NCBI GenBank assembly: GCA_003212625.1 | Contig: QCPI01000002.1 | Location: forward strand, 50,698 to 114,697 | DNA: 64,000 nt | Direction: 5' to 3' | DNA from: Prochlorococcus sp. AG-436-J02 | GTDB taxonomy: Bacteria > Cyanobacteriota > Cyanobacteriia > PCC-6307 > Cyanobiaceae | Shown: piece by piece, positions 1 through 64,000 of the stretch | Numbering within the stretch: position 1 is the first letter of the stretch | Layout: each line of letters begins with the position of its first letter | Notes under the pieces: generated by a model | The model's input: the letters and a program-made list of their open reading frames with translations, nothing else | Databases searched by the model: none | Told to the model about the DNA's origin: nothing | Translations under genes and position numbers: made by a program

Positions 1-210
1 AGACCTAATGAAGTCAACTTTTTTTATAATTAAATTTCAATAAAAAACATGATAAATTGTTCAAAGCCTTAAACCTTTAATATAAAGAATTACTTGCCAG
101 TGCTTTTGCTCCCTAACTTTTAAATCAGCCTTTATCTAAAAGCCTTAATATTATTTTCTTGTATGAATTACTACTATACGAGGATTTACGTGGAAACCGC
201 ACAACACCAA

Positions 211-253
211 CTTTACGTAAATTCATGATTAGTTTACATTAGTTCACGTAAAG
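211..253. promoter_or_regulatory. Inverted repeat upstream of tandem hli genes
   Basis: The 8-base arm CTTTACGT at 211-218 is repeated in inverted form as ACGTAAAG at 246-253, and another TTTACGT lies at 185-191. The element ends about 16 bases before the first hli start codon. Its position suits an operator or a 5'-UTR hairpin controlling the hli pair, whose relatives respond to light and stress. The binding protein cannot be named from the sequence, and no -35 box is convincing. Confidence 0.35.
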
Positions 254-269
254 TAAATTTTTTTTCATT

Positions 270-377
270 ATGACTCCTGAAGCGGAAAAATTTAACGGTT
301 GGGCAGCAATGCTTGGTTTCGTTGCAGCATTCGGTGCGTATGCAACTACCGGTCAAATCATTCCTGGAATCTTTTAA
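270..377 (+). CDS. hli: High-light-inducible protein (HLIP), 35 aa
   Basis: This is a very short one-helix chlorophyll-binding-type protein of the HLIP/Scp family, which acts in thylakoid membranes in photoprotection and pigment handling. The 35 residues contain the family signature E-x-F-N-G-x-A-A-M-L-G-F, with the E and N/G positions expected for pigment binding, and end in TTGQIIPGIF. It is shorter than usual HLIPs (about 45-70 aa) and is essentially the transmembrane helix alone. A second hli gene follows after 11 bases and has the same ten C-terminal residues, so the pair is probably co-transcribed. Confidence 0.85.
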   Translation: MTPEAEKFNGWAAMLGFVAAFGAYATTGQIIPGIF

Positions 378-388
378 GAGGTGTAAAA

Positions 389-589
389 ATGAAATCTTCT
401 TCTCAAATTATTACTGAGTATGGCAAGCAAAATATATTTGCTCGCAAAGCTGCTCCTCAATTGGTTCAAAATTACACCAATTATCCATTGGAAGCTGAGA
501 AAACAAATGGACGCTGGGCAATGATTGGCATGATTTGCCTTTTAGGTGCATACGTTACAACTGGTCAAATTATTCCTGGTATCTTTTAA
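389..589 (+). CDS. hli: High-light-inducible protein (HLIP), 66 aa
   Basis: Second gene of a tandem hli pair. The protein has a soluble N-terminus of about 35 residues, then the chlorophyll-binding helix motif E-K-T-N-G-R-W-A-M-I-G-M, ending TTGQIIPGIF exactly like its upstream neighbour. I chose the ATG at 389 because AGAGGTG lies just ahead of it as a ribosome binding site; an upstream in-frame ATG at 299 lies inside the first hli gene and would give a longer N-terminus unlike the family. HLIPs sit in thylakoids and bind chlorophyll and carotenoids under excess light or nutrient stress. Confidence 0.9.
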   Translation: MKSSSQIITEYGKQNIFARKAAPQLVQNYTNYPLEAEKTNGRWAMIGMICLLGAYVTTGQIIPGIF

Positions 590-891
590 ACAGGAATTAT
601 AAATCGATGACCTGGTAAAACAATTAATGATGACGCATTAGCAGTCTTTAGTAATTACTTTCGTTTTTTATCCAGGTATCTAAATAACTACTTCTCAACT
701 TTCATTAGGTGTTTCTAATGAATATAATAAATAAAAAAAAGAATAGAAATCGATCAGGAATAATTAGCACTTAGAAGCTTAACGGATATGTTTATTTCTT
801 TGTATACATAGCTCAATTATCTTCCAATGAGAAACCTGGTCAGGTTATTTCACAGTTCTTTAAAACCTACACTCTATTAAATGTTATTATA
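590..891. other. Gene-poor AT-rich spacer after hli pair
   Basis: I see no convincing gene. CCTGGT (about 606-614) and its complement ACCAGG-like sequence near 674 could pair loosely, but no clean terminator with a T-run is evident. Confidence 0.3.
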
Positions 892-1002
892 ATGACTTTA
901 AGTTATTGGCTTCGTGCTGAAGATGAAGATATTCTCAACGAATATACTTTTTTCCATAGTTCAGACTTTTCATCTCTTCTAGAAGATATAGATTTGGATT
1001 AG
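892..1002 (+). CDS. Possible acidic microprotein, 36 aa
   Basis: An ATG-started frame of 36 residues, beginning MTLSYWLRAEDED and ending in an acidic tail (LLEDIDLD). No known family is recognised and no membrane segment is present. The composition is more protein-like than the surrounding AT-rich spacer. No strong Shine-Dalgarno sequence is visible, and it may be spurious. Confidence 0.3.
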   Translation: MTLSYWLRAEDEDILNEYTFFHSSDFSSLLEDIDLD

Positions 1003-1414
1003 AATTATAAGTACTGTTTACTATATGAATCATATATTTTTCTCAACTATGTTGGAAAATATAAGAACTTTGTTGGAGAAGAAAGTTGAGACTTTAGACA
1101 ATTATTGATTTAATAAGTTGCAAAAAACTATTAATTTAACCAATAGTTGATTAATGTCTATTCAAATTTATCTTAATTTTAGACTATAAGGTTTTAAATT
1201 GGCTTTACTAAATAACTTATATTATTTTTTAATCTTATTTAAATAAATTTTCATTACATCAATTGTGGTTTAATGTAATTATAGTTAGCCTTTTAATTAT
1301 TTTCTTTTACTTCTTAGGTTTTTACCCACGCTTTCATTTATTATTTATTAGTGATAATTAATTACGACATGAATAAATTTTTGAAATTAATTACTCCAAC
1401 TATTTAAATTAGTT
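1003..1414. other. Gene-free AT-rich spacer
   Basis: No gene supported. A 27-codon frame at 1025-1108 is too short and too low in complexity to call. No hairpin with a T-run was noticed. Confidence 0.3.
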
Positions 1415-1561
1415 ATGGAGCATAAGATCTATTGGATTAAATACCTTTCTCCTTTGATTGGAATGTTATTTTGTCCTATTACGATTCTATTCTTATGGTC
1501 AATTTGGTCTGGACCTATAGTCATTCCTGACACAGATCATGTTGAAGAGGTCAGTCCTTAA
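1415..1561 (+). CDS. Small single-span membrane protein, 48 aa
   Basis: The 48-residue product has a basic start (MEHKIYWIKY), one hydrophobic helix covering about residues 11-37, and an acidic, proline-containing tail (VIPDTDHVEEVSP). No named family is recognised. Its size and layout match the many one-span microproteins in this part of the window. It is preceded by an AT-rich leader and stands alone on its strand. Confidence 0.45.
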   Translation: MEHKIYWIKYLSPLIGMLFCPITILFLWSIWSGPIVIPDTDHVEEVSP

Positions 1562-1842
1562 ATTTTCTTATACTAATTTTTTTTCAAGCTCATAGGTGAT
1601 ATGGCTATTTTTAAAAATAGTATGTAAATGTTTTTCAATTACTTCTATTATAAGTTGTTTTATTTTCTAATACGTTAATAGTTGAAATTATAAAAGTTAT
1701 ATAGCTGTAATTCTAGTATCTAAGATCTGTTTAATTCAAGAATTAAAATGTATTATAATTAGTTAACTGATGCTCTCTAGTTTTTTCAATTAGCACTAAC
1801 ATTCACTATTAATTAGAGAACAATTCTTTAACTAGGTTTTTT

Positions 1843-2094
1843 CTATACTTCAAGCTTGAATCCTTTGTCTAAAAGTTGTTGATAAGTGAGCCTTGCTTGA
1901 AATGCGAGAATCTCAATAGGCTCTTTATCGTCTCTTTGCATTACGAAATAGTGGTTGTCGTCGCCTTTCCTAGCGAAAATCACAATTTCGGCCCCTCTTA
2001 CTAATCTCCAACATGCTTGAGATTTATGCTCAGATAATGGCCCTAGATCCCATGGAGCCTTCTCTGGATACTTTTCCCTTTTTACCCTTGGCAT
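1843..2094 (-). CDS. Conserved hypothetical protein, 83 aa (paralogue of 2161-2412)
   Basis: A soluble 83-residue protein of unknown function. It shares with the next gene upstream the motif EKYPE-x2-PWDL near the N-terminus and AR-x-TYQ-x-L-x-D-x-G near the C-terminus, so the two genes are old tandem duplicates of the same length. The layout suggests a small alpha/beta domain with aromatic-rich strands (ARKGDDNHYFVMQRDD). No signal peptide and no catalytic motif is recognised. The start lies 67 bases downstream of the paralogue's stop codon on the same strand. Confidence 0.65.
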   Translation of the reverse strand: MPRVKREKYPEKAPWDLGPLSEHKSQACWRLVRGAEIVIFARKGDDNHYFVMQRDDKEPIEILAFQARLTYQQLLDKGFKLEV

Positions 2095-2160
2095 TTATTG
2101 AATGTAAATATATCTTTTAGCCTACACTTATGATCTTCAACGTCAAGAATTATTTTTTAA

Positions 2161-2412
2161 TCAGGAAACTGCAGCCAATAAATATCCTTCATCAAATAAT
2201 CGTTGATATGTAAATCTAGCTTCGTATTCTTTAAATGCCTTTCTTTTTCCATCATTTTTTTGTATATATACATATTTGTCATCTATACGACTTCTGGTAA
2301 ATGTATAAATGTTGTCTGCCTTAGTTAGCATCCATTGAATTGATCTGCATTTACCTTTGTCATTATTTAAATCCCATGGAATATTCTCGGGGTATTTCTC
2401 TAATATTGTCAT
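2161..2412 (-). CDS. Conserved hypothetical protein, 83 aa (paralogue of 1843-2094)
   Basis: A soluble protein of 83 residues and unknown role. EKYPE-x2-PWDL at residues 5-14 and EARFTYQRLFDEG near the end match its downstream tandem copy, while the middle has diverged strongly (FTRSRIDDKYVYIQKNDG here). It is the promoter-proximal member of the pair. Divergence between the copies argues against a very recent duplication. Confidence 0.65.
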   Translation of the reverse strand: MTILEKYPENIPWDLNNDKGKCRSIQWMLTKADNIYTFTRSRIDDKYVYIQKNDGKRKAFKEYEARFTYQRLFDEGYLLAAVS

Positions 2413-2745
2413 GCAAGACCTAATGCTTACATAAATTATGTCATTAAATAGATGTAGGCATGAGAATAAATACTGTATTTATTAGAATCTAATTATTGTT
2501 TCTTGTTGAATTTTTATAAGTGTTTTGCTTGAGAACATGAAATTCATTACCCCTAAAAGATCAAAAATTATCCTCTTATCAGCTTTAATATCATGTGATC
2601 TATATTGATTTAGTTTTTGTATTAGATTTGCCAAGAAAAATTTTTATGTAATAGCTAATGAAAAAAACATTTTTTTCTTTTTTGATTCCTTAAGAAAAGA
2701 GGTTAAATAAGCTAATTCTCTCGACATTTTCCTATTGATATATAT
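2413..2745. other. Gene-free AT-rich spacer
   Basis: Lies between divergent genes (2412 leftward, 2746 rightward), so it should hold promoters for both. No consensus box, hairpin or further gene stands out. Confidence 0.3.
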
Positions 2746-3351
2746 ATGAGAAGACTCTTAGGACTAGATAAGAATTGTTTTTCCAACTGGTGTGAAAAAT
2801 TACCAGGAGGAACAACTATGGTTGTGCAGCCCAAAATTGCTGGTTGCGCTATAGGGCTTAGATATAAATATGGTCAATTAGTAGATGCCTATTCTCGTGA
2901 AAACCCTGAAATTATTGAAATTATTAGGACTATAAATACTATTCCTTTAAGTATTGATGACTCTTTAAAAATTGAAGTGGAGTTAGAGGGTGTTTTATAC
3001 ACTCCTACTGTTAGTTCCAGATTGTCAAAAGATCAATTTAACTCCAACTCAATTAAACCCTTTGACATTAATAGACCTCTTGCTTTTTTGGCATTTCAAA
3101 TCTTTTCTTCAAAAAAGGATGAATTATCAGATTTGACACAACTCCAAGAATGGGGATTTGAGGTTCCTATTACCTTAAGAACAGAAGATCCAAAGCAGGT
3201 CAAGATTTGGCATTCTCAATGGATAAATAATGAATTGTTTTCGAATCTTCCTACCAATGGAATAGTTGCTAAATGTAATTCTTTTTCTACAAAGGATTTT
3301 TTAGGAGTCTCCTCAACTTTTCCTAATTGGGCTTTAGCTTTAACCAGATAA
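2746..3351 (+). CDS. NAD+-dependent DNA ligase adenylation-domain-like protein, 201 aa, degenerate active site
   Basis: The sequence follows the LigA nucleotidyltransferase domain in order. Residues 26-41 (VVQPKIAGCAIGLRYK) correspond to the ligase block around KxDG, next comes a YGQLV segment, then EVELEGVLY (for LEVRGEV), RPLAFLAFQIF (for RPLxFFAYGIG), LQEWGFEVP (for LxxLGFxVS), and near the C-terminus NGIVAKCNSF...FLG-x-SSTFPNWALA (for IDGVVIKVND...LGxTSRxPRWAIA). The adenylated lysine is retained as K30, but KxDG reads K30-I-A-G. LigA is about 670 aa; here the NMN-binding Ia domain and everything after the adenylation domain (OB fold, zinc finger, HhH, BRCT) are absent. It is probably not a ligase. 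Its role is unknown and may be nucleotide or DNA-end binding. Confidence 0.75.
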   Translation: MRRLLGLDKNCFSNWCEKLPGGTTMVVQPKIAGCAIGLRYKYGQLVDAYSRENPEIIEIIRTINTIPLSIDDSLKIEVELEGVLYTPTVSSRLSKDQFNSNSIKPFDINRPLAFLAFQIFSSKKDELSDLTQLQEWGFEVPITLRTEDPKQVKIWHSQWINNELFSNLPTNGIVAKCNSFSTKDFLGVSSTFPNWALALTR

Positions 3352-3469
3352 CTTTTTTAATTAAATATTTGTCCTTATAATTTTTTCAAAAGTTAAGTTT
3401 TGGTAATGAAGTGAACATTGCCAAGATAGCTCATTGAAAATAATCTTAAGTAAATAATACTCTTTTGAT

Positions 3470-3646
3470 ATGTCATTTACTGACAAACAATTATTTGATG
3501 CAATTGATAAAAATGTGGATGTCAAAGATTGCTTTATCAAAATTTCGGAGGCATGTCAGGAACTAAAAACCAAAACTGGTTGTCCTGATGATGATGTGGA
3601 TCGATTTCTTGAATTTACAATTGGTAAGTGGCAAAAATATGATTGA
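3470..3646 (+). CDS. Small helical Cys-motif protein, 58 aa (member A of a four-copy family)
   Basis: A soluble 58-residue protein. Its middle, ISEACQELKTKTGCPDDDV followed by FL, aligns without gaps to proteins at 14096, 19606 and 60151 (minus strand): I-x-[ED]-x2-x2-[LI]-[KQ]-x4-C-x-[DN]-x2-[VI]-x2-[MLF]-L. Two amphipathic helices separated by the C-x-D turn are predicted from this pattern. The function is unknown. It is a single gene between terminator-less spacers. Confidence 0.6.
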   Translation: MSFTDKQLFDAIDKNVDVKDCFIKISEACQELKTKTGCPDDDVDRFLEFTIGKWQKYD

Positions 3647-3815
3647 AAGGCTTATTTATATATTTTCAGCAATACTCAATGATTTATTACAGCCTTTATG
3701 TCTTTTGAGTAATTTTATGATTTTAGTTAATTAGAAATTAGTGCTTTGAGGAGGTGTAAGTTGCTGTAAAAACAAGATCTGTTTTAATTTTTTATTAATA
3801 GTCTATAGTATAAAA

Positions 3816-4061
3816 ATGATAGATGTTCCTCATAAATTATTTCTAGGATTTATATGCCTTTGTGTAACCACTGTAACTATTCAGTTAATTCCTTTGTCTA
3901 AGCAAGCCTCAGCATGGAATCGTTGCTTAAAAAAAACATCTGAGTCATTGAGTCAAGTCAAAGCTTTTCAGCAAATTGATGATCAAAGCAAGGAAGTCTT
4001 ATCCGTGATGATATGTAATGGTGCTGTTTTTGAACCTAAAATCAAGTCGAACATCCAATAA
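3816..4061 (+). CDS. Small secreted or membrane-anchored protein, 81 aa
   Basis: Residues 7-31 form a hydrophobic stretch ending SKQASA, which fits a signal peptide with an A-x-A-type site before WNRC. The mature part has two cysteines (AWNRCLKK and MICNGAVFEP) that could form one disulphide outside the cytoplasm. The C-N-G-A-V motif resembles small exported proteins that I recall as common in marine picocyanobacteria; no function is known to me. Confidence 0.6.
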   Translation: MIDVPHKLFLGFICLCVTTVTIQLIPLSKQASAWNRCLKKTSESLSQVKAFQQIDDQSKEVLSVMICNGAVFEPKIKSNIQ

Positions 4062-4190
4062 ATCATTCGTTTTAGTTTTATAAGATTGCAACTACTGGAA
4101 TTTGTAAAATATTATGTTCAACTTTCTTTAGCTAATTAATGAAAATACTAATTTATAAGGAATGTGTGAAAATCTTACTTCTTGTTGATA

Positions 4191-4283
4191 CTACGAGTTC
4201 AATAGAGTTCCAAATAAGCCAGCAAATGCAGAAAGGATGAATATAGACACGATACAAATCGCAAGAATTTTTGAGAGATTCAT
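4191..4283 (-). CDS. Putative one-helix membrane microprotein, 30 aa
   Basis: Reads MNLSKILAICIVSIFILSAF then AGLFGTLLNS. It is a single hydrophobic helix with a short charged N-terminus, of the size of photosystem or cytochrome accessory subunits, but it matches none I know (compared from memory with PsbM, PsbT, PetN, PetL and PsaM). The frame is clean. Confidence 0.4.
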   Translation of the reverse strand: MNLSKILAICIVSIFILSAFAGLFGTLLNS

Positions 4284-4697
4284 TTTTTGTTGTAAAAAGT
4301 ATTTTTATTTTGATTCATACCGTAACCAATGTTCAACAGTAAAGCTTTACTAACTCAACGAATTGACACTAGGAATATTCAATGAGCTCATTGCTGTCTT
4401 TAACCATTTATAGATCTTGTCTTATTTTATAAATTTATCTTGCTATTGCTGGCGATTGAGCTTTTTCAAATAGATAAATGATTGACTGAATCGTTTAATT
4501 TTCGTTGTATCAAAAAGGAACTTTCCTATAAATCTATCCCTTGATCTCTGAATAATTTTCCATATAACCTTAGATTCCTGAGTTTAATCTAGTCGCTTCT
4601 GTTCCCATATCTTTTCGCTTTAATGTCTTGGACTAATATAAATATTGTAAGTTTGTTAATTATAAGTTAGTATTATAAGTACAACCATTTATTTATC
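4284..4697. other. Gene-free spacer upstream of cyAbrB
   Basis: No gene seen. It must contain the promoters of the divergent genes at 4283 (leftward) and 4698 (rightward). The last 60 bases are almost pure A/T, with TATTATAAGT at about 4671-4680 as a possible -10 region. Confidence 0.3.
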
Positions 4698-5054
4698 ATG
4701 CTCACTGGTAAGGATTTATTAGCCAAGGTCAAAGACTTGGGAGATGTCTCAAAATCTGATCTTGTAAAAGCTTGTGGATATGTATCCACTAAGAAAGGAG
4801 GCGGAGAGCGTCTTAACTATACTGCCTTTTATGAAGCACTTCTTGAAGCCAAAGGTGTAAACCTAGCTGCCGAAAGTGCTGGTGGTATTGGTAAAGGTGG
4901 AAGAAAGCTTAGTTACGTGGCCACCGTTCAAGGAAATGGAAACCTATTGATAGGAAAGGCCTATACAGCTCTTTTAGATCTCAAACCAGGTGATAATTTT
5001 GAGATTAAGATGGGACGTAAAGGATTCCGTTTGGTTCCAGAAGGAGAAGGTTAA
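4698..5054 (+). CDS. Cyanobacterial AbrB-like transcriptional regulator (cyAbrB), 118 aa
   Basis: A DNA-binding regulator of the cyanobacterial AbrB family, whose members influence nitrogen, carbon and redox gene expression. The N-terminal half (LTGKDLLAKVKDLG..., SDLVKACGYVS, TAFYEALLEAKG) and the C-terminal AbrB-type swapped-hairpin domain (VQGNGNLLIGKAYTALLDLKPGD then FEIKMGRKGFRL) are both intact. In this family the AbrB-like domain is C-terminal, unlike Bacillus AbrB. The length of 118 aa is slightly below the usual 120-140. The gene is monocistronic and followed by a clear terminator. Confidence 0.9.
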   Translation: MLTGKDLLAKVKDLGDVSKSDLVKACGYVSTKKGGGERLNYTAFYEALLEAKGVNLAAESAGGIGKGGRKLSYVATVQGNGNLLIGKAYTALLDLKPGDNFEIKMGRKGFRLVPEGEG

Positions 5055-5088
5055 TTAGTAAAAATCTGTACTAAAGAATCTAGATTTA

Positions 5089-5119
5089 GCCGAGAAGCAT
5101 ATCTGCTACTCGGCTTCTT
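5089..5119 (+). terminator. Rho-independent terminator after cyAbrB
   Basis: GCCGAGAAGC (5089-5098) pairs with GCTACTCGGC (5105-5114) with one mismatch and a 6-base loop, followed by TTCTTT. It starts 34 bases past the cyAbrB stop codon. Confidence 0.75.
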
Positions 5120-5187
5120 TATTGAAAAAAAATACCTAGATAGTATGGCTGATTATTCGTCTATAGTTTAATTACTCGTTTACATTT

Positions 5188-5217
5188 CCCTCCCCCTTTT
5201 GAGGGCTTTTTTCTTTT
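5188..5217 (+). terminator. Second hairpin with T-run
   Basis: CCCTC (5188-5192) pairs with GAGGG (5201-5205), followed by CTTTTTTC. It lies about 70 bases beyond the cyAbrB terminator and may be a backup, or may end a short RNA starting between the two. Confidence 0.55.
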
Positions 5218-5873
5218 TTATATACCAGCATTATTTTTTTTTGTAATTCAGGTTTTTTTATCTTTACAGGTTTTTGTTTCTCGTCTCTCAAAAAAAAACT
5301 TACATACATCATTATAGATTATGTGTTTTATATAGGGGCTTCGAACCCATGCAATTGAATTTGCCATAAGCATTATTTATTTTTCTTTTTTTTTTAATTC
5401 AATAATTTCGAATTATTTCTGGATAGCTACCATTTTTTATTTATTCTTGTCAAGTTTTTCACCTGTGCTCAAGATCTTTTTTTTTTTTTGAGCAGATATT
5501 TGATTTTTATTTAATTTAAAATTTCATATTCATATTTCCATTTCTCATTCTTTTGTCTTTTTTGGACTAAAATAACACTTGTTATGTTCTATTCCATTTA
5601 TCAAGAGTTTGTTACTAATATTTGTAAACTAATTTCATTGCTTGAATATTTTTTGAGCTAAATTAATATATTGATTTTTTGATGTGATGTTTACATTTCT
5701 AGTTCGTTAGATTTTTCACTCCATTTCATCAATCGATAGGTAGGACACAATAGTTTTGAGGAGTCATAGTCAACTATATTATATGTAAATATTTATTATT
5801 CTTATTTTCTTGAAATCTTAGTTTGGATTTCCAACCTTATTTTGGTTGACTAAGTAAATAACTTAGAAACAAA
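5218..5873. other. Long gene-free AT-rich stretch with poly-T tracts
   Basis: More than 650 bases with no supported gene. It has long T runs (for example near 5387-5396 and 5478-5490), a tRNA-arm-like fragment at 5335, and stop codons in all frames. No tandem repeats were noticed. Confidence 0.4.
5335..5349 (-). other. tRNA T-arm-like fragment
   Basis: The minus strand reads TGGGTTCGAAGCCCC, which has the T-stem/T-loop pattern GGG-TTCGAA-x-CCC of a tRNA, but no acceptor, anticodon or D arm can be built around it. It may be a remnant of a tRNA 3' end left by an integration event, or chance. Confidence 0.2.
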
Positions 5874-5978
5874 TTATCTATTTTCCTTTTTTCGCGCTTG
5901 TATCCCGAAATAAATGGATAAGGTAATTAAAAGAATTACTAGTAAGGAACTACTATTTCCTAGGATCTCTATAAGCAT
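5874..5978 (-). CDS. One-helix membrane microprotein, 34 aa
   Basis: A 34-residue frame, MLIEILGNSSS then a hydrophobic helix LLVILLITLSIYFGIQ and a basic tail ARKKENR. The layout (lumenal N-terminus, one span, positive stromal/cytoplasmic end) is that of small thylakoid subunits such as PetL or PsbM, but sequence identity with any of these is not convincing. Local G+C rises within the frame (CGCGCTTG), which supports coding. Confidence 0.45.
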   Translation of the reverse strand: MLIEILGNSSSLLVILLITLSIYFGIQARKKENR

Positions 5979-6333
5979 ATTTTTTGTCAATGAAGATTAT
6001 ATTTGTATATTTAAACTCTTTCAGACTATTTAAACTATTCCCTTATAAAGTGCTGTTACAAATCGTATATATAACTTCATGTGCCAAAAAAAATAATTTA
6101 CATGGACTATTTTTTACTAATCAAGTTTATCAGCTAAATTATGGGTTGAATTCACATGAGATTATATAAATAAGTGTTATAAATCTTTTCACGTATAAGG
6201 AGATTAATCCCAGTTTTACAATTTTTTATAAGTACACCTAGATGAATAATCCTATTAATTAGAATGATTTTGATCTCGTTAAACAAATATGATAAGAATG
6301 AATAACAATCTGACTATTGGATTTCTTATAGAA
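5979..6333. other. Gene-poor spacer
   Basis: The only long frame (ATG at 5990 to 6169) is rich in F, Y, N and K, as expected from random AT-rich DNA, and I do not call it. No hairpin noticed. Confidence 0.3.
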
Positions 6334-6735
6334 TCAATAGAATTGAATGCTATCATTTACCGGTTTCCATACTTTGCCTTTCAAAGTTAATGAAATTCTT
6401 CTAGCCCACAGAAGAAAAGGGAATAATATTTTACTTCTCTTGTTAGAGCTAAAAACAATCTTTAGTAGTTCTAATAGCTTCTCACTCGGCTGTTTAAGCT
6501 CAGAGCAAATCCAGTTTATAGCATCTGAACCATGCTTGATTTCACCATTATTTATTAGGATAGCTCCTTTATTTAAATCATATCCTTTGTTATATAATTG
6601 AGTTAGTAGCCCTAGATTTTTTCTTCCATCTAAAATCATTATTGAAGGAAAACTACTTTGTAACTCCAATAATTGGGCAAAATGATCACAAAAAGGACAT
6701 TCACCATCATATATAAATATTGTTTTATTTGACAT
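6334..6735 (-). CDS. DCC-family thiol-disulphide oxidoreductase-like protein (DUF393), 133 aa
   Basis: The N-terminus has the family hallmark YDGECPFCDHFAQLL at residues 9-23: a D-G-x-C-P-x-C redox motif after a short beta strand, as in the DCC (DUF393) thioredoxin-like family. The middle, GYDLNKGAILINNGEIKHGSDAI, matches the D-x2-x-A-hydrophobic...G-x-DA block. The C-terminal R-x-ISLTLKGKVWKP is also usual for the family. It is predicted to be soluble and full length. The substrate is unknown. Confidence 0.85.
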   Translation of the reverse strand: MSNKTIFIYDGECPFCDHFAQLLELQSSFPSIMILDGRKNLGLLTQLYNKGYDLNKGAILINNGEIKHGSDAINWICSELKQPSEKLLELLKIVFSSNKRSKILFPFLLWARRISLTLKGKVWKPVNDSIQFY

Positions 6736-7049
6736 GACTGACTACTATTAATTTTATCTTACATATTCATCATTGAATTAGCGTTGAGTTGATAAAGAAA
6801 TTACATATAACCTAAAAGATAAGCTTATTAAATCTTTTGCTTTGCTTGTTGTTCTCTATAGTTTTAGCTAATTTAATGTATAGTAATATTAAATAGGTTA
6901 TTTTGTTTCAATGAGTTTCAATGAAAAATTTATAAAAGATTCCCTAAGGTATTATTTTTCTGGTCATAAAATTTTTATGTAGCCTATATTTTATTCTGAA
7001 AAAAATCAAAAGAAACTAACTATATTTTTATCTTATTTGAGTTTCAATT

Positions 7050-7223
7050 TTAGTTGGAGCTCTTAAAAACATTGCTTTTAACGTTTTCTTCTCGAATCTG
7101 TGGACGTAATAAGGACATAGGGAGTGCCGTTACTATGGCGAATGAAAGAACTAGTATTAAATCTGTAGTGAAGTGACTTATACCTAGCTCAGATTGAGTA
7201 AGAGCAAAGTTTAGATAGGACAT
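7050..7223 (-). CDS. Small single-span membrane protein, 57 aa
   Basis: The product starts MSYLNFALTQSELGISHFTT, has one hydrophobic helix at about residues 21-38 (DLILVLSFAIVTALPMSLL), then a polar tail RPQIREENVKS. It is a clean ATG frame with protein-like composition. The family is not recognised; it is one of the many one-span microproteins here. Confidence 0.5.
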   Translation of the reverse strand: MSYLNFALTQSELGISHFTTDLILVLSFAIVTALPMSLLRPQIREENVKSNVFKSSN

Positions 7224-7783
7224 TTTATTTATATAAATACTACTTAACTATATTTTATAATGTATTAAATATCTTTTTATGTAGTAAAAGTTATTGCAGG
7301 AATTTTTTCTATATCGTTCGGCTTTATAACCAATTAATTAGTAGTCTATATTGTCTTGGATTCTCTTTCCTGTCTTGGTCTGAAATATTTTTTACCTTTT
7401 TACGAAATTCTAAATTCTAATGCTTCTGGAAGAGGATATTTTGTAAAATTCCTATTTGTTTATTTAGACCTTATTTATAACTGTATGTTTTTTCATCTTG
7501 TAGATTCTCCTTTTTTATCTAGAAATTATTTGTTTTGGAGGTAAAAGATTTTTCTAAAACTAAAATGTGCTTTTATAGATTTTTTCACGTTTCAAATCAA
7601 ATAAGTTTTACTTGTATTAATTTATTTACTTTAATAAAGTGATAATAATACGTTTCTTCTAGAGGCCTTTGTTTTCCTACATAATGTTTTTAAGTTGGTT
7701 TATGGGTTCACATAATTCTTGCCTGACAAGACTAAAGCAGATAAAAAGGGGGAATAGCTTTTCTTTCGCCCTTTTAATTGGAT
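7224..7783. other. Gene-poor spacer with hairpin before DUF2130 gene
   Basis: No supported gene. Near its right end AAAAGGG (7744-7750) can pair with CCCTTTT (7769-7775), placing a 7-bp stem with an 18-base loop directly before the DUF2130 start codon. This could terminate upstream transcription or mask the ribosome binding site (AAAGGGGG lies in the stem). A 62-codon frame at 7356-7544 with a TTG start is judged spurious. Confidence 0.35.
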
Positions 7784-9076
7784 ATGAATGAAATTAAATG
7801 TCCTGAATGTGGTAGCTCAATCAGAATGGATGAGGATAAATACTCCAATATAATTAAGCAAGTAAGAGATCAGGAATTTGAAGATGAAATGAGCAGAAGA
7901 CTTGAACTCTTGGACAGGGATAAAGAGAAATCTATAGATATTGCTATTCAAAAAAACCGCCTTCAAATGCAAGAGGCCTCTTTTTTACATGAAAAAAGAA
8001 TACAAGCTCTTCAGTCACAGTTAAATAATGCTGATGCCGAGAAGAAAATGGCCGTAAACAAAATCAAGCATTGTTTAGAAAAAGAACGGGATTCACTTGG
8101 ATATTTATTGGAGAAAACAAAAGAAAAAAATGAATATGATAAAAAAATCGCTGTTTCCACCGCCATTTCTGAATTAAAAGATGGTTATGAAAGGATTAAA
8201 AATGATCTAGATAAGGTTGAATTACAAAAAGAATTATCAGAAAGATCGATAAAAATGAAATATGAAATTCAGATAAAAGAAAGAGATGATGTAATTGAGA
8301 GACTTCGTGACATGAAACTGAAGCTTTCTACAAAAATGGTGGGCGAGTCATTAGAGCAACATTGTGAAAATGAATTTAATCGCTTGCGAGCCAGTGCTTT
8401 TCCTAATTCATATTTCGAAAAGGATAATAATACTAGCTTCGGGAGTAAGGGTGATTATATTTTTCGCGACTTTGATAGTGAAGGCAATGAAATCGTCTCT
8501 ATAATGTTTGAAATGAAAAACGAATGTGATACAACCTCTACGAAAAAAAAGAATGAGGATTTTATTAAAGAATTGAACAAAGATCGTATTCAAAAGAATT
8601 GTGAATATGCTGTTCTGGTTTCATTATTAGAATCTAATAATGATTTGTTTAATTCAGGTATTGTAGATTATTCTCATCGATATCCAAAAATGTATGTTGT
8701 TCGTCCTCAATGCTTCTTATCCATAATTTCATTATTACGAAATGCCTCGTTTAAGGCGCTTGAGTATAAGACTGAGCTTACAGCTATTAAAGAGCAAAAT
8801 ATAGATATTACTAATTTCGAGAGAAGCCTTGAGCTATTTAAGGATTCTTTTGGTAAAAATTATTCACTTGCCTCTAAACGTTTCGAAACGGCAATTAATG
8901 AGATTGATAAGTCTATAAACCATTTACAAAAGACAAAAGATGCTTTACTTGGTGCAGATAGAAATCTTAGATTGGCTAATGATAAAGCTCAGGAAGTTAC
9001 CGTTAAAAGATTGACTCGAAATAACCCTACTATGAGAGACAAATTTAATATTATCAGAAATAATGAAGCTGCATAA
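7784..9076 (+). CDS. DUF2130 protein (RmuC-like, PD-(D/E)XK-type fold), 430 aa
   Basis: The start [18 protein letters not shown] has the paired-cysteine knuckle C6-x2-C9 that opens this family. Residues about 20-190 are a long charged coiled coil ([19 protein letters not shown]...). The core GDYIFRD...IMFEMKNE holds D224 and E243-x-K245, a spacing that fits the D...ExK metal site of PD-(D/E)XK nucleases. The tail is again helical. Related proteins are annotated DUF2130 and resemble RmuC; a role in DNA metabolism is inferred, not shown. I chose the ATG at 7784 over a TTG two codons earlier. The gene is isolated and flanked by AT-rich spacers and a nuclease-like fragment, suggesting acquisition. 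Confidence 0.8.
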
Positions 9077-9140
9077 TTTTATTTTATTTTTACTCAAGAT
9101 AATATTAATGTAGTTTTGAATTCATTTTTATATAGTTATT

Positions 9141-9290
9141 GTGAATCAGAACAGAGCTTGTCTTCATTTTGTCAGAAATTGTGATTTATATAAGATTGGA
9201 ATAACAACAAGTTTTGAGAGGTGGATGCGACAAATTAAGCTAGATAATTTTGTTGCTAAATTATATTATACGGTTTTTAAGTTATTATAA
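9141..9290 (+). pseudogene. Fragment resembling GIY-YIG / T5orf172-type nuclease
   Basis: A 49-codon frame with a GTG start. The core HFVRNCDLYKIGITTSFER followed by MRQIK resembles the first half of small GIY-YIG or T5orf172/Mug113-like domains (x-Y-K-I-G-I-T-x3-x-R-x3-L/I). The second half of such domains, with the conserved His/Glu region, is absent: the frame ends FVAKLYYTVFKLL and a stop. It is most likely the remnant of a phage- or homing-type nuclease gene next to the DUF2130 gene. Confidence 0.4.
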
Positions 9291-9707
9291 AAGCAATTTA
9301 ATAAAAGATATAAAGTTATCCAAATTCCACAAACGGAGTATTTTCGATTAGATCAGTAACAGATTAGAGAGATAAAAAATTATTAGTAGATATGTTTCAA
9401 TAACTATTACTTCTTTTATTTTTTTATTCTATTTCTTTATTTTCAGTATTATTTTTTCTTGTATTATTTTTTAAAATCTTAGCTAGTAATGATATGAGTG
9501 ATGCTTTATATGGATCACTTTTATAGAAGGTGTGGTTTCATTTTGCTTATCATTTTTCTCTATAGTTATTAATTCAAATATATATATTAGCTTGTTGAAT
9601 GAATTAAAGTTTATGTTATCAAGATTTGCATTTTATTTTTGTCTGCTTTACTGTTTAGATATTCTTCAAGACTTTTCTTTTGATTTTATAATTATTCTTT
9701 TTGATAA
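9291..9707. other. Gene-free AT-rich spacer
   Basis: No gene supported. The long rightward frame covering 9532-10056 is the antisense shadow of the gene at 9708-10082 plus random AT-rich sequence. Confidence 0.4.
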
Positions 9708-10082
9708 TCAATCTTCCCACATGTCTTTGCTTGATTTTTCTTCTTGTTGCTGTTGTTTAAGAAGCTTTAGCCTTTTATCAAATTCAATTTCTTCTGGACT
9801 TTTTGATTCTACTTTTTTATTTTTGGAGTATTTTGCTTTAACTTCAATTATCTTGTTAGTTAATTCATCTGTAAAATGTTCTTTTATTTCTGCCCATGCT
9901 TCTTTCTCCTCAGCGTGGCCAACCGTTCCTTTTACTTGGTCAATGATTATGTCTCTTACAAATAATCGCAGATCCTTCTCTGACATTGAGTTTACACGAC
10001 TGGAGATATACATATCTTTTAGTGCATCTAATTCGATATCAGTTAGATCCTTATAGGTTAGCTCTTCCATTTTTTTAGGCAT
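9708..10082 (-). CDS. Hypothetical charged helical protein, 124 aa
   Basis: A soluble, strongly charged protein. Residues 6-60 (EELTYKDLTDIELDALKDMY..., RLFVRDIIIDQVKGTVGHAEEKEAW) look like a small helical domain; the C-terminal half is a Lys/Glu-rich coiled coil with a poly-Gln patch (LLKQQQQEEKSSKDMWED). No enzyme motif is visible. The style (a small helical domain with the motif QIKGT/QVKGTVG) reminds me of cyanophage and picocyanobacterial hypotheticals, but I cannot name a family. Confidence 0.7.
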   Translation of the reverse strand: MPKKMEELTYKDLTDIELDALKDMYISSRVNSMSEKDLRLFVRDIIIDQVKGTVGHAEEKEAWAEIKEHFTDELTNKIIEVKAKYSKNKKVESKSPEEIEFDKRLKLLKQQQQEEKSSKDMWED

Positions 10083-10317
10083 AATTTATTTCTATACCTA
10101 ATTAGTATCTACTATTTTTGACCTAAAATTCAATGATTTAACATTCATTTTTGCTTCCTACGCATTTTTGGTGACAATCTGCTCATCATGGTGAGAACTT
10201 GAATATCAATTATAGTAATTTTATATGAACTTCATAGACGATAGAATTAGATTATAAATTTCTATTCTAAATTAACTAATATTGTAAAATGTTGGAAATC
10301 TATCTAAGATTATTTTT

Positions 10318-10566
10318 TTAACTATTTCTAGAATTAATCATTGTAAATACTCCTTCAATTAATATTGCAGTAAAGAAAAGACTTAGCGATGGAATAAAGA
10401 TTGGATACCAAAGTCTTTCAAACAAACAATATAGCTTTGAATAACCATTAATACTAAAAATAAAACTAATTGCTAGAAATGTTGCACCTAAAATTAATAT
10501 ATAAAGATTATATATTAATATGTTATCAAGAACTATTTTCCATTTACTTTCTTTTAATTGATTCAT
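10318..10566 (-). CDS. Two-span membrane protein, 82 aa
   Basis: Basic N-terminus (MNQLKESKWKIVLDN), first helix about residues 16-37, a short loop with one Cys (YSKLYCLFERLWYP), second helix about residues 54-74, then a short polar end. This hairpin-type membrane protein has no recognised family. It lies upstream of, and on the same strand as, the 124-aa gene, with a 235-base gap. Confidence 0.55.
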   Translation of the reverse strand: MNQLKESKWKIVLDNILIYNLYILILGATFLAISFIFSINGYSKLYCLFERLWYPIFIPSLSLFFTAILIEGVFTMINSRNS

Positions 10567-10623
10567 TTGAATGTAAATTGATTTTTTTATTTGATAGTTT
10601 TAATAAATGGTTTTGATATTACA

Positions 10624-10752
10624 TTATGAGCCGCCTCTAAATGCATAAAGATTAATTCCAATTGATTTTAAATAAAATGCTCCGACTATAGCTATAGAGT
10701 TTAGACCTAATACAAATAACCATATTTTCCAAGGTTGCTTTGATGATTCCAT
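10624..10752 (-). CDS. Small single-span membrane protein, 42 aa
   Basis: ATG-started frame: MESSKQPWKIWLFVLGLNSI begins the helix (about residues 9-27), followed by YLKSIGINLYAFRGGS. The charge pattern and Gly/Ser end make it a credible microprotein. Same strand as the two-span gene 57 bases downstream, perhaps co-transcribed. Confidence 0.45.
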   Translation of the reverse strand: MESSKQPWKIWLFVLGLNSIAIVGAFYLKSIGINLYAFRGGS

Positions 10753-10962
10753 TTGTTATTAGTAATAATATATTCAATATTTATCTTAATATATAATATT
10801 CAATGTTCTTAGTATTATTTACATAATATTAATTTCATATCATATAGGATATATGAACATTTTCTTTTATTAGATAAGTTATACAAAATCATGTTATTTC
10901 GATGTTTTTACAAAACTAGATTTTTTGATGATTACTAGTTTCTATGATTTAAACTTTATTTA

Positions 10963-11991
10963 TTATGTTTTTACAATAACTTGATTCAATTTTTTTCTAA
11001 TACTTTCTAATTGTTCATAGCTTCCTAGGTAAATTAAAATCATACCAGGATATAACGTTAAATTATCCAGAGGATTTCCAGTTAGTTTTCCTGATACTTT
11101 AGTTGCTAAAAGGTTTGCTCCATATAGTTTGGTGAAGTCGATATCTTTTTCAAGTTGGGTACTGAAATTATTAATCATTAATACATCATCGGTCAACTTG
11201 AATTCTTCAATTTCAAAATCAGAACCAGTAAGTAAATCCATAAAATCTACGGCTATGGGTCGTAAAGCTGAGGCTGCCATTGTTCTTCCTGCCGCAACAT
11301 AAGGACTAACAACTGCATTCGCGCCAGCAAGTTTTAATTTGTTAGATGCTTCCTCTGTCGCGGCTCTTGCGATTAACCTGCAACTATTGTTTAATGCTTT
11401 AGCACTTAGTATTACATATAGATTTGCTGCGTCACTTGGTAAGGTAACGACTAAACTGCGACAATTATTTATTCCTGCAAGCAATAATGTTTCGTCCATA
11501 GTTGCATCTTCCATAAGAACATTGAATCCATTTTCCTCCGCTTCAATTTTTCTTGTTGGGTCAATTTCTATTATTAGAGTAGATATTTCTTCGGATTTAA
11601 GCTGATCAGCTATTTCTTTTCCTGTTCGACCATAACCACATATTATTACGTGATTTTTCATTTTTCTAATTAATCTCCTTAATCTTAGCTCTTCTAGTCT
11701 AATGAAATAACCTAGTTCAGATAACTGTATAAACCTTTGTAGTGTTAATTGCACTACAAATAAGCCACCACCAATGATTAAAAAAGTTATAATTCTACCA
11801 GATGAACTCAGAACTTCTACTTCACCAAAACCTATGGTCGTAATAGTTATAAGTACCATCCATAAACAATCTCCCCAGTCCCAACCTTCTGTAATCCGAT
11901 AACCTAATGCACCAATGAAAAACAATATAATTAGTAATGCTAAAGGTGTTGCCCAGACTTTTAAATAGTTTTTATATCTATTGCCTTTCAC
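10963..11991 (-). CDS. Potassium channel with RCK (TrkA-N/TrkA-C) domains, 342 aa
   Basis: A two-helix pore-type K+ channel: helix 1 about residues 13-31, selectivity filter TTIGFG at residues 51-56, helix 2 about residues 66-82. A cytoplasmic RCK domain follows, with the Rossmann NAD-binding motif GYGRTG at 119-124, and a C-terminal TrkA-C domain (about residues 255-340). This is the Kch/MthK/GsuK architecture, in which ligand binding to the RCK ring gates K+ flow at the plasma membrane. The length is typical. It is transcribed alone, divergent from a small gene at 12155. Confidence 0.9.
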   Translation of the reverse strand: MKGNRYKNYLKVWATPLALLIILFFIGALGYRITEGWDWGDCLWMVLITITTIGFGEVEVLSSSGRIITFLIIGGGLFVVQLTLQRFIQLSELGYFIRLEELRLRRLIRKMKNHVIICGYGRTGKEIADQLKSEEISTLIIEIDPTRKIEAEENGFNVLMEDATMDETLLLAGINNCRSLVVTLPSDAANLYVILSAKALNNSCRLIARAATEEASNKLKLAGANAVVSPYVAAGRTMAASALRPIAVDFMDLLTGSDFEIEEFKLTDDVLMINNFSTQLEKDIDFTKLYGANLLATKVSGKLTGNPLDNLTLYPGMILIYLGSYEQLESIRKKLNQVIVKT

Positions 11992-12154
11992 GTTCTTAAA
12001 ACTATTTATAAGTTTACAATAATAGTATAGTCATAATTTAGTTAAATCTTTTTATTTGTATGAGTATTAATCTTTCAGTTTTATTTAAATAGTTCTTAAA
12101 CTTCATATTTTACATATAATATAAAAAGGTATATTTATTTAGAAATCTGAAGAT

Positions 12155-12376
12155 ATGGACCTTTTAAAACCAGATGAGAAAAAAGAATTATTTGAAGTCG
12201 CTTATCAGGACATTTCTGCAATTCTCGCTAGCTTGCGTGATAAAGGCTTAAGCGATTTAGAGATATTTGAATTTGGGAAATCCCTTATTAATCACTTTGA
12301 TCCTATAAAAATGGAAGACTTAAAAAAAGATTCTGATTACCAGGACGCACTATTTAGAGAAGCTAACGACTTATAA
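12155..12376 (+). CDS. Hypothetical helical protein, 73 aa
   Basis: A soluble acidic protein made of predicted amphipathic helices (DEKKELFEVAYQDISAILAS, LSDLEIFEFGKSLINHF). Its central I-x6-L...L-S-D-x2-I pattern is faintly like the four-copy Cys-motif family, but lacks the Cys and is one residue shorter in the turn, so I keep it apart. The function is unknown. Confidence 0.5.
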   Translation: MDLLKPDEKKELFEVAYQDISAILASLRDKGLSDLEIFEFGKSLINHFDPIKMEDLKKDSDYQDALFREANDL

Positions 12377-12434
12377 TCCTGATTTGTTGATTGATTGTAG
12401 AAAATTCATAATATCTTTAATATGATTTTAAATG

Positions 12435-12617
12435 TTAATTAGTCTTTTTCTCTTTTAAATAATTAATTATATCTTTGCATTGAGCTATTGATAGTGATGA
12501 GAGTGGAGATGAAGCTGGAATCTTTAAAAGTATACATGTTGCAATTATCTCATTAGAATCTAGACTAAGAGTATCAGCCAACTCTTTAACTCTTAACTTA
12601 GCAGTATGAAAAACCAT
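12435..12617 (-). CDS. Stand-alone IF-2 N-terminal-domain-like protein, 60 aa
   Basis: The whole protein matches the small helical IF2_N domain found at the start of translation initiation factor IF-2: KLRVKELADTLSLDSNEII, then LLKIPASSPLSSLS and a final helix with IINYL. The equivalent family pattern is V-x-ELA-x-x-L-x-x3-ELI-x2-L...GI-x-V-x-S-x-x-SSL. Here it is not fused to a GTPase, and nothing else of IF-2 lies nearby. The role is unknown; it could bind the ribosome or be a detached regulatory piece. Confidence 0.6.
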   Translation of the reverse strand: MVFHTAKLRVKELADTLSLDSNEIIATCILLKIPASSPLSSLSIAQCKDIINYLKEKKTN

Positions 12618-12833
12618 AATTTCTTTTTATTCTAGTTAGATTGATAGTTTATCTTTAATATTTATTGTATTTTTTATTTTATATACAATTCATTTGAAAT
12701 TATCAATGTGTGAAATAATTTGTAATTGACTTTTCGTCCACAAGAATTGTAAAAGGAAAACAATTGTGATTATATGTATTAAGAACTTCTGTTACTCACG
12801 AATTTTTTAATTTAAGTTTCTCATCTTAGAATT

Positions 12834-13070
12834 TCAATTAAAGTTGATTTGTGCACACTCATATCCGGATTCTCTTATATCCTTATTTTCATCAATTATT
12901 GCTTTTAAGGCACAATCGCAATAATTGCTGATTGAGCTCCTAGAAATTGACTTAGTTGCCGGGTTACTTAAAGCACTAGAAATACAGTCCTCCATTTGAC
13001 TTTCAGGATATGAATGGGCTGGAGAAGAAAATGTGAACATTAGAATTATTAACAGGAATAAAATCTTCAT
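12834..13070 (-). CDS. Small secreted cysteine-containing protein, 78 aa
   Basis: I chose the ATG at 13070, which gives a classic signal peptide, MKILFLLIILMFTF then SSPAHS, cleaved before YPESQ; an upstream ATG would put polar residues ahead of it. The mature part has four cysteines (MEDCISSALS, NYCDCALKAI, YECAQINF), suggesting disulphides in the periplasm. The D-C-x5-A-L spacing is reminiscent of short exported picocyanobacterial proteins. The function is unknown. Confidence 0.6.
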   Translation of the reverse strand: MKILFLLIILMFTFSSPAHSYPESQMEDCISSALSNPATKSISRSSISNYCDCALKAIIDENKDIRESGYECAQINFN

Positions 13071-13173
13071 TTGATTATAAAAGAGTAATAATATATTTTT
13101 GAATATAACATTCAATTATTATTCAGTGTTTATTTGTTTTATTATACAATATTTATTAAATTGTCTTTCTTTA

Positions 13174-13389
13174 ATGTCTTTAGATCAATTAAGAAAATTT
13201 TTAAAGGTAATGCAGAATGATAACTCTCTAAAAGAGGAGGTTATTTCATCCTCAACTGCCGATGATGTAGCATTGATTGCTTTGAAGAGAGGTTTTGAGT
13301 TCTCGGGTGACGAATTACTTAGGTTTTCTGGTAAAAAAGTTGGTAGAGTGACCGTACAAAAGAATGATGTACCTGGAGAATACAATTAA
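13174..13389 (+). CDS. Nif11-domain protein, 71 aa
   Basis: Starting at the ATG at 13174, MSLDQLRKFLKVMQNDNSL opens the Nif11-type domain (S-x-x-Q-L-x-x-F-L-x-x-x-x-x-D-x-x-L), followed by SSTADDVALIALKRGFEFSGDEL, the family's EEVVxLAxxxGFxFTxxEL block. Such domains serve as leader peptides of some lanthipeptides and other RiPPs, but also occur alone in cyanobacteria. Here the tail (RFSGKKVGRVTVQKNDVPG) has no Cys and no clear double-Gly site, and no modification enzyme is nearby, so a stand-alone role is more likely. An in-frame ATG at 13099 would add 25 hydrophobic residues not typical of the family. Confidence 0.8.
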   Translation: MSLDQLRKFLKVMQNDNSLKEEVISSSTADDVALIALKRGFEFSGDELLRFSGKKVGRVTVQKNDVPGEYN

Positions 13390-13394
13390 AGAAT

Positions 13395-13541
13395 TTATTT
13401 TCTTCTGCTTAGTTCTTCTACGATTTCTTCCCACTCCTTACCCGCTTTTTTGAAATTATCTAACTTAGCTTTTTTTATTAAAAATTTGTAAGAGAAAATT
13501 ATTAAAATAATTACTAATATTAGTATAAATATAAAGCTCAT
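13395..13541 (-). CDS. Single-span membrane microprotein with charged tail, 48 aa
   Basis: N-terminal hydrophobic helix (MSFIFILILVIILIIFSY) then a basic/acidic amphipathic tail (KKAGKEWEEIVEELSRRK) that probably lies in the cytoplasm. Its end is only 5 bases from the stop codon of the convergent Nif11-like gene. No family recognised. Confidence 0.5.
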   Translation of the reverse strand: MSFIFILILVIILIIFSYKFLIKKAKLDNFKKAGKEWEEIVEELSRRK

Positions 13542-13701
13542 TTTTATTCTATATATAATATTTCTACTATAGCTTTATAATTTTTTTTATATAATATCCA
13601 ATGTGATTTCTGTTAAATTAGGTTATCATACTTAATTCTATATAAAAGTTTCCTATTTCCATTCTTTATGAACTAGTATCTAATTGAGATTCAGTAAAAT
13701 T

Positions 13702-14034
13702 ATGGATATTACACTCATAGCAATTGCAATTATCCTATTGCTTGCGATAGTACTTCTGATCCTGTTTTTGTTAAAAAGTATTAATAAACAATCTTTTGCA
13801 GCTGAAGATGGTTCTGTTTTTGAAACTCAATCCGATCTAGACTCATATTTAGGCCTTTATGAAAAAACTAAACCTTTGTTTGCGCTTCTTGATGCTAATT
13901 CTTCCAGTCAGGAAGCTCTTGGATTTGAGAGATCATTTTTATTGAAACTAAAAAATGGAGGTTTTGATGATTTAAAATCACTTATCAAATATCGAACACA
14001 AATTAAATTATTATCAGAATTAATTAATACATAG
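13702..14034 (+). CDS. Membrane-anchored hypothetical protein, 110 aa
   Basis: ATG at 13702; a TTG six codons upstream is possible but unneeded. The first 27 residues are a single hydrophobic anchor (MDITLIAIAIILLLAIVLLI), and the remainder is a soluble helical domain (SDLDSYLGLYEKTKPLFALLD..., FLLKLKNGGFDDLKSLIKYR) that should face the cytoplasm. No family recognised. It is followed, 61 bases on and on the same strand, by a Cys-motif family gene. Confidence 0.6.
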   Translation: MDITLIAIAIILLLAIVLLILFLLKSINKQSFAAEDGSVFETQSDLDSYLGLYEKTKPLFALLDANSSSQEALGFERSFLLKLKNGGFDDLKSLIKYRTQIKLLSELINT

Positions 14035-14095
14035 ATTAATTTATTTTTTATTTAAGACCCTTTATACTAATATATAAATAATCATAAAGTCTTCA

Positions 14096-14287
14096 ATGAG
14101 TAAAACTAAATATTCGGATGAACAACTTTCTGAAATGAGTGAAGATGCCTTTGTAAATATCAAAGAAGCTTGTATGAGACTTCAAGAGCGATCAAAATGT
14201 AGTAATGATGTAGTTATTAAAATGTTAAATGAAGTTGCTCAATTCTATATTCAGCAAGACGAAAAAAATAGTGTAAAAGATCTATAA
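14096..14287 (+). CDS. Small helical Cys-motif protein, 63 aa (member B of a four-copy family)
   Basis: The core NIKEACMRLQERSKCSNDVV then IKML aligns residue for residue with the proteins at 3470, 19606 and 60151. Both cysteines (KEAC and SKC) match member A. The tail QFYIQQDEKNSVKDL is polar. No signal peptide. Its last 6 bases overlap the end of the convergent metallo-hydrolase gene. Confidence 0.6.
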   Translation: MSKTKYSDEQLSEMSEDAFVNIKEACMRLQERSKCSNDVVIKMLNEVAQFYIQQDEKNSVKDL

Positions 14288-15031
14288 ATTATTATTGCTC
14301 TCTATTACATATTTTTTTAAAGGTATAGGATTTATAAAATTAGTGTGAATATCTTCAAACAATTTAATATCTTCGATAGATCCATCTACATTGATTAAAT
14401 TGTTTATTATTCCAGAGAAAGTAATATCACCACCAGTAGTACTTGCCATGACAGTAGATGGATTAAATAAGCTTATAAGTTCAGGTAATACAGTTTTTCC
14501 TTTAATAAATTTACCTGCAAGTGGTATTGAGAAATCTATTACTGGTGTTATAACTAAATCAATCTTTCTAGGATTTATTTTTTTGTCAAGGAATCCGTGT
14601 GGCTCTATATAAACTGAATTTAATAAGCAATCAATAACATAGCCATTCTCTCTATTGGGTACTGAGGCTCCTGAGGTAGCCTGGATATTTAGTTTTTTAG
14701 ATGTGTAATTTTCTCCAGGTTTTAACGTAATTACTTCTTTAAATCCCAAACTCTTAACAATCTTGCTAGCTGCCTCTGATGCTATTACTGGTATTGATTT
14801 ATTGATTTTTTTGAGAGTTTGTGGGTGTGCATGATCTGGTTGCCCTTGAGTTAATAATAATAAGCTTATATTTTTGGGTGTATCTAATTCTTTATTTAAT
14901 TTACCTTTTATAAGCCAATCTCCAGGTGGGAATGTTAAATCACCTGATAACCATGGATCGATAAGAATTCTAATTTCTTCTATCTCTATAAGCCAACCAT
15001 TTGCTCCATAATATGTGGCTTTAATTGTCAT
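14282..15031 (-). CDS. Metallo-beta-lactamase-fold hydrolase-like protein, 249 aa
   Basis: Opens with the MBL-fold pattern TYYGANGWLIEIEEIRILIDPWLSG (beta strands leading to the DPW/DPxL motif). The metal motif expected as H-x-H-x-D-H reads QGQPDHAH, keeping D and H but replacing the first two histidines with Gln. This S/T-Q-G-x-x-D-H variant is, to my knowledge, usual in a cyanobacterial/plastid subgroup of UlaG-like proteins, so it may be a family trait rather than decay. Length fits. The substrate is unknown. Confidence 0.75.
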   Translation of the reverse strand: MTIKATYYGANGWLIEIEEIRILIDPWLSGDLTFPPGDWLIKGKLNKELDTPKNISLLLLTQGQPDHAHPQTLKKINKSIPVIASEAASKIVKSLGFKEVITLKPGENYTSKKLNIQATSGASVPNRENGYVIDCLLNSVYIEPHGFLDKKINPRKIDLVITPVIDFSIPLAGKFIKGKTVLPELISLFNPSTVMASTTGGDITFSGIINNLINVDGSIEDIKLFEDIHTNFINPIPLKKYVIESNNNL

Positions 15032-15101
15032 AGATTTGTTTTAACAAATAAAAATTTTCAATAAGTATAGCCGATTTAAATTCCTAATGGGTTCATTTAT
15101 A

Positions 15102-15209
15102 CTATTTCAATAGTATAAATATAATAATCAGAATAATAATGATCGATATTATCAGCAGTGAAAATGTTTTTATATATTTTTGAAATTCATACAACCAATC
15201 ATTTTCCAT
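15102..15209 (-). CDS. One-helix membrane microprotein, 35 aa
   Basis: Reads MENDWLYEFQKYIKTFSLL, then an almost pure Ile/Leu helix ending ILLK. The polar, aromatic N-terminus and single span fit a small membrane subunit. The Ile-rich helix could also arise from AT bias, which lowers confidence. Confidence 0.35.
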   Translation of the reverse strand: MENDWLYEFQKYIKTFSLLIISIIIILIIIFILLK

Positions 15210-15534
15210 AATACAAGATATATTTTTATATTATATACCTTAGATCTCTTCTTTGATTATTAAAATATTTATTTTATGATTTTGTAGTAACCATCGTTTA
15301 TTCATATTATTTTCTATTAAGGTTTAGTATATTCTATAGAATGCAAGCTTTATTTGAACAATTTACTATTGATTAGTATCCTTCTCATTAAAATATTATT
15401 CTTCTTTCTTTACATCATATGTTCTATAAGAATCTTCTGGTTTTTAAGTATATAATTTTATCATATTTAATCTTTTTTTAAATTTTGTCCTATATTTACT
15501 TTTATCCTATAGTTAATAAATAACTGTTTTTATC
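15210..15534. other. Gene-free AT-rich spacer
   Basis: Between divergent genes. No RNA gene, hairpin or repeat noticed; the last 60 bases should hold the promoter of the S51 peptidase gene. Confidence 0.3.
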
Positions 15535-16227
15535 TTGAATAAGCATATTATAGCTATCGGAGGGGGCGGTTTTGGTAGAAATACTTCGTCCTTTTTGATA
15601 GAGAAATATATAATTAGTCTTTCTCCTAATGATTGTCCTAGGATATGTTTCTTACCTACAGCTACAGGTGACAATGATAGCTATATAGTTCGCTTTTATT
15701 CTGTTTTTACACGTTTAAATTGTCAACCTACCCATTTAGATTTCTTTAAGAGGACTGTTGATATAAATTCTCATATTATGAATCAAGATATTATTTTTGT
15801 TGGAGGTGGTAATACTAAAAGTATGATAGCTGTTTGGAAGGAATGGGGGATGAACAATTTTCTTAGGAAAGCTTATGATGAAGGAGTAATAATGAGTGGT
15901 GTCAGCGCAGGAGCAATTTGTTGGTTTACAAATGGAATTACCGATTCATGGGAGAATGAATTGCAAATTTTACCCTGCTTAGATTTTATAAATGGTACAT
16001 GTTGTCCCCATTACGATGAAGAACCATCACGGAAGCCATTTGTAAATAAAGTCCTTAGAGAAGGCATAATATCTAATTGTATTTCGATTGATGGCGGTTC
16101 AGCTATGCATTTTATAGACGGGAAGCCTTTTAAAAATATTTCTTTTAAAGCTAATAAAAATTCTTATAATTGTTCCTATAACAATGATAAAGTTATTCAA
16201 AAACCTTTTCCTATTTTTCAATTGTAA
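15535..16227 (+). CDS. Peptidase E / cyanophycinase-type S51 family serine peptidase, 230 aa
   Basis: The N-terminus HIIAIGGGGFGRN and IIFVGGGNTKSMIAVWKEWG are the glycine-rich strands of the class I glutamine-amidotransferase-like fold; the nucleophile elbow GVSAGAICWF carries the catalytic Ser. LDFINGTCCPHYDEE supplies the likely catalytic His region. This is peptidase E (alpha-aspartyl dipeptidase-like) rather than cyanophycinase, judging by length and the absence of long insertions. Start codon TTG at 15535; the frame has no ATG early enough to keep the first strand. Cytoplasmic. Confidence 0.85.
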   Translation: MNKHIIAIGGGGFGRNTSSFLIEKYIISLSPNDCPRICFLPTATGDNDSYIVRFYSVFTRLNCQPTHLDFFKRTVDINSHIMNQDIIFVGGGNTKSMIAVWKEWGMNNFLRKAYDEGVIMSGVSAGAICWFTNGITDSWENELQILPCLDFINGTCCPHYDEEPSRKPFVNKVLREGIISNCISIDGGSAMHFIDGKPFKNISFKANKNSYNCSYNNDKVIQKPFPIFQL

Positions 16228-16319
16228 AATTTTTATATGTAATAATATAATATAAATTTTTTTTCTATAAGATTAGTCTATATTAATTTTCTATATGCCT
16301 TTATTCTTATCTTACAATA

Positions 16320-16526
16320 ATGTATTTATTTTTATTATCTTTTGCTGAAATAGGATTAAATATACCTCTTTTGCTTTTGTTGTTACTCTTTGGAGGCTTT
16401 TTCGTTGTTAGTTTTTTTATAACAAGTCCAAATATGGATACAAAGGGTTTATTGAGGGTTTTATATTCCAAACCAGTTAGAAAAGCTGATGGATCAGTGG
16501 AATATCCAGAAAGTAGGAAAGATTAA
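16320..16526 (+). CDS. Single-span membrane protein, 68 aa
   Basis: A hydrophobic helix spans about residues 13-36 (IPLLLLLLLFGGFFVVSFFI), followed by a polar tail TSPNMDTKGLLRVLYSKPVRK. The tail is conserved-looking and not low-complexity, supporting a real gene. No family assigned. It lies 92 bases after the S51 peptidase gene on the same strand. Confidence 0.55.
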   Translation: MYLFLLSFAEIGLNIPLLLLLLLFGGFFVVSFFITSPNMDTKGLLRVLYSKPVRKADGSVEYPESRKD

Positions 16527-16732
16527 ATTAAGTAATATTTTTAATTGTTATAGAATTTTTTAGCATCTTTTGTTTGTTAGAAGTTATTGATATACAACTT
16601 AATCGATGCCTTTAATGATTATGAAAAAGATTGTTATAATGAATCTTTTGTGAAATTTAGAACTCCTTATAGCCTCATTGCACTGTTGAAGAGTAACGTC
16701 ATATATGAAAGTAATTTTAAGAAGTAAAAAAA

Positions 16733-17953
16733 TTGAAAAAAAGCCTACTAACTAAATTCGAATTAGTCAATCGAGATAATATCGGACGGACTTTTCTACC
16801 ATCTGGTTTAAATGGTCAAGCATTAGAAATATCCTTGGATGATATTCCTTCTAGAAGAGAAGTTAGAGAAGCTATCCCCAAGCATTGTTTTAGTCGACAG
16901 ACTCATACATCTCTTTTTTACCTTTGCAGAACAGTCGGAATACAGACTTGTGTTGTTTTGATGGGGCTTTCTATTCCTCTTACGAAAGAGTTCATTCCTC
17001 TATGGATCATTTATGCCATTTTTTCTGGTACAACATCTATGGGACTTTGGGTATTAGCACATGAATGTGGTCATGGAGCCTTTTCAGATAATCGTAAATT
17101 GGAAACCTTTGTCGGTTATCTTCTACATTCTTTTTTACTTGTTCCATATTTTTCTTGGCAAAGATCACATGCCGTTCATCATGCATTTACTAATCACATT
17201 ACTGATGGTGAGACACATGTCCCCGTTGTGATCTCAGGAGACGGCAAACTCGAAAAGAAAGGAGGTGAAAACGAAATTAAGTCGTCCATGTTATTGGGCA
17301 AAACTTTATATGGCTTTAGTCAACTTTTTCTTCACTTGATTCTTGGTTGGCCAGCATATTTACTTGCGGGCAAAACTGGAGGCCCTCGATATGGCATGAG
17401 TAATCATTTTTGGCCAACAGCACCTTTCTCTAAAAAACTTTGGCCCTCTATTTGGGCAAAAAAAGTATGGATCTCAGATTGGGGAATCATTTTTATGCTT
17501 TTATTATTGATCTCTTGGTCAATAAATTTTGGAATATATTCAATGATTTGTCTTTATCTAGGTCCCTTACTTGTTGTCAATATTTGGCTTGTAATTTACA
17601 CATGGCTTCATCACACAGATACAGATGTACCACATCTAGGTGAAGGTGAGTTTTCTTACATGAGAGGAGCATTCTTATCTATAGATAGGCCCTATGGAAA
17701 AATATTAGATTTTTTACATCACTCAATTGGATCAACCCATGCAATACATCATATTGAGCCAACAGTTCCTCATTATCATGCAAGACTTGCTACTAGAGTT
17801 TTAAAAAATAAATTTCCAAAAGTTTATCTTTACAACCCTACCCCAATTTTTAATTCTCTTTGGCATATAGCTACTAATTGTGTGGCTGTAAAGAAAGATC
17901 TTGATGTTGATAGGTATGTATGGAAACAACCAAAAGCATATCACTCTAATTAA
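16733..17953 (+). CDS. FAD2-like delta-12 fatty acid desaturase, 406 aa
   Basis: A membrane-bound di-iron desaturase. Three histidine boxes are present: HECGH at 110-114, HAVHH at 146-150 and HAIHH about residue 340, with hydrophobic spans between them. The stretch around box 2 (LLHSFLLVPYFSWQRSH) and the HECGHGAFS box are characteristic of the FAD2/omega-6 type known from eukaryotic microsomes and some bacteria. It probably introduces a second double bond into membrane glycerolipid acyl chains. TTG start; the ATG-free N-terminus makes the exact start uncertain. Confidence 0.9.
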   Translation: MKKSLLTKFELVNRDNIGRTFLPSGLNGQALEISLDDIPSRREVREAIPKHCFSRQTHTSLFYLCRTVGIQTCVVLMGLSIPLTKEFIPLWIIYAIFSGTTSMGLWVLAHECGHGAFSDNRKLETFVGYLLHSFLLVPYFSWQRSHAVHHAFTNHITDGETHVPVVISGDGKLEKKGGENEIKSSMLLGKTLYGFSQLFLHLILGWPAYLLAGKTGGPRYGMSNHFWPTAPFSKKLWPSIWAKKVWISDWGIIFMLLLLISWSINFGIYSMICLYLGPLLVVNIWLVIYTWLHHTDTDVPHLGEGEFSYMRGAFLSIDRPYGKILDFLHHSIGSTHAIHHIEPTVPHYHARLATRVLKNKFPKVYLYNPTPIFNSLWHIATNCVAVKKDLDVDRYVWKQPKAYHSN

Positions 17954-18055
17954 TTTATCTTAGTTTAATATTACTTTCGAATCATAAATTTATTTATATT
18001 AAATGACTATTTTATAAATTAAGTTTAAAATAAAAATTAAGGTTAGTAATTAAAA

Positions 18056-18238
18056 ATGACAAAGAAGGACTATGAATGCTTCTTATTTAAGATAGATCAA
18101 TTAAATAAGTTGGTTGAGATGTTAAATGTATCTTCTGATAAATATCAGTTATTTATTAAATGTAAAACTCATGAGGAGGTCGTCGAACTTGCTAGAAAAT
18201 GGGGATATGAAATTGGTAAGAGATGGGGAGATTATTAG
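18056..18238 (+). CDS. Nif11-like small protein, 60 aa
   Basis: The C-terminal half CKTHEEVVELARKWGYEIG matches the Nif11-type block (EEVV-x-LA-x-x-x-GY-x-I), and the N-terminal YECFLFKIDQLNKLVEML fits its first helix. The end RWGDY is aromatic and acidic, without a leader-peptide cleavage motif or a Cys-rich core. A stand-alone helical protein of unknown role; second Nif11-like gene of the window (see 13174). Confidence 0.55.
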   Translation: MTKKDYECFLFKIDQLNKLVEMLNVSSDKYQLFIKCKTHEEVVELARKWGYEIGKRWGDY

Positions 18239-18259
18239 TAAATAAAAGTATTTATTAAT

Positions 18260-18514
18260 CTAATTACCTCCGCCATTACAGCTCCAAACTTTTGATGGTA
18301 TTCCCTGTGTATTCTTTCCATCGATACGCCATGTTTTTGTAATACAATCATTTTGTGTATTAGCCCATATTGACATTGGTTCCAGTGCAGTTGATACTTC
18401 CTTTAGTGATTTTGAAATGGATATAACTGAAATTGATGTAAATAAGAGTGAGAAAGTGCTTAAACCTGCACAAATCAGGTACTTGTTATCCACAAATAAT
18501 TTCTTTAGCATCAT
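18260..18514 (-). CDS. Small anchored protein with C-terminal W-SCNGGG motif, 84 aa
   Basis: One membrane span at about residues 13-33, then ALEPMSIWANTQNDCITKTWRIDG and a final KVWSCNGGGN. The two cysteines lie outside the membrane. I recall similar short proteins ending in VWxCNGGG as numerous in marine Synechococcus/Prochlorococcus; their function is unknown. The start could be either of the two adjacent ATG codons. Confidence 0.65.
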   Translation of the reverse strand: MMLKKLFVDNKYLICAGLSTFSLLFTSISVISISKSLKEVSTALEPMSIWANTQNDCITKTWRIDGKNTQGIPSKVWSCNGGGN

Positions 18515-18645
18515 TATATTAAATATTAAAATTCACAGTACATAAAATTATTAAATTTATCTTACTAAGTTTTGTTTTGAAAATATTACAGATTTATTTT
18601 TACGACTATTAATTAAAAAATCTTATATAAATTGTTTAGAAGTGA

Positions 18646-18804
18646 TTAATTCTTATTTTCAAGAAATTCTAGGATCTTTTTAAATCTGTCGGTATTTTCA
18701 TAATTCGGACTTGCGGTTAAAAATACAACTAAAAGTATCATTAGCACTCCAATGATAGAAACCCCTAACATTACTTGCTGGAACGGGTCTAATGATTCAA
18801 GCAT
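18646..18804 (-). CDS. Single-span membrane microprotein, 52 aa
   Basis: MLESLDPFQQVMLGVS leads into one helix (about residues 11-31) followed by ASPNYENTDRFKKILEFLE. The mixture of a clear span and a charged helical tail is protein-like. The frame is intact with an ATG start. Unknown family. Confidence 0.5.
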   Translation of the reverse strand: MLESLDPFQQVMLGVSIIGVLMILLVVFLTASPNYENTDRFKKILEFLENKN

Positions 18805-18897
18805 CTTTTTTTTGTTTAAATAATCGAATAATTTAATTTTAATTGAAGGAGGACCTTTTTATTGATATTTGATCTAAATATTTTATTTGCTGGATCG

Positions 18898-19068
18898 TTA
18901 TTTACTCTGCTTCGTTTCTTTAGGCCATCTAGCCTTTAGATTAAGTGGGTTTTTGAAATTTACTTCAATAGGGTTGCCTTGAGCTAAGGCAATTAATGCT
19001 TTTAATGCCCATCCTCCGATAATTAAAATAAACGAGATTAAGAGTAAATAAATTATGTTGGTAAGCAT
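18898..19068 (-). CDS. Single-span membrane microprotein, 56 aa
   Basis: N-terminal helix (MLTNIIYLLLISFILIIGGW), then ALKALIALAQGNPIEVNF and a basic tail KNPLNLKARWPKETKQSK. The basic, proline-containing C-terminus is expected on the cytoplasmic side. Upstream of the 52-aa gene on the same strand with a 93-base gap, so the two may share a transcript. Confidence 0.5.
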   Translation of the reverse strand: MLTNIIYLLLISFILIIGGWALKALIALAQGNPIEVNFKNPLNLKARWPKETKQSK

Positions 19069-19374
19069 TAATGTTAAACAGTACTTAATTACATATTATT
19101 ATATTTAAATACTTAGTGTTATTGTAAATATCAGCATTATTTTTTTATTATTAATACCTTATCAATAAATAATTTTAATTGAAAATCAATTCACTATGCT
19201 CAGGTTCAATCTGTGACAATTCTAATAAATGAATTTCTTCCTAGCTATAAATACCCATTTTGCTTCCAATTTTCGATAATTGTGTTTGATTAAGCATTTT
19301 ATTATTATTTTTTTTATAATATGATTGATTTTTAAGCAATTTAGTATGAATATAAAATGGATAGTTTTAATTGA
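19069..19374. other. Spacer with a possible broken small ORF
   Basis: A minus-strand frame from 19297 to 19175 reads MLNQTQLSKIGSKMGIYS, a TAG stop at 19241-19243, then EEIHLLELSQIEPEHSELIF and a final stop. The composition on both sides of the TAG is protein-like, so this may be a small gene inactivated by one point mutation. Otherwise nothing is seen. Confidence 0.25.
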
Positions 19375-19584
19375 ATGATCAACAATCCTTATACATATTT
19401 ATTTATTTCTTTTCTTGTTCTATTTGCTATTTTAATTTTATTCTTTAATTTAAAGCCCAACAAAACACTTTTAAATAATAAAATTCTTTTAAAAAATCTT
19501 TTAGAAAGTTTTGATTTGGAATTGCCTGAGGAGTTAAAACGACTAGAAAAATCTTCTACTGACCCTCAAAAAAAACTTTCATAA
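19375..19584 (+). CDS. Single-span membrane protein, 69 aa
   Basis: Residues 5-25 form a hydrophobic anchor (PYTYLFISFLVLFAILILFF), followed by a Lys/Leu-rich soluble part LLKNLLESFDLELPEELKRL. Only 21 bases separate its stop codon from the ATG of the next gene, a Cys-motif family member, so they are probably co-transcribed. An anchored gene also precedes the family member at 14096, which may be meaningful. Confidence 0.5.
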   Translation: MINNPYTYLFISFLVLFAILILFFNLKPNKTLLNNKILLKNLLESFDLELPEELKRLEKSSTDPQKKLS

Positions 19585-19605
19585 TATTTTTATTTGTTTT
19601 TTCCA

Positions 19606-19776
19606 ATGTCCAGCTTTGATTTTGATGACACTGAAACATCTGGTATTTGGTGGTCAACTAATGTTTCGATTAGAGATTTATGTATAGAACTTAAGGAAGA
19701 GACAGCTTGCAAAGATAAGGATATAGTTCAACTTCTCCGATCTATTGCTAATTCAATTGAAGAAAACAGTTTTTAA
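19606..19776 (+). CDS. Small helical Cys-motif protein, 56 aa (member C of a four-copy family)
   Basis: The core SIRDLCIELKEETACKDKDI then VQLLRSIAN aligns gap-free with the copies at 3470, 14096 and 60151, including both cysteines. The N-terminus is acidic and then aromatic (FDFDDTETSGIWWSTN). I use the ATG at 19606 rather than an upstream TTG. The paired Trp residues just before the core resemble the W-rich start (MTEEWKPVDS, DAWEEIKD) of member D. Confidence 0.6.
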   Translation: MSSFDFDDTETSGIWWSTNVSIRDLCIELKEETACKDKDIVQLLRSIANSIEENSF

Positions 19777-19824
19777 TTTGGGTATATTGTTTAATATATT
19801 TTAATATTTATCTAACTGTAATTT

Positions 19825-20841
19825 CTAGGAATAGCTTACCTTGTGCTTCGAACATGTTCTGATTGTTTTGTTGTTTTTACCTATTCTTGCTTTTAGCCAT
19901 TTTTCAAGAGATGTGGGAAATATATTTAAATCTTCTTGGATTTTCTTAAGTTTATTCATATCGGCACCATAACCTGCCCTTTCAATCCAGTCTGCCATTA
20001 CACCAATGTCGTATTCCAATAGCTTTATGGCTAATCTTGGGATCATGACATACTTAGTTTTGATTCTTTCTGAATAAATTACTTTTCGGAGTGTATTTGC
20101 CATTTCCCTTCCTGTTAGTTCTTCTCCCGCAATATTTAGAGCTTGATTTTTATATTCATTCGGTTTAGATAATATACCTCTTACCCATTTTCCTATATCT
20201 TCCACTGCAATTGTTTGCCACTTGTAATTTTCACCGATTATTCCTGGAAAAATATTGCTAGATAAAGAATATCCGCTTAATTTATTTTCAAAATTTTCAA
20301 AATAGCTAACTGGTCTCAAAATGGTTGAAACCTTATAAAGATCCATCCTCTTGATGTATTCTTCTATATCCCATTTGCTCGTAAAATGTCCTGGGGCTGG
20401 TTCATTTTTGAGTGGATCTTTTGGTTTACTAATAGAACTAAATATAAAGTGCTGAAGATGTCCTTTCTCATAAGCAATTTTTACTTGATTAATTAAGTTA
20501 AAACCTTGCTCAATTTCATAATCTCGAACAATACTTCCTCTAAAGATTTTCCATCCTTTTGTAGGAGTAGTGTTTCCAAAAATAGCTGAAGCTCCTTCAA
20601 ATGCTTTGTTTAGACTTGCTGCATCAAGTAGGTCTCCTTTGACCACTTCTACATTGTTTAGTCTTGCCAGTTCAAGCGCATTTATTGTTTTTGTGTTTCT
20701 TGTAATAGCTCGAATTTTATATTTATTGGTTTTGCAAAGCTCAGTAACAACTCCCATACCTTGTCTACTTGTTGACATGGTTACTGCTATGACAGGCTTT
20801 CGATCTGTCATCGACTCAATAACTTCAGTTGCAGCAACCAC
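19825..20841 (-). CDS. NmrA-like NAD(P)-binding atypical SDR protein, 338 aa
   Basis: A Rossmann-fold protein of the NmrA/atypical SDR type. The dinucleotide loop reads VTMSTSRQGMGVV where family members usually have GATG-x-QG, so the first glycines are replaced. RAITRN, VVKGDLLDAASLNKAFEGA, and HFIFSSISKP follow the usual order, and a substrate-side AGEELTGREMANTL helix is present. Such proteins act as redox sensors or reductases; the substrate is unknown. A second possible start is the ATG eleven codons downstream. Cytoplasmic. Confidence 0.8.
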   Translation of the reverse strand: MVAATEVIESMTDRKPVIAVTMSTSRQGMGVVTELCKTNKYKIRAITRNTKTINALELARLNNVEVVKGDLLDAASLNKAFEGASAIFGNTTPTKGWKIFRGSIVRDYEIEQGFNLINQVKIAYEKGHLQHFIFSSISKPKDPLKNEPAPGHFTSKWDIEEYIKRMDLYKVSTILRPVSYFENFENKLSGYSLSSNIFPGIIGENYKWQTIAVEDIGKWVRGILSKPNEYKNQALNIAGEELTGREMANTLRKVIYSERIKTKYVMIPRLAIKLLEYDIGVMADWIERAGYGADMNKLKKIQEDLNIFPTSLEKWLKARIGKNNKTIRTCSKHKVSYS

Positions 20842-21039
20842 GACTCTCTCGACTTGGGTTAAGTAATGTAAATTATAGGTAAACTTATGTAAAGTCGCTG
20901 CCTTTTGCTTCTTCGGTGATGAAAGACTTTTTATCTTCTGTAGATCGATATCAATATTTTTTTTGCGTAAAGGAATGTTTTATTTACGTTTTTTCTTAGA
21001 AATAATGGCTATGTATTAAATAGTTCTTAATTTGATCCT

Positions 21040-21240
21040 ATGGCAAATGAAGTTCTTCCCGGAAACGATCGAAAAAATATTATCTTTGATGTTGTCGATG
21101 GTGTTCCACCTTCAGGCGATGAATCTGAAGAATTTAGATCTTTCCGTTCTAAAATTGAATCTGACATTAATATGCTTGAATTTTCAGCTGAGGAATTAGG
21201 TTTTAATAATGTTTTGTTTGAATATATGAGTCAAGGATAA
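21040..21240 (+). CDS. Conserved-looking acidic protein, 66 aa
   Basis: A soluble acidic protein: MANEVLPGNDRKNIIFDVVD, a Pro/Gly turn GVPPSGDESEEF, and a helical C-terminus. A clean ATG frame with good codon variety. No family recognised. Convergent with the 129-aa gene 18 bases downstream. Confidence 0.55.
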   Translation: MANEVLPGNDRKNIIFDVVDGVPPSGDESEEFRSFRSKIESDINMLEFSAEELGFNNVLFEYMSQG

Positions 21241-21258
21241 TTATATATTTGGAGTTTT

Positions 21259-21648
21259 TTAATCTAGACCTTGGAATAATTCTTTGTGAACTGCAAACGT
21301 ATGGTATAGACAAGTACCATTCTCTGGCGATAATCTTTCCCCGTCTTTATTCCATGCAAGTGAACATATTAATTCTCCATCCCATTTTACATTGTGCTCA
21401 TTTATTTCTTTAGACCATTTTCTAACATCCTTAAAGTGATCAGGCATATGAGTACCTATCTTTCTGCATATATCACATAAAATTGATAATATTGGTGGTT
21501 TAGTGTTTAATTTAAGCTCTTTAGTTAGTGATGGCTGAGTAAAGACTCCAACGTATCTTATATGGTCAATAATCTTTTGCTCTTTGTTATTTAATTTTGC
21601 CTTTATACATGCATCTTCAAATTCATCGATTGGAGTTATCGGTCGCAT
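21259..21648 (-). CDS. Hypothetical protein with CxxC, 129 aa
   Basis: A soluble protein with a winged-helix-like N-terminal half (NNKEQKIIDHIRYVGVFTQP, SLTKELKL) and a C-D-I-C motif in ILCDICRKIGTHMPDHFKDV, plus two more Cys (LICSLAW, GTCLYHTF) and several His that could bind a metal. The C-terminal part has WDGELICSLAWNKDG, a beta-hairpin-like segment. I cannot name a family. Confidence 0.65.
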   Translation of the reverse strand: MRPITPIDEFEDACIKAKLNNKEQKIIDHIRYVGVFTQPSLTKELKLNTKPPILSILCDICRKIGTHMPDHFKDVRKWSKEINEHNVKWDGELICSLAWNKDGERLSPENGTCLYHTFAVHKELFQGLD

Positions 21649-21974
21649 ACTAAAACTAATTAGTTATTTAAATTATCTTTTATTATCTTGTTTTAATCAA
21701 GTTTATTTTCCTTTATTAATTCATGAATCTAGTTGTCCTTTCAAATAATTTAATTATTTTATCTGACTTCAAAGTGTTCCTGATGTATCAAACCGTCCCA
21801 GATATTCAACTTCTCTGACTATTTCATGAAGTTCTGATTTATATGAGTTTCTTCATGATTCCCTTTATAAAGCCTGTCATAGCGTCGTTGCTCAAGAATA
21901 AAATGTTACAAAATACAATATCAATGGTTATATTCCCAGATGGCTGGTATTTATATTGAGTCTTACTAAAGAAC
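21649..21974. other. Spacer upstream of duplicated microgene
   Basis: No gene. Local composition is less AT-biased than other gaps (for example CCGTCCCAG near 21796 and CGTCGTTGC near 21883), which is a weak hint of an untranslated leader or small RNA. Short inverted sequences CATGAAG (about 21822) and CTTCATG (about 21850) could form a loose stem. Confidence 0.3.
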
Positions 21975-22127
21975 ATGCTTCCTTTAACTTTCGCTGGACT
22001 TCTAAGCACACCAGCTCCTACTGCGCCAATCCTAGGTATCGCTTTTATGGCTCTATTCGGAATTATGGCTGTCGTTGTCGGCCCTAATTACGATGGTTTT
22101 AATGATCCAAATACATCTAATAAGTAA
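21975..22127 (+). CDS. Single-span microprotein, 50 aa (paralogue of 22405-22554)
   Basis: The product MLPLTFAGLLSTPAPTAPIL continues into one membrane helix and ends VVGPNYDGFNDPNTSNK. With its paralogue it shares FAGL-x-STPAPTA at the N-terminus and VGP-x-YDG-x-N at the C-terminus. Even 17 DNA bases (AGCACACCAGCTCCTAC) are identical between the two copies, so constraint or recent duplication is likely. A strong terminator follows. The layout resembles small photosynthetic-membrane subunits, but it is none that I can name. Confidence 0.65.
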   Translation: MLPLTFAGLLSTPAPTAPILGIAFMALFGIMAVVVGPNYDGFNDPNTSNK

Positions 22128-22149
22128 ATAGCTCATAAAACCTGAATAT

Positions 22150-22186
22150 GTGGTTAGTTGTCTAATTGATAACTAACCACTTTTTT
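22150..22186 (+). terminator. Strong rho-independent terminator
   Basis: Perfect 10-bp stem GTGGTTAGTT (22150-22159) with AACTAACCAC (22171-22180), an 11-base loop and TTTTTT. It ends the transcript of the 50-aa gene 23 bases upstream. Confidence 0.9.
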
Positions 22187-22404
22187 CTATCTAAATTTAT
22201 AGACCACTTCTTATGCCGAAATTCATTAATTAAATTAGAAAAGCTAACCGACTATTTTGTAGCGAATCATTTATCGTTTATCAACATAAGATTCTTATTG
22301 GTGTATCAATAAGTCAAATATAATTATTTTTTGTTTTAGAACGGGTAACCAATTTATTTATTAATTCATTTTCTGCTATTTATAACTAGCTTTATTTATC
22401 ATTT

Positions 22405-22554
22405 ATGGGAAGTTTTTTATTTGCTGGTCTTACTAGCACACCAGCTCCTACAGCTGTTCTAGTAGGTGTCGCTTCAATCGTTTTATTCGCAATTGTTGGT
22501 TTAGCCGTAGGTCCTGATTATGATGGGATGAACGCTCCAGAAGTTAAAAAGTAA
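22405..22554 (+). CDS. Single-span microprotein, 49 aa (paralogue of 21975-22127)
   Basis: MGSFLFAGLTSTPAPTAVLV, then a helix and VGPDYDGMNAPEVKK. It has the same architecture and anchor motifs as the upstream paralogue, is transcribed separately from it (a perfect terminator lies between), and has its own terminator. Conservation of STPAPTA and GP-x-YDG at both membrane edges suggests binding partners on both faces. The function is unknown. Confidence 0.65.
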   Translation: MGSFLFAGLTSTPAPTAVLVGVASIVLFAIVGLAVGPDYDGMNAPEVKK

Positions 22555-22581
22555 AAAACTAATTTTATTAAAAAAAACTAA

Positions 22582-22613
22582 GGTAAATAAATATCGTTAT
22601 TTACCTTTTTTTT
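22582..22613. terminator. Probably bidirectional terminator
   Basis: Perfect 9-bp stem GGTAAATAA (22582-22590) with TTATTTACC (22597-22605) and an 8-base T run on the plus strand. On the minus strand the stem is followed by TTAGTTTTTTTT, so it can also end the convergent kinase gene, whose stop codon overlaps its edge. Confidence 0.85.
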
Positions 22614-23220
22614 ATGGCATTTTTTTTATTGATTTTATGTTTGTAATAAGTTTCCTATATGATTCTCTATTATCAGGATTCATTTCACTTACTTTATAAG
22701 TATTTATATATACGTGTAATTTTTTAAAAAATAAATACCATGATTTAGAGAACTTTTTCTTAATTTCTTTTCTCTTTCTTCCTCTTTCTAATTGATCTCT
22801 CTTAAGCCTTCTTAAATAACATATTTCTTTCTTTTGTCTACAAAATATGTTCATTGTATTTTTATAATCTATATTTAACCTGTGCGAAAAAATTCCTTCA
22901 ATAATTAGAAATTTAGTCCCTTTTAATTCTGATGTTATTGAATGTGAGGATTTTCTTCTCCTAAAATCATAATTAATTAACTTTATAGATTTTTTCTTGT
23001 TATAAATTGAATTTATTGTTTTGATTATTTCTTTTTCTTTAATACTTATAATTCTGTCGTAAAGGTCAATAATAAATATTGATAATATTTTAATTAATAA
23101 ATTATCTCTATAGTATGAATCTGTTTTGATTATAAATGCATTATTTAGATCATTGTATAATTTCTTAGCTAAGTGAGATTTTCCAGATCCAGATGGACCT
23201 GTAATTACTATTGTTTTCAT
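22612..23220 (-). CDS. Uridine-kinase-like P-loop kinase, 202 aa
   Basis: Walker A motif GPSGSGKS at residues 8-15 and the early substrate-site aspartate in FIIKTDSYYRD match the uridine kinase / phosphoribulokinase family; FLIIEGIF is the Walker B-like strand (LIVEGI in relatives), and RRLKRDQLERGR is the lid/arginine region. The rest is unusually Lys/Ile-rich, as in fast-evolving AT-rich genomes. Predicted to phosphorylate a nucleoside or other small molecule in the cytoplasm; the exact substrate is not decided. Confidence 0.75.
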   Translation of the reverse strand: MKTIVITGPSGSGKSHLAKKLYNDLNNAFIIKTDSYYRDNLLIKILSIFIIDLYDRIISIKEKEIIKTINSIYNKKKSIKLINYDFRRRKSSHSITSELKGTKFLIIEGIFSHRLNIDYKNTMNIFCRQKKEICYLRRLKRDQLERGRKRKEIKKKFSKSWYLFFKKLHVYINTYKVSEMNPDNRESYRKLITNIKSIKKMP

Positions 23221-23302
23221 TGGCTACTAATAAATATATAATCTATTCAAAATAAAAGGTTCGTATTTGATACTAAAACATAATCTAATATTTTGGTCTA
23301 AA

Positions 23303-23425
23303 TTAATTTTTTTGATAGTCAACCCCATTCTTATTGAATCTATTTTCGATAAATCTTACTACTAGAATGATTACAGGAATATGCATAAGTCCACCTAGTA
23401 CTACTGTAGTTTCATTGTAAGCCAT
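23303..23425 (-). CDS. One-helix membrane microprotein, 40 aa
   Basis: MAYNETTVVLGGLMHIPVII forms a polar start and hydrophobic helix, then VVRFIENRFNKNGVDYQKN is a basic tail. Shape and charge follow the positive-inside rule for a one-span protein. No family recognised. ATG start with an AT-rich leader. Confidence 0.5.
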   Translation of the reverse strand: MAYNETTVVLGGLMHIPVIILVVRFIENRFNKNGVDYQKN

Positions 23426-23525
23426 GATCTTTTTATAAGTATTTTATAAATATACGTTATTAATCTTTTGTTAGCCTGATATGTATCTTTTAGTTATATA
23501 CCTGGAATACATCTGTAGGTATAAA

Positions 23526-23753
23526 TTACATTATTTCAGATAACTCGTTTTCGAAAAACCAATTTATCTCACCATTGTTTAGTTTGACTACCAAGCCAAA
23601 TTGATTTCCATCAACCATTTTATATCCAACCAATTCAACAATAGGATCTTTACTAATTATTAATAAGATGTTCTCTGGTAAGCGGTCATTAACCTCACTG
23701 ATTTCTATTTTTAGTTTTTGCCCTTTTTTAAGAGTTGTAGAATCTTCTATCAT
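23526..23753 (-). CDS. DUF2862 protein, 75 aa
   Basis: A small all-beta domain of the cyanobacterial DUF2862 type: GQKLKIEISEVNDRLPENI at the start and GYKMVDGNQFGLVVKL then WFFENEL at the end match the family's conserved GxKMVDGxGxGVVVxxxDG...WFFExEL. Intact and of usual length. Soluble, function unknown; in some cyanobacteria related genes lie near photosynthesis genes. First of a run of small minus-strand genes leading to the ABC exporter. Confidence 0.85.
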   Translation of the reverse strand: MIEDSTTLKKGQKLKIEISEVNDRLPENILLIISKDPIVELVGYKMVDGNQFGLVVKLNNGEINWFFENELSEIM

Positions 23754-23793
23754 AATTAAATTTATTTACTAAATAAATAATTAATGTAATAGT

Positions 23794-24084
23794 TTATCCA
23801 ATTATTGATAGTGATAATTGATTCTCGATTCCACTGTATTTAATATATTCTTGAAATTCAGATGAATTAAATGCTTTTTGTGCGGCTGCTTTAGATTCAA
23901 ATTCAACTATTACTCCTAACTGACCACCATCCCATTCGTTTAAATCTGAATTTTGATTTACGTCTTTTGCAATAATTGTTCCTCCAACAGATCTAAGCCA
24001 TGGAACCACCGTCTTTACATATTCTATGAATTGAGCTGTGCTTTCGATTTTGGCTTGTTTTAGCCAGTACCCTTTGTTTGACAT
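23794..24084 (-). CDS. DUF1330 protein, 96 aa
   Basis: A ferredoxin-like alpha/beta domain of the DUF1330 family: GYWLKQAKI strand, FIEYVKTVVPWLRSVGGTII helix and strand, WDGGQLGVIVEFESKAAAQKAFNS with the usual F-S/K-x3-A-x2-A/F-x-S/SxEFQEY pattern. Dimeric alpha-beta barrel proteins of this kind have no confirmed activity. Cytoplasmic, full length. Confidence 0.85.
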   Translation of the reverse strand: MSNKGYWLKQAKIESTAQFIEYVKTVVPWLRSVGGTIIAKDVNQNSDLNEWDGGQLGVIVEFESKAAAQKAFNSSEFQEYIKYSGIENQLSLSIIG

Positions 24085-24268
24085 TCCTTTATTTTTTCTT
24101 TAGATTTTCTCATGAAACGGTCACGTTTTGTATTGCTGAAAAAATAATTAATGTTTTATACGTTAAGTATTTATGCTAATAGGAATTGTATTTAATTTTA
24201 ATTTTTTTGGATTTTCTATTATTAATTATTGAATTAGTACATCTAAGTATTTTCTTAAATTTTAATGG

Positions 24269-24496
24269 TCAATTTATAGGATTAATTGATTCAAGTTTTG
24301 ATTTTAGTTGTATAGCTAAATGCTGACGACCAACTGCTAGCAATTTAAGAGTGTCTTCATGCATTCTTAATTGTGCATCAGCGACCTGCAATCCTTTTAA
24401 AAGTTCTTGAACATCTTTCGGTAAGTTTTTTAGATCATATTTCTTATCTTCAAATGTTAAGATTGCATCCTTATCGTTTATAGGTGTATTTCCCAT
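24269..24496 (-). CDS. DUF6447-like small protein, 75 aa
   Basis: A short beta segment (AILTFEDKKYDLKNLPKDVQ) is followed by one long helix (ELLKGLQVADAQLRMHEDTL..., AIQLKSKL). The order I-L-T-x2-x-K-x-YD...L-x-x-L-QVAD-x-x matches the family annotated DUF6447, found in bacteria and phages. Function unknown. The ABC exporter lies 44 bases upstream of it on the genome's left-to-right order and on the same strand ends after it, so they need not be co-transcribed. Confidence 0.65.
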   Translation of the reverse strand: MGNTPINDKDAILTFEDKKYDLKNLPKDVQELLKGLQVADAQLRMHEDTLKLLAVGRQHLAIQLKSKLESINPIN

Positions 24497-24539
24497 TAAT
24501 TTTAAAATGAATATAATGTAATTATAGCATTAATTGTAT

Positions 24540-26279
24540 TTACAAATTACTCGAAATAAATTGTTTATCGAAGAAATCTTTATAGCGTCCTTTTTGCTTA
24601 ATTAAATCATTGTGGTTCCCAACCTCGCTTACTTTCCCACTTTCTATTACAGCAATTTTATTTGCGTTTTGTACTGTTGACAATCTGTGTGCAATTACCA
24701 AGACGGTTCTATTATCCATTGCTTGTTTAAGACCTTTTTGAACAGATGCTTCTGCTTCCACATCAAGAGCACTTGTAGCTTCATCTAATAGTAAAATTGT
24801 GGGATCACCTAAGATTGCCCTTGCTATTGAAATTCTTTGTAGTTGACCCCCTGAAAGATTTGCGCCTCTTTCTTCTATAAAAGTTTCATAGCCATCAGGA
24901 AGTTGTTCAATAAAATTATGGGCATTTGCAATTTTGGCTGCTTTAATAATTTTATCTTTACTTGTGGGTCTTCCAAACTTTATCGCTTCAGATATTGTCC
25001 CGGAAAAAATAAAGGTTTTTTGAGGAACTATTGCGATTAAATTTCTTAATATTTTTGTATTTATTTTATTTAAATTATAGCCATCAATAAATATGTTGCC
25101 TTGACTAGGTTCGATAAATTTTAATATTAAGGAGAATATAGTACTTTTGCCTGCGCCTGAAGGTCCAACAAGTGCAACAATTTCACCTTTACCTATTTTT
25201 AAATTGATATTATTTAAAACTTGATTATTTGCAATATACGAAAAAAATACATTACTAAATACTATTTCACCATTAATATTTTTAGGATGTATCTCTTGTT
25301 TTGAGTTTGATATTTCTATTGGGTTTATTGTTATTTCGTTTAACCTTTTTAGTGATGCCTGTCCTTGCTTTAACTCATTATAATTAGTAGTTATATGACT
25401 TATAGGATCAATTAACATCAATAGTGCAGTGAAATAACTTCCAAACTCTTCGTTTGAGATATCACCCGTTTGTATTCTATAAGTTCCAATGGCAAGGATA
25501 GTTAGAATTCCAATTATTTCTATTAGTCCAACTATTGGATGTTGAAGGGCTACAAGTCGAAGCATTCTATATTTTGCTTTTTTGTGTAAATTAACTTGTT
25601 TATCAAAATTCTTTTGCAACCATTCTTCAACAGCGAATGCTTTAACCATAGGAAGGCCTTGAATTGCTTCTGATAGCAAGCCTGCTAATGAACTGATTTT
25701 ACTTTGACTCTGTTCAGCTGCTTTTAATACTCTTGCTCCAAAATCACTAACTAATAATGCAATTATTGGGGCTAGAATTATAGTTGCAAGTGATAAATTC
25801 CAATCAATAAATATCATATAACCAAATACCACTAACAATTGAAATACTGATGGAGTTGTATCTTGAATTGTTTTATATATCACTTCTCCTACTCGATCAA
25901 CATCTTCTGTAAGTCTGTATGCGATATCACCTGAGGAGAACTTTTCTATAAAAAGTATATTGGTCTTTTGTAGCTTTCTAAATAACGTTGTCCTAAGGTC
26001 TTGACTTAATGCTAATGATGGTTTTGCAAGAAGACTATCTTGAAGATATTGTGCGATTTTTTGAATTATAAAAACTAATAAAGCTTGAACTATTACCTTT
26101 AGAACTTGACTGGTATTTCCTTGTCCAATTGCTGGGATAAGTTTTCCTGCTAACCAAGCTAGTAGTGGCCAACAGCTTACATAAACAAGCATGCTGATCC
26201 CACCCATTATCAATACTGGTATGTGTCCCTTCAGCCTCCGTATAAGGTAAGTAAAATTAATTTTGTTTTTTTTATTCAT
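24540..26279 (-). CDS. ABC exporter, fused permease and ATPase (MsbA-like), 579 aa
   Basis: A half-size exporter: about six membrane spans in residues 15-310, then a nucleotide-binding domain with Walker A GPSGAGKS, signature LSGGQLQRISIARAIL, Walker B ILLLDEATSALD, and the H-loop histidine in VIAHRLS. Works as a homodimer to flip or export a hydrophobic substrate such as a lipid; the assignment to MsbA is by overall type only. It is divergent from the S4/tpiA/folP run, with only 38 bases between start codons, so both promoters are compact. Confidence 0.9.
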   Translation of the reverse strand: MNKKNKINFTYLIRRLKGHIPVLIMGGISMLVYVSCWPLLAWLAGKLIPAIGQGNTSQVLKVIVQALLVFIIQKIAQYLQDSLLAKPSLALSQDLRTTLFRKLQKTNILFIEKFSSGDIAYRLTEDVDRVGEVIYKTIQDTTPSVFQLLVVFGYMIFIDWNLSLATIILAPIIALLVSDFGARVLKAAEQSQSKISSLAGLLSEAIQGLPMVKAFAVEEWLQKNFDKQVNLHKKAKYRMLRLVALQHPIVGLIEIIGILTILAIGTYRIQTGDISNEEFGSYFTALLMLIDPISHITTNYNELKQGQASLKRLNEITINPIEISNSKQEIHPKNINGEIVFSNVFFSYIANNQVLNNINLKIGKGEIVALVGPSGAGKSTIFSLILKFIEPSQGNIFIDGYNLNKINTKILRNLIAIVPQKTFIFSGTISEAIKFGRPTSKDKIIKAAKIANAHNFIEQLPDGYETFIEERGANLSGGQLQRISIARAILGDPTILLLDEATSALDVEAEASVQKGLKQAMDNRTVLVIAHRLSTVQNANKIAVIESGKVSEVGNHNDLIKQKGRYKDFFDKQFISSNL

Positions 26280-26317
26280 TCCATCAAACTAACAATGTTT
26301 AACTTAAAAGCACGTAA

Positions 26318-26536
26318 ATGAAATTAGATCAATTTCTTAAGTTGGTTGGAATCGTTCAAACTGGTGGGGAAGCTAAATTGATTATCAGATCAGGAAAAAT
26401 AACCGTAAATGGCATAGTGGAAAATAGAAGAGGTAGAAAATTAGTTGATGGTGATCAAATTATTTTTGCTAATGAAACATACATTGTTCCAAATTCTGAT
26501 CCTCTAGGCCGTAAGTTGGCATTGAGTGAAAAATGA
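26318..26536 (+). CDS. S4-domain RNA-binding protein (YbcJ-like), 72 aa
   Basis: The entire protein is one S4 domain: [20 protein letters not shown], then [24 protein letters not shown]. It matches the YbcJ/YaaA-type small S4 proteins, which bind RNA and are thought to act on ribosomes. It overlaps tpiA by 4 bases (ATGA), indicating translational coupling. Confidence 0.85.
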
Positions 26537-27282
26537 GGAACTACGTGCGTAAACCCGTAATCGCAGGGAATTGGAAGATGAATATGACATGTACTGAGTC
26601 TATTGAGTACATGCGCGTATTAATTCCATTACTGAAAGACATACCTAAAGATAGGGAAATTGTTATTGCCCCTCCATTTACAGCTATTTACCCTTTATCC
26701 GAGTTTATTAAGGGAACCAGCGAGTCACTTTATTTATCCAGTCAAAATGTTCACTGGGAGGATAGCGGTGCCTATACGGCTGAAGTCTCACCTCTAATGC
26801 TTAATGAACTTTCGGTTAAATGTGCAATAGTTGGTCATAGTGAACCACGAAAATATTTTAGTGAGAGTGATGAGCAAATAAATAAGAGAGCGCAATCTGC
26901 CCAAGATCATCAATTAATTCCCATTGTCTGTGTAGGTGAAACTTTTCAACAAAGAGAGCTTGGAGAGGCAGAAAGAGTTATTAGAAGGCAGATTGATCAA
27001 GGACTTGAAGGCATTGATGTTAAAAGATTAATAGTCGCTTATGAACCAATTTGGGCAATTGGAACAGGAAAAACATGCGCAGCTAATGAAGCAAATAGAA
27101 TTTGCGGACTTATACGTAAATGGATTGGTTTCGAAGACGTTATAATTCAATATGGTGGATCAGTTAAATCTAGTAATATTGATGAAATAATGTCTATGTC
27201 AGATATTGATGGTGTATTAGTTGGTGGAGCTTCTTTAGATCCTATAAGTTTTGCGAGAATTGCAAATTACGAAACAATCTAG
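26533..27282 (+). CDS. tpiA: Triosephosphate isomerase, 249 aa
   Basis: Interconverts glyceraldehyde-3-phosphate and dihydroxyacetone phosphate in the Calvin cycle and glycolysis. The substrate motif near the N-terminus (AGNWKMN, catalytic Lys), the catalytic His strand [12 protein letters not shown], the catalytic Glu in [12 protein letters not shown] and the phosphate-gripping VGGASLD are all present. The usual GHSERR reads GHSEPR, a small departure. Length is normal. It overlaps the S4 gene upstream by 4 bases and folP downstream by about 32. Confidence 0.97.
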
Positions 27283-28102
27283 TAATCACTTGCTGAAATA
27301 TTGGGAATGCGACACCAATATATTGGCAATAATCAATATTACTAATGATTCATTTAGTGATGGAGGGCTTTTTATTGATTTCACCTCGGCTATTGAGTAT
27401 GCATGTTTATGTGTTAAAAATGGTGCGAAAGTATTAGATTTAGGTGCACAAAGTACTAGACCTGGAGCAGTTGAGGTTGGTGCAGAATTAGAAATTAAAA
27501 GACTAATCCCAATAATTAAGGAACTAAAACTAATACATCCTGATATACAGCTTTCTATTGATACCTTTCATCATTCTGTTGCTAAAACTTGTTTAAATGC
27601 TGGTGCAGATTGGGTTAATGATATTAGTGGTGGGCGCCATGACCCTGAGATATTTAATGTCATTGCTGATTATGAATGCCCATATGTCTTAACCCATAGT
27701 CGTGGAAATAGTATGACAATGGATTCTCTTGCGAAATATAATAATATTGTTATGGATGTGAAAAATGAATTATCAAATCAAATTGAACTAGCTTTTTCTG
27801 CTGGTGTTAAAGCAAAACAAATTATCATTGATCCAGGTATAGGTTTTGCAAAAAATGTTGATCAAAATTTGAGTTTGCTAAGAAATTTAGAAGAATTTGT
27901 ATCAATGAATTATCCAGTATTAGTAGGTCCCTCCAGAAAGAGATTTATAGGTTTTGTTATTAATGAATCTCATCCTAATAATAGAATATTTGGAACAGCA
28001 GCTGTTGCCTCTAGATGTGTTATTGCTGGAGTTAATTTTCTAAGAGTTCATGATATTAAAGAAATTTCTCAAGTTATAAAAATGACTAAGTCAATAATTT
28101 AA
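27251..28102 (+). CDS. folP: Dihydropteroate synthase, 283 aa
   Basis: Joins p-aminobenzoate to the dihydropterin pyrophosphate in folate synthesis. Conserved blocks in order: [12 protein letters not shown] (pterin/diphosphate loop), [37 protein letters not shown] and [10 protein letters not shown] (phosphate and substrate Arg/Lys). The frame begins at a TTG inside the 3' end of tpiA; since no ATG lies before the first conserved motif, a TTG start and overlap of some 20-30 bases is likely, with translation coupled to tpiA. Confidence 0.95.
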
Positions 28103-28111
28103 TTATTAAAG

Positions 28112-31100
28112 CTAATCTTCTGTATTAACTCCTTCAATTCTATCTTCTACTTCTTGATAGAGCTCTTTTAATTGTTCTATATTTTCCTCTGATGTTTCCC
28201 AATATCCTCTTCCATTAACTTCTAGTAATGTTCCAACAATTCTTCTAAAACTATGTGGATTTAACTCCATTAATCTTTTCCTCATTTCAGGATCATTTAT
28301 AAATGTTTCATTTGACTCTTCATATACAAAATTATCAACCTGTCCGCTAGTTGCACTCCAACCCAATGTGTAATTAAGACGGTTTGAAACCTCTCTTACA
28401 CCTTCATAACCAGACTTAAGCATTCCTTCATACCATTTTGGATTAAGTAATTTTGTTCTTGAATCCAATCTAATTGTTTCACTTAAAGACCTAACCTGAG
28501 CATTTGCTGTTGTTGTATCTGCTATATAGCTGCTTGGAGCTTTACCATCATCTCTTAGGTTTTTAATTAAATTTGTTGGATCTGAATCAAAATAATGACT
28601 CACATCTGTTAATGAAATTTCTGATGAATCAAGGTTTTGAAATGTAACATCAGCAGTTTTCATAACTGATTCAAAAACATCTCTATTTTGATTCATTTCT
28701 CCGGGGTTATCAGCATTGAAGGCGTATGTTTTTCTTGATAGATACATTTCTTGTAATTCATTTTCTTCTTCCCACGTTGAATTCTCTACTGCAAGATTTA
28801 CATTTGAGCTATAACTTCCACTTGCATTTGAGAAAACTCTGCTTGCAGATTCTCTAATTGATTTACCTTCTTTTTCAGCCTGTTCAATTGTATGTTTTCT
28901 TACGAAATTTTGTTCGACAGGCTCTTCTGCTTCTGCGGCCATTTTTACTGCTTGATCTATTAATGCCATTTGATTAATAAATAAATCCCTGAAAACACCG
29001 GAGCAATTAACTACAACATCAATTCTTGGACGTCCTAATTCCTCAAGAGGAATTAGTTCTAACTTGTTAACTCTTCCAACAGAATCTGGTTTGGGTTTTA
29101 CTCCAACAAACCAAAGTATTTGAGCTAATGACTCACCATAAGTTTTGATGTTGTCAGTACCCCATAGAACACATGCAATAGTTTCAGGCCATGTGCCTTG
29201 TTCCTCTTTTTGTCTCTCGATAAGCTTGTCTACAACACCTTTAGCTGATGCAACTGCAGCTACAGTAGGAATTGATTGAGGATCTAATGCATGAATATTT
29301 TTACCACTAGGTAACACACCAGGGTTTCTTATTGGATCTCCACCTGGACCTGGAAGTACATAATCCCCATCTAAAGCTTTTAAAAGGCTCTCCATTTCCT
29401 TGTCTGCACAAATCTGCTCTAAACAAAATCGTAAATAATCAAATAATTTATCTAAGGAATTTGAATTTACTTTTTCAAATCCTGCTTTTCTTGTTGCTGC
29501 TATCCATGGTGAGGGTATAGAAAATCCAATACTTCTTAAGAATTCAATAAATAACGTCCATAGACTCTTCTTCATATTTACTCTTCCATCTCTTCCTGTT
29601 AAGGCTTTAACCATTGAACTAACAGCTTCTCTGGAAGTATCAGTAATTGATTTATTTAGTTCAACATCTTCTAATTTGCCTTTGTTGTTTCCCTCATAAA
29701 CTTCTTCTATCTTTTTCCCTTTTGATTCTGCTAGTAAACCTGGTAATGATCTGATTCCATCATCTTCCCTTTCTATTGATGCGATACTTACCAATGTCGC
29801 TATTGCTTCTTCAGCTGTAGCTGGTTTACCAATAGTATGCAAACCACAAGGCAATAATCTACTTTCAATTTCCATTAATTGTTTATAAACATTACCCACA
29901 ACTAAATCTCTTTCATCTATTCCTAATTCAGAAGCATCTTTTTTTGGTAGCTTTACATCTTCATCTAAATTACATTTCTTTGATGTTTCAATTATCGCGT
30001 TGACGATTTGAATTCCTCTTCCACTCTCTCGTAATTGTTGGTAAGAACCTACTAATTCGCCAAGTTCTTTTAATCCTTTATAAAGTCCAGCATTTTCTGC
30101 AGGCGGGGTTAAATAACTAATTGTTGATGCATATCCTCTTCTTTTAGCAATTGTTGCTTCAGAAGGATTATTTGCTGCGTAGTAATAAAGATTTGGTAGA
30201 CCACCAATTAATGAATCTGGATAGCAAGTCTCACTCATTCCCATTTGTTTCCCGGGCATGAATTCGAGTGAGCCATGGGTTCCAAAATGTAAAACAGCGT
30301 CTGCTTTCCAGACTTTTTCTAAATAGGTGTAATAAGCAGCAAAACCATGATGAGGACTTGCACTTCTAGAATAAAGCAATCTCATTGGATCCCCTTCGTA
30401 TCCAAAGGTTGGTTGTACTCCTACAAATACATTCCCAAACTCTTTTCCATAGACAAGAAGATTTTGTCCATCACTATTTAAATTTCCAGGTGGTTTTCCC
30501 CAGTTTTCTTCTAATCGTTCAGAGTATGGAGTTAACTTTTCATATTCTTTAACACTCATTCGATGTGCTATTGATAATTCTGGTGAACCCTGTAATGCCT
30601 CAGGATCATTTATTAATGCCTCCATTAGTTCTTTAGGGTTTTTAGGTAAATTATTAATTACATATCCTTGTTTTTTCATTTCTTGAAGAACTCTATGAAT
30701 TGATCCAAATACATCAAGATATGCCGCCGTTCCGACGTTTCCTTTGTCTGGTGGAAAACTAAATACAGTAATAGCTAGTTTCTTTTGGTCACGTTTTTTA
30801 ATTCTTAGTGATGACCATCTAATTGCTCTTTCAGCTATTGCATCTACACGATCTTGAAGAGTGTGAGCTTTTCCAGTTGCATCATCTCTTCCTGATAAAA
30901 CAATTGGCTCTATAGCACCATCTAATTCTGGAATAGCAATTTGTAATGCAACTTGAACTGGATGAAGTCCTAAATCACTACCTTCCCATTCTTGAGTTGT
31001 TTGAAAAACCAATGGCAAGGCAACCATATATGGTCTATTAAGTTTTTTTAATGATTCAATTGCTTTTGGATGATCCTGTCTTGCTGGGCCACCTACAAGT

Positions 31101-32125
31101 GCAAAACCAGTAAGAGAAACAACTCCATCAACAATTGGCTTCTCAGGGTTTAACGGATCATAATAAAATTCGTTTACTGGCTTTGAAAAATCTAATCCTC
31201 CACAGAAAATGGGTATCACTGTTGCTCCTCTATATTCAAGCTCTTGAATTACAGCAACATAGTGAGCATCATCTCCAGTTACGATATGACTTCTTTGAAG
31301 TACAAGTCCGATAACAGGTCCTTCCTTAGCCTTGGTTGATAAATCATCCCTATTAGAGGTCCAATTTAGATATTCTTTTTTATCCTCAAACATGCTTGGG
31401 GCCAATGGATGCCAAATTCCTAAATCTGGAAAAACTTCTGGCTCTGCTACTTCAATTTTTTCTTCATTTTTATTAAGTTCTGGAAATATATATTTGTCTC
31501 CAAGCATCAATAAGAAGTTCCTCAGATTATCGGGAGTTCCACCTAGCCAATACTGAAAACTAAGCATAAAACTTCTTGCATCTTGCGCCTTGTCAACTGG
31601 TAGGTACTTAAGTATTGAAGGAAGAGTATTAAGAAGCTTCAACATTGAATCTTGGAAACCGGCACCTCCTGCTTCTTTCCTCTTTTTCATAAAGTCACCA
31701 ATTATGCTTTTGCTTTGACCCAATTGGGACATAGAAAATGTGCCCAATTTGTTCAATCTCATCACTTCTGGCATTGATGGAAATACAACTGCTGCCTTCA
31801 GATTTTCCTTGTGAGGTTCAACTGCTTCAACAACCTTTTGAGCTAAATCTTCAATAAAAATCAATGAAGCTACAAATAAGTCCGCATTTTTTATATCGGT
31901 TTTAAAGCTTTCATAATTATCATTATCTCTAAGTTCTTCAATTAGATATCCATTTAATTCTATTCCAATAGGACCATTTTTTGAATTTAATGAGTTAGCA
32001 GCCTGTGTTAGAGCATTTTGGTATTGAGGCTCAAGAACCACATAGACAGCCTTCATTACTGCTTTATGCTTGTGATTCTCAACAGGTGAAACTCTGCGAT
32101 TGGCTGAGCGAACCTGTGTAAACAT
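28112..32125 (-). CDS. chlH: Magnesium chelatase subunit H, 1337 aa
   Basis: The large porphyrin-binding subunit that, with ChlI and ChlD, inserts Mg2+ into protoporphyrin IX, the first committed step of chlorophyll synthesis. The sequence has the CobN/Mg-chelatase features along its full length, for example [19 protein letters not shown], and [20 protein letters not shown] near the C-terminal third. The length is typical for ChlH (about 1330). The stop codon is 9 bases from that of folP (convergent); the start is divergent from dapB with a very short shared promoter region. Confidence 0.98.
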
Positions 32126-32238
32126 CTTTTCTTCTGTAGGAATTCGACCAAGCCTAGTGTTTTCTGGCCCTTTACTGTGTTATTTAGTTAATGCCTGTTA
32201 CATGGAATATCAAATATGATTCTAAAAAAACTAAAAAA

Positions 32239-33087
32239 ATGACTTCTGATAAACAATCTATACCAGTTTTGGTCGCAGGTGCTTTAGGGCGAATGGGATC
32301 AGAGGTTATTAAAGCAATTAATTCCTCCAATGATTTTGAACTTGTTGGCGCTATTGATAATCAGAAGGAAAAAGAAGGACAGGATATTGGATCCTTAATT
32401 GGGTTAGGGCCATTAAATGTATTTGTTTCAAGCGACTTCGAAGGCTCATTGTGCACTGCTAGTCAGAATGTACCTAAGGATGGAAGTAATAATGGTGCCA
32501 TTTTAGTTGATTTCACCCATCCTAAGGTTGCTTACAAACACACGCGTACATCAATAGCTTATGGAGTGCATCCTGTTATAGGTACTACTGGAATAACTAC
32601 TGATCAATTAAATGACCTTTCTAAGTTTGCAGAAAAAGCTTGTCTTGGTTCAGCTATAATTCCTAATTTTTCTGTAGGTATGGTTCTGTTGCAACAAGCG
32701 GCGGCAGCAGCAGCTCGTTTTTATGAATACGCCGAATTGACTGAAATGCATCACAACAAGAAAGCTGATGCCCCAAGTGGTACATGTATTAAAACAGCTG
32801 AATTAATTGAAGAGCACAGGTCATCTTTCAATAGTCCTTTAGTGAAAGAAGAAGAATCTCTTGATGGATCCCGAGGAGGTCATCGTCCGAGTGGTTTGCG
32901 ACTTCATTCAATAAGACTTCCAGGACTTGTAGCTCATCAACAAGTTATGTTTGGCTCTCAAGGAGAGACTTATGAGCTAGCTCATAACACCATTGACCGA
33001 TCTGCCTATATGCCTGGAGTATTATTGGTAATCAAAAAAATCAGATCATTTAATCAATTAATTTATGGATTAGAGAAGATTCTATAA
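32239..33087 (+). CDS. dapB: 4-hydroxy-tetrahydrodipicolinate reductase, 282 aa
   Basis: An NAD(P)H-dependent reductase of lysine and diaminopimelate synthesis. The nucleotide motif GALGRMG lies near the N-terminus; the catalytic block [14 protein letters not shown] carries the His/Lys acid-base residues and substrate GT; GATG-like TTGIT and HEVxF-like blocks are in place. I prefer the ATG at 32239, which puts GALGRMG at the usual distance; an upstream in-frame ATG at 32191 would add 16 Lys-rich residues. Divergent from chlH. Confidence 0.95.
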
Positions 33088-33098
33088 TTATATATAAA

Positions 33099-33746
33099 AT
33101 GTTATTTCCAATTAAGAAAAATGAATTAAATAAGTTAATTCCATCTGTTGCAACAGGAAAACAATTTAATTCTGCATTGGGAAATCCTCAGAAGATCTTC
33201 CAAAGAATTATGGTCTCAGCTATTGGAGGTGTAATTACATTGCTAATTAGTCAAAGTCAAGTAACCAGTCAGTTTTATTCTCTATGGTTGGTATTAGGGT
33301 TTGTATTTCTTTTATATATTTTATGGGGACCAATACTTGAAGCTAGTAGAAAAAACTCTAAGTTTAAAAATTATTCATTTTCCGCATTGGTAGATGGATA
33401 TATATCAGATGTCTATGTTGAAGAAAGAGTAGAAAACCAACAGGAACAAGCAAATAAAGATGGAAGATTAGAGATAGTTAAAAAAAAGAGAACCTGGGTT
33501 GTTTTAGATATCGAAGATGATGATGGTTTGATAGGTAATATAAGCTTTCCATTACAAAATAAATTCAATATACTAACAAAAGGAATGAGAATACATTGTG
33601 TCGTTTTTAGTAATAGAAGAGATTTTAGTTCTATTCAGGCACTCAGTGATGCTTGGTGTCCTGAAATAAATTTGTGGGTGGGAAATTATCCATTTCTACT
33701 TCGTCCGGCATTTGAAGAATTTGTTAATCGTCGAATTATAAATTAA
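33099..33746 (+). CDS. Conserved cyanobacterial membrane protein, 215 aa
   Basis: Two hydrophobic spans close together (about residues 38-52 and 62-78, MVSAIGGVITLLISQ and LWLVLGFVFLLYILW), followed by a long soluble region with TWVVLDIEDDDGLIGNISFP and a conserved-looking end WVGNYPFLLRPAFEEF. The pattern matches a cyanobacterial/plastid family sometimes mislabelled as phosphate ABC transporter permease; no transporter motif is present. It follows dapB by 11 bases and is likely in the same transcript. Confidence 0.75.
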   Translation: MLFPIKKNELNKLIPSVATGKQFNSALGNPQKIFQRIMVSAIGGVITLLISQSQVTSQFYSLWLVLGFVFLLYILWGPILEASRKNSKFKNYSFSALVDGYISDVYVEERVENQQEQANKDGRLEIVKKKRTWVVLDIEDDDGLIGNISFPLQNKFNILTKGMRIHCVVFSNRRDFSSIQALSDAWCPEINLWVGNYPFLLRPAFEEFVNRRIIN

Positions 33747-33777
33747 TTATTCATTTAATTAATGATATAATTTGTAT

Positions 33778-34908
33778 ATGAATATAGCTATTATTGGATC
33801 AGGATTAACTGGAACTATAGCTTCCATTTCATTAGCGAAAGCAGGTTCAAGAGTTGATTTATATGAAAGATTATCTGATGAAGAACTAATAAATAGAGAT
33901 AGAACCTATGCCATTACACATTCATCAAGACGAATATTGGAAAGAATTGGTGTCTGGTCTGATATTTCATCAAGCTTAGTCTCATTTCAATATCTTAATG
34001 TTATAGATAATCAAATAAATAAAAATTTTCAATTTCTTGTGAATGATTTAAACAATAGAGAACAGCAGTATGTATCTGTTGGATGGATTGCACAACACAA
34101 TATAATTATGTCTTCAATGTTAGAGTATATTTCACATATAGAACACATTAATAAAATTCCTACTTCTGTCATCCCTAATACTCATAATTATGATCTAATA
34201 ATTGCAGCAGATGGATCTAATTCCACAACAAAAAAGAAACTTAAAACTCCTTCATTTAGTTTTGATTATGATCAAATTTGTGTCACAGCAAAGGTTCTTT
34301 TAAGAGGTCTTAAAAGTAACGAAGCATTTGAGATTTTGAGCACCGAAGGTCCTTTAGCAATTTTACCTCTTGGAGGAGATTTATTTCAAATAATCTGTAG
34401 TCAATCTATAAAAAAAGCCTCTTACAATCTAAGTCTTCCTAAACATATTTTCTTAGATTACTTATCCACACTTCTTCCATATGGTGTAGAGCCTGACACT
34501 ATAATTGACGAACCCAAGCCTTATCCGATTAAGTTCCAATTAAATTCTTCATTTCATTCTGGTAAATACATTTATGTAGGTGAAACTTGTCACACATTTC
34601 ATCCTGTAGGTGGACAGGGATTGAATTTATGTTGGCGTGATGTAGAGTGCATTACAAATTTAATTTCATTACCTTTTATTAGAAATTATAAATTTATTAT
34701 TCCAGTGCTTTATTCATTTTCAAGATTAATTGACGTTTTATCAATATCGTTTATAACAGATTTTTTGGTTAGATATTCAAGAACAAATAGTTGTTTATTA
34801 TTTATTCCCAAAATAATTATTTTTAGTATTCTAAAAAGATCAAAAATTGCACGAAAATTTATTCTAAATATAATGACTAATGGATTTGGATTTAATTTTC
34901 ATAAATGA
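33778..34908 (+). CDS. FAD-dependent monooxygenase of UbiH/VisC type, 376 aa
   Basis: The FAD-binding dinucleotide motif at the N-terminus (IAIIGSGLTGTIASISLAKAG), the acidic end of strand 2 (VDLYERLSDEE), an AADGSNSTTKKKL segment for the DG motif, and the second FAD motif VGETCHTFHPVGGQGLNLCW (GD-x6-P-x-GGQGxN type, with GE for GD) identify a flavin hydroxylase. It may act in plastoquinone-related or other aromatic hydroxylation. I use the ATG at 33778, two codons into the frame. Overlaps the DUF2949 gene by 4 bases. Confidence 0.85.
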   Translation: MNIAIIGSGLTGTIASISLAKAGSRVDLYERLSDEELINRDRTYAITHSSRRILERIGVWSDISSSLVSFQYLNVIDNQINKNFQFLVNDLNNREQQYVSVGWIAQHNIIMSSMLEYISHIEHINKIPTSVIPNTHNYDLIIAADGSNSTTKKKLKTPSFSFDYDQICVTAKVLLRGLKSNEAFEILSTEGPLAILPLGGDLFQIICSQSIKKASYNLSLPKHIFLDYLSTLLPYGVEPDTIIDEPKPYPIKFQLNSSFHSGKYIYVGETCHTFHPVGGQGLNLCWRDVECITNLISLPFIRNYKFIIPVLYSFSRLIDVLSISFITDFLVRYSRTNSCLLFIPKIIIFSILKRSKIARKFILNIMTNGFGFNFHK

Positions 34909-35114
34909 TAAATACAAGTAAACCAATAAATCCACCTTCACCTGAATTATGTTCTTTCATTATCGATAAACTTGGTATAAGTGAATCAGCATTGGACTTA
35001 GGGATTAAAAGAGCATCTTTGGAAAATGCTCCCTTACCTATAGTTATGTGGAGCTATGGTTTGCTTACTCTTAATCAGCTCAATATTATTCTTTCATTGG
35101 AGGAAGAGTATTAG
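34905..35114 (+). CDS. DUF2949 protein, 69 aa
   Basis: The motif LGISESALDLGIKRASLENA, PLPIVMWSYGLLTLNQLNII is diagnostic of DUF2949, a cyanobacterial helical family of unknown role. The start ATG overlaps the stop of the hydroxylase gene (ATGA), so translation is coupled. Full length. Confidence 0.85.
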   Translation: MINTSKPINPPSPELCSFIIDKLGISESALDLGIKRASLENAPLPIVMWSYGLLTLNQLNIILSLEEEY

Positions 35115-35679
35115 TTTTTTATATACTTTTAAAACATATTTAAGATCATTTATATTTTAATAATTATTCCTTAATAAGATTTCATACTTGTTATTAATTA
35201 ATCACCTGTTTACTTTTAAATAACCATTTATTATCTTTCTTATGTTATTGTATGCTTTCAAAAAGCTTAATTAAGATACTAACTAATATTGTACACCTTT
35301 TATTTATCCGTTAGAATTAACATATACATCTAATAAAATAAATAGCTCTTATTAAATATTGATGCTAATCTAATTTCTCTTAAACCTGGTTTCCCCTGAA
35401 ATACATATCACTTGCTTTCATAGGATAAGTATGTTTTTGTTAATGATTAATTATTTATTTTGTCTTTTAAGTTCTTTTCAACATTTATTGTGTGTTTTAA
35501 GATTATGAAAACTAACTCACATGATTTATCAGATATATCTTTGAGGTTTGCAATATTATAATTAAATTTTGTTGGGATTTTTTTAAACCAACAATTAAAC
35601 TAGCTAATTTTCCAACTCCTGTCATTATTTAATTAATGAAATACCTTCTAATTCGCAATCTCAGAGTAAAGTAGTCAAC
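35115..35679. other. 565-base gene-free AT-rich spacer
   Basis: The largest gap in the core-gene half. All frames are closed by frequent stops, no tRNA, hairpin with T-run or repeat was recognised. Being between same-strand genes, it may hold an unseen small RNA or a long leader of the DUF3038-like gene. Confidence 0.4.
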
Positions 35680-36231
35680 ATGGACACAAATTATTTAAAT
35701 ACAACCGGGTGCAACACTTTTTTAAATTGTAAGATCGCTACTGATGCGACTAAAAAGCTTGATTTTTTGATTTTAGTTATTGAAACACTACAAATCAATG
35801 CAACAGATTCTTTTTTATTGCAGGCAAGAAATAAAGGTATGTCTGATGACTTTTTAAATCGCGTTAATTTTTGGAAATTAAGAACTTCTAACCCTTTGAG
35901 AAAATCATATGCTTTTACTTCTCTCTCTTCTGAACAGATTGATTCTTTAGTTGAACTTATATCTTCCATGGCTGATGGCCTTTACCCATTAATTAGGCAA
36001 TTACTTTCTTCAAAGGAATCTAAAACACTTAATAAAGAAAGATGGTTTTTATTTAGCTCACGTCTTAAGTCACTTGTTAGGGAAAGGATGAATTTGCAGC
36101 GAAGTTATATCACTTCTATATTAGATGACGAAAATAATGAAGTAATTAGAGAGTTATTAGTGATTCTTTCTCTATCATGTGGACCGGGAGGAGCTAATCG
36201 TTTAAAAGCATCTATGTATCATCAAATTTAA
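35680..36231 (+). CDS. DUF3038-like protein, 183 aa
   Basis: A helical, soluble protein. KKLDFLILVIETLQINA near residue 27 is the family-type LDxLLLxIExL motif, and the end has RELLVILSLSCGPGGANRLKASM. I assign it to the cyanobacterial DUF3038 family from memory. It stands just before a DUF4335-like gene, a neighbour pair I recall from other cyanobacteria; the joint function is unknown. Confidence 0.7.
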   Translation: MDTNYLNTTGCNTFLNCKIATDATKKLDFLILVIETLQINATDSFLLQARNKGMSDDFLNRVNFWKLRTSNPLRKSYAFTSLSSEQIDSLVELISSMADGLYPLIRQLLSSKESKTLNKERWFLFSSRLKSLVRERMNLQRSYITSILDDENNEVIRELLVILSLSCGPGGANRLKASMYHQI

Positions 36232-36240
36232 TTTAAATAA

Positions 36241-36852
36241 ATGATTAACTTAACCTATAGATTTGCTCAAGATTCATCTTCTTTAGAACTTTCAGGTATA
36301 CCTGATGTATCAAATGGAGATGCTGAAGATACTATTGGGATCCTATCCTCGTGGACCTTAAAGATTATAGGATCACCTCTGTTGGAGGGGGAAAAGGATC
36401 ATCTTGATAATTTGATGGATGTTATTCTTAAATATTCAAGATCGTACATCTCTGGCATTCGAAATACTTATATATCTAATAAAAATATTGTAACAATTAA
36501 ACCTTTTGGTCTTTATCATAAATTAATACTTAATAGTACAAAGGAAGGAGTAAAACCTTTGGAAATCGTTTTGGATGACTCCGAACTAGCAGATATCACT
36601 AGATGTCTAGATCTTCTAAGATTTGACCATAGATTTAATATAAAATGGAATATTAAATTAGACAGGCCTTTTAGTAAGAGATATATTAATATTAATTTTA
36701 AGAAGTCAAAAAAGAATTTAAACTTTTTTTATTCCCTTATTTTTTTCCTTTCGACTAGTGCCTTATTAACATTACTTCCAATTAACAACAAATTCGAACC
36801 AATAATTGAAAATAATGCATCTCAAGATCTGTCTGAGCGTTTAAATAACTAA
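36241..36852 (+). CDS. DUF4335-like protein, 203 aa
   Basis: Begins LTYRFAQDSSSLELSGIPDV, continues ILSSWTLKIIGSPLLEGEKDHL (the conserved SWxLxxxGxPxLxGxxxxL block) and ends with one hydrophobic segment (about residues 166-184) that may anchor it. This matches the cyanobacterial DUF4335 family, usually next to DUF3038. Nine bases after the upstream gene, so co-transcribed. Confidence 0.7.
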   Translation: MINLTYRFAQDSSSLELSGIPDVSNGDAEDTIGILSSWTLKIIGSPLLEGEKDHLDNLMDVILKYSRSYISGIRNTYISNKNIVTIKPFGLYHKLILNSTKEGVKPLEIVLDDSELADITRCLDLLRFDHRFNIKWNIKLDRPFSKRYININFKKSKKNLNFFYSLIFFLSTSALLTLLPINNKFEPIIENNASQDLSERLNN

Positions 36853-36949
36853 CAATATTCTTTTTTAGTTATTTAGATATGTTATTATGTTATTTAAATC
36901 ATATTATTATACCAATACCTTATAAAATTAATAAAGTAAATTATATTGA

Positions 36950-37600
36950 ATGAAACTTTCAAATAGTGATAGGGATAAAATCGATTTTACTGATGATAAT
37001 TTGTTTTATCTTCAGCCAAGATATGTTCATCATCTAAGCCTTTCATTTAGAACTCGACTTACAAAATTATATTCAGAATATCTTTACAGCCATCATGTGG
37101 TTTTAGATCTTATGAGTAGTTGGGTAAGTCATCTGCCTACTAATATTCGATTTAAAAAAGTAATAGGTCATGGAATGAATTCTTCTGAATTAAGCGCTAA
37201 TAATAGGCTTGATAGCTTTTGGGTTCAAAATTTAAATAAGACTCAAAATATCCCAATAGAAGATTCAACTGTTGATATTTGCTTGATTGTAGCGGGATGG
37301 CAATACCTGCAATATCCTGAAAATGTTACTCTAGAACTATCAAGGATTATAAAATCAGATTCCTTATTAATTATTTCATTCACTAATCGAGCATTTTGGA
37401 CTAAGTCTCCCAATATCTGGTCTAATTCATCAGAGGATAGAAGAATTGAATACGTAAGTAGTGTTCTCTCCGACAATGGCTGGATTGTTCAAAAGATCAT
37501 AAATGAAAGGACTTTTGATAATAAGCTATTTGGTTTATATTCCAGAGAAAGCGATCCTTTTTTTTCTGTTATTGCCAGAAATAATAAGTCTAATAACTGA
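36950..37600 (+). CDS. SAM-dependent methyltransferase-like protein, 216 aa
   Basis: A class I methyltransferase-type fold: VVLDLMSSWVSHLP takes the place of motif I (hydrophobic strand plus acidic D then S/G loop), KVIGHGMNSSELSANNRL the second acidic region, then STVDICLIVAGWQYLQYPENV as motif IV and SDSLLIISFTNRAFW as motif VI. Relatives in cyanobacteria and plastids are uncharacterised. The normal glycines of motif I are replaced (DLMSSW), which is usual for this subgroup. Confidence 0.75.
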   Translation: MKLSNSDRDKIDFTDDNLFYLQPRYVHHLSLSFRTRLTKLYSEYLYSHHVVLDLMSSWVSHLPTNIRFKKVIGHGMNSSELSANNRLDSFWVQNLNKTQNIPIEDSTVDICLIVAGWQYLQYPENVTLELSRIIKSDSLLIISFTNRAFWTKSPNIWSNSSEDRRIEYVSSVLSDNGWIVQKIINERTFDNKLFGLYSRESDPFFSVIARNNKSNN

Positions 37601-37651
37601 ATTAGTTTTTATTTATATGCCTATTTAGGATATAAAAAATGTAATTTCATT

Positions 37652-37960
37652 ATGTCCTATTCTCTAATTAAATTTAGTTCTGAGGATTGTGGTACCTGTC
37701 ACAGAATGAGCTTTTTTGATTCTAAAGTTGCGAATGAGTTAGGTCTTGAATTTATTAGTGTAAAGTTACAAGATACATTGGTTTATAGAAAATATAGACC
37801 TATTCTTTTAAAGCAATATCCTACAAAAGAGGGTATGGGTTGGCCAACTTATTTACTAGTTAATAATCCTGAGGATGATTTTAAAATTATCGGTGAGTTA
37901 AAGGGTGGTATTTCTAAAGGTGATTTTAGAGATAGACTTTCAAAATTATTATCTGAATGA
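37652..37960 (+). CDS. Thioredoxin-fold protein with CGTC motif, 102 aa
   Basis: Strand LIKFSSEDCGTCHRM carries the redox pair C15-x2-C18 at the start of helix 1, and GMGWPTYLLVNN supplies the cis-Pro loop. It lacks the usual WCGPC active site, having DCGTC. Likely a reductant for an unknown target in the cytoplasm. Full length for a small thioredoxin-like protein. Confidence 0.8.
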   Translation: MSYSLIKFSSEDCGTCHRMSFFDSKVANELGLEFISVKLQDTLVYRKYRPILLKQYPTKEGMGWPTYLLVNNPEDDFKIIGELKGGISKGDFRDRLSKLLSE

Positions 37961-37968
37961 ATTAACAA

Positions 37969-38151
37969 TTAACTTACTGGTTGCATTAATCCACCACTGC
38001 CTGAATCAGAATCATCGTCGTCGTTTCCTGCATCAACTGTTAAAAGTGTATATATACCTAATGCAATTAGACTAATCAATCCACTAAAAAGGCTAAGACC
38101 ATAATGGTTGCTACTGATTTCTATTACTTCACCCAAGGTAAAAATACTCAA
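37969..38151 (-). CDS. Single-span membrane protein with acidic tail, 60 aa
   Basis: One hydrophobic helix (about residues 18-39, LSLFSGLISLIALGIYTLLT) is preceded by an N-terminus with EVIEISSNHYG and followed by an Asp/Ser/Gly tail (DAGNDDDDSDSGSGG) ending LMQPVS. The tail end looks conserved and not random. Possibly a thylakoid accessory protein; family not named. Convergent with the thioredoxin-like gene, 8 bases apart. Confidence 0.6.
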   Translation of the reverse strand: MSIFTLGEVIEISSNHYGLSLFSGLISLIALGIYTLLTVDAGNDDDDSDSGSGGLMQPVS

Positions 38152-38244
38152 ATTTTGGTGACTATAGCAAGTATTCTCTTTTAAAGTGTATTAGGCAACC
38201 AATTAATGTATTGACATGAGAGATCTTTCTTGACTTTGGTGTTC

Positions 38245-41200
38245 TTAACTAGATTCTATTTCATTATTCATTATTTTTAACCACTCAGTTAGTTGGTCTA
38301 GAAGCTTTTCTGTTTCCAATATCCCCAAACCTCTTATAGTCACAGTTGAATATCGATCACTTTTTTTATAGATAAATCTGCCTTGAAGATGGTTGGGTAA
38401 CCCTTTTCTAAGTATTTTAAAAGCTGGCTCATCCATCATTGTTTCTAACTCGACATTAGGTTTAGATAATTTGATTCTCATGAAGCCACACTTTTTGGCT
38501 ATTATTTTTAATTTCATTACTTCTATTAATGATTCTACCGCTTTTGGAAGTGTTCCATATCTATCAACCAGGTTGCCAGCAAATTGTAGTAAGGCTTCAT
38601 TGCTTTCACATTGAGTAGCTAATCTATAAGCGTTTACTTTTTCATCTGGATCTGTAATCCAATCGCCAGGTATAAAAGCCGTAATTGGTAGATCAATTTG
38701 TGTATCTTCAACATTAGGAATATCCTGTCCTTGTATTTCTGATATAGTTTCTTGCAATAATTCCATATATAAATCAAATCCGATTGTCTCCATTTGTCCG
38801 CTTTGTTCAATACCTAAAATATTTCCAACCCCCCTAATTTCCATATCCCTCATTGCTAATTGATAACCACTACCTAGATCTGTGAACTCCTTAATTGCTT
38901 TTAATCTTTGTCTTGAGGATTCATTTAATTTTTCATTTCCTGGATAAAATAACCAAGCGTGGGCTTGAACCCCACTACGACCAACTCTTCCTCTTAATTG
39001 ATAGAGTTGAGATAAACCAAATTTATGTGAATCTTCAATTAATATTGTATTTACTCGGGGAATATCTAATCCACTTTCTACAATAGTCGTACAAAGCAAA
39101 ATGTCTGCATCTCCAGCATTAAATGCTAGCATTGCATTTTCTAATTCACCTTCTTCCATTTGCCCATGAGCAATAAGTAGTTTTATATTTGGTATCATTA
39201 CTTTTATTTTTTCTGCAACTTCTGCTATTCCTTTAATACGTGGAACTATATAAAATACTTGACCACCTCGATCAATCTCTTGAGAAATAGCGCTTCTAAT
39301 TATTTCATTATCAAGTGGAGCTAAATGAGTTTTTATTGGTCTCCTTAATGGAGGTGGTGTTGTTATTAAACTCATTTCACGTACACCAGAAAGACTCATA
39401 TAGAGTGTCCTTGGAATAGGTGTCGCAGATAGTGTTAAAACATCAACACTTTTTTTTATTTCCTTGATCTTTTCTTTTTGATTAACTCCAAAACGTTGTT
39501 CCTCATCAATAACTAAAAGTCCTAAATCCTTATATGATAATTTCTTGTTCAAGAGTTGATGTGTACCAATGATTCCGTCAATACTTCCTTCTTTAAGACC
39601 AGATAATATTTGCTTGCGTTCATTAATCGTTTTGAATCTATTTAATAATGATACTTTTATTGGATAAGGTGCGAATCGATCAGATATTGTTCTCCAATGT
39701 TGTTGAGATAATACAGTAGTTGGTGCTAAAAAAGCTATTTGTTTTCCAGATGTAATTGCTTTAAATATCGCTCTTATTGCAACCTCTGTCTTACCAAAAC
39801 CTACATCACCACAGACTAATCTATCCATAGGCTTTTCGCTTTCCATATCTGACTTTACTTGAATCGAAGCTTTTGCTTGATCAGGTGTGAGAGGATAAGG
39901 AAATGAATCTTCTAATTCGTTTTGCCAAGGTCCATCGATTGGAAATTTATAACCTTTCTCTTTACTTCTTTCTGCATATAACTTTATTAAATCTAGAGCT
40001 ACTTTCTTTACAGATTTCTTAGCCTTTTCCTTTGTTTTAAACCAATTAGTACCTCCTAATTTGTTAATAGTGGGTGTCTTGGAGTTTGAATTCCTATATC
40101 TACCTAGACTACTAAGTTGATCGGCAGCAACACTTAGCTTGCCGTCCATGTATTTAATTACTAAATAATCTCTTGACTCTCCATTTATATTAAACTTCTG
40201 TATATTTTGAAATACCCCTATTCCATGATTTCTATGGACAACATAATCTCCGGGTTTCATTTTATTAGGATCTATTTTTCTACTTGCAGCCTGTTTCCTT
40301 CTCCTTACATAACCTGTACTAATAATATTATTTTGACCAAAGAACTCCTTATCTGTTATTAATCCTATTTTCCAAGCTGGTAGTAAAAAACCTTCAATTT
40401 CTCCATCAATATTACTTTTAATAGCTGCGGGTATATTATCCTTTACAATACTATTAATAGCGTTTATATCATCCCTATTGGGTATAAATTTAGAAATACA
40501 TTCATGTTCTTCCAGTAGAGAAACAGCACGACTTGGTTGAGCAGACATTATCCATATAGAATACTTATCTTTTATATAGTTCTTTAACGAAATACTTATT
40601 TTACCATATTGATTTGGAAGCCATTTGTGTAATTTGCTTGAAATATTAAACACATTATTTCTCGAAGTTAAATCTTCTAAATCAGTTGTATCAATTCCTG
40701 CATAAGTATTCAATTTATCATAAATAGTATTTATATTTACATGAAGACTTGGCTTATAAAATTTCTGATCGATTTTTTTGCCTTTATTTTCTATAGCTTC
40801 CTTATAGCTTTCGTTAACAATATTATACCATGCATTCCCATGTGACTTTGCTTGTAATCTTTCATCAACTACTATAAAAGTATCATCACCAATATAACTT
40901 AATAATGATTCTGGTTTCTCAAATGCGACTCCTAAATATTTCTTAGCAGAGGAAAGTGAATGCGTATTTATTAATTCTGAATATTGATCTTCTGAAAGTA
41001 GATCTCTTATAGGATTATCATTAGTAGACAGAAGTTTTTCAATGATTAGAGGATCGAATCCCGTTGGAGTAATACATACATTATCAACTTTATCTAGCGA
41101 TCGCTGAGAGATTGGATCAAACTCTTTAATTTTTTCAAGTTGGTCGCCAAATAGCTCTAATCTTATGGGAAGTTCACTACTTACAGGATAGATATCAAGT

Positions 41201-41748
41201 ATATCTCCTCTTCTACTCCATGTTCCTTCTTGGTCAATATTATTTGTTTTGATATATCCACATTCACTTAATCTTTCAGATAGTTTGATTAGATCAATTT
41301 CATCTCCTATCTTTAATTTTATACACTTAGATATTAGATACTTTAATGGTGGCAAATGGGGCTGTAAGGATCTTTCAGTAGCAATAACCGCAATATTCTC
41401 ATCATTTTGTAACTCTAATATATCACTTAGAACTTGTAGTTGTCCCCATACAATTTCAGATGATAAATATGAACAATCATATGGTGAAATCTCGCTGGTT
41501 GGATACAAACATGTTTTATTCCAGCCACAATTTTTAAGAAGTGGGAACCATCTTGTCGCCTCTTCTAAGGTTGGAACAATCACAAGTAGTTTTCTTGATT
41601 CTTTTTTAGCAAGAGATGTTGTAATCAATGCTTTCACAGTACGTGAAGCACCTGATAAGATTAATCTATCCTTTCTATTTGCTCTTTCTTTTAATTCATT
41701 GGTTAATGGATGTTCTTTTAATTTTTCTACAATTGACTCTAAAGACAC
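38245..41748 (-). CDS. mfd: Transcription-repair coupling factor, 1167 aa
   Basis: A DNA translocase that removes RNA polymerase stalled at lesions and recruits UvrA. N-terminal UvrB-like region, RNA-polymerase interaction domain beginning around KPGDYVVHRNHGIGVFQ, then RecG-like helicase motifs: Walker A GDVGFGKTEVA, LAPTT, DEEQRFG (DEEQ box), LTLSATPIPRTLYMSL, and TTIVESGLDIPRVN and QLRGRVGRS in the second lobe, and the C-terminal TRCF domain. The length is usual for cyanobacteria. Single gene on its strand. Confidence 0.98.
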   Translation of the reverse strand: MSLESIVEKLKEHPLTNELKERANRKDRLILSGASRTVKALITTSLAKKESRKLLVIVPTLEEATRWFPLLKNCGWNKTCLYPTSEISPYDCSYLSSEIVWGQLQVLSDILELQNDENIAVIATERSLQPHLPPLKYLISKCIKLKIGDEIDLIKLSERLSECGYIKTNNIDQEGTWSRRGDILDIYPVSSELPIRLELFGDQLEKIKEFDPISQRSLDKVDNVCITPTGFDPLIIEKLLSTNDNPIRDLLSEDQYSELINTHSLSSAKKYLGVAFEKPESLLSYIGDDTFIVVDERLQAKSHGNAWYNIVNESYKEAIENKGKKIDQKFYKPSLHVNINTIYDKLNTYAGIDTTDLEDLTSRNNVFNISSKLHKWLPNQYGKISISLKNYIKDKYSIWIMSAQPSRAVSLLEEHECISKFIPNRDDINAINSIVKDNIPAAIKSNIDGEIEGFLLPAWKIGLITDKEFFGQNNIISTGYVRRRKQAASRKIDPNKMKPGDYVVHRNHGIGVFQNIQKFNINGESRDYLVIKYMDGKLSVAADQLSSLGRYRNSNSKTPTINKLGGTNWFKTKEKAKKSVKKVALDLIKLYAERSKEKGYKFPIDGPWQNELEDSFPYPLTPDQAKASIQVKSDMESEKPMDRLVCGDVGFGKTEVAIRAIFKAITSGKQIAFLAPTTVLSQQHWRTISDRFAPYPIKVSLLNRFKTINERKQILSGLKEGSIDGIIGTHQLLNKKLSYKDLGLLVIDEEQRFGVNQKEKIKEIKKSVDVLTLSATPIPRTLYMSLSGVREMSLITTPPPLRRPIKTHLAPLDNEIIRSAISQEIDRGGQVFYIVPRIKGIAEVAEKIKVMIPNIKLLIAHGQMEEGELENAMLAFNAGDADILLCTTIVESGLDIPRVNTILIEDSHKFGLSQLYQLRGRVGRSGVQAHAWLFYPGNEKLNESSRQRLKAIKEFTDLGSGYQLAMRDMEIRGVGNILGIEQSGQMETIGFDLYMELLQETISEIQGQDIPNVEDTQIDLPITAFIPGDWITDPDEKVNAYRLATQCESNEALLQFAGNLVDRYGTLPKAVESLIEVMKLKIIAKKCGFMRIKLSKPNVELETMMDEPAFKILRKGLPNHLQGRFIYKKSDRYSTVTIRGLGILETEKLLDQLTEWLKIMNNEIESS

Positions 41749-41818
41749 TATTTGTATTCAATATATAAACTTAGACTACCACAAAATTTATTTATCTTGT
41801 GGAATATTCCTAGCAAGT

Positions 41819-42469
41819 TTAATTATGATTTCGAATAGATTTTAGTTTTGTAACAAAAGATATTAGCTGTTCTTGATTAAGCTCCTTCCTTGTCGAAACA
41901 TTGAATTCTTTCATTAAATATTTTCTACCTTGTTTATAATCCCATGATAAATCTCTAAGCAATCTGTCAGATTCTTCAATCATTTGGTTAGTGTTTTTTA
42001 TATTTTTTTTTGCTGAATCAAAATTTTCTATTTTTTTTAATTGGGTTAAATATTTCCTAATTTCCTCATATTTAGTAATTTTATTTCGATCATTATAACC
42101 AAATGTTTTTTCGAGAAATTTTATTTCATCATTTCTATTCCAATTCAGACGATTGATTTCTATATCTATTGCTGCTAGTTCATTGCTCCAATCAATAGGT
42201 TCTCGATTTATATTGATACTATCTATTTCCTCACTTTTGTTTTTGACATGATTTAATTTGTTTATAATATTGTTTTCATTTATAGATTTTATATCATTGT
42301 CATTAATATTTAATCTTTTATTTAATCTTGAAATTGCTTTATCTTCTGCATTCTCTACAGTAGAACCTTCGGCTAAGGCACTGCCAAGTTTCTTGTCATT
42401 CAACCAGCCATTTACCCGAACAACAGCTTTGTTATCAGATATATGACATAGTTTTGATTGAATTCTCAT
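41819..42469 (-). CDS. Conserved-looking hypothetical protein, 216 aa
   Basis: The N-terminal 50 residues (KLCHISDNKAVVRVNGWLND, KKLGSALAEGSTVENAEDKA) look like a compact alpha/beta unit, and the rest is Lys/Asn/Glu-rich helix with two similar segments (ELAAIDIEINRLNWNRNDEI and DRLLRDLSWDYKQGRKYLMK), each containing a W followed by a basic/acidic helix and a xFGY/xFNV end. This gives a hint of internal repeats. No family named. Upstream of mfd by 70 bases, same strand. Confidence 0.7.
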   Translation of the reverse strand: MRIQSKLCHISDNKAVVRVNGWLNDKKLGSALAEGSTVENAEDKAISRLNKRLNINDNDIKSINENNIINKLNHVKNKSEEIDSININREPIDWSNELAAIDIEINRLNWNRNDEIKFLEKTFGYNDRNKITKYEEIRKYLTQLKKIENFDSAKKNIKNTNQMIEESDRLLRDLSWDYKQGRKYLMKEFNVSTRKELNQEQLISFVTKLKSIRNHN

Positions 42470-42554
42470 AATATTTTTGATTAATACAAATTAGAATTAA
42501 TAGAGTTAAAATATAGCAATTAGCACTTCAAAATAGTTCTTTTTTCTGATTTTA

Positions 42555-43274
42555 ATGGATTCAGCATCTTTAAGATCCTTAACTCCTTTACTAGATGGAA
42601 TCGACAGATGGGTAGAACTTGCTCCTTTGTTACCTGTGATCGTTTCATTAGAACTTGTATTGTCTGCAGATAACGCAGTCGCTCTTGCTTCTATAACTAA
42701 AAATCTTAGAAATATTGATCAGCAAACACAGGCTCTAAATATTGGAATTTTTATAGCTTTATTATTGAGAATCCTTGTTATACTTACTGCTCAATTCTTT
42801 TTAAATTTTTGGCCTGTTAAGCTTTTAGGTGGTCTTTATTTAATTTCTTTATCTCTTTCTAAAGTAATCAGTATTAACACCCAACAATCAACTGATTATG
42901 CAGCACCATCTGCTGCTAATTCAACTAGTTCTTTATTAAAAGTTATTCTGTTATTGGCAGTAACTGATTTAGCTTTTTCTATCGATAGCATTACAGCAGC
43001 AGTAGCAATAAGCGATCAATTCCTTCTGGTTATTACCGGCGCAATTATTGGAGTAATAGCTTTAAGGTTTACATCTGGATTATTTCTTAAATGGCTAGCC
43101 GTATATCCTAATTTAGAAACAGCCGGATATATAGCAGTTGCAGTGATTGGTATAAAGTTGATTATTCAATTAATTTTTTACAGAATGGATATTCCTGAAT
43201 ATTTATTTTTTCTGATCATGTTATGTATCTTCCTTTGGGGTTTTTCAGGTAAAAAAGTTAATGAGAATATTTAA
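42555..43274 (+). CDS. TerC-family integral membrane protein, 239 aa
   Basis: About seven membrane spans. The family motifs [16 protein letters not shown] and [18 protein letters not shown], each with paired acidic residues within the membrane, are those proposed to bind metal ions in TerC proteins. Members export Mn2+ or assist membrane protein metallation; chloroplast TerC is needed for thylakoid formation. Convergent with fmt with a 4-base overlap. Confidence 0.9.
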
Positions 43275-44281
43275 TTTCCTAGGATATCATTAATATTCAT
43301 ATCAGATTGGATAGATAATGTGTATCCATCTGTTTTATTTTTACCTTCTAATTGACCATATTTAATTACTATTGGATAATCATTTGTCATTACTTCTATT
43401 CCATTTTTTTTGTTTATCATAATTATTTCTCCAGGAGTTTTTTCTTTTTTTTCACTATTTAACTTTAATTGAGTATCTGGTAATTTATCTTTATTAGTTA
43501 TTAATATCGCTTCAAAAATTTTTATTCTTTGATTATTTTTTATTGTATATGCATTTGGATATAGTCCTAGTATTTTTTTTATTATCTTTCTTGCACTTTG
43601 ATTCCAATCTATTAGATAATCCTCTTTTTTTATTTGCCTTGCGTAACTTGGATCCCCTTTTAGATTTGATTGCTCAATGGCTTTCAATTTATCTAACCTA
43701 TAAGTTTGATTTAATCCTTTGGTTAATGATATACGTCCAAGTGATTTAATTAATAGTTTTGATGATATTTTAGATAATTTATTTGTAAGTATCTCTAGAT
43801 TATCTGTATCTTTTATTTCTGTTGATTCTTGTTCAATAATTGGACCAGTATCTAATCCTTCTTCCATTGCCATAATACATATACCTGTCCTTGTGTCATC
43901 ATTAATAATGCTCCACTGTATTGGTGCGGCACCTCTCCATACTGGTAATAGGGAAGCGTGACTATTCCAACATCCAAGTTTAGGTTGATCTAAAATCTCT
44001 TTTGGAAGAAGTTGACCAAAGGCTACAACTATATAAACATCTGGATTCAAATTTATTAGTTTATCCTTTGTATATTGGTCATTCTTTATAGATTGTGTTG
44101 TATATACAGGTATCCCTAATTCTATTGCTTCTTGTTTGACAGGGGAGGCAGTTAATTTTTTTCCCCTAGTTCGCTTTCTATCTGGTTGTGTAACTACGGC
44201 TACTACTTCATATCCAGCATTAACAATATCTAGTAAATTTTCTGCAGCGTATCTAGGAGTCCCCCAAAAAATAATTTTCAC
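43271..44281 (-). CDS. fmt: Methionyl-tRNA formyltransferase, 336 aa
   Basis: Formylates initiator Met-tRNA. Begins [15 protein letters not shown]; the formyl-transfer core has the Asn/His site in [22 protein letters not shown] and the Asp in EGLDTGPII. The C-terminal OB-like domain ([20 protein letters not shown] onward) is present. Its start overlaps the end of pmbA by 4 bases in the same operon. Full length. Confidence 0.97.
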
Positions 44282-45663
44282 GCTTCACCGGTTATTGACA
44301 TGTTTTCAACCCAAACAAATGGACTAATTCCTTGATGAGTAACTATCTTTTCTTTTTCTATTTTTACTATACTATTTAGTACTTTAATTATATCTCCAGC
44401 AACTGTTGCAGCTTCTATTGATGTTCTTTTGGAGTCTTTTACTATCCATCCATCAAAAGGTAGAGAAAATGAACCTTGACTAGCCTTTACTCCTGAGTGA
44501 AGTGCGGATAATTCATCTATTAAAATGTATTCTTGAAGCGTAGATTTTACACTCAGAGTTTCATCCATATCCATTTCACCTTTACTTTTGCTAACAACTA
44601 ACCAATCCGGAGAGACTGATACTTTGGCTCCTAAGCCAGCATGTCCTGTAGGTGCAACTCCAAACTTCCGTGCTGTTGCTTCTGAATGAAGTAAGTTTGA
44701 CAAAATTCCTGATTTAATCAAATTAATATTTTGAGTTGGAGTACCTTCTCCATCAAAACTAAATGCTCCTATATTGTCTGGATGAAGCCCTTCGTCACTA
44801 ATATTTAGACTTTTGACTGCTATTTGTTTACCAAGTGACTCTTCGTTCATTAGACTTAGACCATCAATAATTGATCGTGCATTAAACATTGAACTAAATG
44901 CATTTATCAATTGAAGAAATGCTTCAGGTGTAAAACAAATTAAATATTTTTTTGTTTCTATCGCTTTATAATTTAAATGACTAATTATCTTCTTGGATGT
45001 TTCATCTATACATGAATTTATATCCAGTTTTTCTAAATCCGAATTTATTCTTATAGCTCCCGCACTCCTAGGCTTTTTGTTTTTCTCCTCTGACTTAGCA
45101 TATAAGTATATTGAGGACTGAGATAATTTCATAAATCTATTAGCTCCATCACTATTTATATATAACCTTTCAATATAACTTTCACTTAATCCGTTATAAG
45201 GAACAGAATCTATTGAATCATGTGTATCTATTAATTGTTTTTCAGCTCTCTTAAGTATTGTTAATAATTGATCAATAGAATGACTTTTTGAAAGTTTAGA
45301 ACTTATATCCTTTAAGGGTGACTTGGCTAATGATGAGAATTCTGGAGATTCTTTTTCATTACCATATAAGCTAGCTTCAATTGCTCCTTTCATCGCTTTC
45401 ATTATTCCTTTATCTGTTAAATCTGATGTACTTGTAATTCCTACTTTATTTTTATTCCAAACTCTTAATGTTATTGAATTCCGTTGAGAACCTTTTAGCT
45501 GCTTTGCATTTCCATTTTGTACCTGTACTGATATATCAGTGCTAGAAGAGGCACCCATGTCCCATTTTCTAATATCTAATTCATTACTGTATTTATCTAA
45601 TAGTTGATTTAAAAAAACTGGATTTAATTCACCATTAGTTTTAGTAGTAATATTATTTGTCAT
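44278..45663 (-). CDS. pmbA: PmbA/TldE-type peptidase subunit, 461 aa
   Basis: The non-catalytic partner of TldD in the modulator-of-gyrase family; the complex processes modified or unfolded peptides. The TldD/PmbA fold is seen in [36 protein letters not shown] and [20 protein letters not shown], while the HExxxH metal motif is absent, as expected for the E-type subunit. It is separated from tldD by one base and overlaps fmt by four. Confidence 0.9.
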
Positions 45664-45664
45664 T

Positions 45665-47098
45665 CTATCTTCCTCCTACTGTTATTGAATCTACTTTTAT
45701 ATGTGGTTGTCCGACCGTTACATTTATACTTCCACTAACAGAACCACAAAAGCCAGCAGCAAGATCTAAATCATTAGCACACATTGATATTCTTGGTAAT
45801 ATTTCTTTTGCCTCTCCTATTAATGTTGCACCTTTTACTGGTTTATCAAGTTTTCCATTTTTTATTAGATAACCTTCTTCAACAGAGAAATTAAATTGTC
45901 CTGTTGGACCTACACTTCCTCCTCCCATTGATTTGCAATAAAGACCTTTATCTATACTTTCTATTAATTTATCAGGAGAATATGTACCTTGTTTAATATA
46001 AGTGTTTCTCATGCGACTAGCTGCTGCAAAAGAGAAGTTTTGTCTTCTACCACTCCCTGTTCTTGGATGACCAGTCCTCAGGGCACCTGCTCTATCTGAA
46101 ATGAATTGTTTTAATATTCCATTTTCAATCAATAAAGTATTTTGAGGTTCCATTCCTTCATCATCCATAGAGAGAGAGCCAAAAGCATAATTAGATAACC
46201 CTTCATCAACAGCGCATACAGCTGTATTCGCAATTTTTTTGTTTACTTTGTCATGGAAAGGGGAAGTTCCTCGTTCTAACTGAGTCGTTTCTAAAAGATG
46301 TCCGCAAGCTTCATGAAAAATTACCCCACCAAATTTATTTGCTAAAACAACAGGCATTTGTCCTGCTTCGACATATTCTGCATTCAACATTTGTTCAGCA
46401 CTTTCATTCAATTCAATGGCACTTTTATTGATATCCCAGTTTCTCAAATCATTAGGGTTGCCTGAGCTCCCATATCTTCTTGCAGATGTTGACCTATTTT
46501 TATCTTTTATTGCAATTACATTCATTCCAACGGTCTGATGTAAACGAATGTCTCTTGCGAAGACGCCATCTGTCGCTGCAATAACAACTTCCTGCCAACT
46601 TCTTGAATAACTTGCTCTACGTACCTCTAAGTTTTTGTTCTTACTCGAGAGTAATTTGGTCGAATCTAATAATTTAATTGTTGATTCGTTTATATCAGGT
46701 GAATCTTTTAACCAATTTTTCTTTTTAATACCATAATCCTTCAAGCTATCTAGACCTTCAAAATTATGTTTGTTTTGTGTAGCAATTTCAAGGCCTAACA
46801 TTCCTAAAGCTTGTGAAAGAGCAAAGAGAAGACCAGCCTTGGATAAATCATTTGTACTTACAAAACCATCTTTTTTGCCTAGAAACACTCTGATTCCAGC
46901 ACCAATACCAAAGGATGGGCTTACATTGGATATGTCATCCTGTTCTGCTAGTAGAGAAATGTTGTCAGTTTTTTCTAAGAATATCTCTATTAGGTCTGCC
47001 CCTGCTGACTTGCCAAGCGATAATAATTCTTCAATTTGTGGTCTTAATGTCTCGTCAAAAGTATGAAATAGTTGATTTTCACTGTGTTTAGTTAACAA
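45665..47098 (-). CDS. tldD: TldD-type metalloprotease, 477 aa
   Basis: The zinc-binding HExxxH is present in FHEACGHLLET, and GMEPQNTLLIENGILKQFIS and the Gly-rich GGGSVGPTGQFNF region match TldD. It forms a heterodimer with the product of the next gene (pmbA), and cleaves peptides in the cytoplasm. Usual length. First gene of the tldD-pmbA-fmt run. Confidence 0.95.
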   Translation of the reverse strand: MLTKHSENQLFHTFDETLRPQIEELLSLGKSAGADLIEIFLEKTDNISLLAEQDDISNVSPSFGIGAGIRVFLGKKDGFVSTNDLSKAGLLFALSQALGMLGLEIATQNKHNFEGLDSLKDYGIKKKNWLKDSPDINESTIKLLDSTKLLSSKNKNLEVRRASYSRSWQEVVIAATDGVFARDIRLHQTVGMNVIAIKDKNRSTSARRYGSSGNPNDLRNWDINKSAIELNESAEQMLNAEYVEAGQMPVVLANKFGGVIFHEACGHLLETTQLERGTSPFHDKVNKKIANTAVCAVDEGLSNYAFGSLSMDDEGMEPQNTLLIENGILKQFISDRAGALRTGHPRTGSGRRQNFSFAAASRMRNTYIKQGTYSPDKLIESIDKGLYCKSMGGGSVGPTGQFNFSVEEGYLIKNGKLDKPVKGATLIGEAKEILPRISMCANDLDLAAGFCGSVSGSINVTVGQPHIKVDSITVGGR

Positions 47099-47245
47099 TG
47101 TATGTTTATATTGTGAGTTTTTTTATTATGGCATTAGAAGGGCATAACTGCGACTTGCTATATTAAGAACACATATTTATTGTAATTAGTACAATTAATA
47201 GATCATAAAAAGGCATTATTGAATAGATATTAATTTAGATTCTAC

Positions 47246-47701
47246 TTAGTTAGATCCTATCCATTTTTGACCATTTAATCTCTGAAGAACTCTGGAAATC
47301 AATAGAGCTAATGTTGTCTTTTTCTCATCAATTAAAAATGACTCAACAATGCTTGGATCGGAATTTGATTCCGCTAATAATATTGTCTTATCCGAGGTTA
47401 TGAAATCCTTACTAAAACAAAGCCAGAATTTCCTATCTGTTGTCAATTCACAAAAAACCATCCAACATTCTCCTCCTACTACAGGTCTTTTGCCATGTAA
47501 TAATTTTATAGCTTTTACTTCTACACCTTTATCATTAATTGATTTTTTTAAACCAGGAATAAAATAATTTTCTATAAACTCCTCAAAAGGTTTGTCTTCA
47601 ATTTTGGGAGGTTTAATAGTTTTTTTAGGTATACTAGATTTTTCTAATGTTGAAATTTCATTCTTAGTATTTAAATCGTTAGAGGATTTCGGATTTTCCA
47701 T
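47246..47701 (-). CDS. DUF2996 protein, 151 aa
   Basis: After an unstructured Lys/Ser/Pro-rich N-terminus (about 45 residues) comes the conserved domain: FEEFIENYFIPGLKKSINDKG, GKRPVVGGECWMVFCEL, FWLCFSKDFI and ALLISRVLQRLNGQKWIGSN. This is the cyanobacterial/plastid DUF2996 family, of unknown function. Full length. Confidence 0.85.
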   Translation of the reverse strand: MENPKSSNDLNTKNEISTLEKSSIPKKTIKPPKIEDKPFEEFIENYFIPGLKKSINDKGVEVKAIKLLHGKRPVVGGECWMVFCELTTDRKFWLCFSKDFITSDKTILLAESNSDPSIVESFLIDEKKTTLALLISRVLQRLNGQKWIGSN

Positions 47702-47767
47702 AATAATACTTTAGCAAATTTTCCTAAACTTGTTAACTGTTTATTCAAAAAAAAATTAATGTGGCTT

Positions 47768-48343
47768 TTACCAATTTGTATATGAATAATCATCCCAATC
47801 ATTATAGCTTGAACTCTTTTTGTCATTATATTCATAGTCTGTTTGTTCATTAAACTCCTTATTATCATACTCATCTGAATAATCTGAAATTTCAAATGAT
47901 TGAGCTTGATTATATTGATATGCTTCATTCCTCTCTCTTTTTCTACCTATTACCCTAAACCTTGCTTTCATAGTTGGAGATGGATCTTTAGCATCTCTTT
48001 CGATCAAAGTTTTTTGATATGGATTTGTATTAGTTAAATCTAACTTTTCCTTAGGTTCTTCTTCTTCTTCTTCATATTCTTCTTCTTGATTATCAATTTT
48101 ATAGTAACTTAAATTACTCTTCTGTGATTGTATTGTCTTTGCTAGATGAGTTGTAATGAAGTAGGAAAGTATAAAGCCAGTCCCAGTTGATATTGATAGA
48201 TATGTCCCTAATGATAACGTAGGTGTATTCCAAATAAGTATTTGTAATTTTGTTTTCTCCTTTTGATTTGTGATATTTAAAAGAGTAATTACTAGAAATA
48301 CTGAAGCAATAGATATAGACCTTATTAGGTTAGTAAATTTCAT
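47768..48343 (-). CDS. Membrane protein with acidic/Tyr-rich tail, 191 aa
   Basis: Two membrane spans in the first 70 residues (IRSISIASVFLVITLLNIT and LSLGTYLSISTGTGFILSYF), followed by a long soluble, acidic region with an EEE-rich patch, a conserved-looking PSPTMKARFRVIGRKRER, and a Tyr/Asp/Asn-rich end. I use the ATG at 48343, which overlaps the stop codon of ubiX (ATGA). Shares the ubiX transcript. Family not named; a two-span LapA-like layout is possible. Confidence 0.65.
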   Translation of the reverse strand: MKFTNLIRSISIASVFLVITLLNITNQKEKTKLQILIWNTPTLSLGTYLSISTGTGFILSYFITTHLAKTIQSQKSNLSYYKIDNQEEEYEEEEEEPKEKLDLTNTNPYQKTLIERDAKDPSPTMKARFRVIGRKRERNEAYQYNQAQSFEISDYSDEYDNKEFNEQTDYEYNDKKSSSYNDWDDYSYTNW

Positions 48344-48948
48344 TTGTTTGGACCAACCCATCTATTAATTTTATCTAAATCCTCACCAAGAGAGTCAAAT
48401 AGTCTGACTACTATAAAATCAATTATATCCTCAATGGTTTTTGGGTTTGTATACCAGGCTGGTATTGGTGGAACAATACACGCACCTGCATTAGCAAGTC
48501 GTTTTAAATTTTCTAAATGAATTAAGTTAAAAGGTGATTCTCTTGGGGAAATAATTAATGGCCTGCTTTCTTTTAAATGAACATCTGCACATCTTTCTAT
48601 TAAATCTAATGAAAAGCCAGATGCTATGCGCCCTAATGTTCCCATTGAGCAAGGGACAATAACCATACCCTTTGTTTGATGGCTTCCGCTTGCAATAGAT
48701 GCTGAATGATCATTCCATCTATAACATTTTAATTTTCCTGAATCAACATTTAGTTTATTACGCCAGAAAGCAGCTTGAGCAACTGGTTCTACTGGAATAT
48801 TAATATTACGCTCGCTTTTCGCGACATTGTATGCACCTTTGCTAAGAACTAAATCCACTGTTTTGTCATTTTCAAGCAATAATTGTATAGATCTCTCTCC
48901 CAATTGCATCGCAGATGCACCTGTAATAGCAATAACAATGCTCTTCAT
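48340..48948 (-). CDS. ubiX: Flavin prenyltransferase, 202 aa
   Basis: Makes prenylated FMN, the cofactor of UbiD-type decarboxylases. The N-terminal ITGASAMQLG, the PCSMGTLGRIASGFSLDLI nucleotide region, the ESRPLIISPRESPF segment and PPIPAWYTNPKTIEDIIDF near the end are all classical UbiX/Pad1 motifs. Full length. The gene lies 4 bases after the end of the RNase-II/R-like frame and overlaps the downstream membrane gene by 4, so the three form one operon. Confidence 0.95.
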   Translation of the reverse strand: MKSIVIAITGASAMQLGERSIQLLLENDKTVDLVLSKGAYNVAKSERNINIPVEPVAQAAFWRNKLNVDSGKLKCYRWNDHSASIASGSHQTKGMVIVPCSMGTLGRIASGFSLDLIERCADVHLKESRPLIISPRESPFNLIHLENLKRLANAGACIVPPIPAWYTNPKTIEDIIDFIVVRLFDSLGEDLDKINRWVGPNK

Positions 48949-48952
48949 TTTT

Positions 48953-51256
48953 TTATGTATCTGATGTGATTTCGGGATTGATTTTTATATTGTCTATTAG
49001 ATCAGTCTCTTCATTCCTTACAAGTTCTAAGTCAATTTGATTTTTTAAAATGTCAACTTTCTGTATTTTTACATTAACTTTTTGTGCAAGTTGGTAAGTT
49101 TTCTTATTTTTCCGTCCTATTAAAAGGTTTTGTCTAGATCTATATTCATACCAATCATCTCCTAGAGTACTTACATGAACTAAACCTTCTGCTGTTAAAT
49201 TATCAATCTCTGCAAAGAATCCATAACTTTGAACACCTGTGATGATAGCAGTTAATTCTTTGCCAACTATTTTCTGAGCTTCTCTTCCTTGTGCTATTGA
49301 AATAATATTATTCCTAAGTGACTTTGATTGTTTTCTTATTTCGTTAAGATGTTGAATTAATTTTATATTTATATTTTTTTCAATTGTATCTTTTATCTTA
49401 TTAGAAAAAACCTCCCAATTTACTTGATTCCAAGAATCTTTTTTACCTAATGAAATAGATTCCTTTGTTCGATTAGAGCTTTTATTTTTACCATCATTTA
49501 AAAGTGAACAAATAATAAATTGATTAACTATATTCCAATAATTTAAGGATGGACTACACCAAGGAGACTCTATATACTTATTAGATAAATTATTTATAAA
49601 ATCATCCTCAGTTATTTCATCATTAGTTTTGAAAAGTTTTAGGTGGATTCCTGGAATTACATGTTTTAATAATTTATGTAATATTCTCTTTTCACTACTC
49701 GTACTAATTGAAGATATTAATTGGTTTGTTGTTAGTGATCCTTCACTATTTAGTATTATATTATTATCTAATGCTAAGGCTGATTTTGTGATTTCGTTTA
49801 TAGATGATTGATCAATTTCCTCGTGTTCTTTATATATAAATGGTAATTTATATCCTATTAAATGCTTGGCTAGGATATTATTTGATAATCTAATGAATAC
49901 ATCTAATATTGATTGAGGATCATCATAATCAAATGTTTTAGCCCAACCGTGAAAATCTCTACTTGGAAATGCTTTTTGTAATTCACTTAATCTTTCTAAA
50001 TCAGGTATGTGTTGATCTAATTTTATAATACTATTTGACTTTGAATAATTAGTTTTGATAAGTGAATAATTGTGTAAATGTGCTCTAAGTTATTTTTTAA
50101 TGGGTTTAAGAGCTATCGGAATTGATTTTGATGTAACTTTTCTTTTGTTTATTGCTATAAGGTGGTTTGTTTTAATTATTTGTACTGGTTTAATTATACT
50201 TAAAGAAAACTTCCAATCTATAACAGTACCTTTGCTATTTATATCTATCATTAGTGATATAGATTCACATGTTTGATCAAGTTTGAATTGAGATGCTGAA
50301 TTGAGAGAGTCATTTAAGAAAGCAAGCCATTTATTACCTAAACATGCAATTTCGCCTTTTTCCTTGAGAAAATTGTCTAATTTACCACCCATATTAATTC
50401 TCTCAGCAACAGCTGGAGAATGGATCCAAAATCTATAACCTCCCTCATGTGGCTCAGCAAAAATTGCTGGTAGAGATGGAGAGTCTGAGCAATCCCAACT
50501 TTGGAATAATAATGTTGGTTGTGTTGTTAAATCTTCTCTACCTTTTAAAGATATTTTTTTAGGTGAAGCTTTGGGAACTTCATCATTCTTAGAAATATTG
50601 TTCTTAGAAAGTAATATTTCTAGATCTCCTTCTAAACCGGAATTTAAAGATAATTCTCTGATTATTTTACCTTTTGCTTTGTATTGAGCAATTGGGTATC
50701 TACTTATTTCTATTTCATAAATTATATCTTTGCTTATTTTATTATCTATTAATACTTTTTCACTTTCGAGTTCAATTACAGATATTATTCTATCATCTAA
50801 GGGATAGGCATTTAGTTTACCGTTTGATTTATTTGATTCTATTTTTGCAAGTAAAATATCATTATATCTTTTTAGAACACATTGAATAGAACCCTCAGGA
50901 GCTCTTCGTTTCTGTGCTTGCTTAGTAATTAATGCAATCACTGAATCGCCATGCCATGCATTATTTAAATTTGACTCTCTTATATAGATGTCTTCCCCTT
51001 GATCTTCTCTAACTACAAAGCAATATCCTTTGCTGCTACATCGTACTCTCCCTTTTATAAAGTCAATCTCACTATTAATAGTTAGTCTTTCATCGTTGTT
51101 ATTTTGGATTATTCCTAGTTTTGCTAGAGCCTTGATTGCTATTCCCAATTTATCTCTATCAAGTTTTTTACTAAGTTTCAATGACTTTTCAAGTTGTGCT
51201 AGTTCTAACCCATCTTCTTTTTCGAGATTGTCTAGAATCTTTGAAACTGTAGTCAT
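48953..51256 (-). pseudogene. RNase-II/R-like (RNB family) gene with an in-frame TAA, 767 codons
   Basis: Residues 1-388 (51256 to 50093) include an N-terminal winged helix, a cold-shock-like stretch (KGRVRCSSKGYCFVVREDQG) and an RNB-like domain. The frame then meets TAA at 50092-50090, but reads on, open and in the same frame, for 378 codons to 48953. This second part has the rest of the RNB domain (LPFIYKEHEE) and a well-conserved S1 domain (ITGVQSYGFFAEIDNLTAEG, HVSTLGDDWYEYRSRQ). There is no start codon early in the second part. The normal catalytic DxxDxDDA motif reads DCSDSPSLPAIFAE, and the usual TSPIRRY reads SPWCSPSLNY. The gene is either a young pseudogene, two proteins, read-through, or an artefact; ubiX follows after 4 bases. 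Confidence 0.8.
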
Positions 51257-51340
51257 AATGCTTTGTGAAGTAATTAAATTTCTTCGTGTGTAAGGTTTTA
51301 AAGATGCAAGGCTTTAAAGTTAAAAAAAACTATTTGATTG

Positions 51341-51634
51341 CTAGTTATCATTAGTAGTTTCTTTTTTGGTTTGTGCCAGTAGCTTGATTCCTATTATTAA
51401 GAATACTATTCCAGAAAGAAGCTTGAGCATAAAGTCTGGAATGAGATTAGCGATAGATCCACCTGCTAACGCACCCAAAATAGTAGCGAGGATAAGAGCT
51501 ATTGACGAGCCAATAAATACGGCTAAAGGTTTATTAGTACTACTACTTAAGGTAATTGTGGTTAATTGCGTTTTGTCACCCATTTCAGCAAGAAATACAG
51601 TAACAAATGTTGTAAAAATCAGCGTAAGTAGCAT
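51341..51634 (-). CDS. UPF0016/GDT1-family half-transporter, 97 aa
   Basis: Carries one copy of the family motif E-x-GDKT in VFLAEMGDKTQLTTITLSSS and three hydrophobic helices. GDT1/UPF0016 proteins export Mn2+ (Mnx type) or Ca2+; full-size members have two such repeats. Here each repeat is its own gene: this copy starts 4 bases after the stop codon of the 134-aa partner, implying a heterodimer made from a coupled pair. Confidence 0.9.
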   Translation of the reverse strand: MLLTLIFTTFVTVFLAEMGDKTQLTTITLSSSTNKPLAVFIGSSIALILATILGALAGGSIANLIPDFMLKLLSGIVFLIIGIKLLAQTKKETTNDN

Positions 51635-51638
51635 TAAT

Positions 51639-52043
51639 TTAAATCAAATCTCGAATCGGAATAAAGCCTACAAAACCTTGTGACACTAGGTATATTCCTA
51701 AACTTAACATAATTATTCCTGAGATAACGGTAAACTTTTCTCTTGGTAAGTTATTCGCTATCCACTGACCGATCAGAACACCGAGAAGGCTTGTAGTAAT
51801 AAGTGCTAATGCAGCCCCTGTAAAAATAATTAGTGGCCTACCAGATTGAGCTGATAGCATCAATGTTGCAAGCTGAGTCTTATCACCTAACTCGGCAAGA
51901 AAAATTGTACTAAATGAAGTAATTAATATACTGATAAAGCTAGCTGAGTCCTTGGTTGTGACAACTTTTATTTTAGGATTTGAATTAGGTTCACCCATTA
52001 CTTCACATTGAGAGATTTTATCTTTAGTATTATGCTTAAACAT
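51639..52043 (-). CDS. UPF0016/GDT1-family half-transporter, 134 aa
   Basis: The first gene of the pair. After a polar N-terminus of about 35 residues come three spans with the motif FLAELGDKTQLATLML, the counterpart of EMGDKTQ in its partner. The tail FVGFIPIRDLI is cytoplasmic or lumenal. Likely a cation (Mn2+ or Ca2+) exporter subunit in the plasma or thylakoid membrane. The start could be at the second ATG (residue 16). Confidence 0.9.
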   Translation of the reverse strand: MFKHNTKDKISQCEVMGEPNSNPKIKVVTTKDSASFISILITSFSTIFLAELGDKTQLATLMLSAQSGRPLIIFTGAALALITTSLLGVLIGQWIANNLPREKFTVISGIIMLSLGIYLVSQGFVGFIPIRDLI

Positions 52044-52304
52044 TTTTATATCATATATATAAAACCTCTAAATAATCAAGTTACGAATGAATTCCCTATA
52101 TTTATTAGAATATTTCTTACTGAAACTTGGTTGTTGAACTAAACAAAAAGAAAAATTCAAGCCTTAAATGATTTTCTGAGACATGTTTATTAATATCTCT
52201 GTCAACAAAAGGGAGTTTAAGCTAGGAGTAATGATCAAAATTTTTTAATTATTGTGAACTAATGTCAGTTTGTTTAGTATAATTAAATCAGTTTTTTGAA
52301 CAAC

Positions 52305-52388
52305 ATGGGAAACCTATTGCCACTTGTAGCAGTCTTTCTTGCAGGACCAGCCATTATTGCATTAATCTTTTATAGAAGAGGAGTTTAA
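52305..52388 (+). CDS. psb30: Photosystem II protein Psb30 (Ycf12), 27 aa
   Basis: A single-helix subunit at the edge of photosystem II. The short product starts MGNLLPLVAVFLAGPAII and ends FYRRGV, matching the L-x-x-AGPA-x-I...RRG signature of Psb30. It is a few residues shorter than the 33-aa Synechocystis form at its N-terminus. It is convergent with recJ with only 3 bases between stops. Confidence 0.75.
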   Translation: MGNLLPLVAVFLAGPAIIALIFYRRGV

Positions 52389-52391
52389 GAA

Positions 52392-54281
52392 TTACGCTGT
52401 CTCACCAAGGGCAATCTCAGCAAAAGCAAGGATCTTTTCAGAAAAAAACTCTTGGTTTATATTAGCTTTTTTAGATGATATTGGTAAATTTGAAATTAGA
52501 CTCTCTCCTTTTGAGTTAGTGATTTGAATTTTCATATCATCTGTTAATTGACATTTATAATTTCTTTTATGCAACTGTAAGTCTATGATCTTACTATAAT
52601 TTTTAATATCAATTATATTTAACTGTAATCTCCTTGTTTTTTTCCATGTATTTATTTCAATTTTAAAAGCAATATCAACTAAGTCATTTATTTTAAATGT
52701 AGTTGCACAATTCCATTTGATTGCATCTTGATAAGCGGTACCATCATATAATTTCAATTTTAGATGATTTCCTTTTAGAATATATATATCAACTATTCTA
52801 CATTTTCTAGTCCAGAATATAGGAGCCTTATTCATCATTCCAAAAGGTCCTATTAACACTAATTCATTATAAAAGTCATAATCAATATCCTTAAAACTTA
52901 AGTAAGCATCTGGTCTAATTGATTTATTCAGATTACAATTTCTCAATTCTCGAATAGCTATAGTATTTAGTGTTTCTTTAAGTATAGGGATATTCTGTTC
53001 TTTGATAGTAAAACCTGCAGCAGCCGAATGGCCTCCATGAGCCTCAAGTATTTCGGAGCATTCATTTAATGCCAAATTTACATTTATATGGCTGTTTGAT
53101 CTTATTGATCCTCTGAATATTTTATTTTCTGATTCGCAGAGTATTGCTGTAGGTAAGTTGAAATCATCAGCAATTCTTGCGGCTACAATACCGATTATTC
53201 CAGGATGCCATTCTCTATTAGATATAACCAGAAATTTTTTATTTTTTGTATATTCAGTTTTTGCTAATATTATTGCTTGTTTCACAGATAATTCCGTAAT
53301 TCTTTTTCTCTCTTTATTAAGATCAAAACACTCTTTAATTAGTTTTTTTAAAGTAGTTTCGGATGAATTTGTTAGAAGATCTATTATTAATTTTGGATTA
53401 CCAATTCTACCTACTGCATTAATCAATGGGGCTATCTTGTAACCGATATCATCTGCAGAAATAGTAGAATTATTTATTGAGAGCTTTTTGATTATTAACC
53501 TAATCCCTATGTTTTTAGTGGTATTTATTTTTGGTAAACACTCCTTAAGCCATTTTCTATTAGCTCCTATGATAGGTGCCATATCTGCCACTGTACCAAT
53601 ACAAAAAAATACATTTGCAGTTGTGTTTTCAATATTATAATTTAATTTATTACATATATTGTTTGCTAGCATATATGCAATACCAACGCCAGCTAAATAT
53701 TTATAGGGAGAATCCTTAGGCGTTTTTTCTGGGTGAATTAATGCAAATATACTTAAATTGGATTTTTGAATCTTGTGATGATCAGTTATTATCAAATCGA
53801 TGCCAAGTGCGTTTGCCTTTTTAATTGCATTAAATGCAGAGATACCATTGTCTACAGTTATAATTAACTTTATTTCATTTATATTTATTTCATCTACCAT
53901 TTTAATATTTAATCCATAACCATCATCTTTTCTTGATGGAATAAATGGTATAGCATTTCCACCTAACTTAGATAATAATTCAACTAAAAGTACAGTACTC
54001 GTTATTCCATCTGCATCATAATCACCACATATTGCTATTTTTTCATTTCTATCACATGCATCAATTATTCTTTGAGTTGCTTTTTTCAATTCTTTGAAAT
54101 GAGTTTCTGGGTTTGGGAGCTCTGAAGGTGTTAAGAATTCAGCCAACTCATTTTCTAAATTTATTCCTCTTCTGCATAAAACTTTCTGTAAAGTAAGATT
54201 TACCAAGCATTTATCCAGTTGAACCATATTTATTGGTTTAGGTAATATCCATCTTTGGATTTGACTATTATCTGTTGCCAA
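52392..54281 (-). CDS. recJ: Single-stranded-DNA exonuclease RecJ, 629 aa
   Basis: A 5'-3' exonuclease of recombination and mismatch repair. DHH-family motifs: CGDYDADGITS (motif I), ITVDNGISA (II), TDHHK (III, DHH), ALIHPEKT, LAGVGIAYMLA and, in the DHHA1 domain, EAHGGHSAAAGFTI. The C-terminal OB-like domain is present. Length typical for RecJ. It is monocistronic and divergent from the HAD gene. Confidence 0.96.
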   Translation of the reverse strand: MATDNSQIQRWILPKPINMVQLDKCLVNLTLQKVLCRRGINLENELAEFLTPSELPNPETHFKELKKATQRIIDACDRNEKIAICGDYDADGITSTVLLVELLSKLGGNAIPFIPSRKDDGYGLNIKMVDEININEIKLIITVDNGISAFNAIKKANALGIDLIITDHHKIQKSNLSIFALIHPEKTPKDSPYKYLAGVGIAYMLANNICNKLNYNIENTTANVFFCIGTVADMAPIIGANRKWLKECLPKINTTKNIGIRLIIKKLSINNSTISADDIGYKIAPLINAVGRIGNPKLIIDLLTNSSETTLKKLIKECFDLNKERKRITELSVKQAIILAKTEYTKNKKFLVISNREWHPGIIGIVAARIADDFNLPTAILCESENKIFRGSIRSNSHINVNLALNECSEILEAHGGHSAAAGFTIKEQNIPILKETLNTIAIRELRNCNLNKSIRPDAYLSFKDIDYDFYNELVLIGPFGMMNKAPIFWTRKCRIVDIYILKGNHLKLKLYDGTAYQDAIKWNCATTFKINDLVDIAFKIEINTWKKTRRLQLNIIDIKNYSKIIDLQLHKRNYKCQLTDDMKIQITNSKGESLISNLPISSKKANINQEFFSEKILAFAEIALGETA

Positions 54282-54327
54282 AAGCTTACCCTACATTGAT
54301 TCATAATTTATTGGAATTATATTAGAA

Positions 54328-55089
54328 ATGCTATTGAACCACATGAATAATTTATCAGCTGTTTTTTGGGATGTTGATGGAACCATCGCTGACACAGAGC
54401 TATCTGGTCATAGGGTTGCTTTTAATTTGGCTTTTAAAGATTTTGAATTGGATTGGTACTGGAATGAGAATAAATATTTAGAACTTTTAAAAATATCCGG
54501 CGGCTTAAAGCGAATTATCCATTATCGAGACTTAATTCAGAGTGAACTCAATAATGATGACTGTTCACGAATCCAATCAAGAAAACGTTTTCACTATAGG
54601 GAATTGATTAATTCCGGAAAAATAAAAGTTAGACATGGTGTTCTAAGACTTGTAAGGGAACTTGCAGATTTTAATATTGTGCAAATAATTGTTACTACTA
54701 GTGGAAGAGATTCTTTAGATCCACTTTTAAATAATTCATTGAAATCTTATTTAAAATTTTTTTCTCATATAATTACATATGAAGATGTACACAACCATAA
54801 ACCCTTCCCAGATGCATATGATCTGGCCGTAAAATTATCTAAGCAATCTAAAGAGAATTGTATTGCTATAGAAGATTCAAGAGTTGGTGTTGAAGCTGCT
54901 ATTAGAGCTGGAATTAATTGTCTCTTGACCTTACCCCCGTGGTCATCTAATTCTCATAACTTAATTAATGATGCTAATGCATGTGTTGATAGCCTTGGAC
55001 ATAATAATAGTTATTCAAAATTGATTTATGGTAAGCCCTTAATTAATAATATGGTTGATGTTTCCTATCTTAAAAGCATCCTTATCTGA
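54328..55089 (+). CDS. CbbY/PGMB-like HAD-family phosphatase, 253 aa
   Basis: HAD motif I is FWDVDGTIADTE; the Ser/Thr motif II is IIVTTSGRDSL; motif III and IV lie in HKPFPDAYDLA and IAIEDSRVGVEAAIRAG. The cap domain between residues about 22 and 100 is helical. This is the CbbY group, in which relatives dephosphorylate xylulose-1,5-bisphosphate, a Rubisco inhibitor, or act on other sugar phosphates. The ATG six codons into the frame is an equally likely start. Confidence 0.9.
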   Translation: MLLNHMNNLSAVFWDVDGTIADTELSGHRVAFNLAFKDFELDWYWNENKYLELLKISGGLKRIIHYRDLIQSELNNDDCSRIQSRKRFHYRELINSGKIKVRHGVLRLVRELADFNIVQIIVTTSGRDSLDPLLNNSLKSYLKFFSHIITYEDVHNHKPFPDAYDLAVKLSKQSKENCIAIEDSRVGVEAAIRAGINCLLTLPPWSSNSHNLINDANACVDSLGHNNSYSKLIYGKPLINNMVDVSYLKSILI

Positions 55090-55093
55090 TTAA

Positions 55094-55423
55094 ATGCAGA
55101 AAACTAAATTTAGAAAATCTTTAGACTCATTATTATTTTTTGTCAAACCACTAGTTTCTGATTCATGGAGTAAGCGAAGTGTTTTATTTATTTCATTACT
55201 ATCAGGTTTTTATTTTACCAATAGCTTAATTTCTTTTTTACTGGATAAACCTATTAATACAGTCTTTTTATCTATCTCTTTTTTACTTTTAATAGAGATA
55301 TCAATACGATCATTATTGTTTACTGACTTTTCAAAATTTTCTTTAATTATAGTGATTATTAATAACTTCAGGATAGGATCGACTTATGCACTAATACTTG
55401 AAGCCTTTAAGCTTGGTTCTTAA
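55094..55423 (+). CDS. Ycf20-like / DUF565 membrane protein, 109 aa
   Basis: Hydrophobic spans at about residues 29-48, 56-76 and 80-92, and the conserved end NNFRIGSTYALILEAFKLGS, which is the DUF565/Ycf20 hallmark (N-x-F-KIG-x-x-YG-x-x-L-x-AFKLGS). Known in cyanobacteria and plastids; the plastid relative has been tied to non-photochemical quenching. Starts 4 bases after the HAD gene, in the same transcript. Convergent with rpmF (6-base gap). Confidence 0.85.
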   Translation: MQKTKFRKSLDSLLFFVKPLVSDSWSKRSVLFISLLSGFYFTNSLISFLLDKPINTVFLSISFLLLIEISIRSLLFTDFSKFSLIIVIINNFRIGSTYALILEAFKLGS

Positions 55424-55429
55424 TAAAGT

Positions 55430-55609
55430 CTAATCAGATTCTTCTTCTGAAGTGTCATTCATTGGATATACAAAACCTTGAGCTCTTCCAGTTAAGACTG
55501 ATTTACCTATGGATAAGGCTTTTTCTGCTGCAACAGCTGCTTTACCTTTCCATATCGCATGCCTTTGATTTCTTTTTCCTTTAGAGGTCTTTTTCTTTGG
55601 TACCGCCAT
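55430..55609 (-). CDS. rpmF: 50S ribosomal protein L32, 59 aa
   Basis: The N-terminus [20 protein letters not shown] is the L32 signature. The following [19 protein letters not shown] is typical for the cyanobacterial/plastid version, which lacks the zinc-binding cysteine pairs. The acidic tail NDTSEEESD is a lineage extension. Too short for ordinary ORF cut-offs but unambiguous. Confidence 0.95.
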
Positions 55610-55780
55610 TTTTTCTCAACATTTGCTGAATAGACATTTTATAACGTCATGTACCATTTTAACAAAAACTTTGACCAAGATCTTTTTTCTTGTCTTTTTT
55701 CCTAAATAAACTCAAGTTAGTAATCATTTTGACTATAGTTTATTTATATATTCTATTGAATTTATTGAATCTATTGTCTA

Positions 55781-57508
55781 ATGAATAAAAGTTATAGTCA
55801 ATTATTAAAGGATATTCAAAGTGGAGAAATAACTTCAATTATCTTAATCCCAAATAGAAGAGAGGTTATAGTCGAATTTACTAATGGAGAGAAAGAATTA
55901 ATTCCAATATTTTATAATGATCAAAAAATACTTAGAATCTCTGAAGAATTTAATGTCCCTCTTACTGTTAGAGATGTAAGATCAGAACAACGTTTAGCGA
56001 ATTTATTTACTGGATTTGGCCTCACTTTTATCTTTGTTTTATCTCTCTCATTTTTAATCAGAAGATCATCAAAGTTATTAAACAGCATGCAGAGTTTTTC
56101 TCGCCGATCTTCTCGAGTGAAACATGAAGAATGCGTTAAATTTACTTTTGACGATGTAGCTGGTTTAAATGAAGAATCAGAAGAATTAAAGGAAATAGTT
56201 AGTTTTTTAAAAAATCCACAGACCCTTATTGACCTAGGGGCAGTAACCCCAAAAGGTGTTTTGCTTGTTGGACCTCCTGGTACTGGCAAGACATTATTAG
56301 CTCGTGCAATAGCAGGTGAAGCAAATGTTCCTTTCTTTTCTATTTCAGCATCAGAATTTGTTGAAATGTTTGTGGGTATTGGCGCTAGTAGAGTAAGAGA
56401 TCTTTTTAGAAATGCCAAAACTAAGTCACCATGCATCGTTTTTATAGATGAAATTGATTCGATAGGACGTCAGAGGGGAGCTGGCATTGGTGGTGGTAAT
56501 GATGAACGAGAGCAAACCCTAAACCAACTTCTTACTGAGATGGACGGTTTTGAGTCTAATAGTGGTGTAATTGTACTTGCTGCTACAAATAGGCCCGATA
56601 TCCTTGATCGTGCTCTTACAAGACCTGGAAGATTTGATCGGCGTATTGATATATCTCTTCCTGATAGAAAAGCTAGGTACAAAATATTGTCCGTACATGC
56701 CAGATCTAAACCCCTTTCTGATTCAGTCAAACTTAATGATTGGGCTTTAAAGACACCCGGTTTCTCGGGAGCTGATCTTGAAAATTTGTTAAATGAAGCA
56801 GCAATTTATACTGCAAGAAATGATAAATCTAAAATTGGTTCTAGTGAACTAGAAGTAGCTCTTGAAAAAGCTCGCTTTGGATTACTATCTAAACCACTTA
56901 CTGATATTACAAAAAAAAGACAAATTGCATATCAGGTAATTGGTAGAACATTAGTTTCATTATCTATTCCATCGCAAGATAAATTGGAAAAAATTTCTTT
57001 ATTTAAGTCCCTTGGAGATATATCAGGTATGACTTATTTCACACCTGATGAGGAAAGTCTTGATAGTGGACTTATCACCAGAAGCTATATCTATAACAAA
57101 ATTGTCATTTCCCTAGGTGCTAGAGCAGCCGAAACAATTATTTTTGGTACTAAGGAAGTTACTCAAGGATCACAAAAATATCTTGAAGATGTTTATTTTT
57201 GGGCTAATCAAATGGTTACCAAATTTGGTTTTTCCGACCTTGGACCTATTGCTTATGAAACTAGTAATGATTCAATTTTCCTTGGAAGAGATATTCTTAG
57301 AAGTAAACAAGATTACTCCCAGAAAACAAGTAAAGAAATTGACAAACAGATTATATTAATAACAAAGAAAGCTATGAATCATGCAATAAAAATATTATCT
57401 AATAAAGTTTCACTAATGCATCTACTTGTTGACGAACTTATAGATAAAGAAACACTTGAAGCTGAACATGTTATTGCTGAACTTAAATCTTTCCTATCAG
57501 AAAATTAA
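55781..57508 (+). CDS. FtsH-like AAA+ protein with lost protease site, 575 aa
   Basis: Starts directly in the FtsH extracytoplasmic domain ([18 protein letters not shown]), without the first membrane span; one span lies at about residues 75-93. The ATPase is intact: Walker A GPPGTGKT 164-171, pore loop FVEMFVG 193-199, Walker B IVFIDEID 219-226, second region of homology [19 protein letters not shown] 270-288. The protease domain follows, but the zinc motif HEAGH reads Q385-VIG-R389, and the third ligand (Asp in TGASND) is changed to TQGSQKY. The helical rest ([17 protein letters not shown]) is conserved. Such proteins should unfold or remodel substrates, or join FtsH hexamers, without cutting. 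Confidence 0.92.
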
Positions 57509-57529
57509 TCAACCATTAATTTATTATAT

Positions 57530-58126
57530 TTATAAAGCTGAAAAATATTCTTTACTTCCCTTGGGGTCTTCTTTCATTGTTTTGTCACCTGGTGTCCAAC
57601 CTGCAGGACATACCTCATCAGGATGTGATTCAACGTATTGATATGCCTGTAAAATCCGCAAAGTTTCATCTATATTTCTACCTACTGGTGCCTTATTGAT
57701 AGTTGAATGCATAATTACACCACTTGGGTTAATTATAAATAACCCCCTATCAGCTTCTCCATCTTCATTTAATACATTATAAGCTTGACATATTTCTCGC
57801 TTAAGATCGGATATAAGTGGATAATTAATATCACCAATTCCTCCTTCATTTCTTGGTGTTTGAATCCAAGCTAAATGTGTATACTTGCTATCAACCGATA
57901 CACCTAATACTTCTGTGTTTTTAGTGCTGAAATCACTATATCTATCGCTGAAGGCTGTAATTTCAGTTGGACATACAAAAGTGAAATCTAATGGATAGAA
58001 AAATAGAACGACATATTTACCTTTGTATTGAGAGAGTGTGATGTCTTTAAATTCTTGATCAATGACTGCTGTTGCAGCAAAGTCTGGTGCTTGCATCCCT
58101 ACCCTTAGGCATTCATTAGTAGTCAT
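57530..58126 (-). CDS. 2-Cys peroxiredoxin, 198 aa
   Basis: Reduces hydrogen peroxide and organic peroxides using thioredoxin. Peroxidatic Cys52 is in FTFVCPTEI with the P-x3-T/S-x2-C context (YPLDFTFVC) and the resolving Cys is in [11 protein letters not shown] near residue 174. The C-terminal helix of the sensitive type (EYF) is present. Cytoplasmic. The closest family is plastid/cyanobacterial 2-Cys Prx. Convergent with the FtsH-like gene. Confidence 0.97.
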
Positions 58127-58194
58127 GGAAATTTTCGTATTTTTTTAATGGTTTAGAGGCTAGGGTCTTTCCCTTTTCCTAAGAATAATTTATC

Positions 58195-58656
58195 ATGTTA
58201 AGTACAAAGGTTTCTCATTTCGCTAAACGACCATTATCTCAAAAAATGAATGATCAAATAAGTTGGGATCTGTCCCTAGTTAAAAAATATAGTTGCTCAA
58301 ATCATTTTAAGTTATTAAATCAGTTGAGGAATGAACTTAAAAAGTACCCTTTAAATAAAAAGAAAAATACATCATCTAAAACAATAAATGATAGTAACAT
58401 CGTTAATAGAGATAATTTAAATATAACTACTTCAAAAGATATAAGTTATTCAAAACAAACATATTCTAATAAAGTAGATAATAATAATACCAATGTAAGT
58501 TTTAATAATTCAAAGAATTTTTCAATTTATAAACATACATCTATAGAAAATAATAGGAAACAATTAGATACCAACCTTTTTGAAGTAAAAAATATAAATG
58601 AAGAAAAATCAACCTCTACTTTTAAAGATCGTCTGAACCAAATAGATATGAAATAG
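58195..58656 (+). CDS. Asn/Ser/Lys-rich hypothetical protein, 153 aa
   Basis: The first 60 residues (KRPLSQKMNDQISWDLSLVKK, HFKLLNQLRNELKKYPL) look like a short helical, conserved-type region; the rest is a low-complexity Asn/Ser/Lys run, probably unstructured. A final LNQIDMK resembles helix again. No family named. The length of the intact frame in AT-rich DNA supports expression. Confidence 0.5.
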   Translation: MLSTKVSHFAKRPLSQKMNDQISWDLSLVKKYSCSNHFKLLNQLRNELKKYPLNKKKNTSSKTINDSNIVNRDNLNITTSKDISYSKQTYSNKVDNNNTNVSFNNSKNFSIYKHTSIENNRKQLDTNLFEVKNINEEKSTSTFKDRLNQIDMK

Positions 58657-58781
58657 AATCAATAAAATATTTTGTTTAACATAAGATTAGAAAATAAATT
58701 AGATGTATTATTGATTTTACTGAATATTACAATTTACAGGTATCATTAGTTAACATCCAGCTATAGTTTGAAAAAATTGAA

Positions 58782-58855
58782 TGTCAGTGGAGAGACTTGA
58801 ACTCTCGACCTCAGCGTTATGAATGCTGTGCTCTAACCGGCTGAGCTACACTGAC
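58782..58855 (-). tRNA. trnM: tRNA-Met (anticodon CAT)
   Basis: Cloverleaf folds fully: acceptor GTCAGTG with CACTGAC, D arm GCTC...GAGC, anticodon stem CAGCA/CGCTG with one A-C mismatch at the base of the loop TTCATAA, and T arm GAGAG-TTCAAGT-CTCTC. No encoded CCA. The anticodon-arm sequence is like elongator tRNA-Met rather than the initiator (no C-A mismatch at the acceptor end, no GGG/CCC anticodon stem); tRNA-Ile2(CAT) is less likely but not excluded. Confidence 0.9.
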
Positions 58856-59792
58856 ATATTTATACCTTTGAACTTTACAGACTAAATGTATCGTCTTGTC
58901 AAGTAATAAGTACTTAAAAGTACTATATCAAGTCTGCTAGGAAAGTCGGTATACAAAACCATATTAATTCAGTATGGTCTACAAAGGAAGAAATCTTTAG
59001 ATCTCGAATCTTTTACGTCCTTCCTTAATTGCTAATTGCTTAATTAAATGGGTTTATAGTTCCAACAACTATTCCACAAAAAAAATAAATTACTTTTATT
59101 TAACTAGAATTAATTATTTTTTGTTTATAAATAATATTAAATAGATTAAGTAAATGGATCCATCTATTTTCAAAAATACTTAATATGTAATTGCATAATT
59201 AAAATATATTTTATTGTATTTATCTTGCACTGAAAAAAAGGTAATAATAATATAAATTTTCTAACTCAAAGAATTTCTTAAATTAAATGCATCGCAATAA
59301 TAAAGTTATTTGGTTTAGCCCATTTTTTATGAGACTAAGGACATATATAAAACTTTATAAATAAATAATATTTCGAATAAAATATAATAGAATTTCTAAT
59401 AATATATACCTTAATGAATTAAATTCAATAATATTTCAATTATACATCATTTTTTTATTACTGTTGGATCTGTTCATTAACTCACATGGTTTTTATTAAT
59501 CATAATAATATTATAATCATAAAAAAAAAACACCAGAATACTTTCAATGATTTTAAAGCATAGATATATTATTAACAAGTATTGTAAATAATGAGGAATT
59601 GATGCTATTTTATTATATATTTCACTTAGTTAAATTTTCTTTTATGTAAAAATTAGTATTATTTTCAATGTTCACTAACTATTGCTTTTGATTATATCTA
59701 GATTAACCTAGATAGTTTTTTTAAACAATATATAATGGTTTTATAATTGTCCCATAATTAATATAATATAAATGCTTTAGTGACCTGTTTTA
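58856..59792. other. Long gene-free stretch upstream of tRNA-Met
   Basis: Over 900 bases without a supported gene, very AT-rich. AGTACTT (58909-58915) and AAGTACT (58918-58924) form a compact palindrome near the tRNA promoter, and ACCATA (58958-58963) and TATGGT (58973-58978) another short hairpin. A 25-codon frame at 59287-59364 is noted but not called. Being next to a tRNA, this could be an old integration site, but no integrase is visible. Confidence 0.4.
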
Positions 59793-59933
59793 TTAGTCTT
59801 CCTCATCATTTTCAAGTCTTATTTCGACACCTACAAAGGTTGCGAATAAAACAAAAAATAATCCTAATAATATTTTCAATAAGCCAATGTTATTTATTGG
59901 CTCTGGAGATTGAAAGAAATCTGGAATCATCAT
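59793..59933 (-). CDS. Single-span membrane microprotein, 46 aa
   Basis: Begins MMIPDFFQSPEPINNIGLLK, then one helix (about residues 18-36) and an acidic end VEIRLENDEED. The start is one of two adjacent ATGs. It lies 17 bases downstream of a Cys-motif family gene on the same strand, so the pair is probably co-transcribed; anchored partners also neighbour the copies at 14096 and 19606. Confidence 0.55.
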   Translation of the reverse strand: MMIPDFFQSPEPINNIGLLKILLGLFFVLFATFVGVEIRLENDEED

Positions 59934-59950
59934 TTAATCATAAGTCGTTT

Positions 59951-60151
59951 TTATTTTTCCCAATCCTGCTCTTCCTTATCAAGGATATCTTCTACTGTAT
60001 TGTCAAAGGTTTCAGCCACAGATCTAAGCATTTTAGAAATAGTTTCATCTGGACAGGCAAGATCTTTTTGGATTGCTTCTGCACAGTCTTTTATTTCTTC
60101 CCAGGCATCTACCAGGATTTGTGAATCTACCGGTTTCCATTCTTCTGTCAT
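59951..60151 (-). CDS. Small helical Cys-motif protein, 66 aa (member D of a four-copy family)
   Basis: EEIKDCAEAIQKDLACPDET followed by ISKMLRSVAE aligns gap-free with the copies at 3470, 14096 and 19606. The C-turn Cys is conserved (LACPD) but the first Cys is shifted by one position (KDCA rather than EAC/DLC). The N-terminus contains W residues (EEWKPVDS), and the tail is acidic (VEDILDKEEQDW). Soluble. Confidence 0.6.
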   Translation of the reverse strand: MTEEWKPVDSQILVDAWEEIKDCAEAIQKDLACPDETISKMLRSVAETFDNTVEDILDKEEQDWEK

Positions 60152-60285
60152 TATTCATCATCCTTAATAAGGAATAGTTATAGGGATTTCTTCAACCATA
60201 AGATAATACATATATAATTTAACTACTGTCTTGGTTTCTTGATTTTTTAAAAACTAGCTATCACTGATGCTAATTTCAATAGCTA

Positions 60286-60441
60286 ATGAAACAATCTTCA
60301 CAAGAAATTCAAAAGCTTCGAGCAAAAGCTCAATCAGCGATAGATAGAACTTCTCAACTACAGCAAGTCTTAGCTCAAATTGAAGCAACCTTGTCAAGAA
60401 AGGAAAATCAAAAGGTAACTGAGAAAACTGCAAAAATATAG
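60286..60441 (+). CDS. Coiled-coil microprotein, 51 aa (paralogue of 60909-61064)
   Basis: An all-helical, Gln/Lys-rich protein. Residues 22-43 (TSQLQQVLAQIEATLSRKEN) plus QKV are nearly identical to its paralogue, and the whole can form one amphipathic coiled coil. Clean ATG frame. Function unknown. A strong terminator at 60647 follows after a short spacer. Confidence 0.6.
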   Translation: MKQSSQEIQKLRAKAQSAIDRTSQLQQVLAQIEATLSRKENQKVTEKTAKI

Positions 60442-60646
60442 GAAAATCTTGTATCAAGAAGTTTCAAACCTTGAATTATTATTTACGTCTCATGAAAACT
60501 AACTATAAATGAATATAGAGACAGATTTTTATTATGCTTTTGCCTAAACCAGTGAGACCTGTAGATTCAGAAAAAAAAGGAAAGGATAACTAATTCTAAA
60601 TTAAATCCTTTTGTTTGATAAGATGATTTAATACTCATAGAAAAAA
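60442..60646 (+). other. Spacer after coiled-coil gene with a 19-codon frame
   Basis: Between the stop codon at 60441 and the terminator at 60647 there is only a tiny frame, MLLPKPVRPVDSEKKGKDN, at 60534-60593. It is unusually rich in Pro and charged residues for such AT-rich DNA and sits before the terminator, so it may be a translated leader or microprotein. Otherwise nothing. Confidence 0.25.
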
Positions 60647-60684
60647 GGATATAGTTCAAATGCTGAGCTATATTCTTTTTTTTT
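60647..60684 (+). terminator. Strong rho-independent terminator
   Basis: A 12-bp stem, GGATATAGTTCA (60647-60658) with TGAGCTATATTC (60664-60675), two G-T pairs, a 5-base loop and a 9-base T run. It probably ends a transcript carrying the 51-aa gene at 60286, although about 200 bases lie between. Confidence 0.85.
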
Positions 60685-60908
60685 ACAAAAATAATATTTT
60701 AATTAATTTTGTGACTTTTTAATCTTTATTTATTTTTTATATTTCATATCAAATCCATAAATTATTAGCAATCCATCTTTTCATATTTTACCTATTGACA
60801 TATAGAAAATCTCTGGCATATTTTTTCTATCGTGTATATGGCTCACTGATTTCTACGTTAGATCATTTGCATTTAACTTCTTAAAATCATGACTTTTTCA
60901 CTTTCACT

Positions 60909-61064
60909 ATGAAAACCGCATCTAAAGAACTTCAAAAACTACGATCTATGGCAGAGAACTCATTGAAGAAAACAGCTGAGCTTCAGCAAGTACTAGCTCA
61001 AATTGAAGCCACTCTTACACGAGCTGAAAACCAAAAAGTTATTAAAAAAACAAGAAATTATTAA
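60909..61064 (+). CDS. Coiled-coil microprotein, 51 aa (paralogue of 60286-60441)
   Basis: Begins MKTASKELQKLRSMAENSLK and shares LQQVLAQIEATL-x-R-x-ENQKV with its upstream copy, with the same length and no gaps. It has its own leader, since a terminator separates the two. Predicted soluble coiled coil; could form homo- or hetero-oligomers with the copy. Confidence 0.6.
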   Translation: MKTASKELQKLRSMAENSLKKTAELQQVLAQIEATLTRAENQKVIKKTRNY

Positions 61065-61221
61065 TACAATTTAAATTAAATTTAACAATAAACTTGCCTA
61101 GTATTTATATTTACAAAATCCTTATTATAAAATAAAAAAATTTTATAATATAATAAATTACCTATATTACATTAATTTTATCAAACATAATCAAATATAT
61201 TTAGATTTAAAAGGATTAATA

Positions 61222-61428
61222 TTATTCGTTAAAGGGAATAACTGGTAAACGAATTGTATTAATAGTCTCATCAACAATCAATTCGTCATTGTATGATTCA
61301 TTATCACTTTTATTTAACTTTATATTATTTATATCATTCTTTGCCTCTAGATTTACAAAGAAAAAGTATATTGCTATTAGAAGTAAATAAGGAATTAAAT
61401 TCTTGATATCAATATATAATGATTTCAT
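61222..61428 (-). CDS. Single-span membrane protein, 68 aa
   Basis: Helix at about residues 10-27 (LIPYLLLIAIYFFFVNL), then a polar Asn/Asp/Lys region and a conserved-looking end INTIRLPVIPFNE. No named family. ATG start; likely monocistronic. Confidence 0.5.
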   Translation of the reverse strand: MKSLYIDIKNLIPYLLLIAIYFFFVNLEAKNDINNIKLNKSDNESYNDELIVDETINTIRLPVIPFNE

Positions 61429-61637
61429 GTTCTAAATTAATACTTAAAATTGCTTGTTATACATATTATAGTTATATTTATCAACCTACGCAAATTATTT
61501 TTGAAACCAATGAAAAACTAATTGCTATGATAGAATTTAATAACTAAAGATAGCCTCCTTCTTGTTTTTTTTATTTTCATAAATATTATAGAATTTTCAT
61601 TACTTTAAAATATTACAATAGATATTAAATAAATATT

Positions 61638-62138
61638 TTATTTATTTAATAAGTTTAATTTAACACAAGCAGAATAACAAACTATTCCACATGCAACTGA
61701 TAAATTTAGGCTTCTAACGCCACCTAGCTTTATTTGACTTTCTCCACCTGGCATTTCTATTCCAGCTATTAAATCACATTTGTTTTTTATGTAATCCGGC
61801 AATCCTGTATCTTCTCTTCCAAACAAAAGAATATCAGTATTTTTATAGATAATATTTTCTATAGAATTTTCACTTTTTTTAGTTAATGCGATTATTCTTG
61901 AAGTATTAAAACATTTCTTATACTCATCAAAGGATTCATATAAATGTACATCTACATCTTTCCAATAATCTAAACCAGCTCGCTTTAAATATTTATCTTC
62001 AAAGCTAAAGCCAGTGGGCTTAATAATGTCTAATGCTAAATTGAATGCTAGACATGATCTACCAATTGTTCCAGTGTTCTGAGGAATTCTTGGTTCAAAA
62101 AGTGCAACACGTGGTCTCTGGATCAGTGATGTCTTCAT
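61638..62138 (-). CDS. trmL: tRNA (cytidine/uridine-2'-O)-methyltransferase, 166 aa
   Basis: A SPOUT (SpoU-type) methyltransferase acting on the wobble base of tRNA-Leu. The N-terminal VALFEPRIPQNTGTIGRSCL is the signature of TrmL; the knot region has FGREDTGLPD and the end I-x-MPGGESQIKLGGVRSLNLSVA, which binds S-adenosylmethionine. Length typical. Overlaps cobU by 4 bases, translationally coupled. Confidence 0.95.
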   Translation of the reverse strand: MKTSLIQRPRVALFEPRIPQNTGTIGRSCLAFNLALDIIKPTGFSFEDKYLKRAGLDYWKDVDVHLYESFDEYKKCFNTSRIIALTKKSENSIENIIYKNTDILLFGREDTGLPDYIKNKCDLIAGIEMPGGESQIKLGGVRSLNLSVACGIVCYSACVKLNLLNK

Positions 62139-62692
62139 GGAATTTTGCTACCAATCTTGTCTAATTCAATTGCTGTCCCATTTATTGCTAGCCATTTTTG
62201 TGTTGAATGGCTTGATATTAATGAATAAAGAATTGTTAGTCTTTCTCTAAATAAATGTCCAATTTTAGTAGGTGGAACTAATCCCCAACCTATTTCTTCT
62301 GAAACAACAATAATTGCGTTATTATTATCTTTTAAACAATTTATAAAATTATTTTGAACCAAATTCCATGAATTCTCATCTGTCATAATGTACTGTTCAA
62401 TTAATCCTCCTAAAGAATCTATTAATATTGTTTGTTCTTTGCCTATAGACTCAATAACATTACAAATATCTGAAGGATGTTCTATTATTTTCCAATCATC
62501 AGGTCTTCTTTTTCTGTGAATATCGATCCTACGTTTCCATTCCGGATCATTTTCTCTTGGTTTTGATGTGGCTATATATGTAATGCATTCATGATCCTTT
62601 ATTAAAAATTCAGCTAATTGACTTTTTCCACTTTTGGTTGGACCAGATATTGTTATAAGCCCCTTAAAATTCTTGGCTATTGGAATAAGCAT
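62135..62692 (-). CDS. cobU: Adenosylcobinamide kinase/GTP transferase, 185 aa
   Basis: Part of the (pseudo)cobalamin salvage and nucleotide-loop pathway. The P-loop GPTKSGKSQLAE, TYIATSKPRENDPEWKRRID, HRKRRPDDWKIIE (substrate His/Arg) and VSEEIGWGLVPPT match CobU/CobP. Usual length. The upstream member of a two-gene operon with trmL. Confidence 0.95.
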   Translation of the reverse strand: MLIPIAKNFKGLITISGPTKSGKSQLAEFLIKDHECITYIATSKPRENDPEWKRRIDIHRKRRPDDWKIIEHPSDICNVIESIGKEQTILIDSLGGLIEQYIMTDENSWNLVQNNFINCLKDNNNAIIVVSEEIGWGLVPPTKIGHLFRERLTILYSLISSHSTQKWLAINGTAIELDKIGSKIP

Positions 62693-62830
62693 GGTTGAAT
62701 ATTGTTAAATATGATTTTATTTATTAAAAAAGATTATATATATTATACATTGAGAAGTTTCTAATTTAAATTTTCAATATTTGTATTATATAATATATAT
62801 AATTATATTTTATTAATTGTAAATAGGAAT

Positions 62831-63448
62831 ATGTATAAGATTTCAAACATAGTTATAATTTTTGGTATTTTCCTTTTGGTTTTATCAATTATTAATATAT
62901 CTACAGCTAATGAAATTAGTCCAACGTTAGTAAGAGGAGAAACAATATCGGGAATAGCTTCTATCATTTTAATTACGATTGGCTATCTTTGGACTGAAAT
63001 AAATCCCAAACAACCTAGTAAAGTATTTTTAAACGGCGAGGAAGCTTTTGAACTAAGTAGTGAATTATCTAAGGAACAAAAACATGAATTAGCATGGGGA
63101 AGTCATTTGATATTAACAGCTACAGCTGCTAGTACAGTCTTAATCTTTTGGGATAATAAAGTCATTCTAAGAAGAGGCTTAATCACAAATAAATCATTTA
63201 TCCCAGGTAATATTTGCAAAAGAGCAATAGAGCAACAAAGATTAATTTCCCTAGTTAATACCGAATTATTTCCGGGTAAAGAAGAGTTTGATTCAGTATT
63301 AGATGGTTTGCCTGCTGTTATTGTTTATCCACTTTCTAGAAAAGGTTTAACTATAGTAGGTGGATGGTCCAAGCGATCATTCACAAAATCGGATGAAAAG
63401 TGGATTTCAGGTTGGTCTGATAAATTATTTGATTTACTTAATACCTAA
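62831..63448 (+). CDS. CCB2/CCB4-family cytochrome b6f haem assembly factor, 205 aa
   Basis: Two N-terminal membrane spans (about residues 5-23 and 39-54), followed by a soluble domain with ELAWGSHLILTATAASTVLI, LFPGKEEFDSVLDGLPAVIV, and a terminal TIVGGWSKRSFTKSDEKWIS. This fits the family for covalent attachment of haem c-i' to cytochrome b6 (cofactor assembly of complex C subunit B). Convergent with the LptC-like gene with a 15-base overlap. Confidence 0.8.
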   Translation: MYKISNIVIIFGIFLLVLSIINISTANEISPTLVRGETISGIASIILITIGYLWTEINPKQPSKVFLNGEEAFELSSELSKEQKHELAWGSHLILTATAASTVLIFWDNKVILRRGLITNKSFIPGNICKRAIEQQRLISLVNTELFPGKEEFDSVLDGLPAVIVYPLSRKGLTIVGGWSKRSFTKSDEKWISGWSDKLFDLLNT

Positions 63449-64000
63449 AAAATAAACAATAGTTTCTACTTGCTTATTATCTGATGTGAAATGAAATGAA
63501 TTATCATTATTTTCCCATTTAGCAAGATCGGAGATGATTTTTATCTGAAATTGCTCCTCGCCTTTATTATTAAAAATACTGCTAGAGAATATATTGTTCT
63601 GCAATTTAAGTTGACTAGAACTAATATTGTATGTACCTTTTGTAGAGATTATATTTGTATTATCAAAATTCACATATATTGGACTATCTAGATTAATATT
63701 GGATGTATTTATATACCAGTTAAAAGAGTTTGTTTTTATAAAATATTTGCTTGTATCTGACAATATAATAGATACATTATTAAAAACTCTTATAAGGCTG
63801 TTTGAATTGTTGAGTGTAGAACTTCCCGACTCTACTAGTAATTCTCTACCATTATTTTTAATTATGTTAATAGTACTGTCAATAATTTCTATATCATTAT
63901 TTGTTGGATCCAAAATTGCTTTAGGACTACTAATCCTGACACTATAGTCATTCTTAGGATGTTCTTGTATTATCTCAAAATTATGAATATAGCTATTTTT
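63434..64000 (-). CDS. LptC-like periplasmic LPS-transport protein, partial
   Basis: The reading frame continues without a stop through the right window edge, so the true start lies outside (a TTG at 63913 is internal). Visible features are F-E-I-I-Q-E-H-x4-DYS-x-R-I-SSPKAILDP, the LptC-type opening repeat, then beta-strand repeats IEIIDSTINIIKNNGRELLV and VSIILSDTSKYFIKTNSF. It probably belongs to the LptA/LptC beta-jellyroll group that bridges the inner and outer membrane in lipopolysaccharide export. The 188 visible codons cover most of the usual length of about 190-200. Confidence 0.75.
   Translation of the reverse strand, partial: KNSYIHNFEIIQEHPKNDYSVRISSPKAILDPTNNDIEIIDSTINIIKNNGRELLVESGSSTLNNSNSLIRVFNNVSIILSDTSKYFIKTNSFNWYINTSNINLDSPIYVNFDNTNIISTKGTYNISSSQLKLQNNIFSSSIFNNKGEEQFQIKIISDLAKWENNDNSFHFTSDNKQVETIVYFLGIK

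Follow-up and report, generated by a model that had tools for sequence, protein, structure and literature searches.

The adenylation domain of NAD+-dependent DNA ligase (LigA; Pfam PF01653) is already known, as are phage proteins that hold only parts of this enzyme. In Escherichia coli LigA, adenylation takes place at K115, with E173, R200 and K290 named as essential residues (PMC8123306). Split ligases of the T5 type, which include the heterodimer of phage PR1 (9hu3/9i5i), are made up of a subunit A of 328–341 aa and a subunit B encoded nearby. Solo NLig-Ia phage proteins consist of one LigA domain living alone, and NAD+-dependent ligases have been reported only in viruses above ~68 kb (PMC9503650). 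Here, we describe a protein (protein A) encoded in a 64 000-nucleotide stretch of Prochlorococcus DNA, referred to as the window, that retains a different part of LigA and is no longer equipped as the enzyme is. The gene is located in the window as follows:

2746–3351, forward strand: protein A gene, encoding a lone LigA-type NTase (adenylation) domain of 201 aa, identified from the open reading frame, Pfam, structure, orthologues and dN/dS.

A lone LigA adenylation domain

The frame is intact over all 201 codons. The initiating Met aligns just ahead of the NTase domain, with an open frame of only 10 codons upstream, and the stop codon lies right behind motif V. Domains Ia, OB, Zn, HhH and BRCT are missing, as an earlier note made from the sequence alone had seen for domain Ia and the DNA-binding domains. 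Protein A passed the PF01653 cut-off of 27 with 61.5 bits (E=1.1e-16) and failed that of TIGR00575, the full-length LigA equivalog, with 56.8 bits against 444; the NCBIfam LigA models matched at E ~1e-15, far below the full-length cut-off, and LigA chains in PDB matched by sequence at E ~1e-6.

A model predicted from an alignment of 73 relatives had a mean pLDDT of 88.5 and a pTM of 0.84, and its top fold matches in PDB (Foldseek) were LigA adenylation domains (E ~1e-12, TM 0.75–0.82 by query length). Alignment to these domains with VIA-align gave Z scores of 20–22 and an rmsd of ~2.6 across 196–200 residues. The next fold matches were ATP-dependent ligases (Z ~15), and the PR1 phage ligase heterodimer was also among the matches. 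Homology of protein A to the LigA adenylation domain is confirmed, far above chance, and the LigA-like adenylation fold that the earlier note had proposed for these 201 residues is borne out by both profile search and structure prediction.

Catalytic residues

The active site positions of protein A were counted in an alignment of 27 orthologues, and these are the clean counts; a second alignment containing all groups displaces single residues in a few of the protein A rows. The codons concerned (window coordinates, all on the forward strand) are:

2833–2835: Lys30 (AAA), equivalent to the nucleophile K115 of E. coli LigA; kept in 26/26 orthologues covering the site.
2839–2841: Ala32 (GCT), at the Asp site of KxDG; Asp in 15, Glu in 8, Ala in 2 and Val in 2 of 27 orthologues.
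2992–2994: Val83, at the motif III Glu site (E. coli E173); Val in 19 and Ile in 8 of 27 orthologues.
3256–3258: Asn171, at the motif IV Asp site (E. coli D285); Asn in 27/27 orthologues.
3271–3273: Lys176, the motif IV Lys (E. coli K290); conserved in 27/27 orthologues.
3343–3345: Thr200, at the motif V Lys site (E. coli K314); Thr in 27/27 orthologues.

Blocks I, III, IV and V can be identified and are in the original order, though most have substituted catalytic residues, and the NPRN..LRQLD arginine loop is gone from protein A and unconserved in its orthologues. Motif V, which the earlier note had described as well kept, is catalytically not so, the Lys being replaced by Thr throughout. 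Motif I reads K30-I31-A32-G33, and Gly33 is invariant (27/27). The replacement of KxDG by KIAG is real and unlikely to be a sequencing error because Ala is found at the same site in L007. It is neither fixed nor defining, however, and since site 32 varies between Asp, Glu, Ala and Val, KIAG is best read as one state of an unconstrained site in a protein that appears to have lost most of its catalytic residues.

Conservation, selection and gene neighbourhood

Disrupted orthologues in close relatives, which would have spoken against a repurposed fold, were not what we found; the gene is present free of stops, with 69–81 % identity, in most of the 41 genomes of the genus searched. When only genomes at least 90 % complete were considered, 17/17 had some match to the family and 15/17 had protein A itself; the two without it were G013, with matches via group C (see below) and LigA, and G031, with a match via LigA only. 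The median pairwise dN/dS was 0.138 (325 pairs, median dS 0.91); two longer genes of the same neighbourhood gave 0.120 and 0.090, and a paralogue (B) gave 0.357. The gene is under purifying selection. The gene order B–c2–c3–c10–c1–c4–A–...–c5 is kept in 14/14 loci. Two adjacent and similar 83-aa ORFs (1843–2094 and 2161–2412, reverse strand) are tandem duplicates belonging to cluster c4 and are conserved alongside A in most related genomes. No recombinase gene was seen near A, and the sole tRNA gene of the window is at 58781–58856.

Paralogue B (G000:C2:48726-49307; L053:4721-5407) is encoded just upstream of the window on the opposite strand and is 31 % identical to protein A. In the same genome, its frame is intact and PEING replaces PKIxG, the nucleophilic Lys having become Glu; across the B family this Lys can be Glu or Arg. 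The other substitutions in the family are D117 to Ile (13/14), E173 to Val or Ile, and K314 mostly to Asn.

A complete ligA gene (688–699 aa) was present in 11/11 relatives checked. The window's own assembly yielded none, the LigA model matching adenylation domains only; as this assembly is only 54 % complete, the absence is unremarkable. In the same 11 relatives, the LigA C-terminal half was found only within full-length ligA, besides short weak matches. A 313-aa open frame (G014:C17:11796-12665) has two weak LigA C-terminal matches, at model positions 573–651 in the BRCT region.

A family of minimal LigA proteins

Relatives of protein A were found in 70/300 genomes and 11/50 genera in a family-level survey, and many are ~250 aa long. 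We call these stand-alone proteins mini-LigA: they are ~250 aa in length, consist of a short domain Ia and the NTase domain, end at the motif V Lys and include no OB fold. The labels HL1, HL2 and, for the window's genus, low-light I used below are our own reading. Group C, found in the window's genus, is ~44 % identical to protein A and comprises lone proteins with an intact active site (KFDG, RGE, LR, DGIVVK and WAIALK), most of which keep the short domain Ia. The model of one of them, P0002, had a pLDDT of 89.5 and matched LigA Ia plus NTase at E ~1e-20. A C-type copy at L058:9490-10101 has lost domain Ia and kept the catalytic residues, and is a plausible intermediate towards protein A. Genomes G004, G005 and G007 carry A alongside live copies of C.

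In genus g17, 60/60 genomes hold a mini-LigA copy. These copies are at fixed places, HL1 being catalytically complete and HL2 partly degenerate. HL1 (L071:1498-2244 and its g17 orthologues) is chromosomally fixed in most g17 genomes.

A search of marine viral contigs (IMG/VR) with alignment A3 recovered 50 loci; searching the viral contigs with the single protein P0002, and a phage collection with protein A, gave no match. The contigs bearing mini-LigA are 4–55 kb long and may be incomplete. Among the 36 full-length viral proteins (L110–L145), K115, D117, E173, D285 and K314 are present in 36/36, as are Asp32 and Asp36 of domain Ia, with K290 in 34/36 and R208 in 30/36. From this catalytic set protein A retains only K115 and K290; D117 is variable, E173, D285 and K314 are lost, and there is no short Ia. 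The viral genes mostly adjoin those for a minor tail protein, a VapE-like helicase and a VRR-NUC nuclease. The protein adjoining mini-LigA in 35 viral loci was considered as a partner subunit and rejected, as it matches the phage minor tail protein phrog_1924.

Recombinases and tRNA genes beside intact relatives

At several loci in integrative elements, the start codon of an intact mini-LigA gene overlaps the stop codon of a recombinase gene by 4 bp (ATGA). The recombinase is a tyrosine recombinase at L060 and L105 in the window's own genus and at L189, L190 and L191 in g17, and a serine recombinase (Pfam Resolvase and Recombinase) at L104, where a phage capsid gene is nearby. The overlapping recombinase genes are:

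L060:7749-9727, tyrosine recombinase.
L105:80-2067, tyrosine recombinase.
L189:1296-3283, tyrosine recombinase.
L190:4844-6864, tyrosine recombinase.
L191:4746-6667, tyrosine recombinase.
L104:5516-8124, serine recombinase.

The 4-bp overlap suggests translational coupling. The recombinase is truncated at L195, and at L192 and L193 it is the mini-LigA that is truncated, with an overlap of 1 bp; other mini-LigA remnants with stops or truncations also occur. At L059, L060, L063 and L085, exact 44–46-nt copies of the tRNA-Pro 3′ end are found next to the mini-LigA gene or the recombinase gene that accompanies it; L057 and L062 have entire tRNA-Pro genes. Such tRNA-Pro repeats together with a recombinase are the hallmark of integration targeted to tRNA genes. 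The two genes do not always occur together. Recombinases of this family were found in 218/400 genomes and are far commoner than mini-LigA; most of them occur without it, and many mini-LigA genes have fixed places with no recombinase alongside.

Phylogeny and origin

A tree of 83 sequences, including LigA and T5-type ligases, placed protein A as the sister of group C (support 100/99), both falling in a mini-LigA clade (99/99) distinct from LigA and the T5-type ligases. Paralogue B lies elsewhere in the tree, grouping (96/92) with degenerate copies that occur singly in other genera, close to HL1, HL2 and three viral sequences. Long branches make some of the deep joins uncertain. The earlier note had implied that protein A arose as a trimmed LigA, and this does not agree with its position next to C; direct truncation of a resident ligA is disfavoured by the tree and by the fact that full mini-LigA relatives exist. 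Since most group C relatives keep the short domain Ia, its loss from protein A was secondary.

The tree requires 6 changes at D117, 6 at D285, 6 at K314 and 3 at E173, counts which include any regains and come from a tree alignment in which the trait columns remained. Because so many changes are needed, the losses were independent and repeated, and picocyanobacteria have fixed chromosomal copies more than once, with convergent loss of the catalytic residues. We infer that transfer ran from viruses to cells, though the reverse, capture from a host by an element, is possible. A mobile origin of protein A would be read from its relatives and the tree, with no recombinase or tRNA gene beside A itself.

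Possible function and alternative explanations

Taking together the homology and fold, the pattern of residue loss, the selection, synteny and tree placement, and the recombinase and tRNA context of some intact relatives, we consider that protein A is probably a chromosomally fixed, domesticated and catalytically degenerate stand-alone mini-LigA, a pseudo-adenylyltransferase and not a ligase. The intact mini-LigA proteins are NAD+-ligase adenylation units of ~250 aa, found on marine viral contigs and in picocyanobacterial integrative elements that bear a recombinase, and a C-like ancestor of A would have become fixed in the low-light Prochlorococcus lineage. Loss of domain Ia and of three to four residues for AMP binding and transfer would have followed, leaving the fold, lysines 30 and 176 and the chromosomal site to be retained under purifying selection.

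As the fold and the two lysines have been retained while the catalytic contacts were lost, protein A would be expected to carry out no NAD+-dependent ligation and may work as a non-catalytic nucleotide- or nucleic-acid-binding protein. The main rival is residual transferase activity, for which the conserved Lys30 and Lys176 would leave room. Protein A might be an adenylyltransferase with altered chemistry, forming Lys30-AMP from ATP or NAD+ in a changed pocket and passing the AMP to some acceptor (a protein, an RNA end or a small molecule). Strong purifying selection and the invariance of Lys30, Gly33 and Lys176 in the orthologues are consistent with this. However, the D117, E173, D285 and K314 sites are changed or unconstrained, there is no domain Ia, E. 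coli LigA has essential residues (E173, R200 and K290) besides its K115 site (PMC8123306), and in the B family, a parallel case, some members have Glu or Arg in place of the Lys, which together make altered chemistry unlikely. Much less likely again is a split ligase, in which protein A would be the subunit of a T5-like heterodimer and need a partner supplying OB, Zn, HhH and BRCT. T5-like phages do divide the enzyme between an adenylation subunit A and a subunit B, and the PR1 heterodimer is among the fold matches, but T5-type subunit A runs beyond motif V where mini-LigA stops, no neighbour of A or C was seen to resemble the remaining part of a ligase, the C-terminal half occurs in the 11 relatives only in full-length ligA, short weak matches aside, and protein A is without the catalytic residues. 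Least probable of all is a functionless, decaying pseudogene or selfish remnant that is still uninterrupted. Protein A is degenerate compared with C and the viral forms, and stop-bearing or truncated remnants of other mini-LigA copies exist. Yet intact orthologues in one conserved neighbourhood, stop-free in 15/17 genomes at least 90 % complete, the confident ligase-domain fold and a median dN/dS of 0.14 (325 pairs, median dS 0.9) argue that it is no pseudogene; the dN/dS leads us to reject a simple pseudogene, and the earlier view of a repurposed fold is supported.

To return to a domesticated binding protein, its task can only be guessed at. Given that live relatives belong to phages and integrative elements, competition or regulation is the most economical guess: protein A might bind a substrate or partner of the mini-LigA or recombinase of an incoming element or phage and so compete with it, though we hold this to be rather doubtful. 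In a narrower form of the same explanation, the dead copy would serve as an immunity factor that keeps related elements and phages from re-integrating or replicating. Dead copies have been fixed convergently where the lineage also has live copies, mobile or viral, and live copies can be recombinase-coupled; on the other hand, A and live C copies coexist in genomes such as the three named above, and immunity, too, is a doubtful proposition.

On a broader scale, we tentatively raise the possibility that marine viruses and recombinase-bearing elements carry a minimal NAD+-dependent Ia plus NTase enzyme without an OB fold, which in the elements is translationally coupled to tyrosine and serine recombinases and aids integration or excision, and that picocyanobacteria have domesticated it time and again. 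Catalysis would have been lost convergently, leaving a fixed chromosomal factor, of which protein A is an example, to regulate or interfere with those elements. If this were true, the charging half of the ligase would be able to move as a module in its own right, coupled to recombinases of unrelated classes, raising the question of why a ligase adenylation unit should be needed by a recombinase able to rejoin its own strands. The proteins would also line up in a natural series, starting with the live viral, HL1 and C enzymes, passing through L058, a copy that has no Ia and is catalytically complete, and ending with the dead, domesticated A and B, in a photosynthetic lineage that is among the most abundant. 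Caution would then be needed in labelling such proteins as NAD+-dependent DNA ligase.

Comparison with known systems

Protein A shares with the LigA adenylation domain its fold and the order of motifs I, III, IV and V, and retains Lys30 and Lys176. It differs in having no Ia, OB, Zn, HhH or BRCT domain, in the unconstrained Asp of KxDG, and in the substitutions at the catalytic Glu of motif III, Asp of motif IV and Lys of motif V. Tycheposons and related Prochlorococcus elements, as later papers citing the original work describe them, have tRNA-Pro genes or 3′ repeats and tyrosine recombinases in common with the mini-LigA of group C, whereas A itself lies outside any such element. We found no literature account of an OB-less Ia plus NTase unit coupled to recombinases, or of domesticated dead copies, in sources that did not include the original tycheposon paper, and the newness of both is provisional.

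The viral mini-LigA proteins, on contigs of 4–55 kb that are possibly incomplete, fall below the size limit of ~68 kb reported for viruses with NAD+-dependent ligases. Subunit A of the T5-type split ligases is likewise a lone phage Ia plus NTase unit and is ~30 % identical to intact mini-LigA. However, it contains sequence past motif V that may be an OB fold, whereas mini-LigA ends at motif V and protein A is also without Ia; and while subunit B is encoded nearby in T5-type phages, no gene for a ligase C-terminal part is found around A. The solo NLig-Ia phage proteins (PMC9503650) are the counterpart of protein A, in that they keep only Ia, the NAD+-binding part, whereas protein A keeps only the NTase domain.
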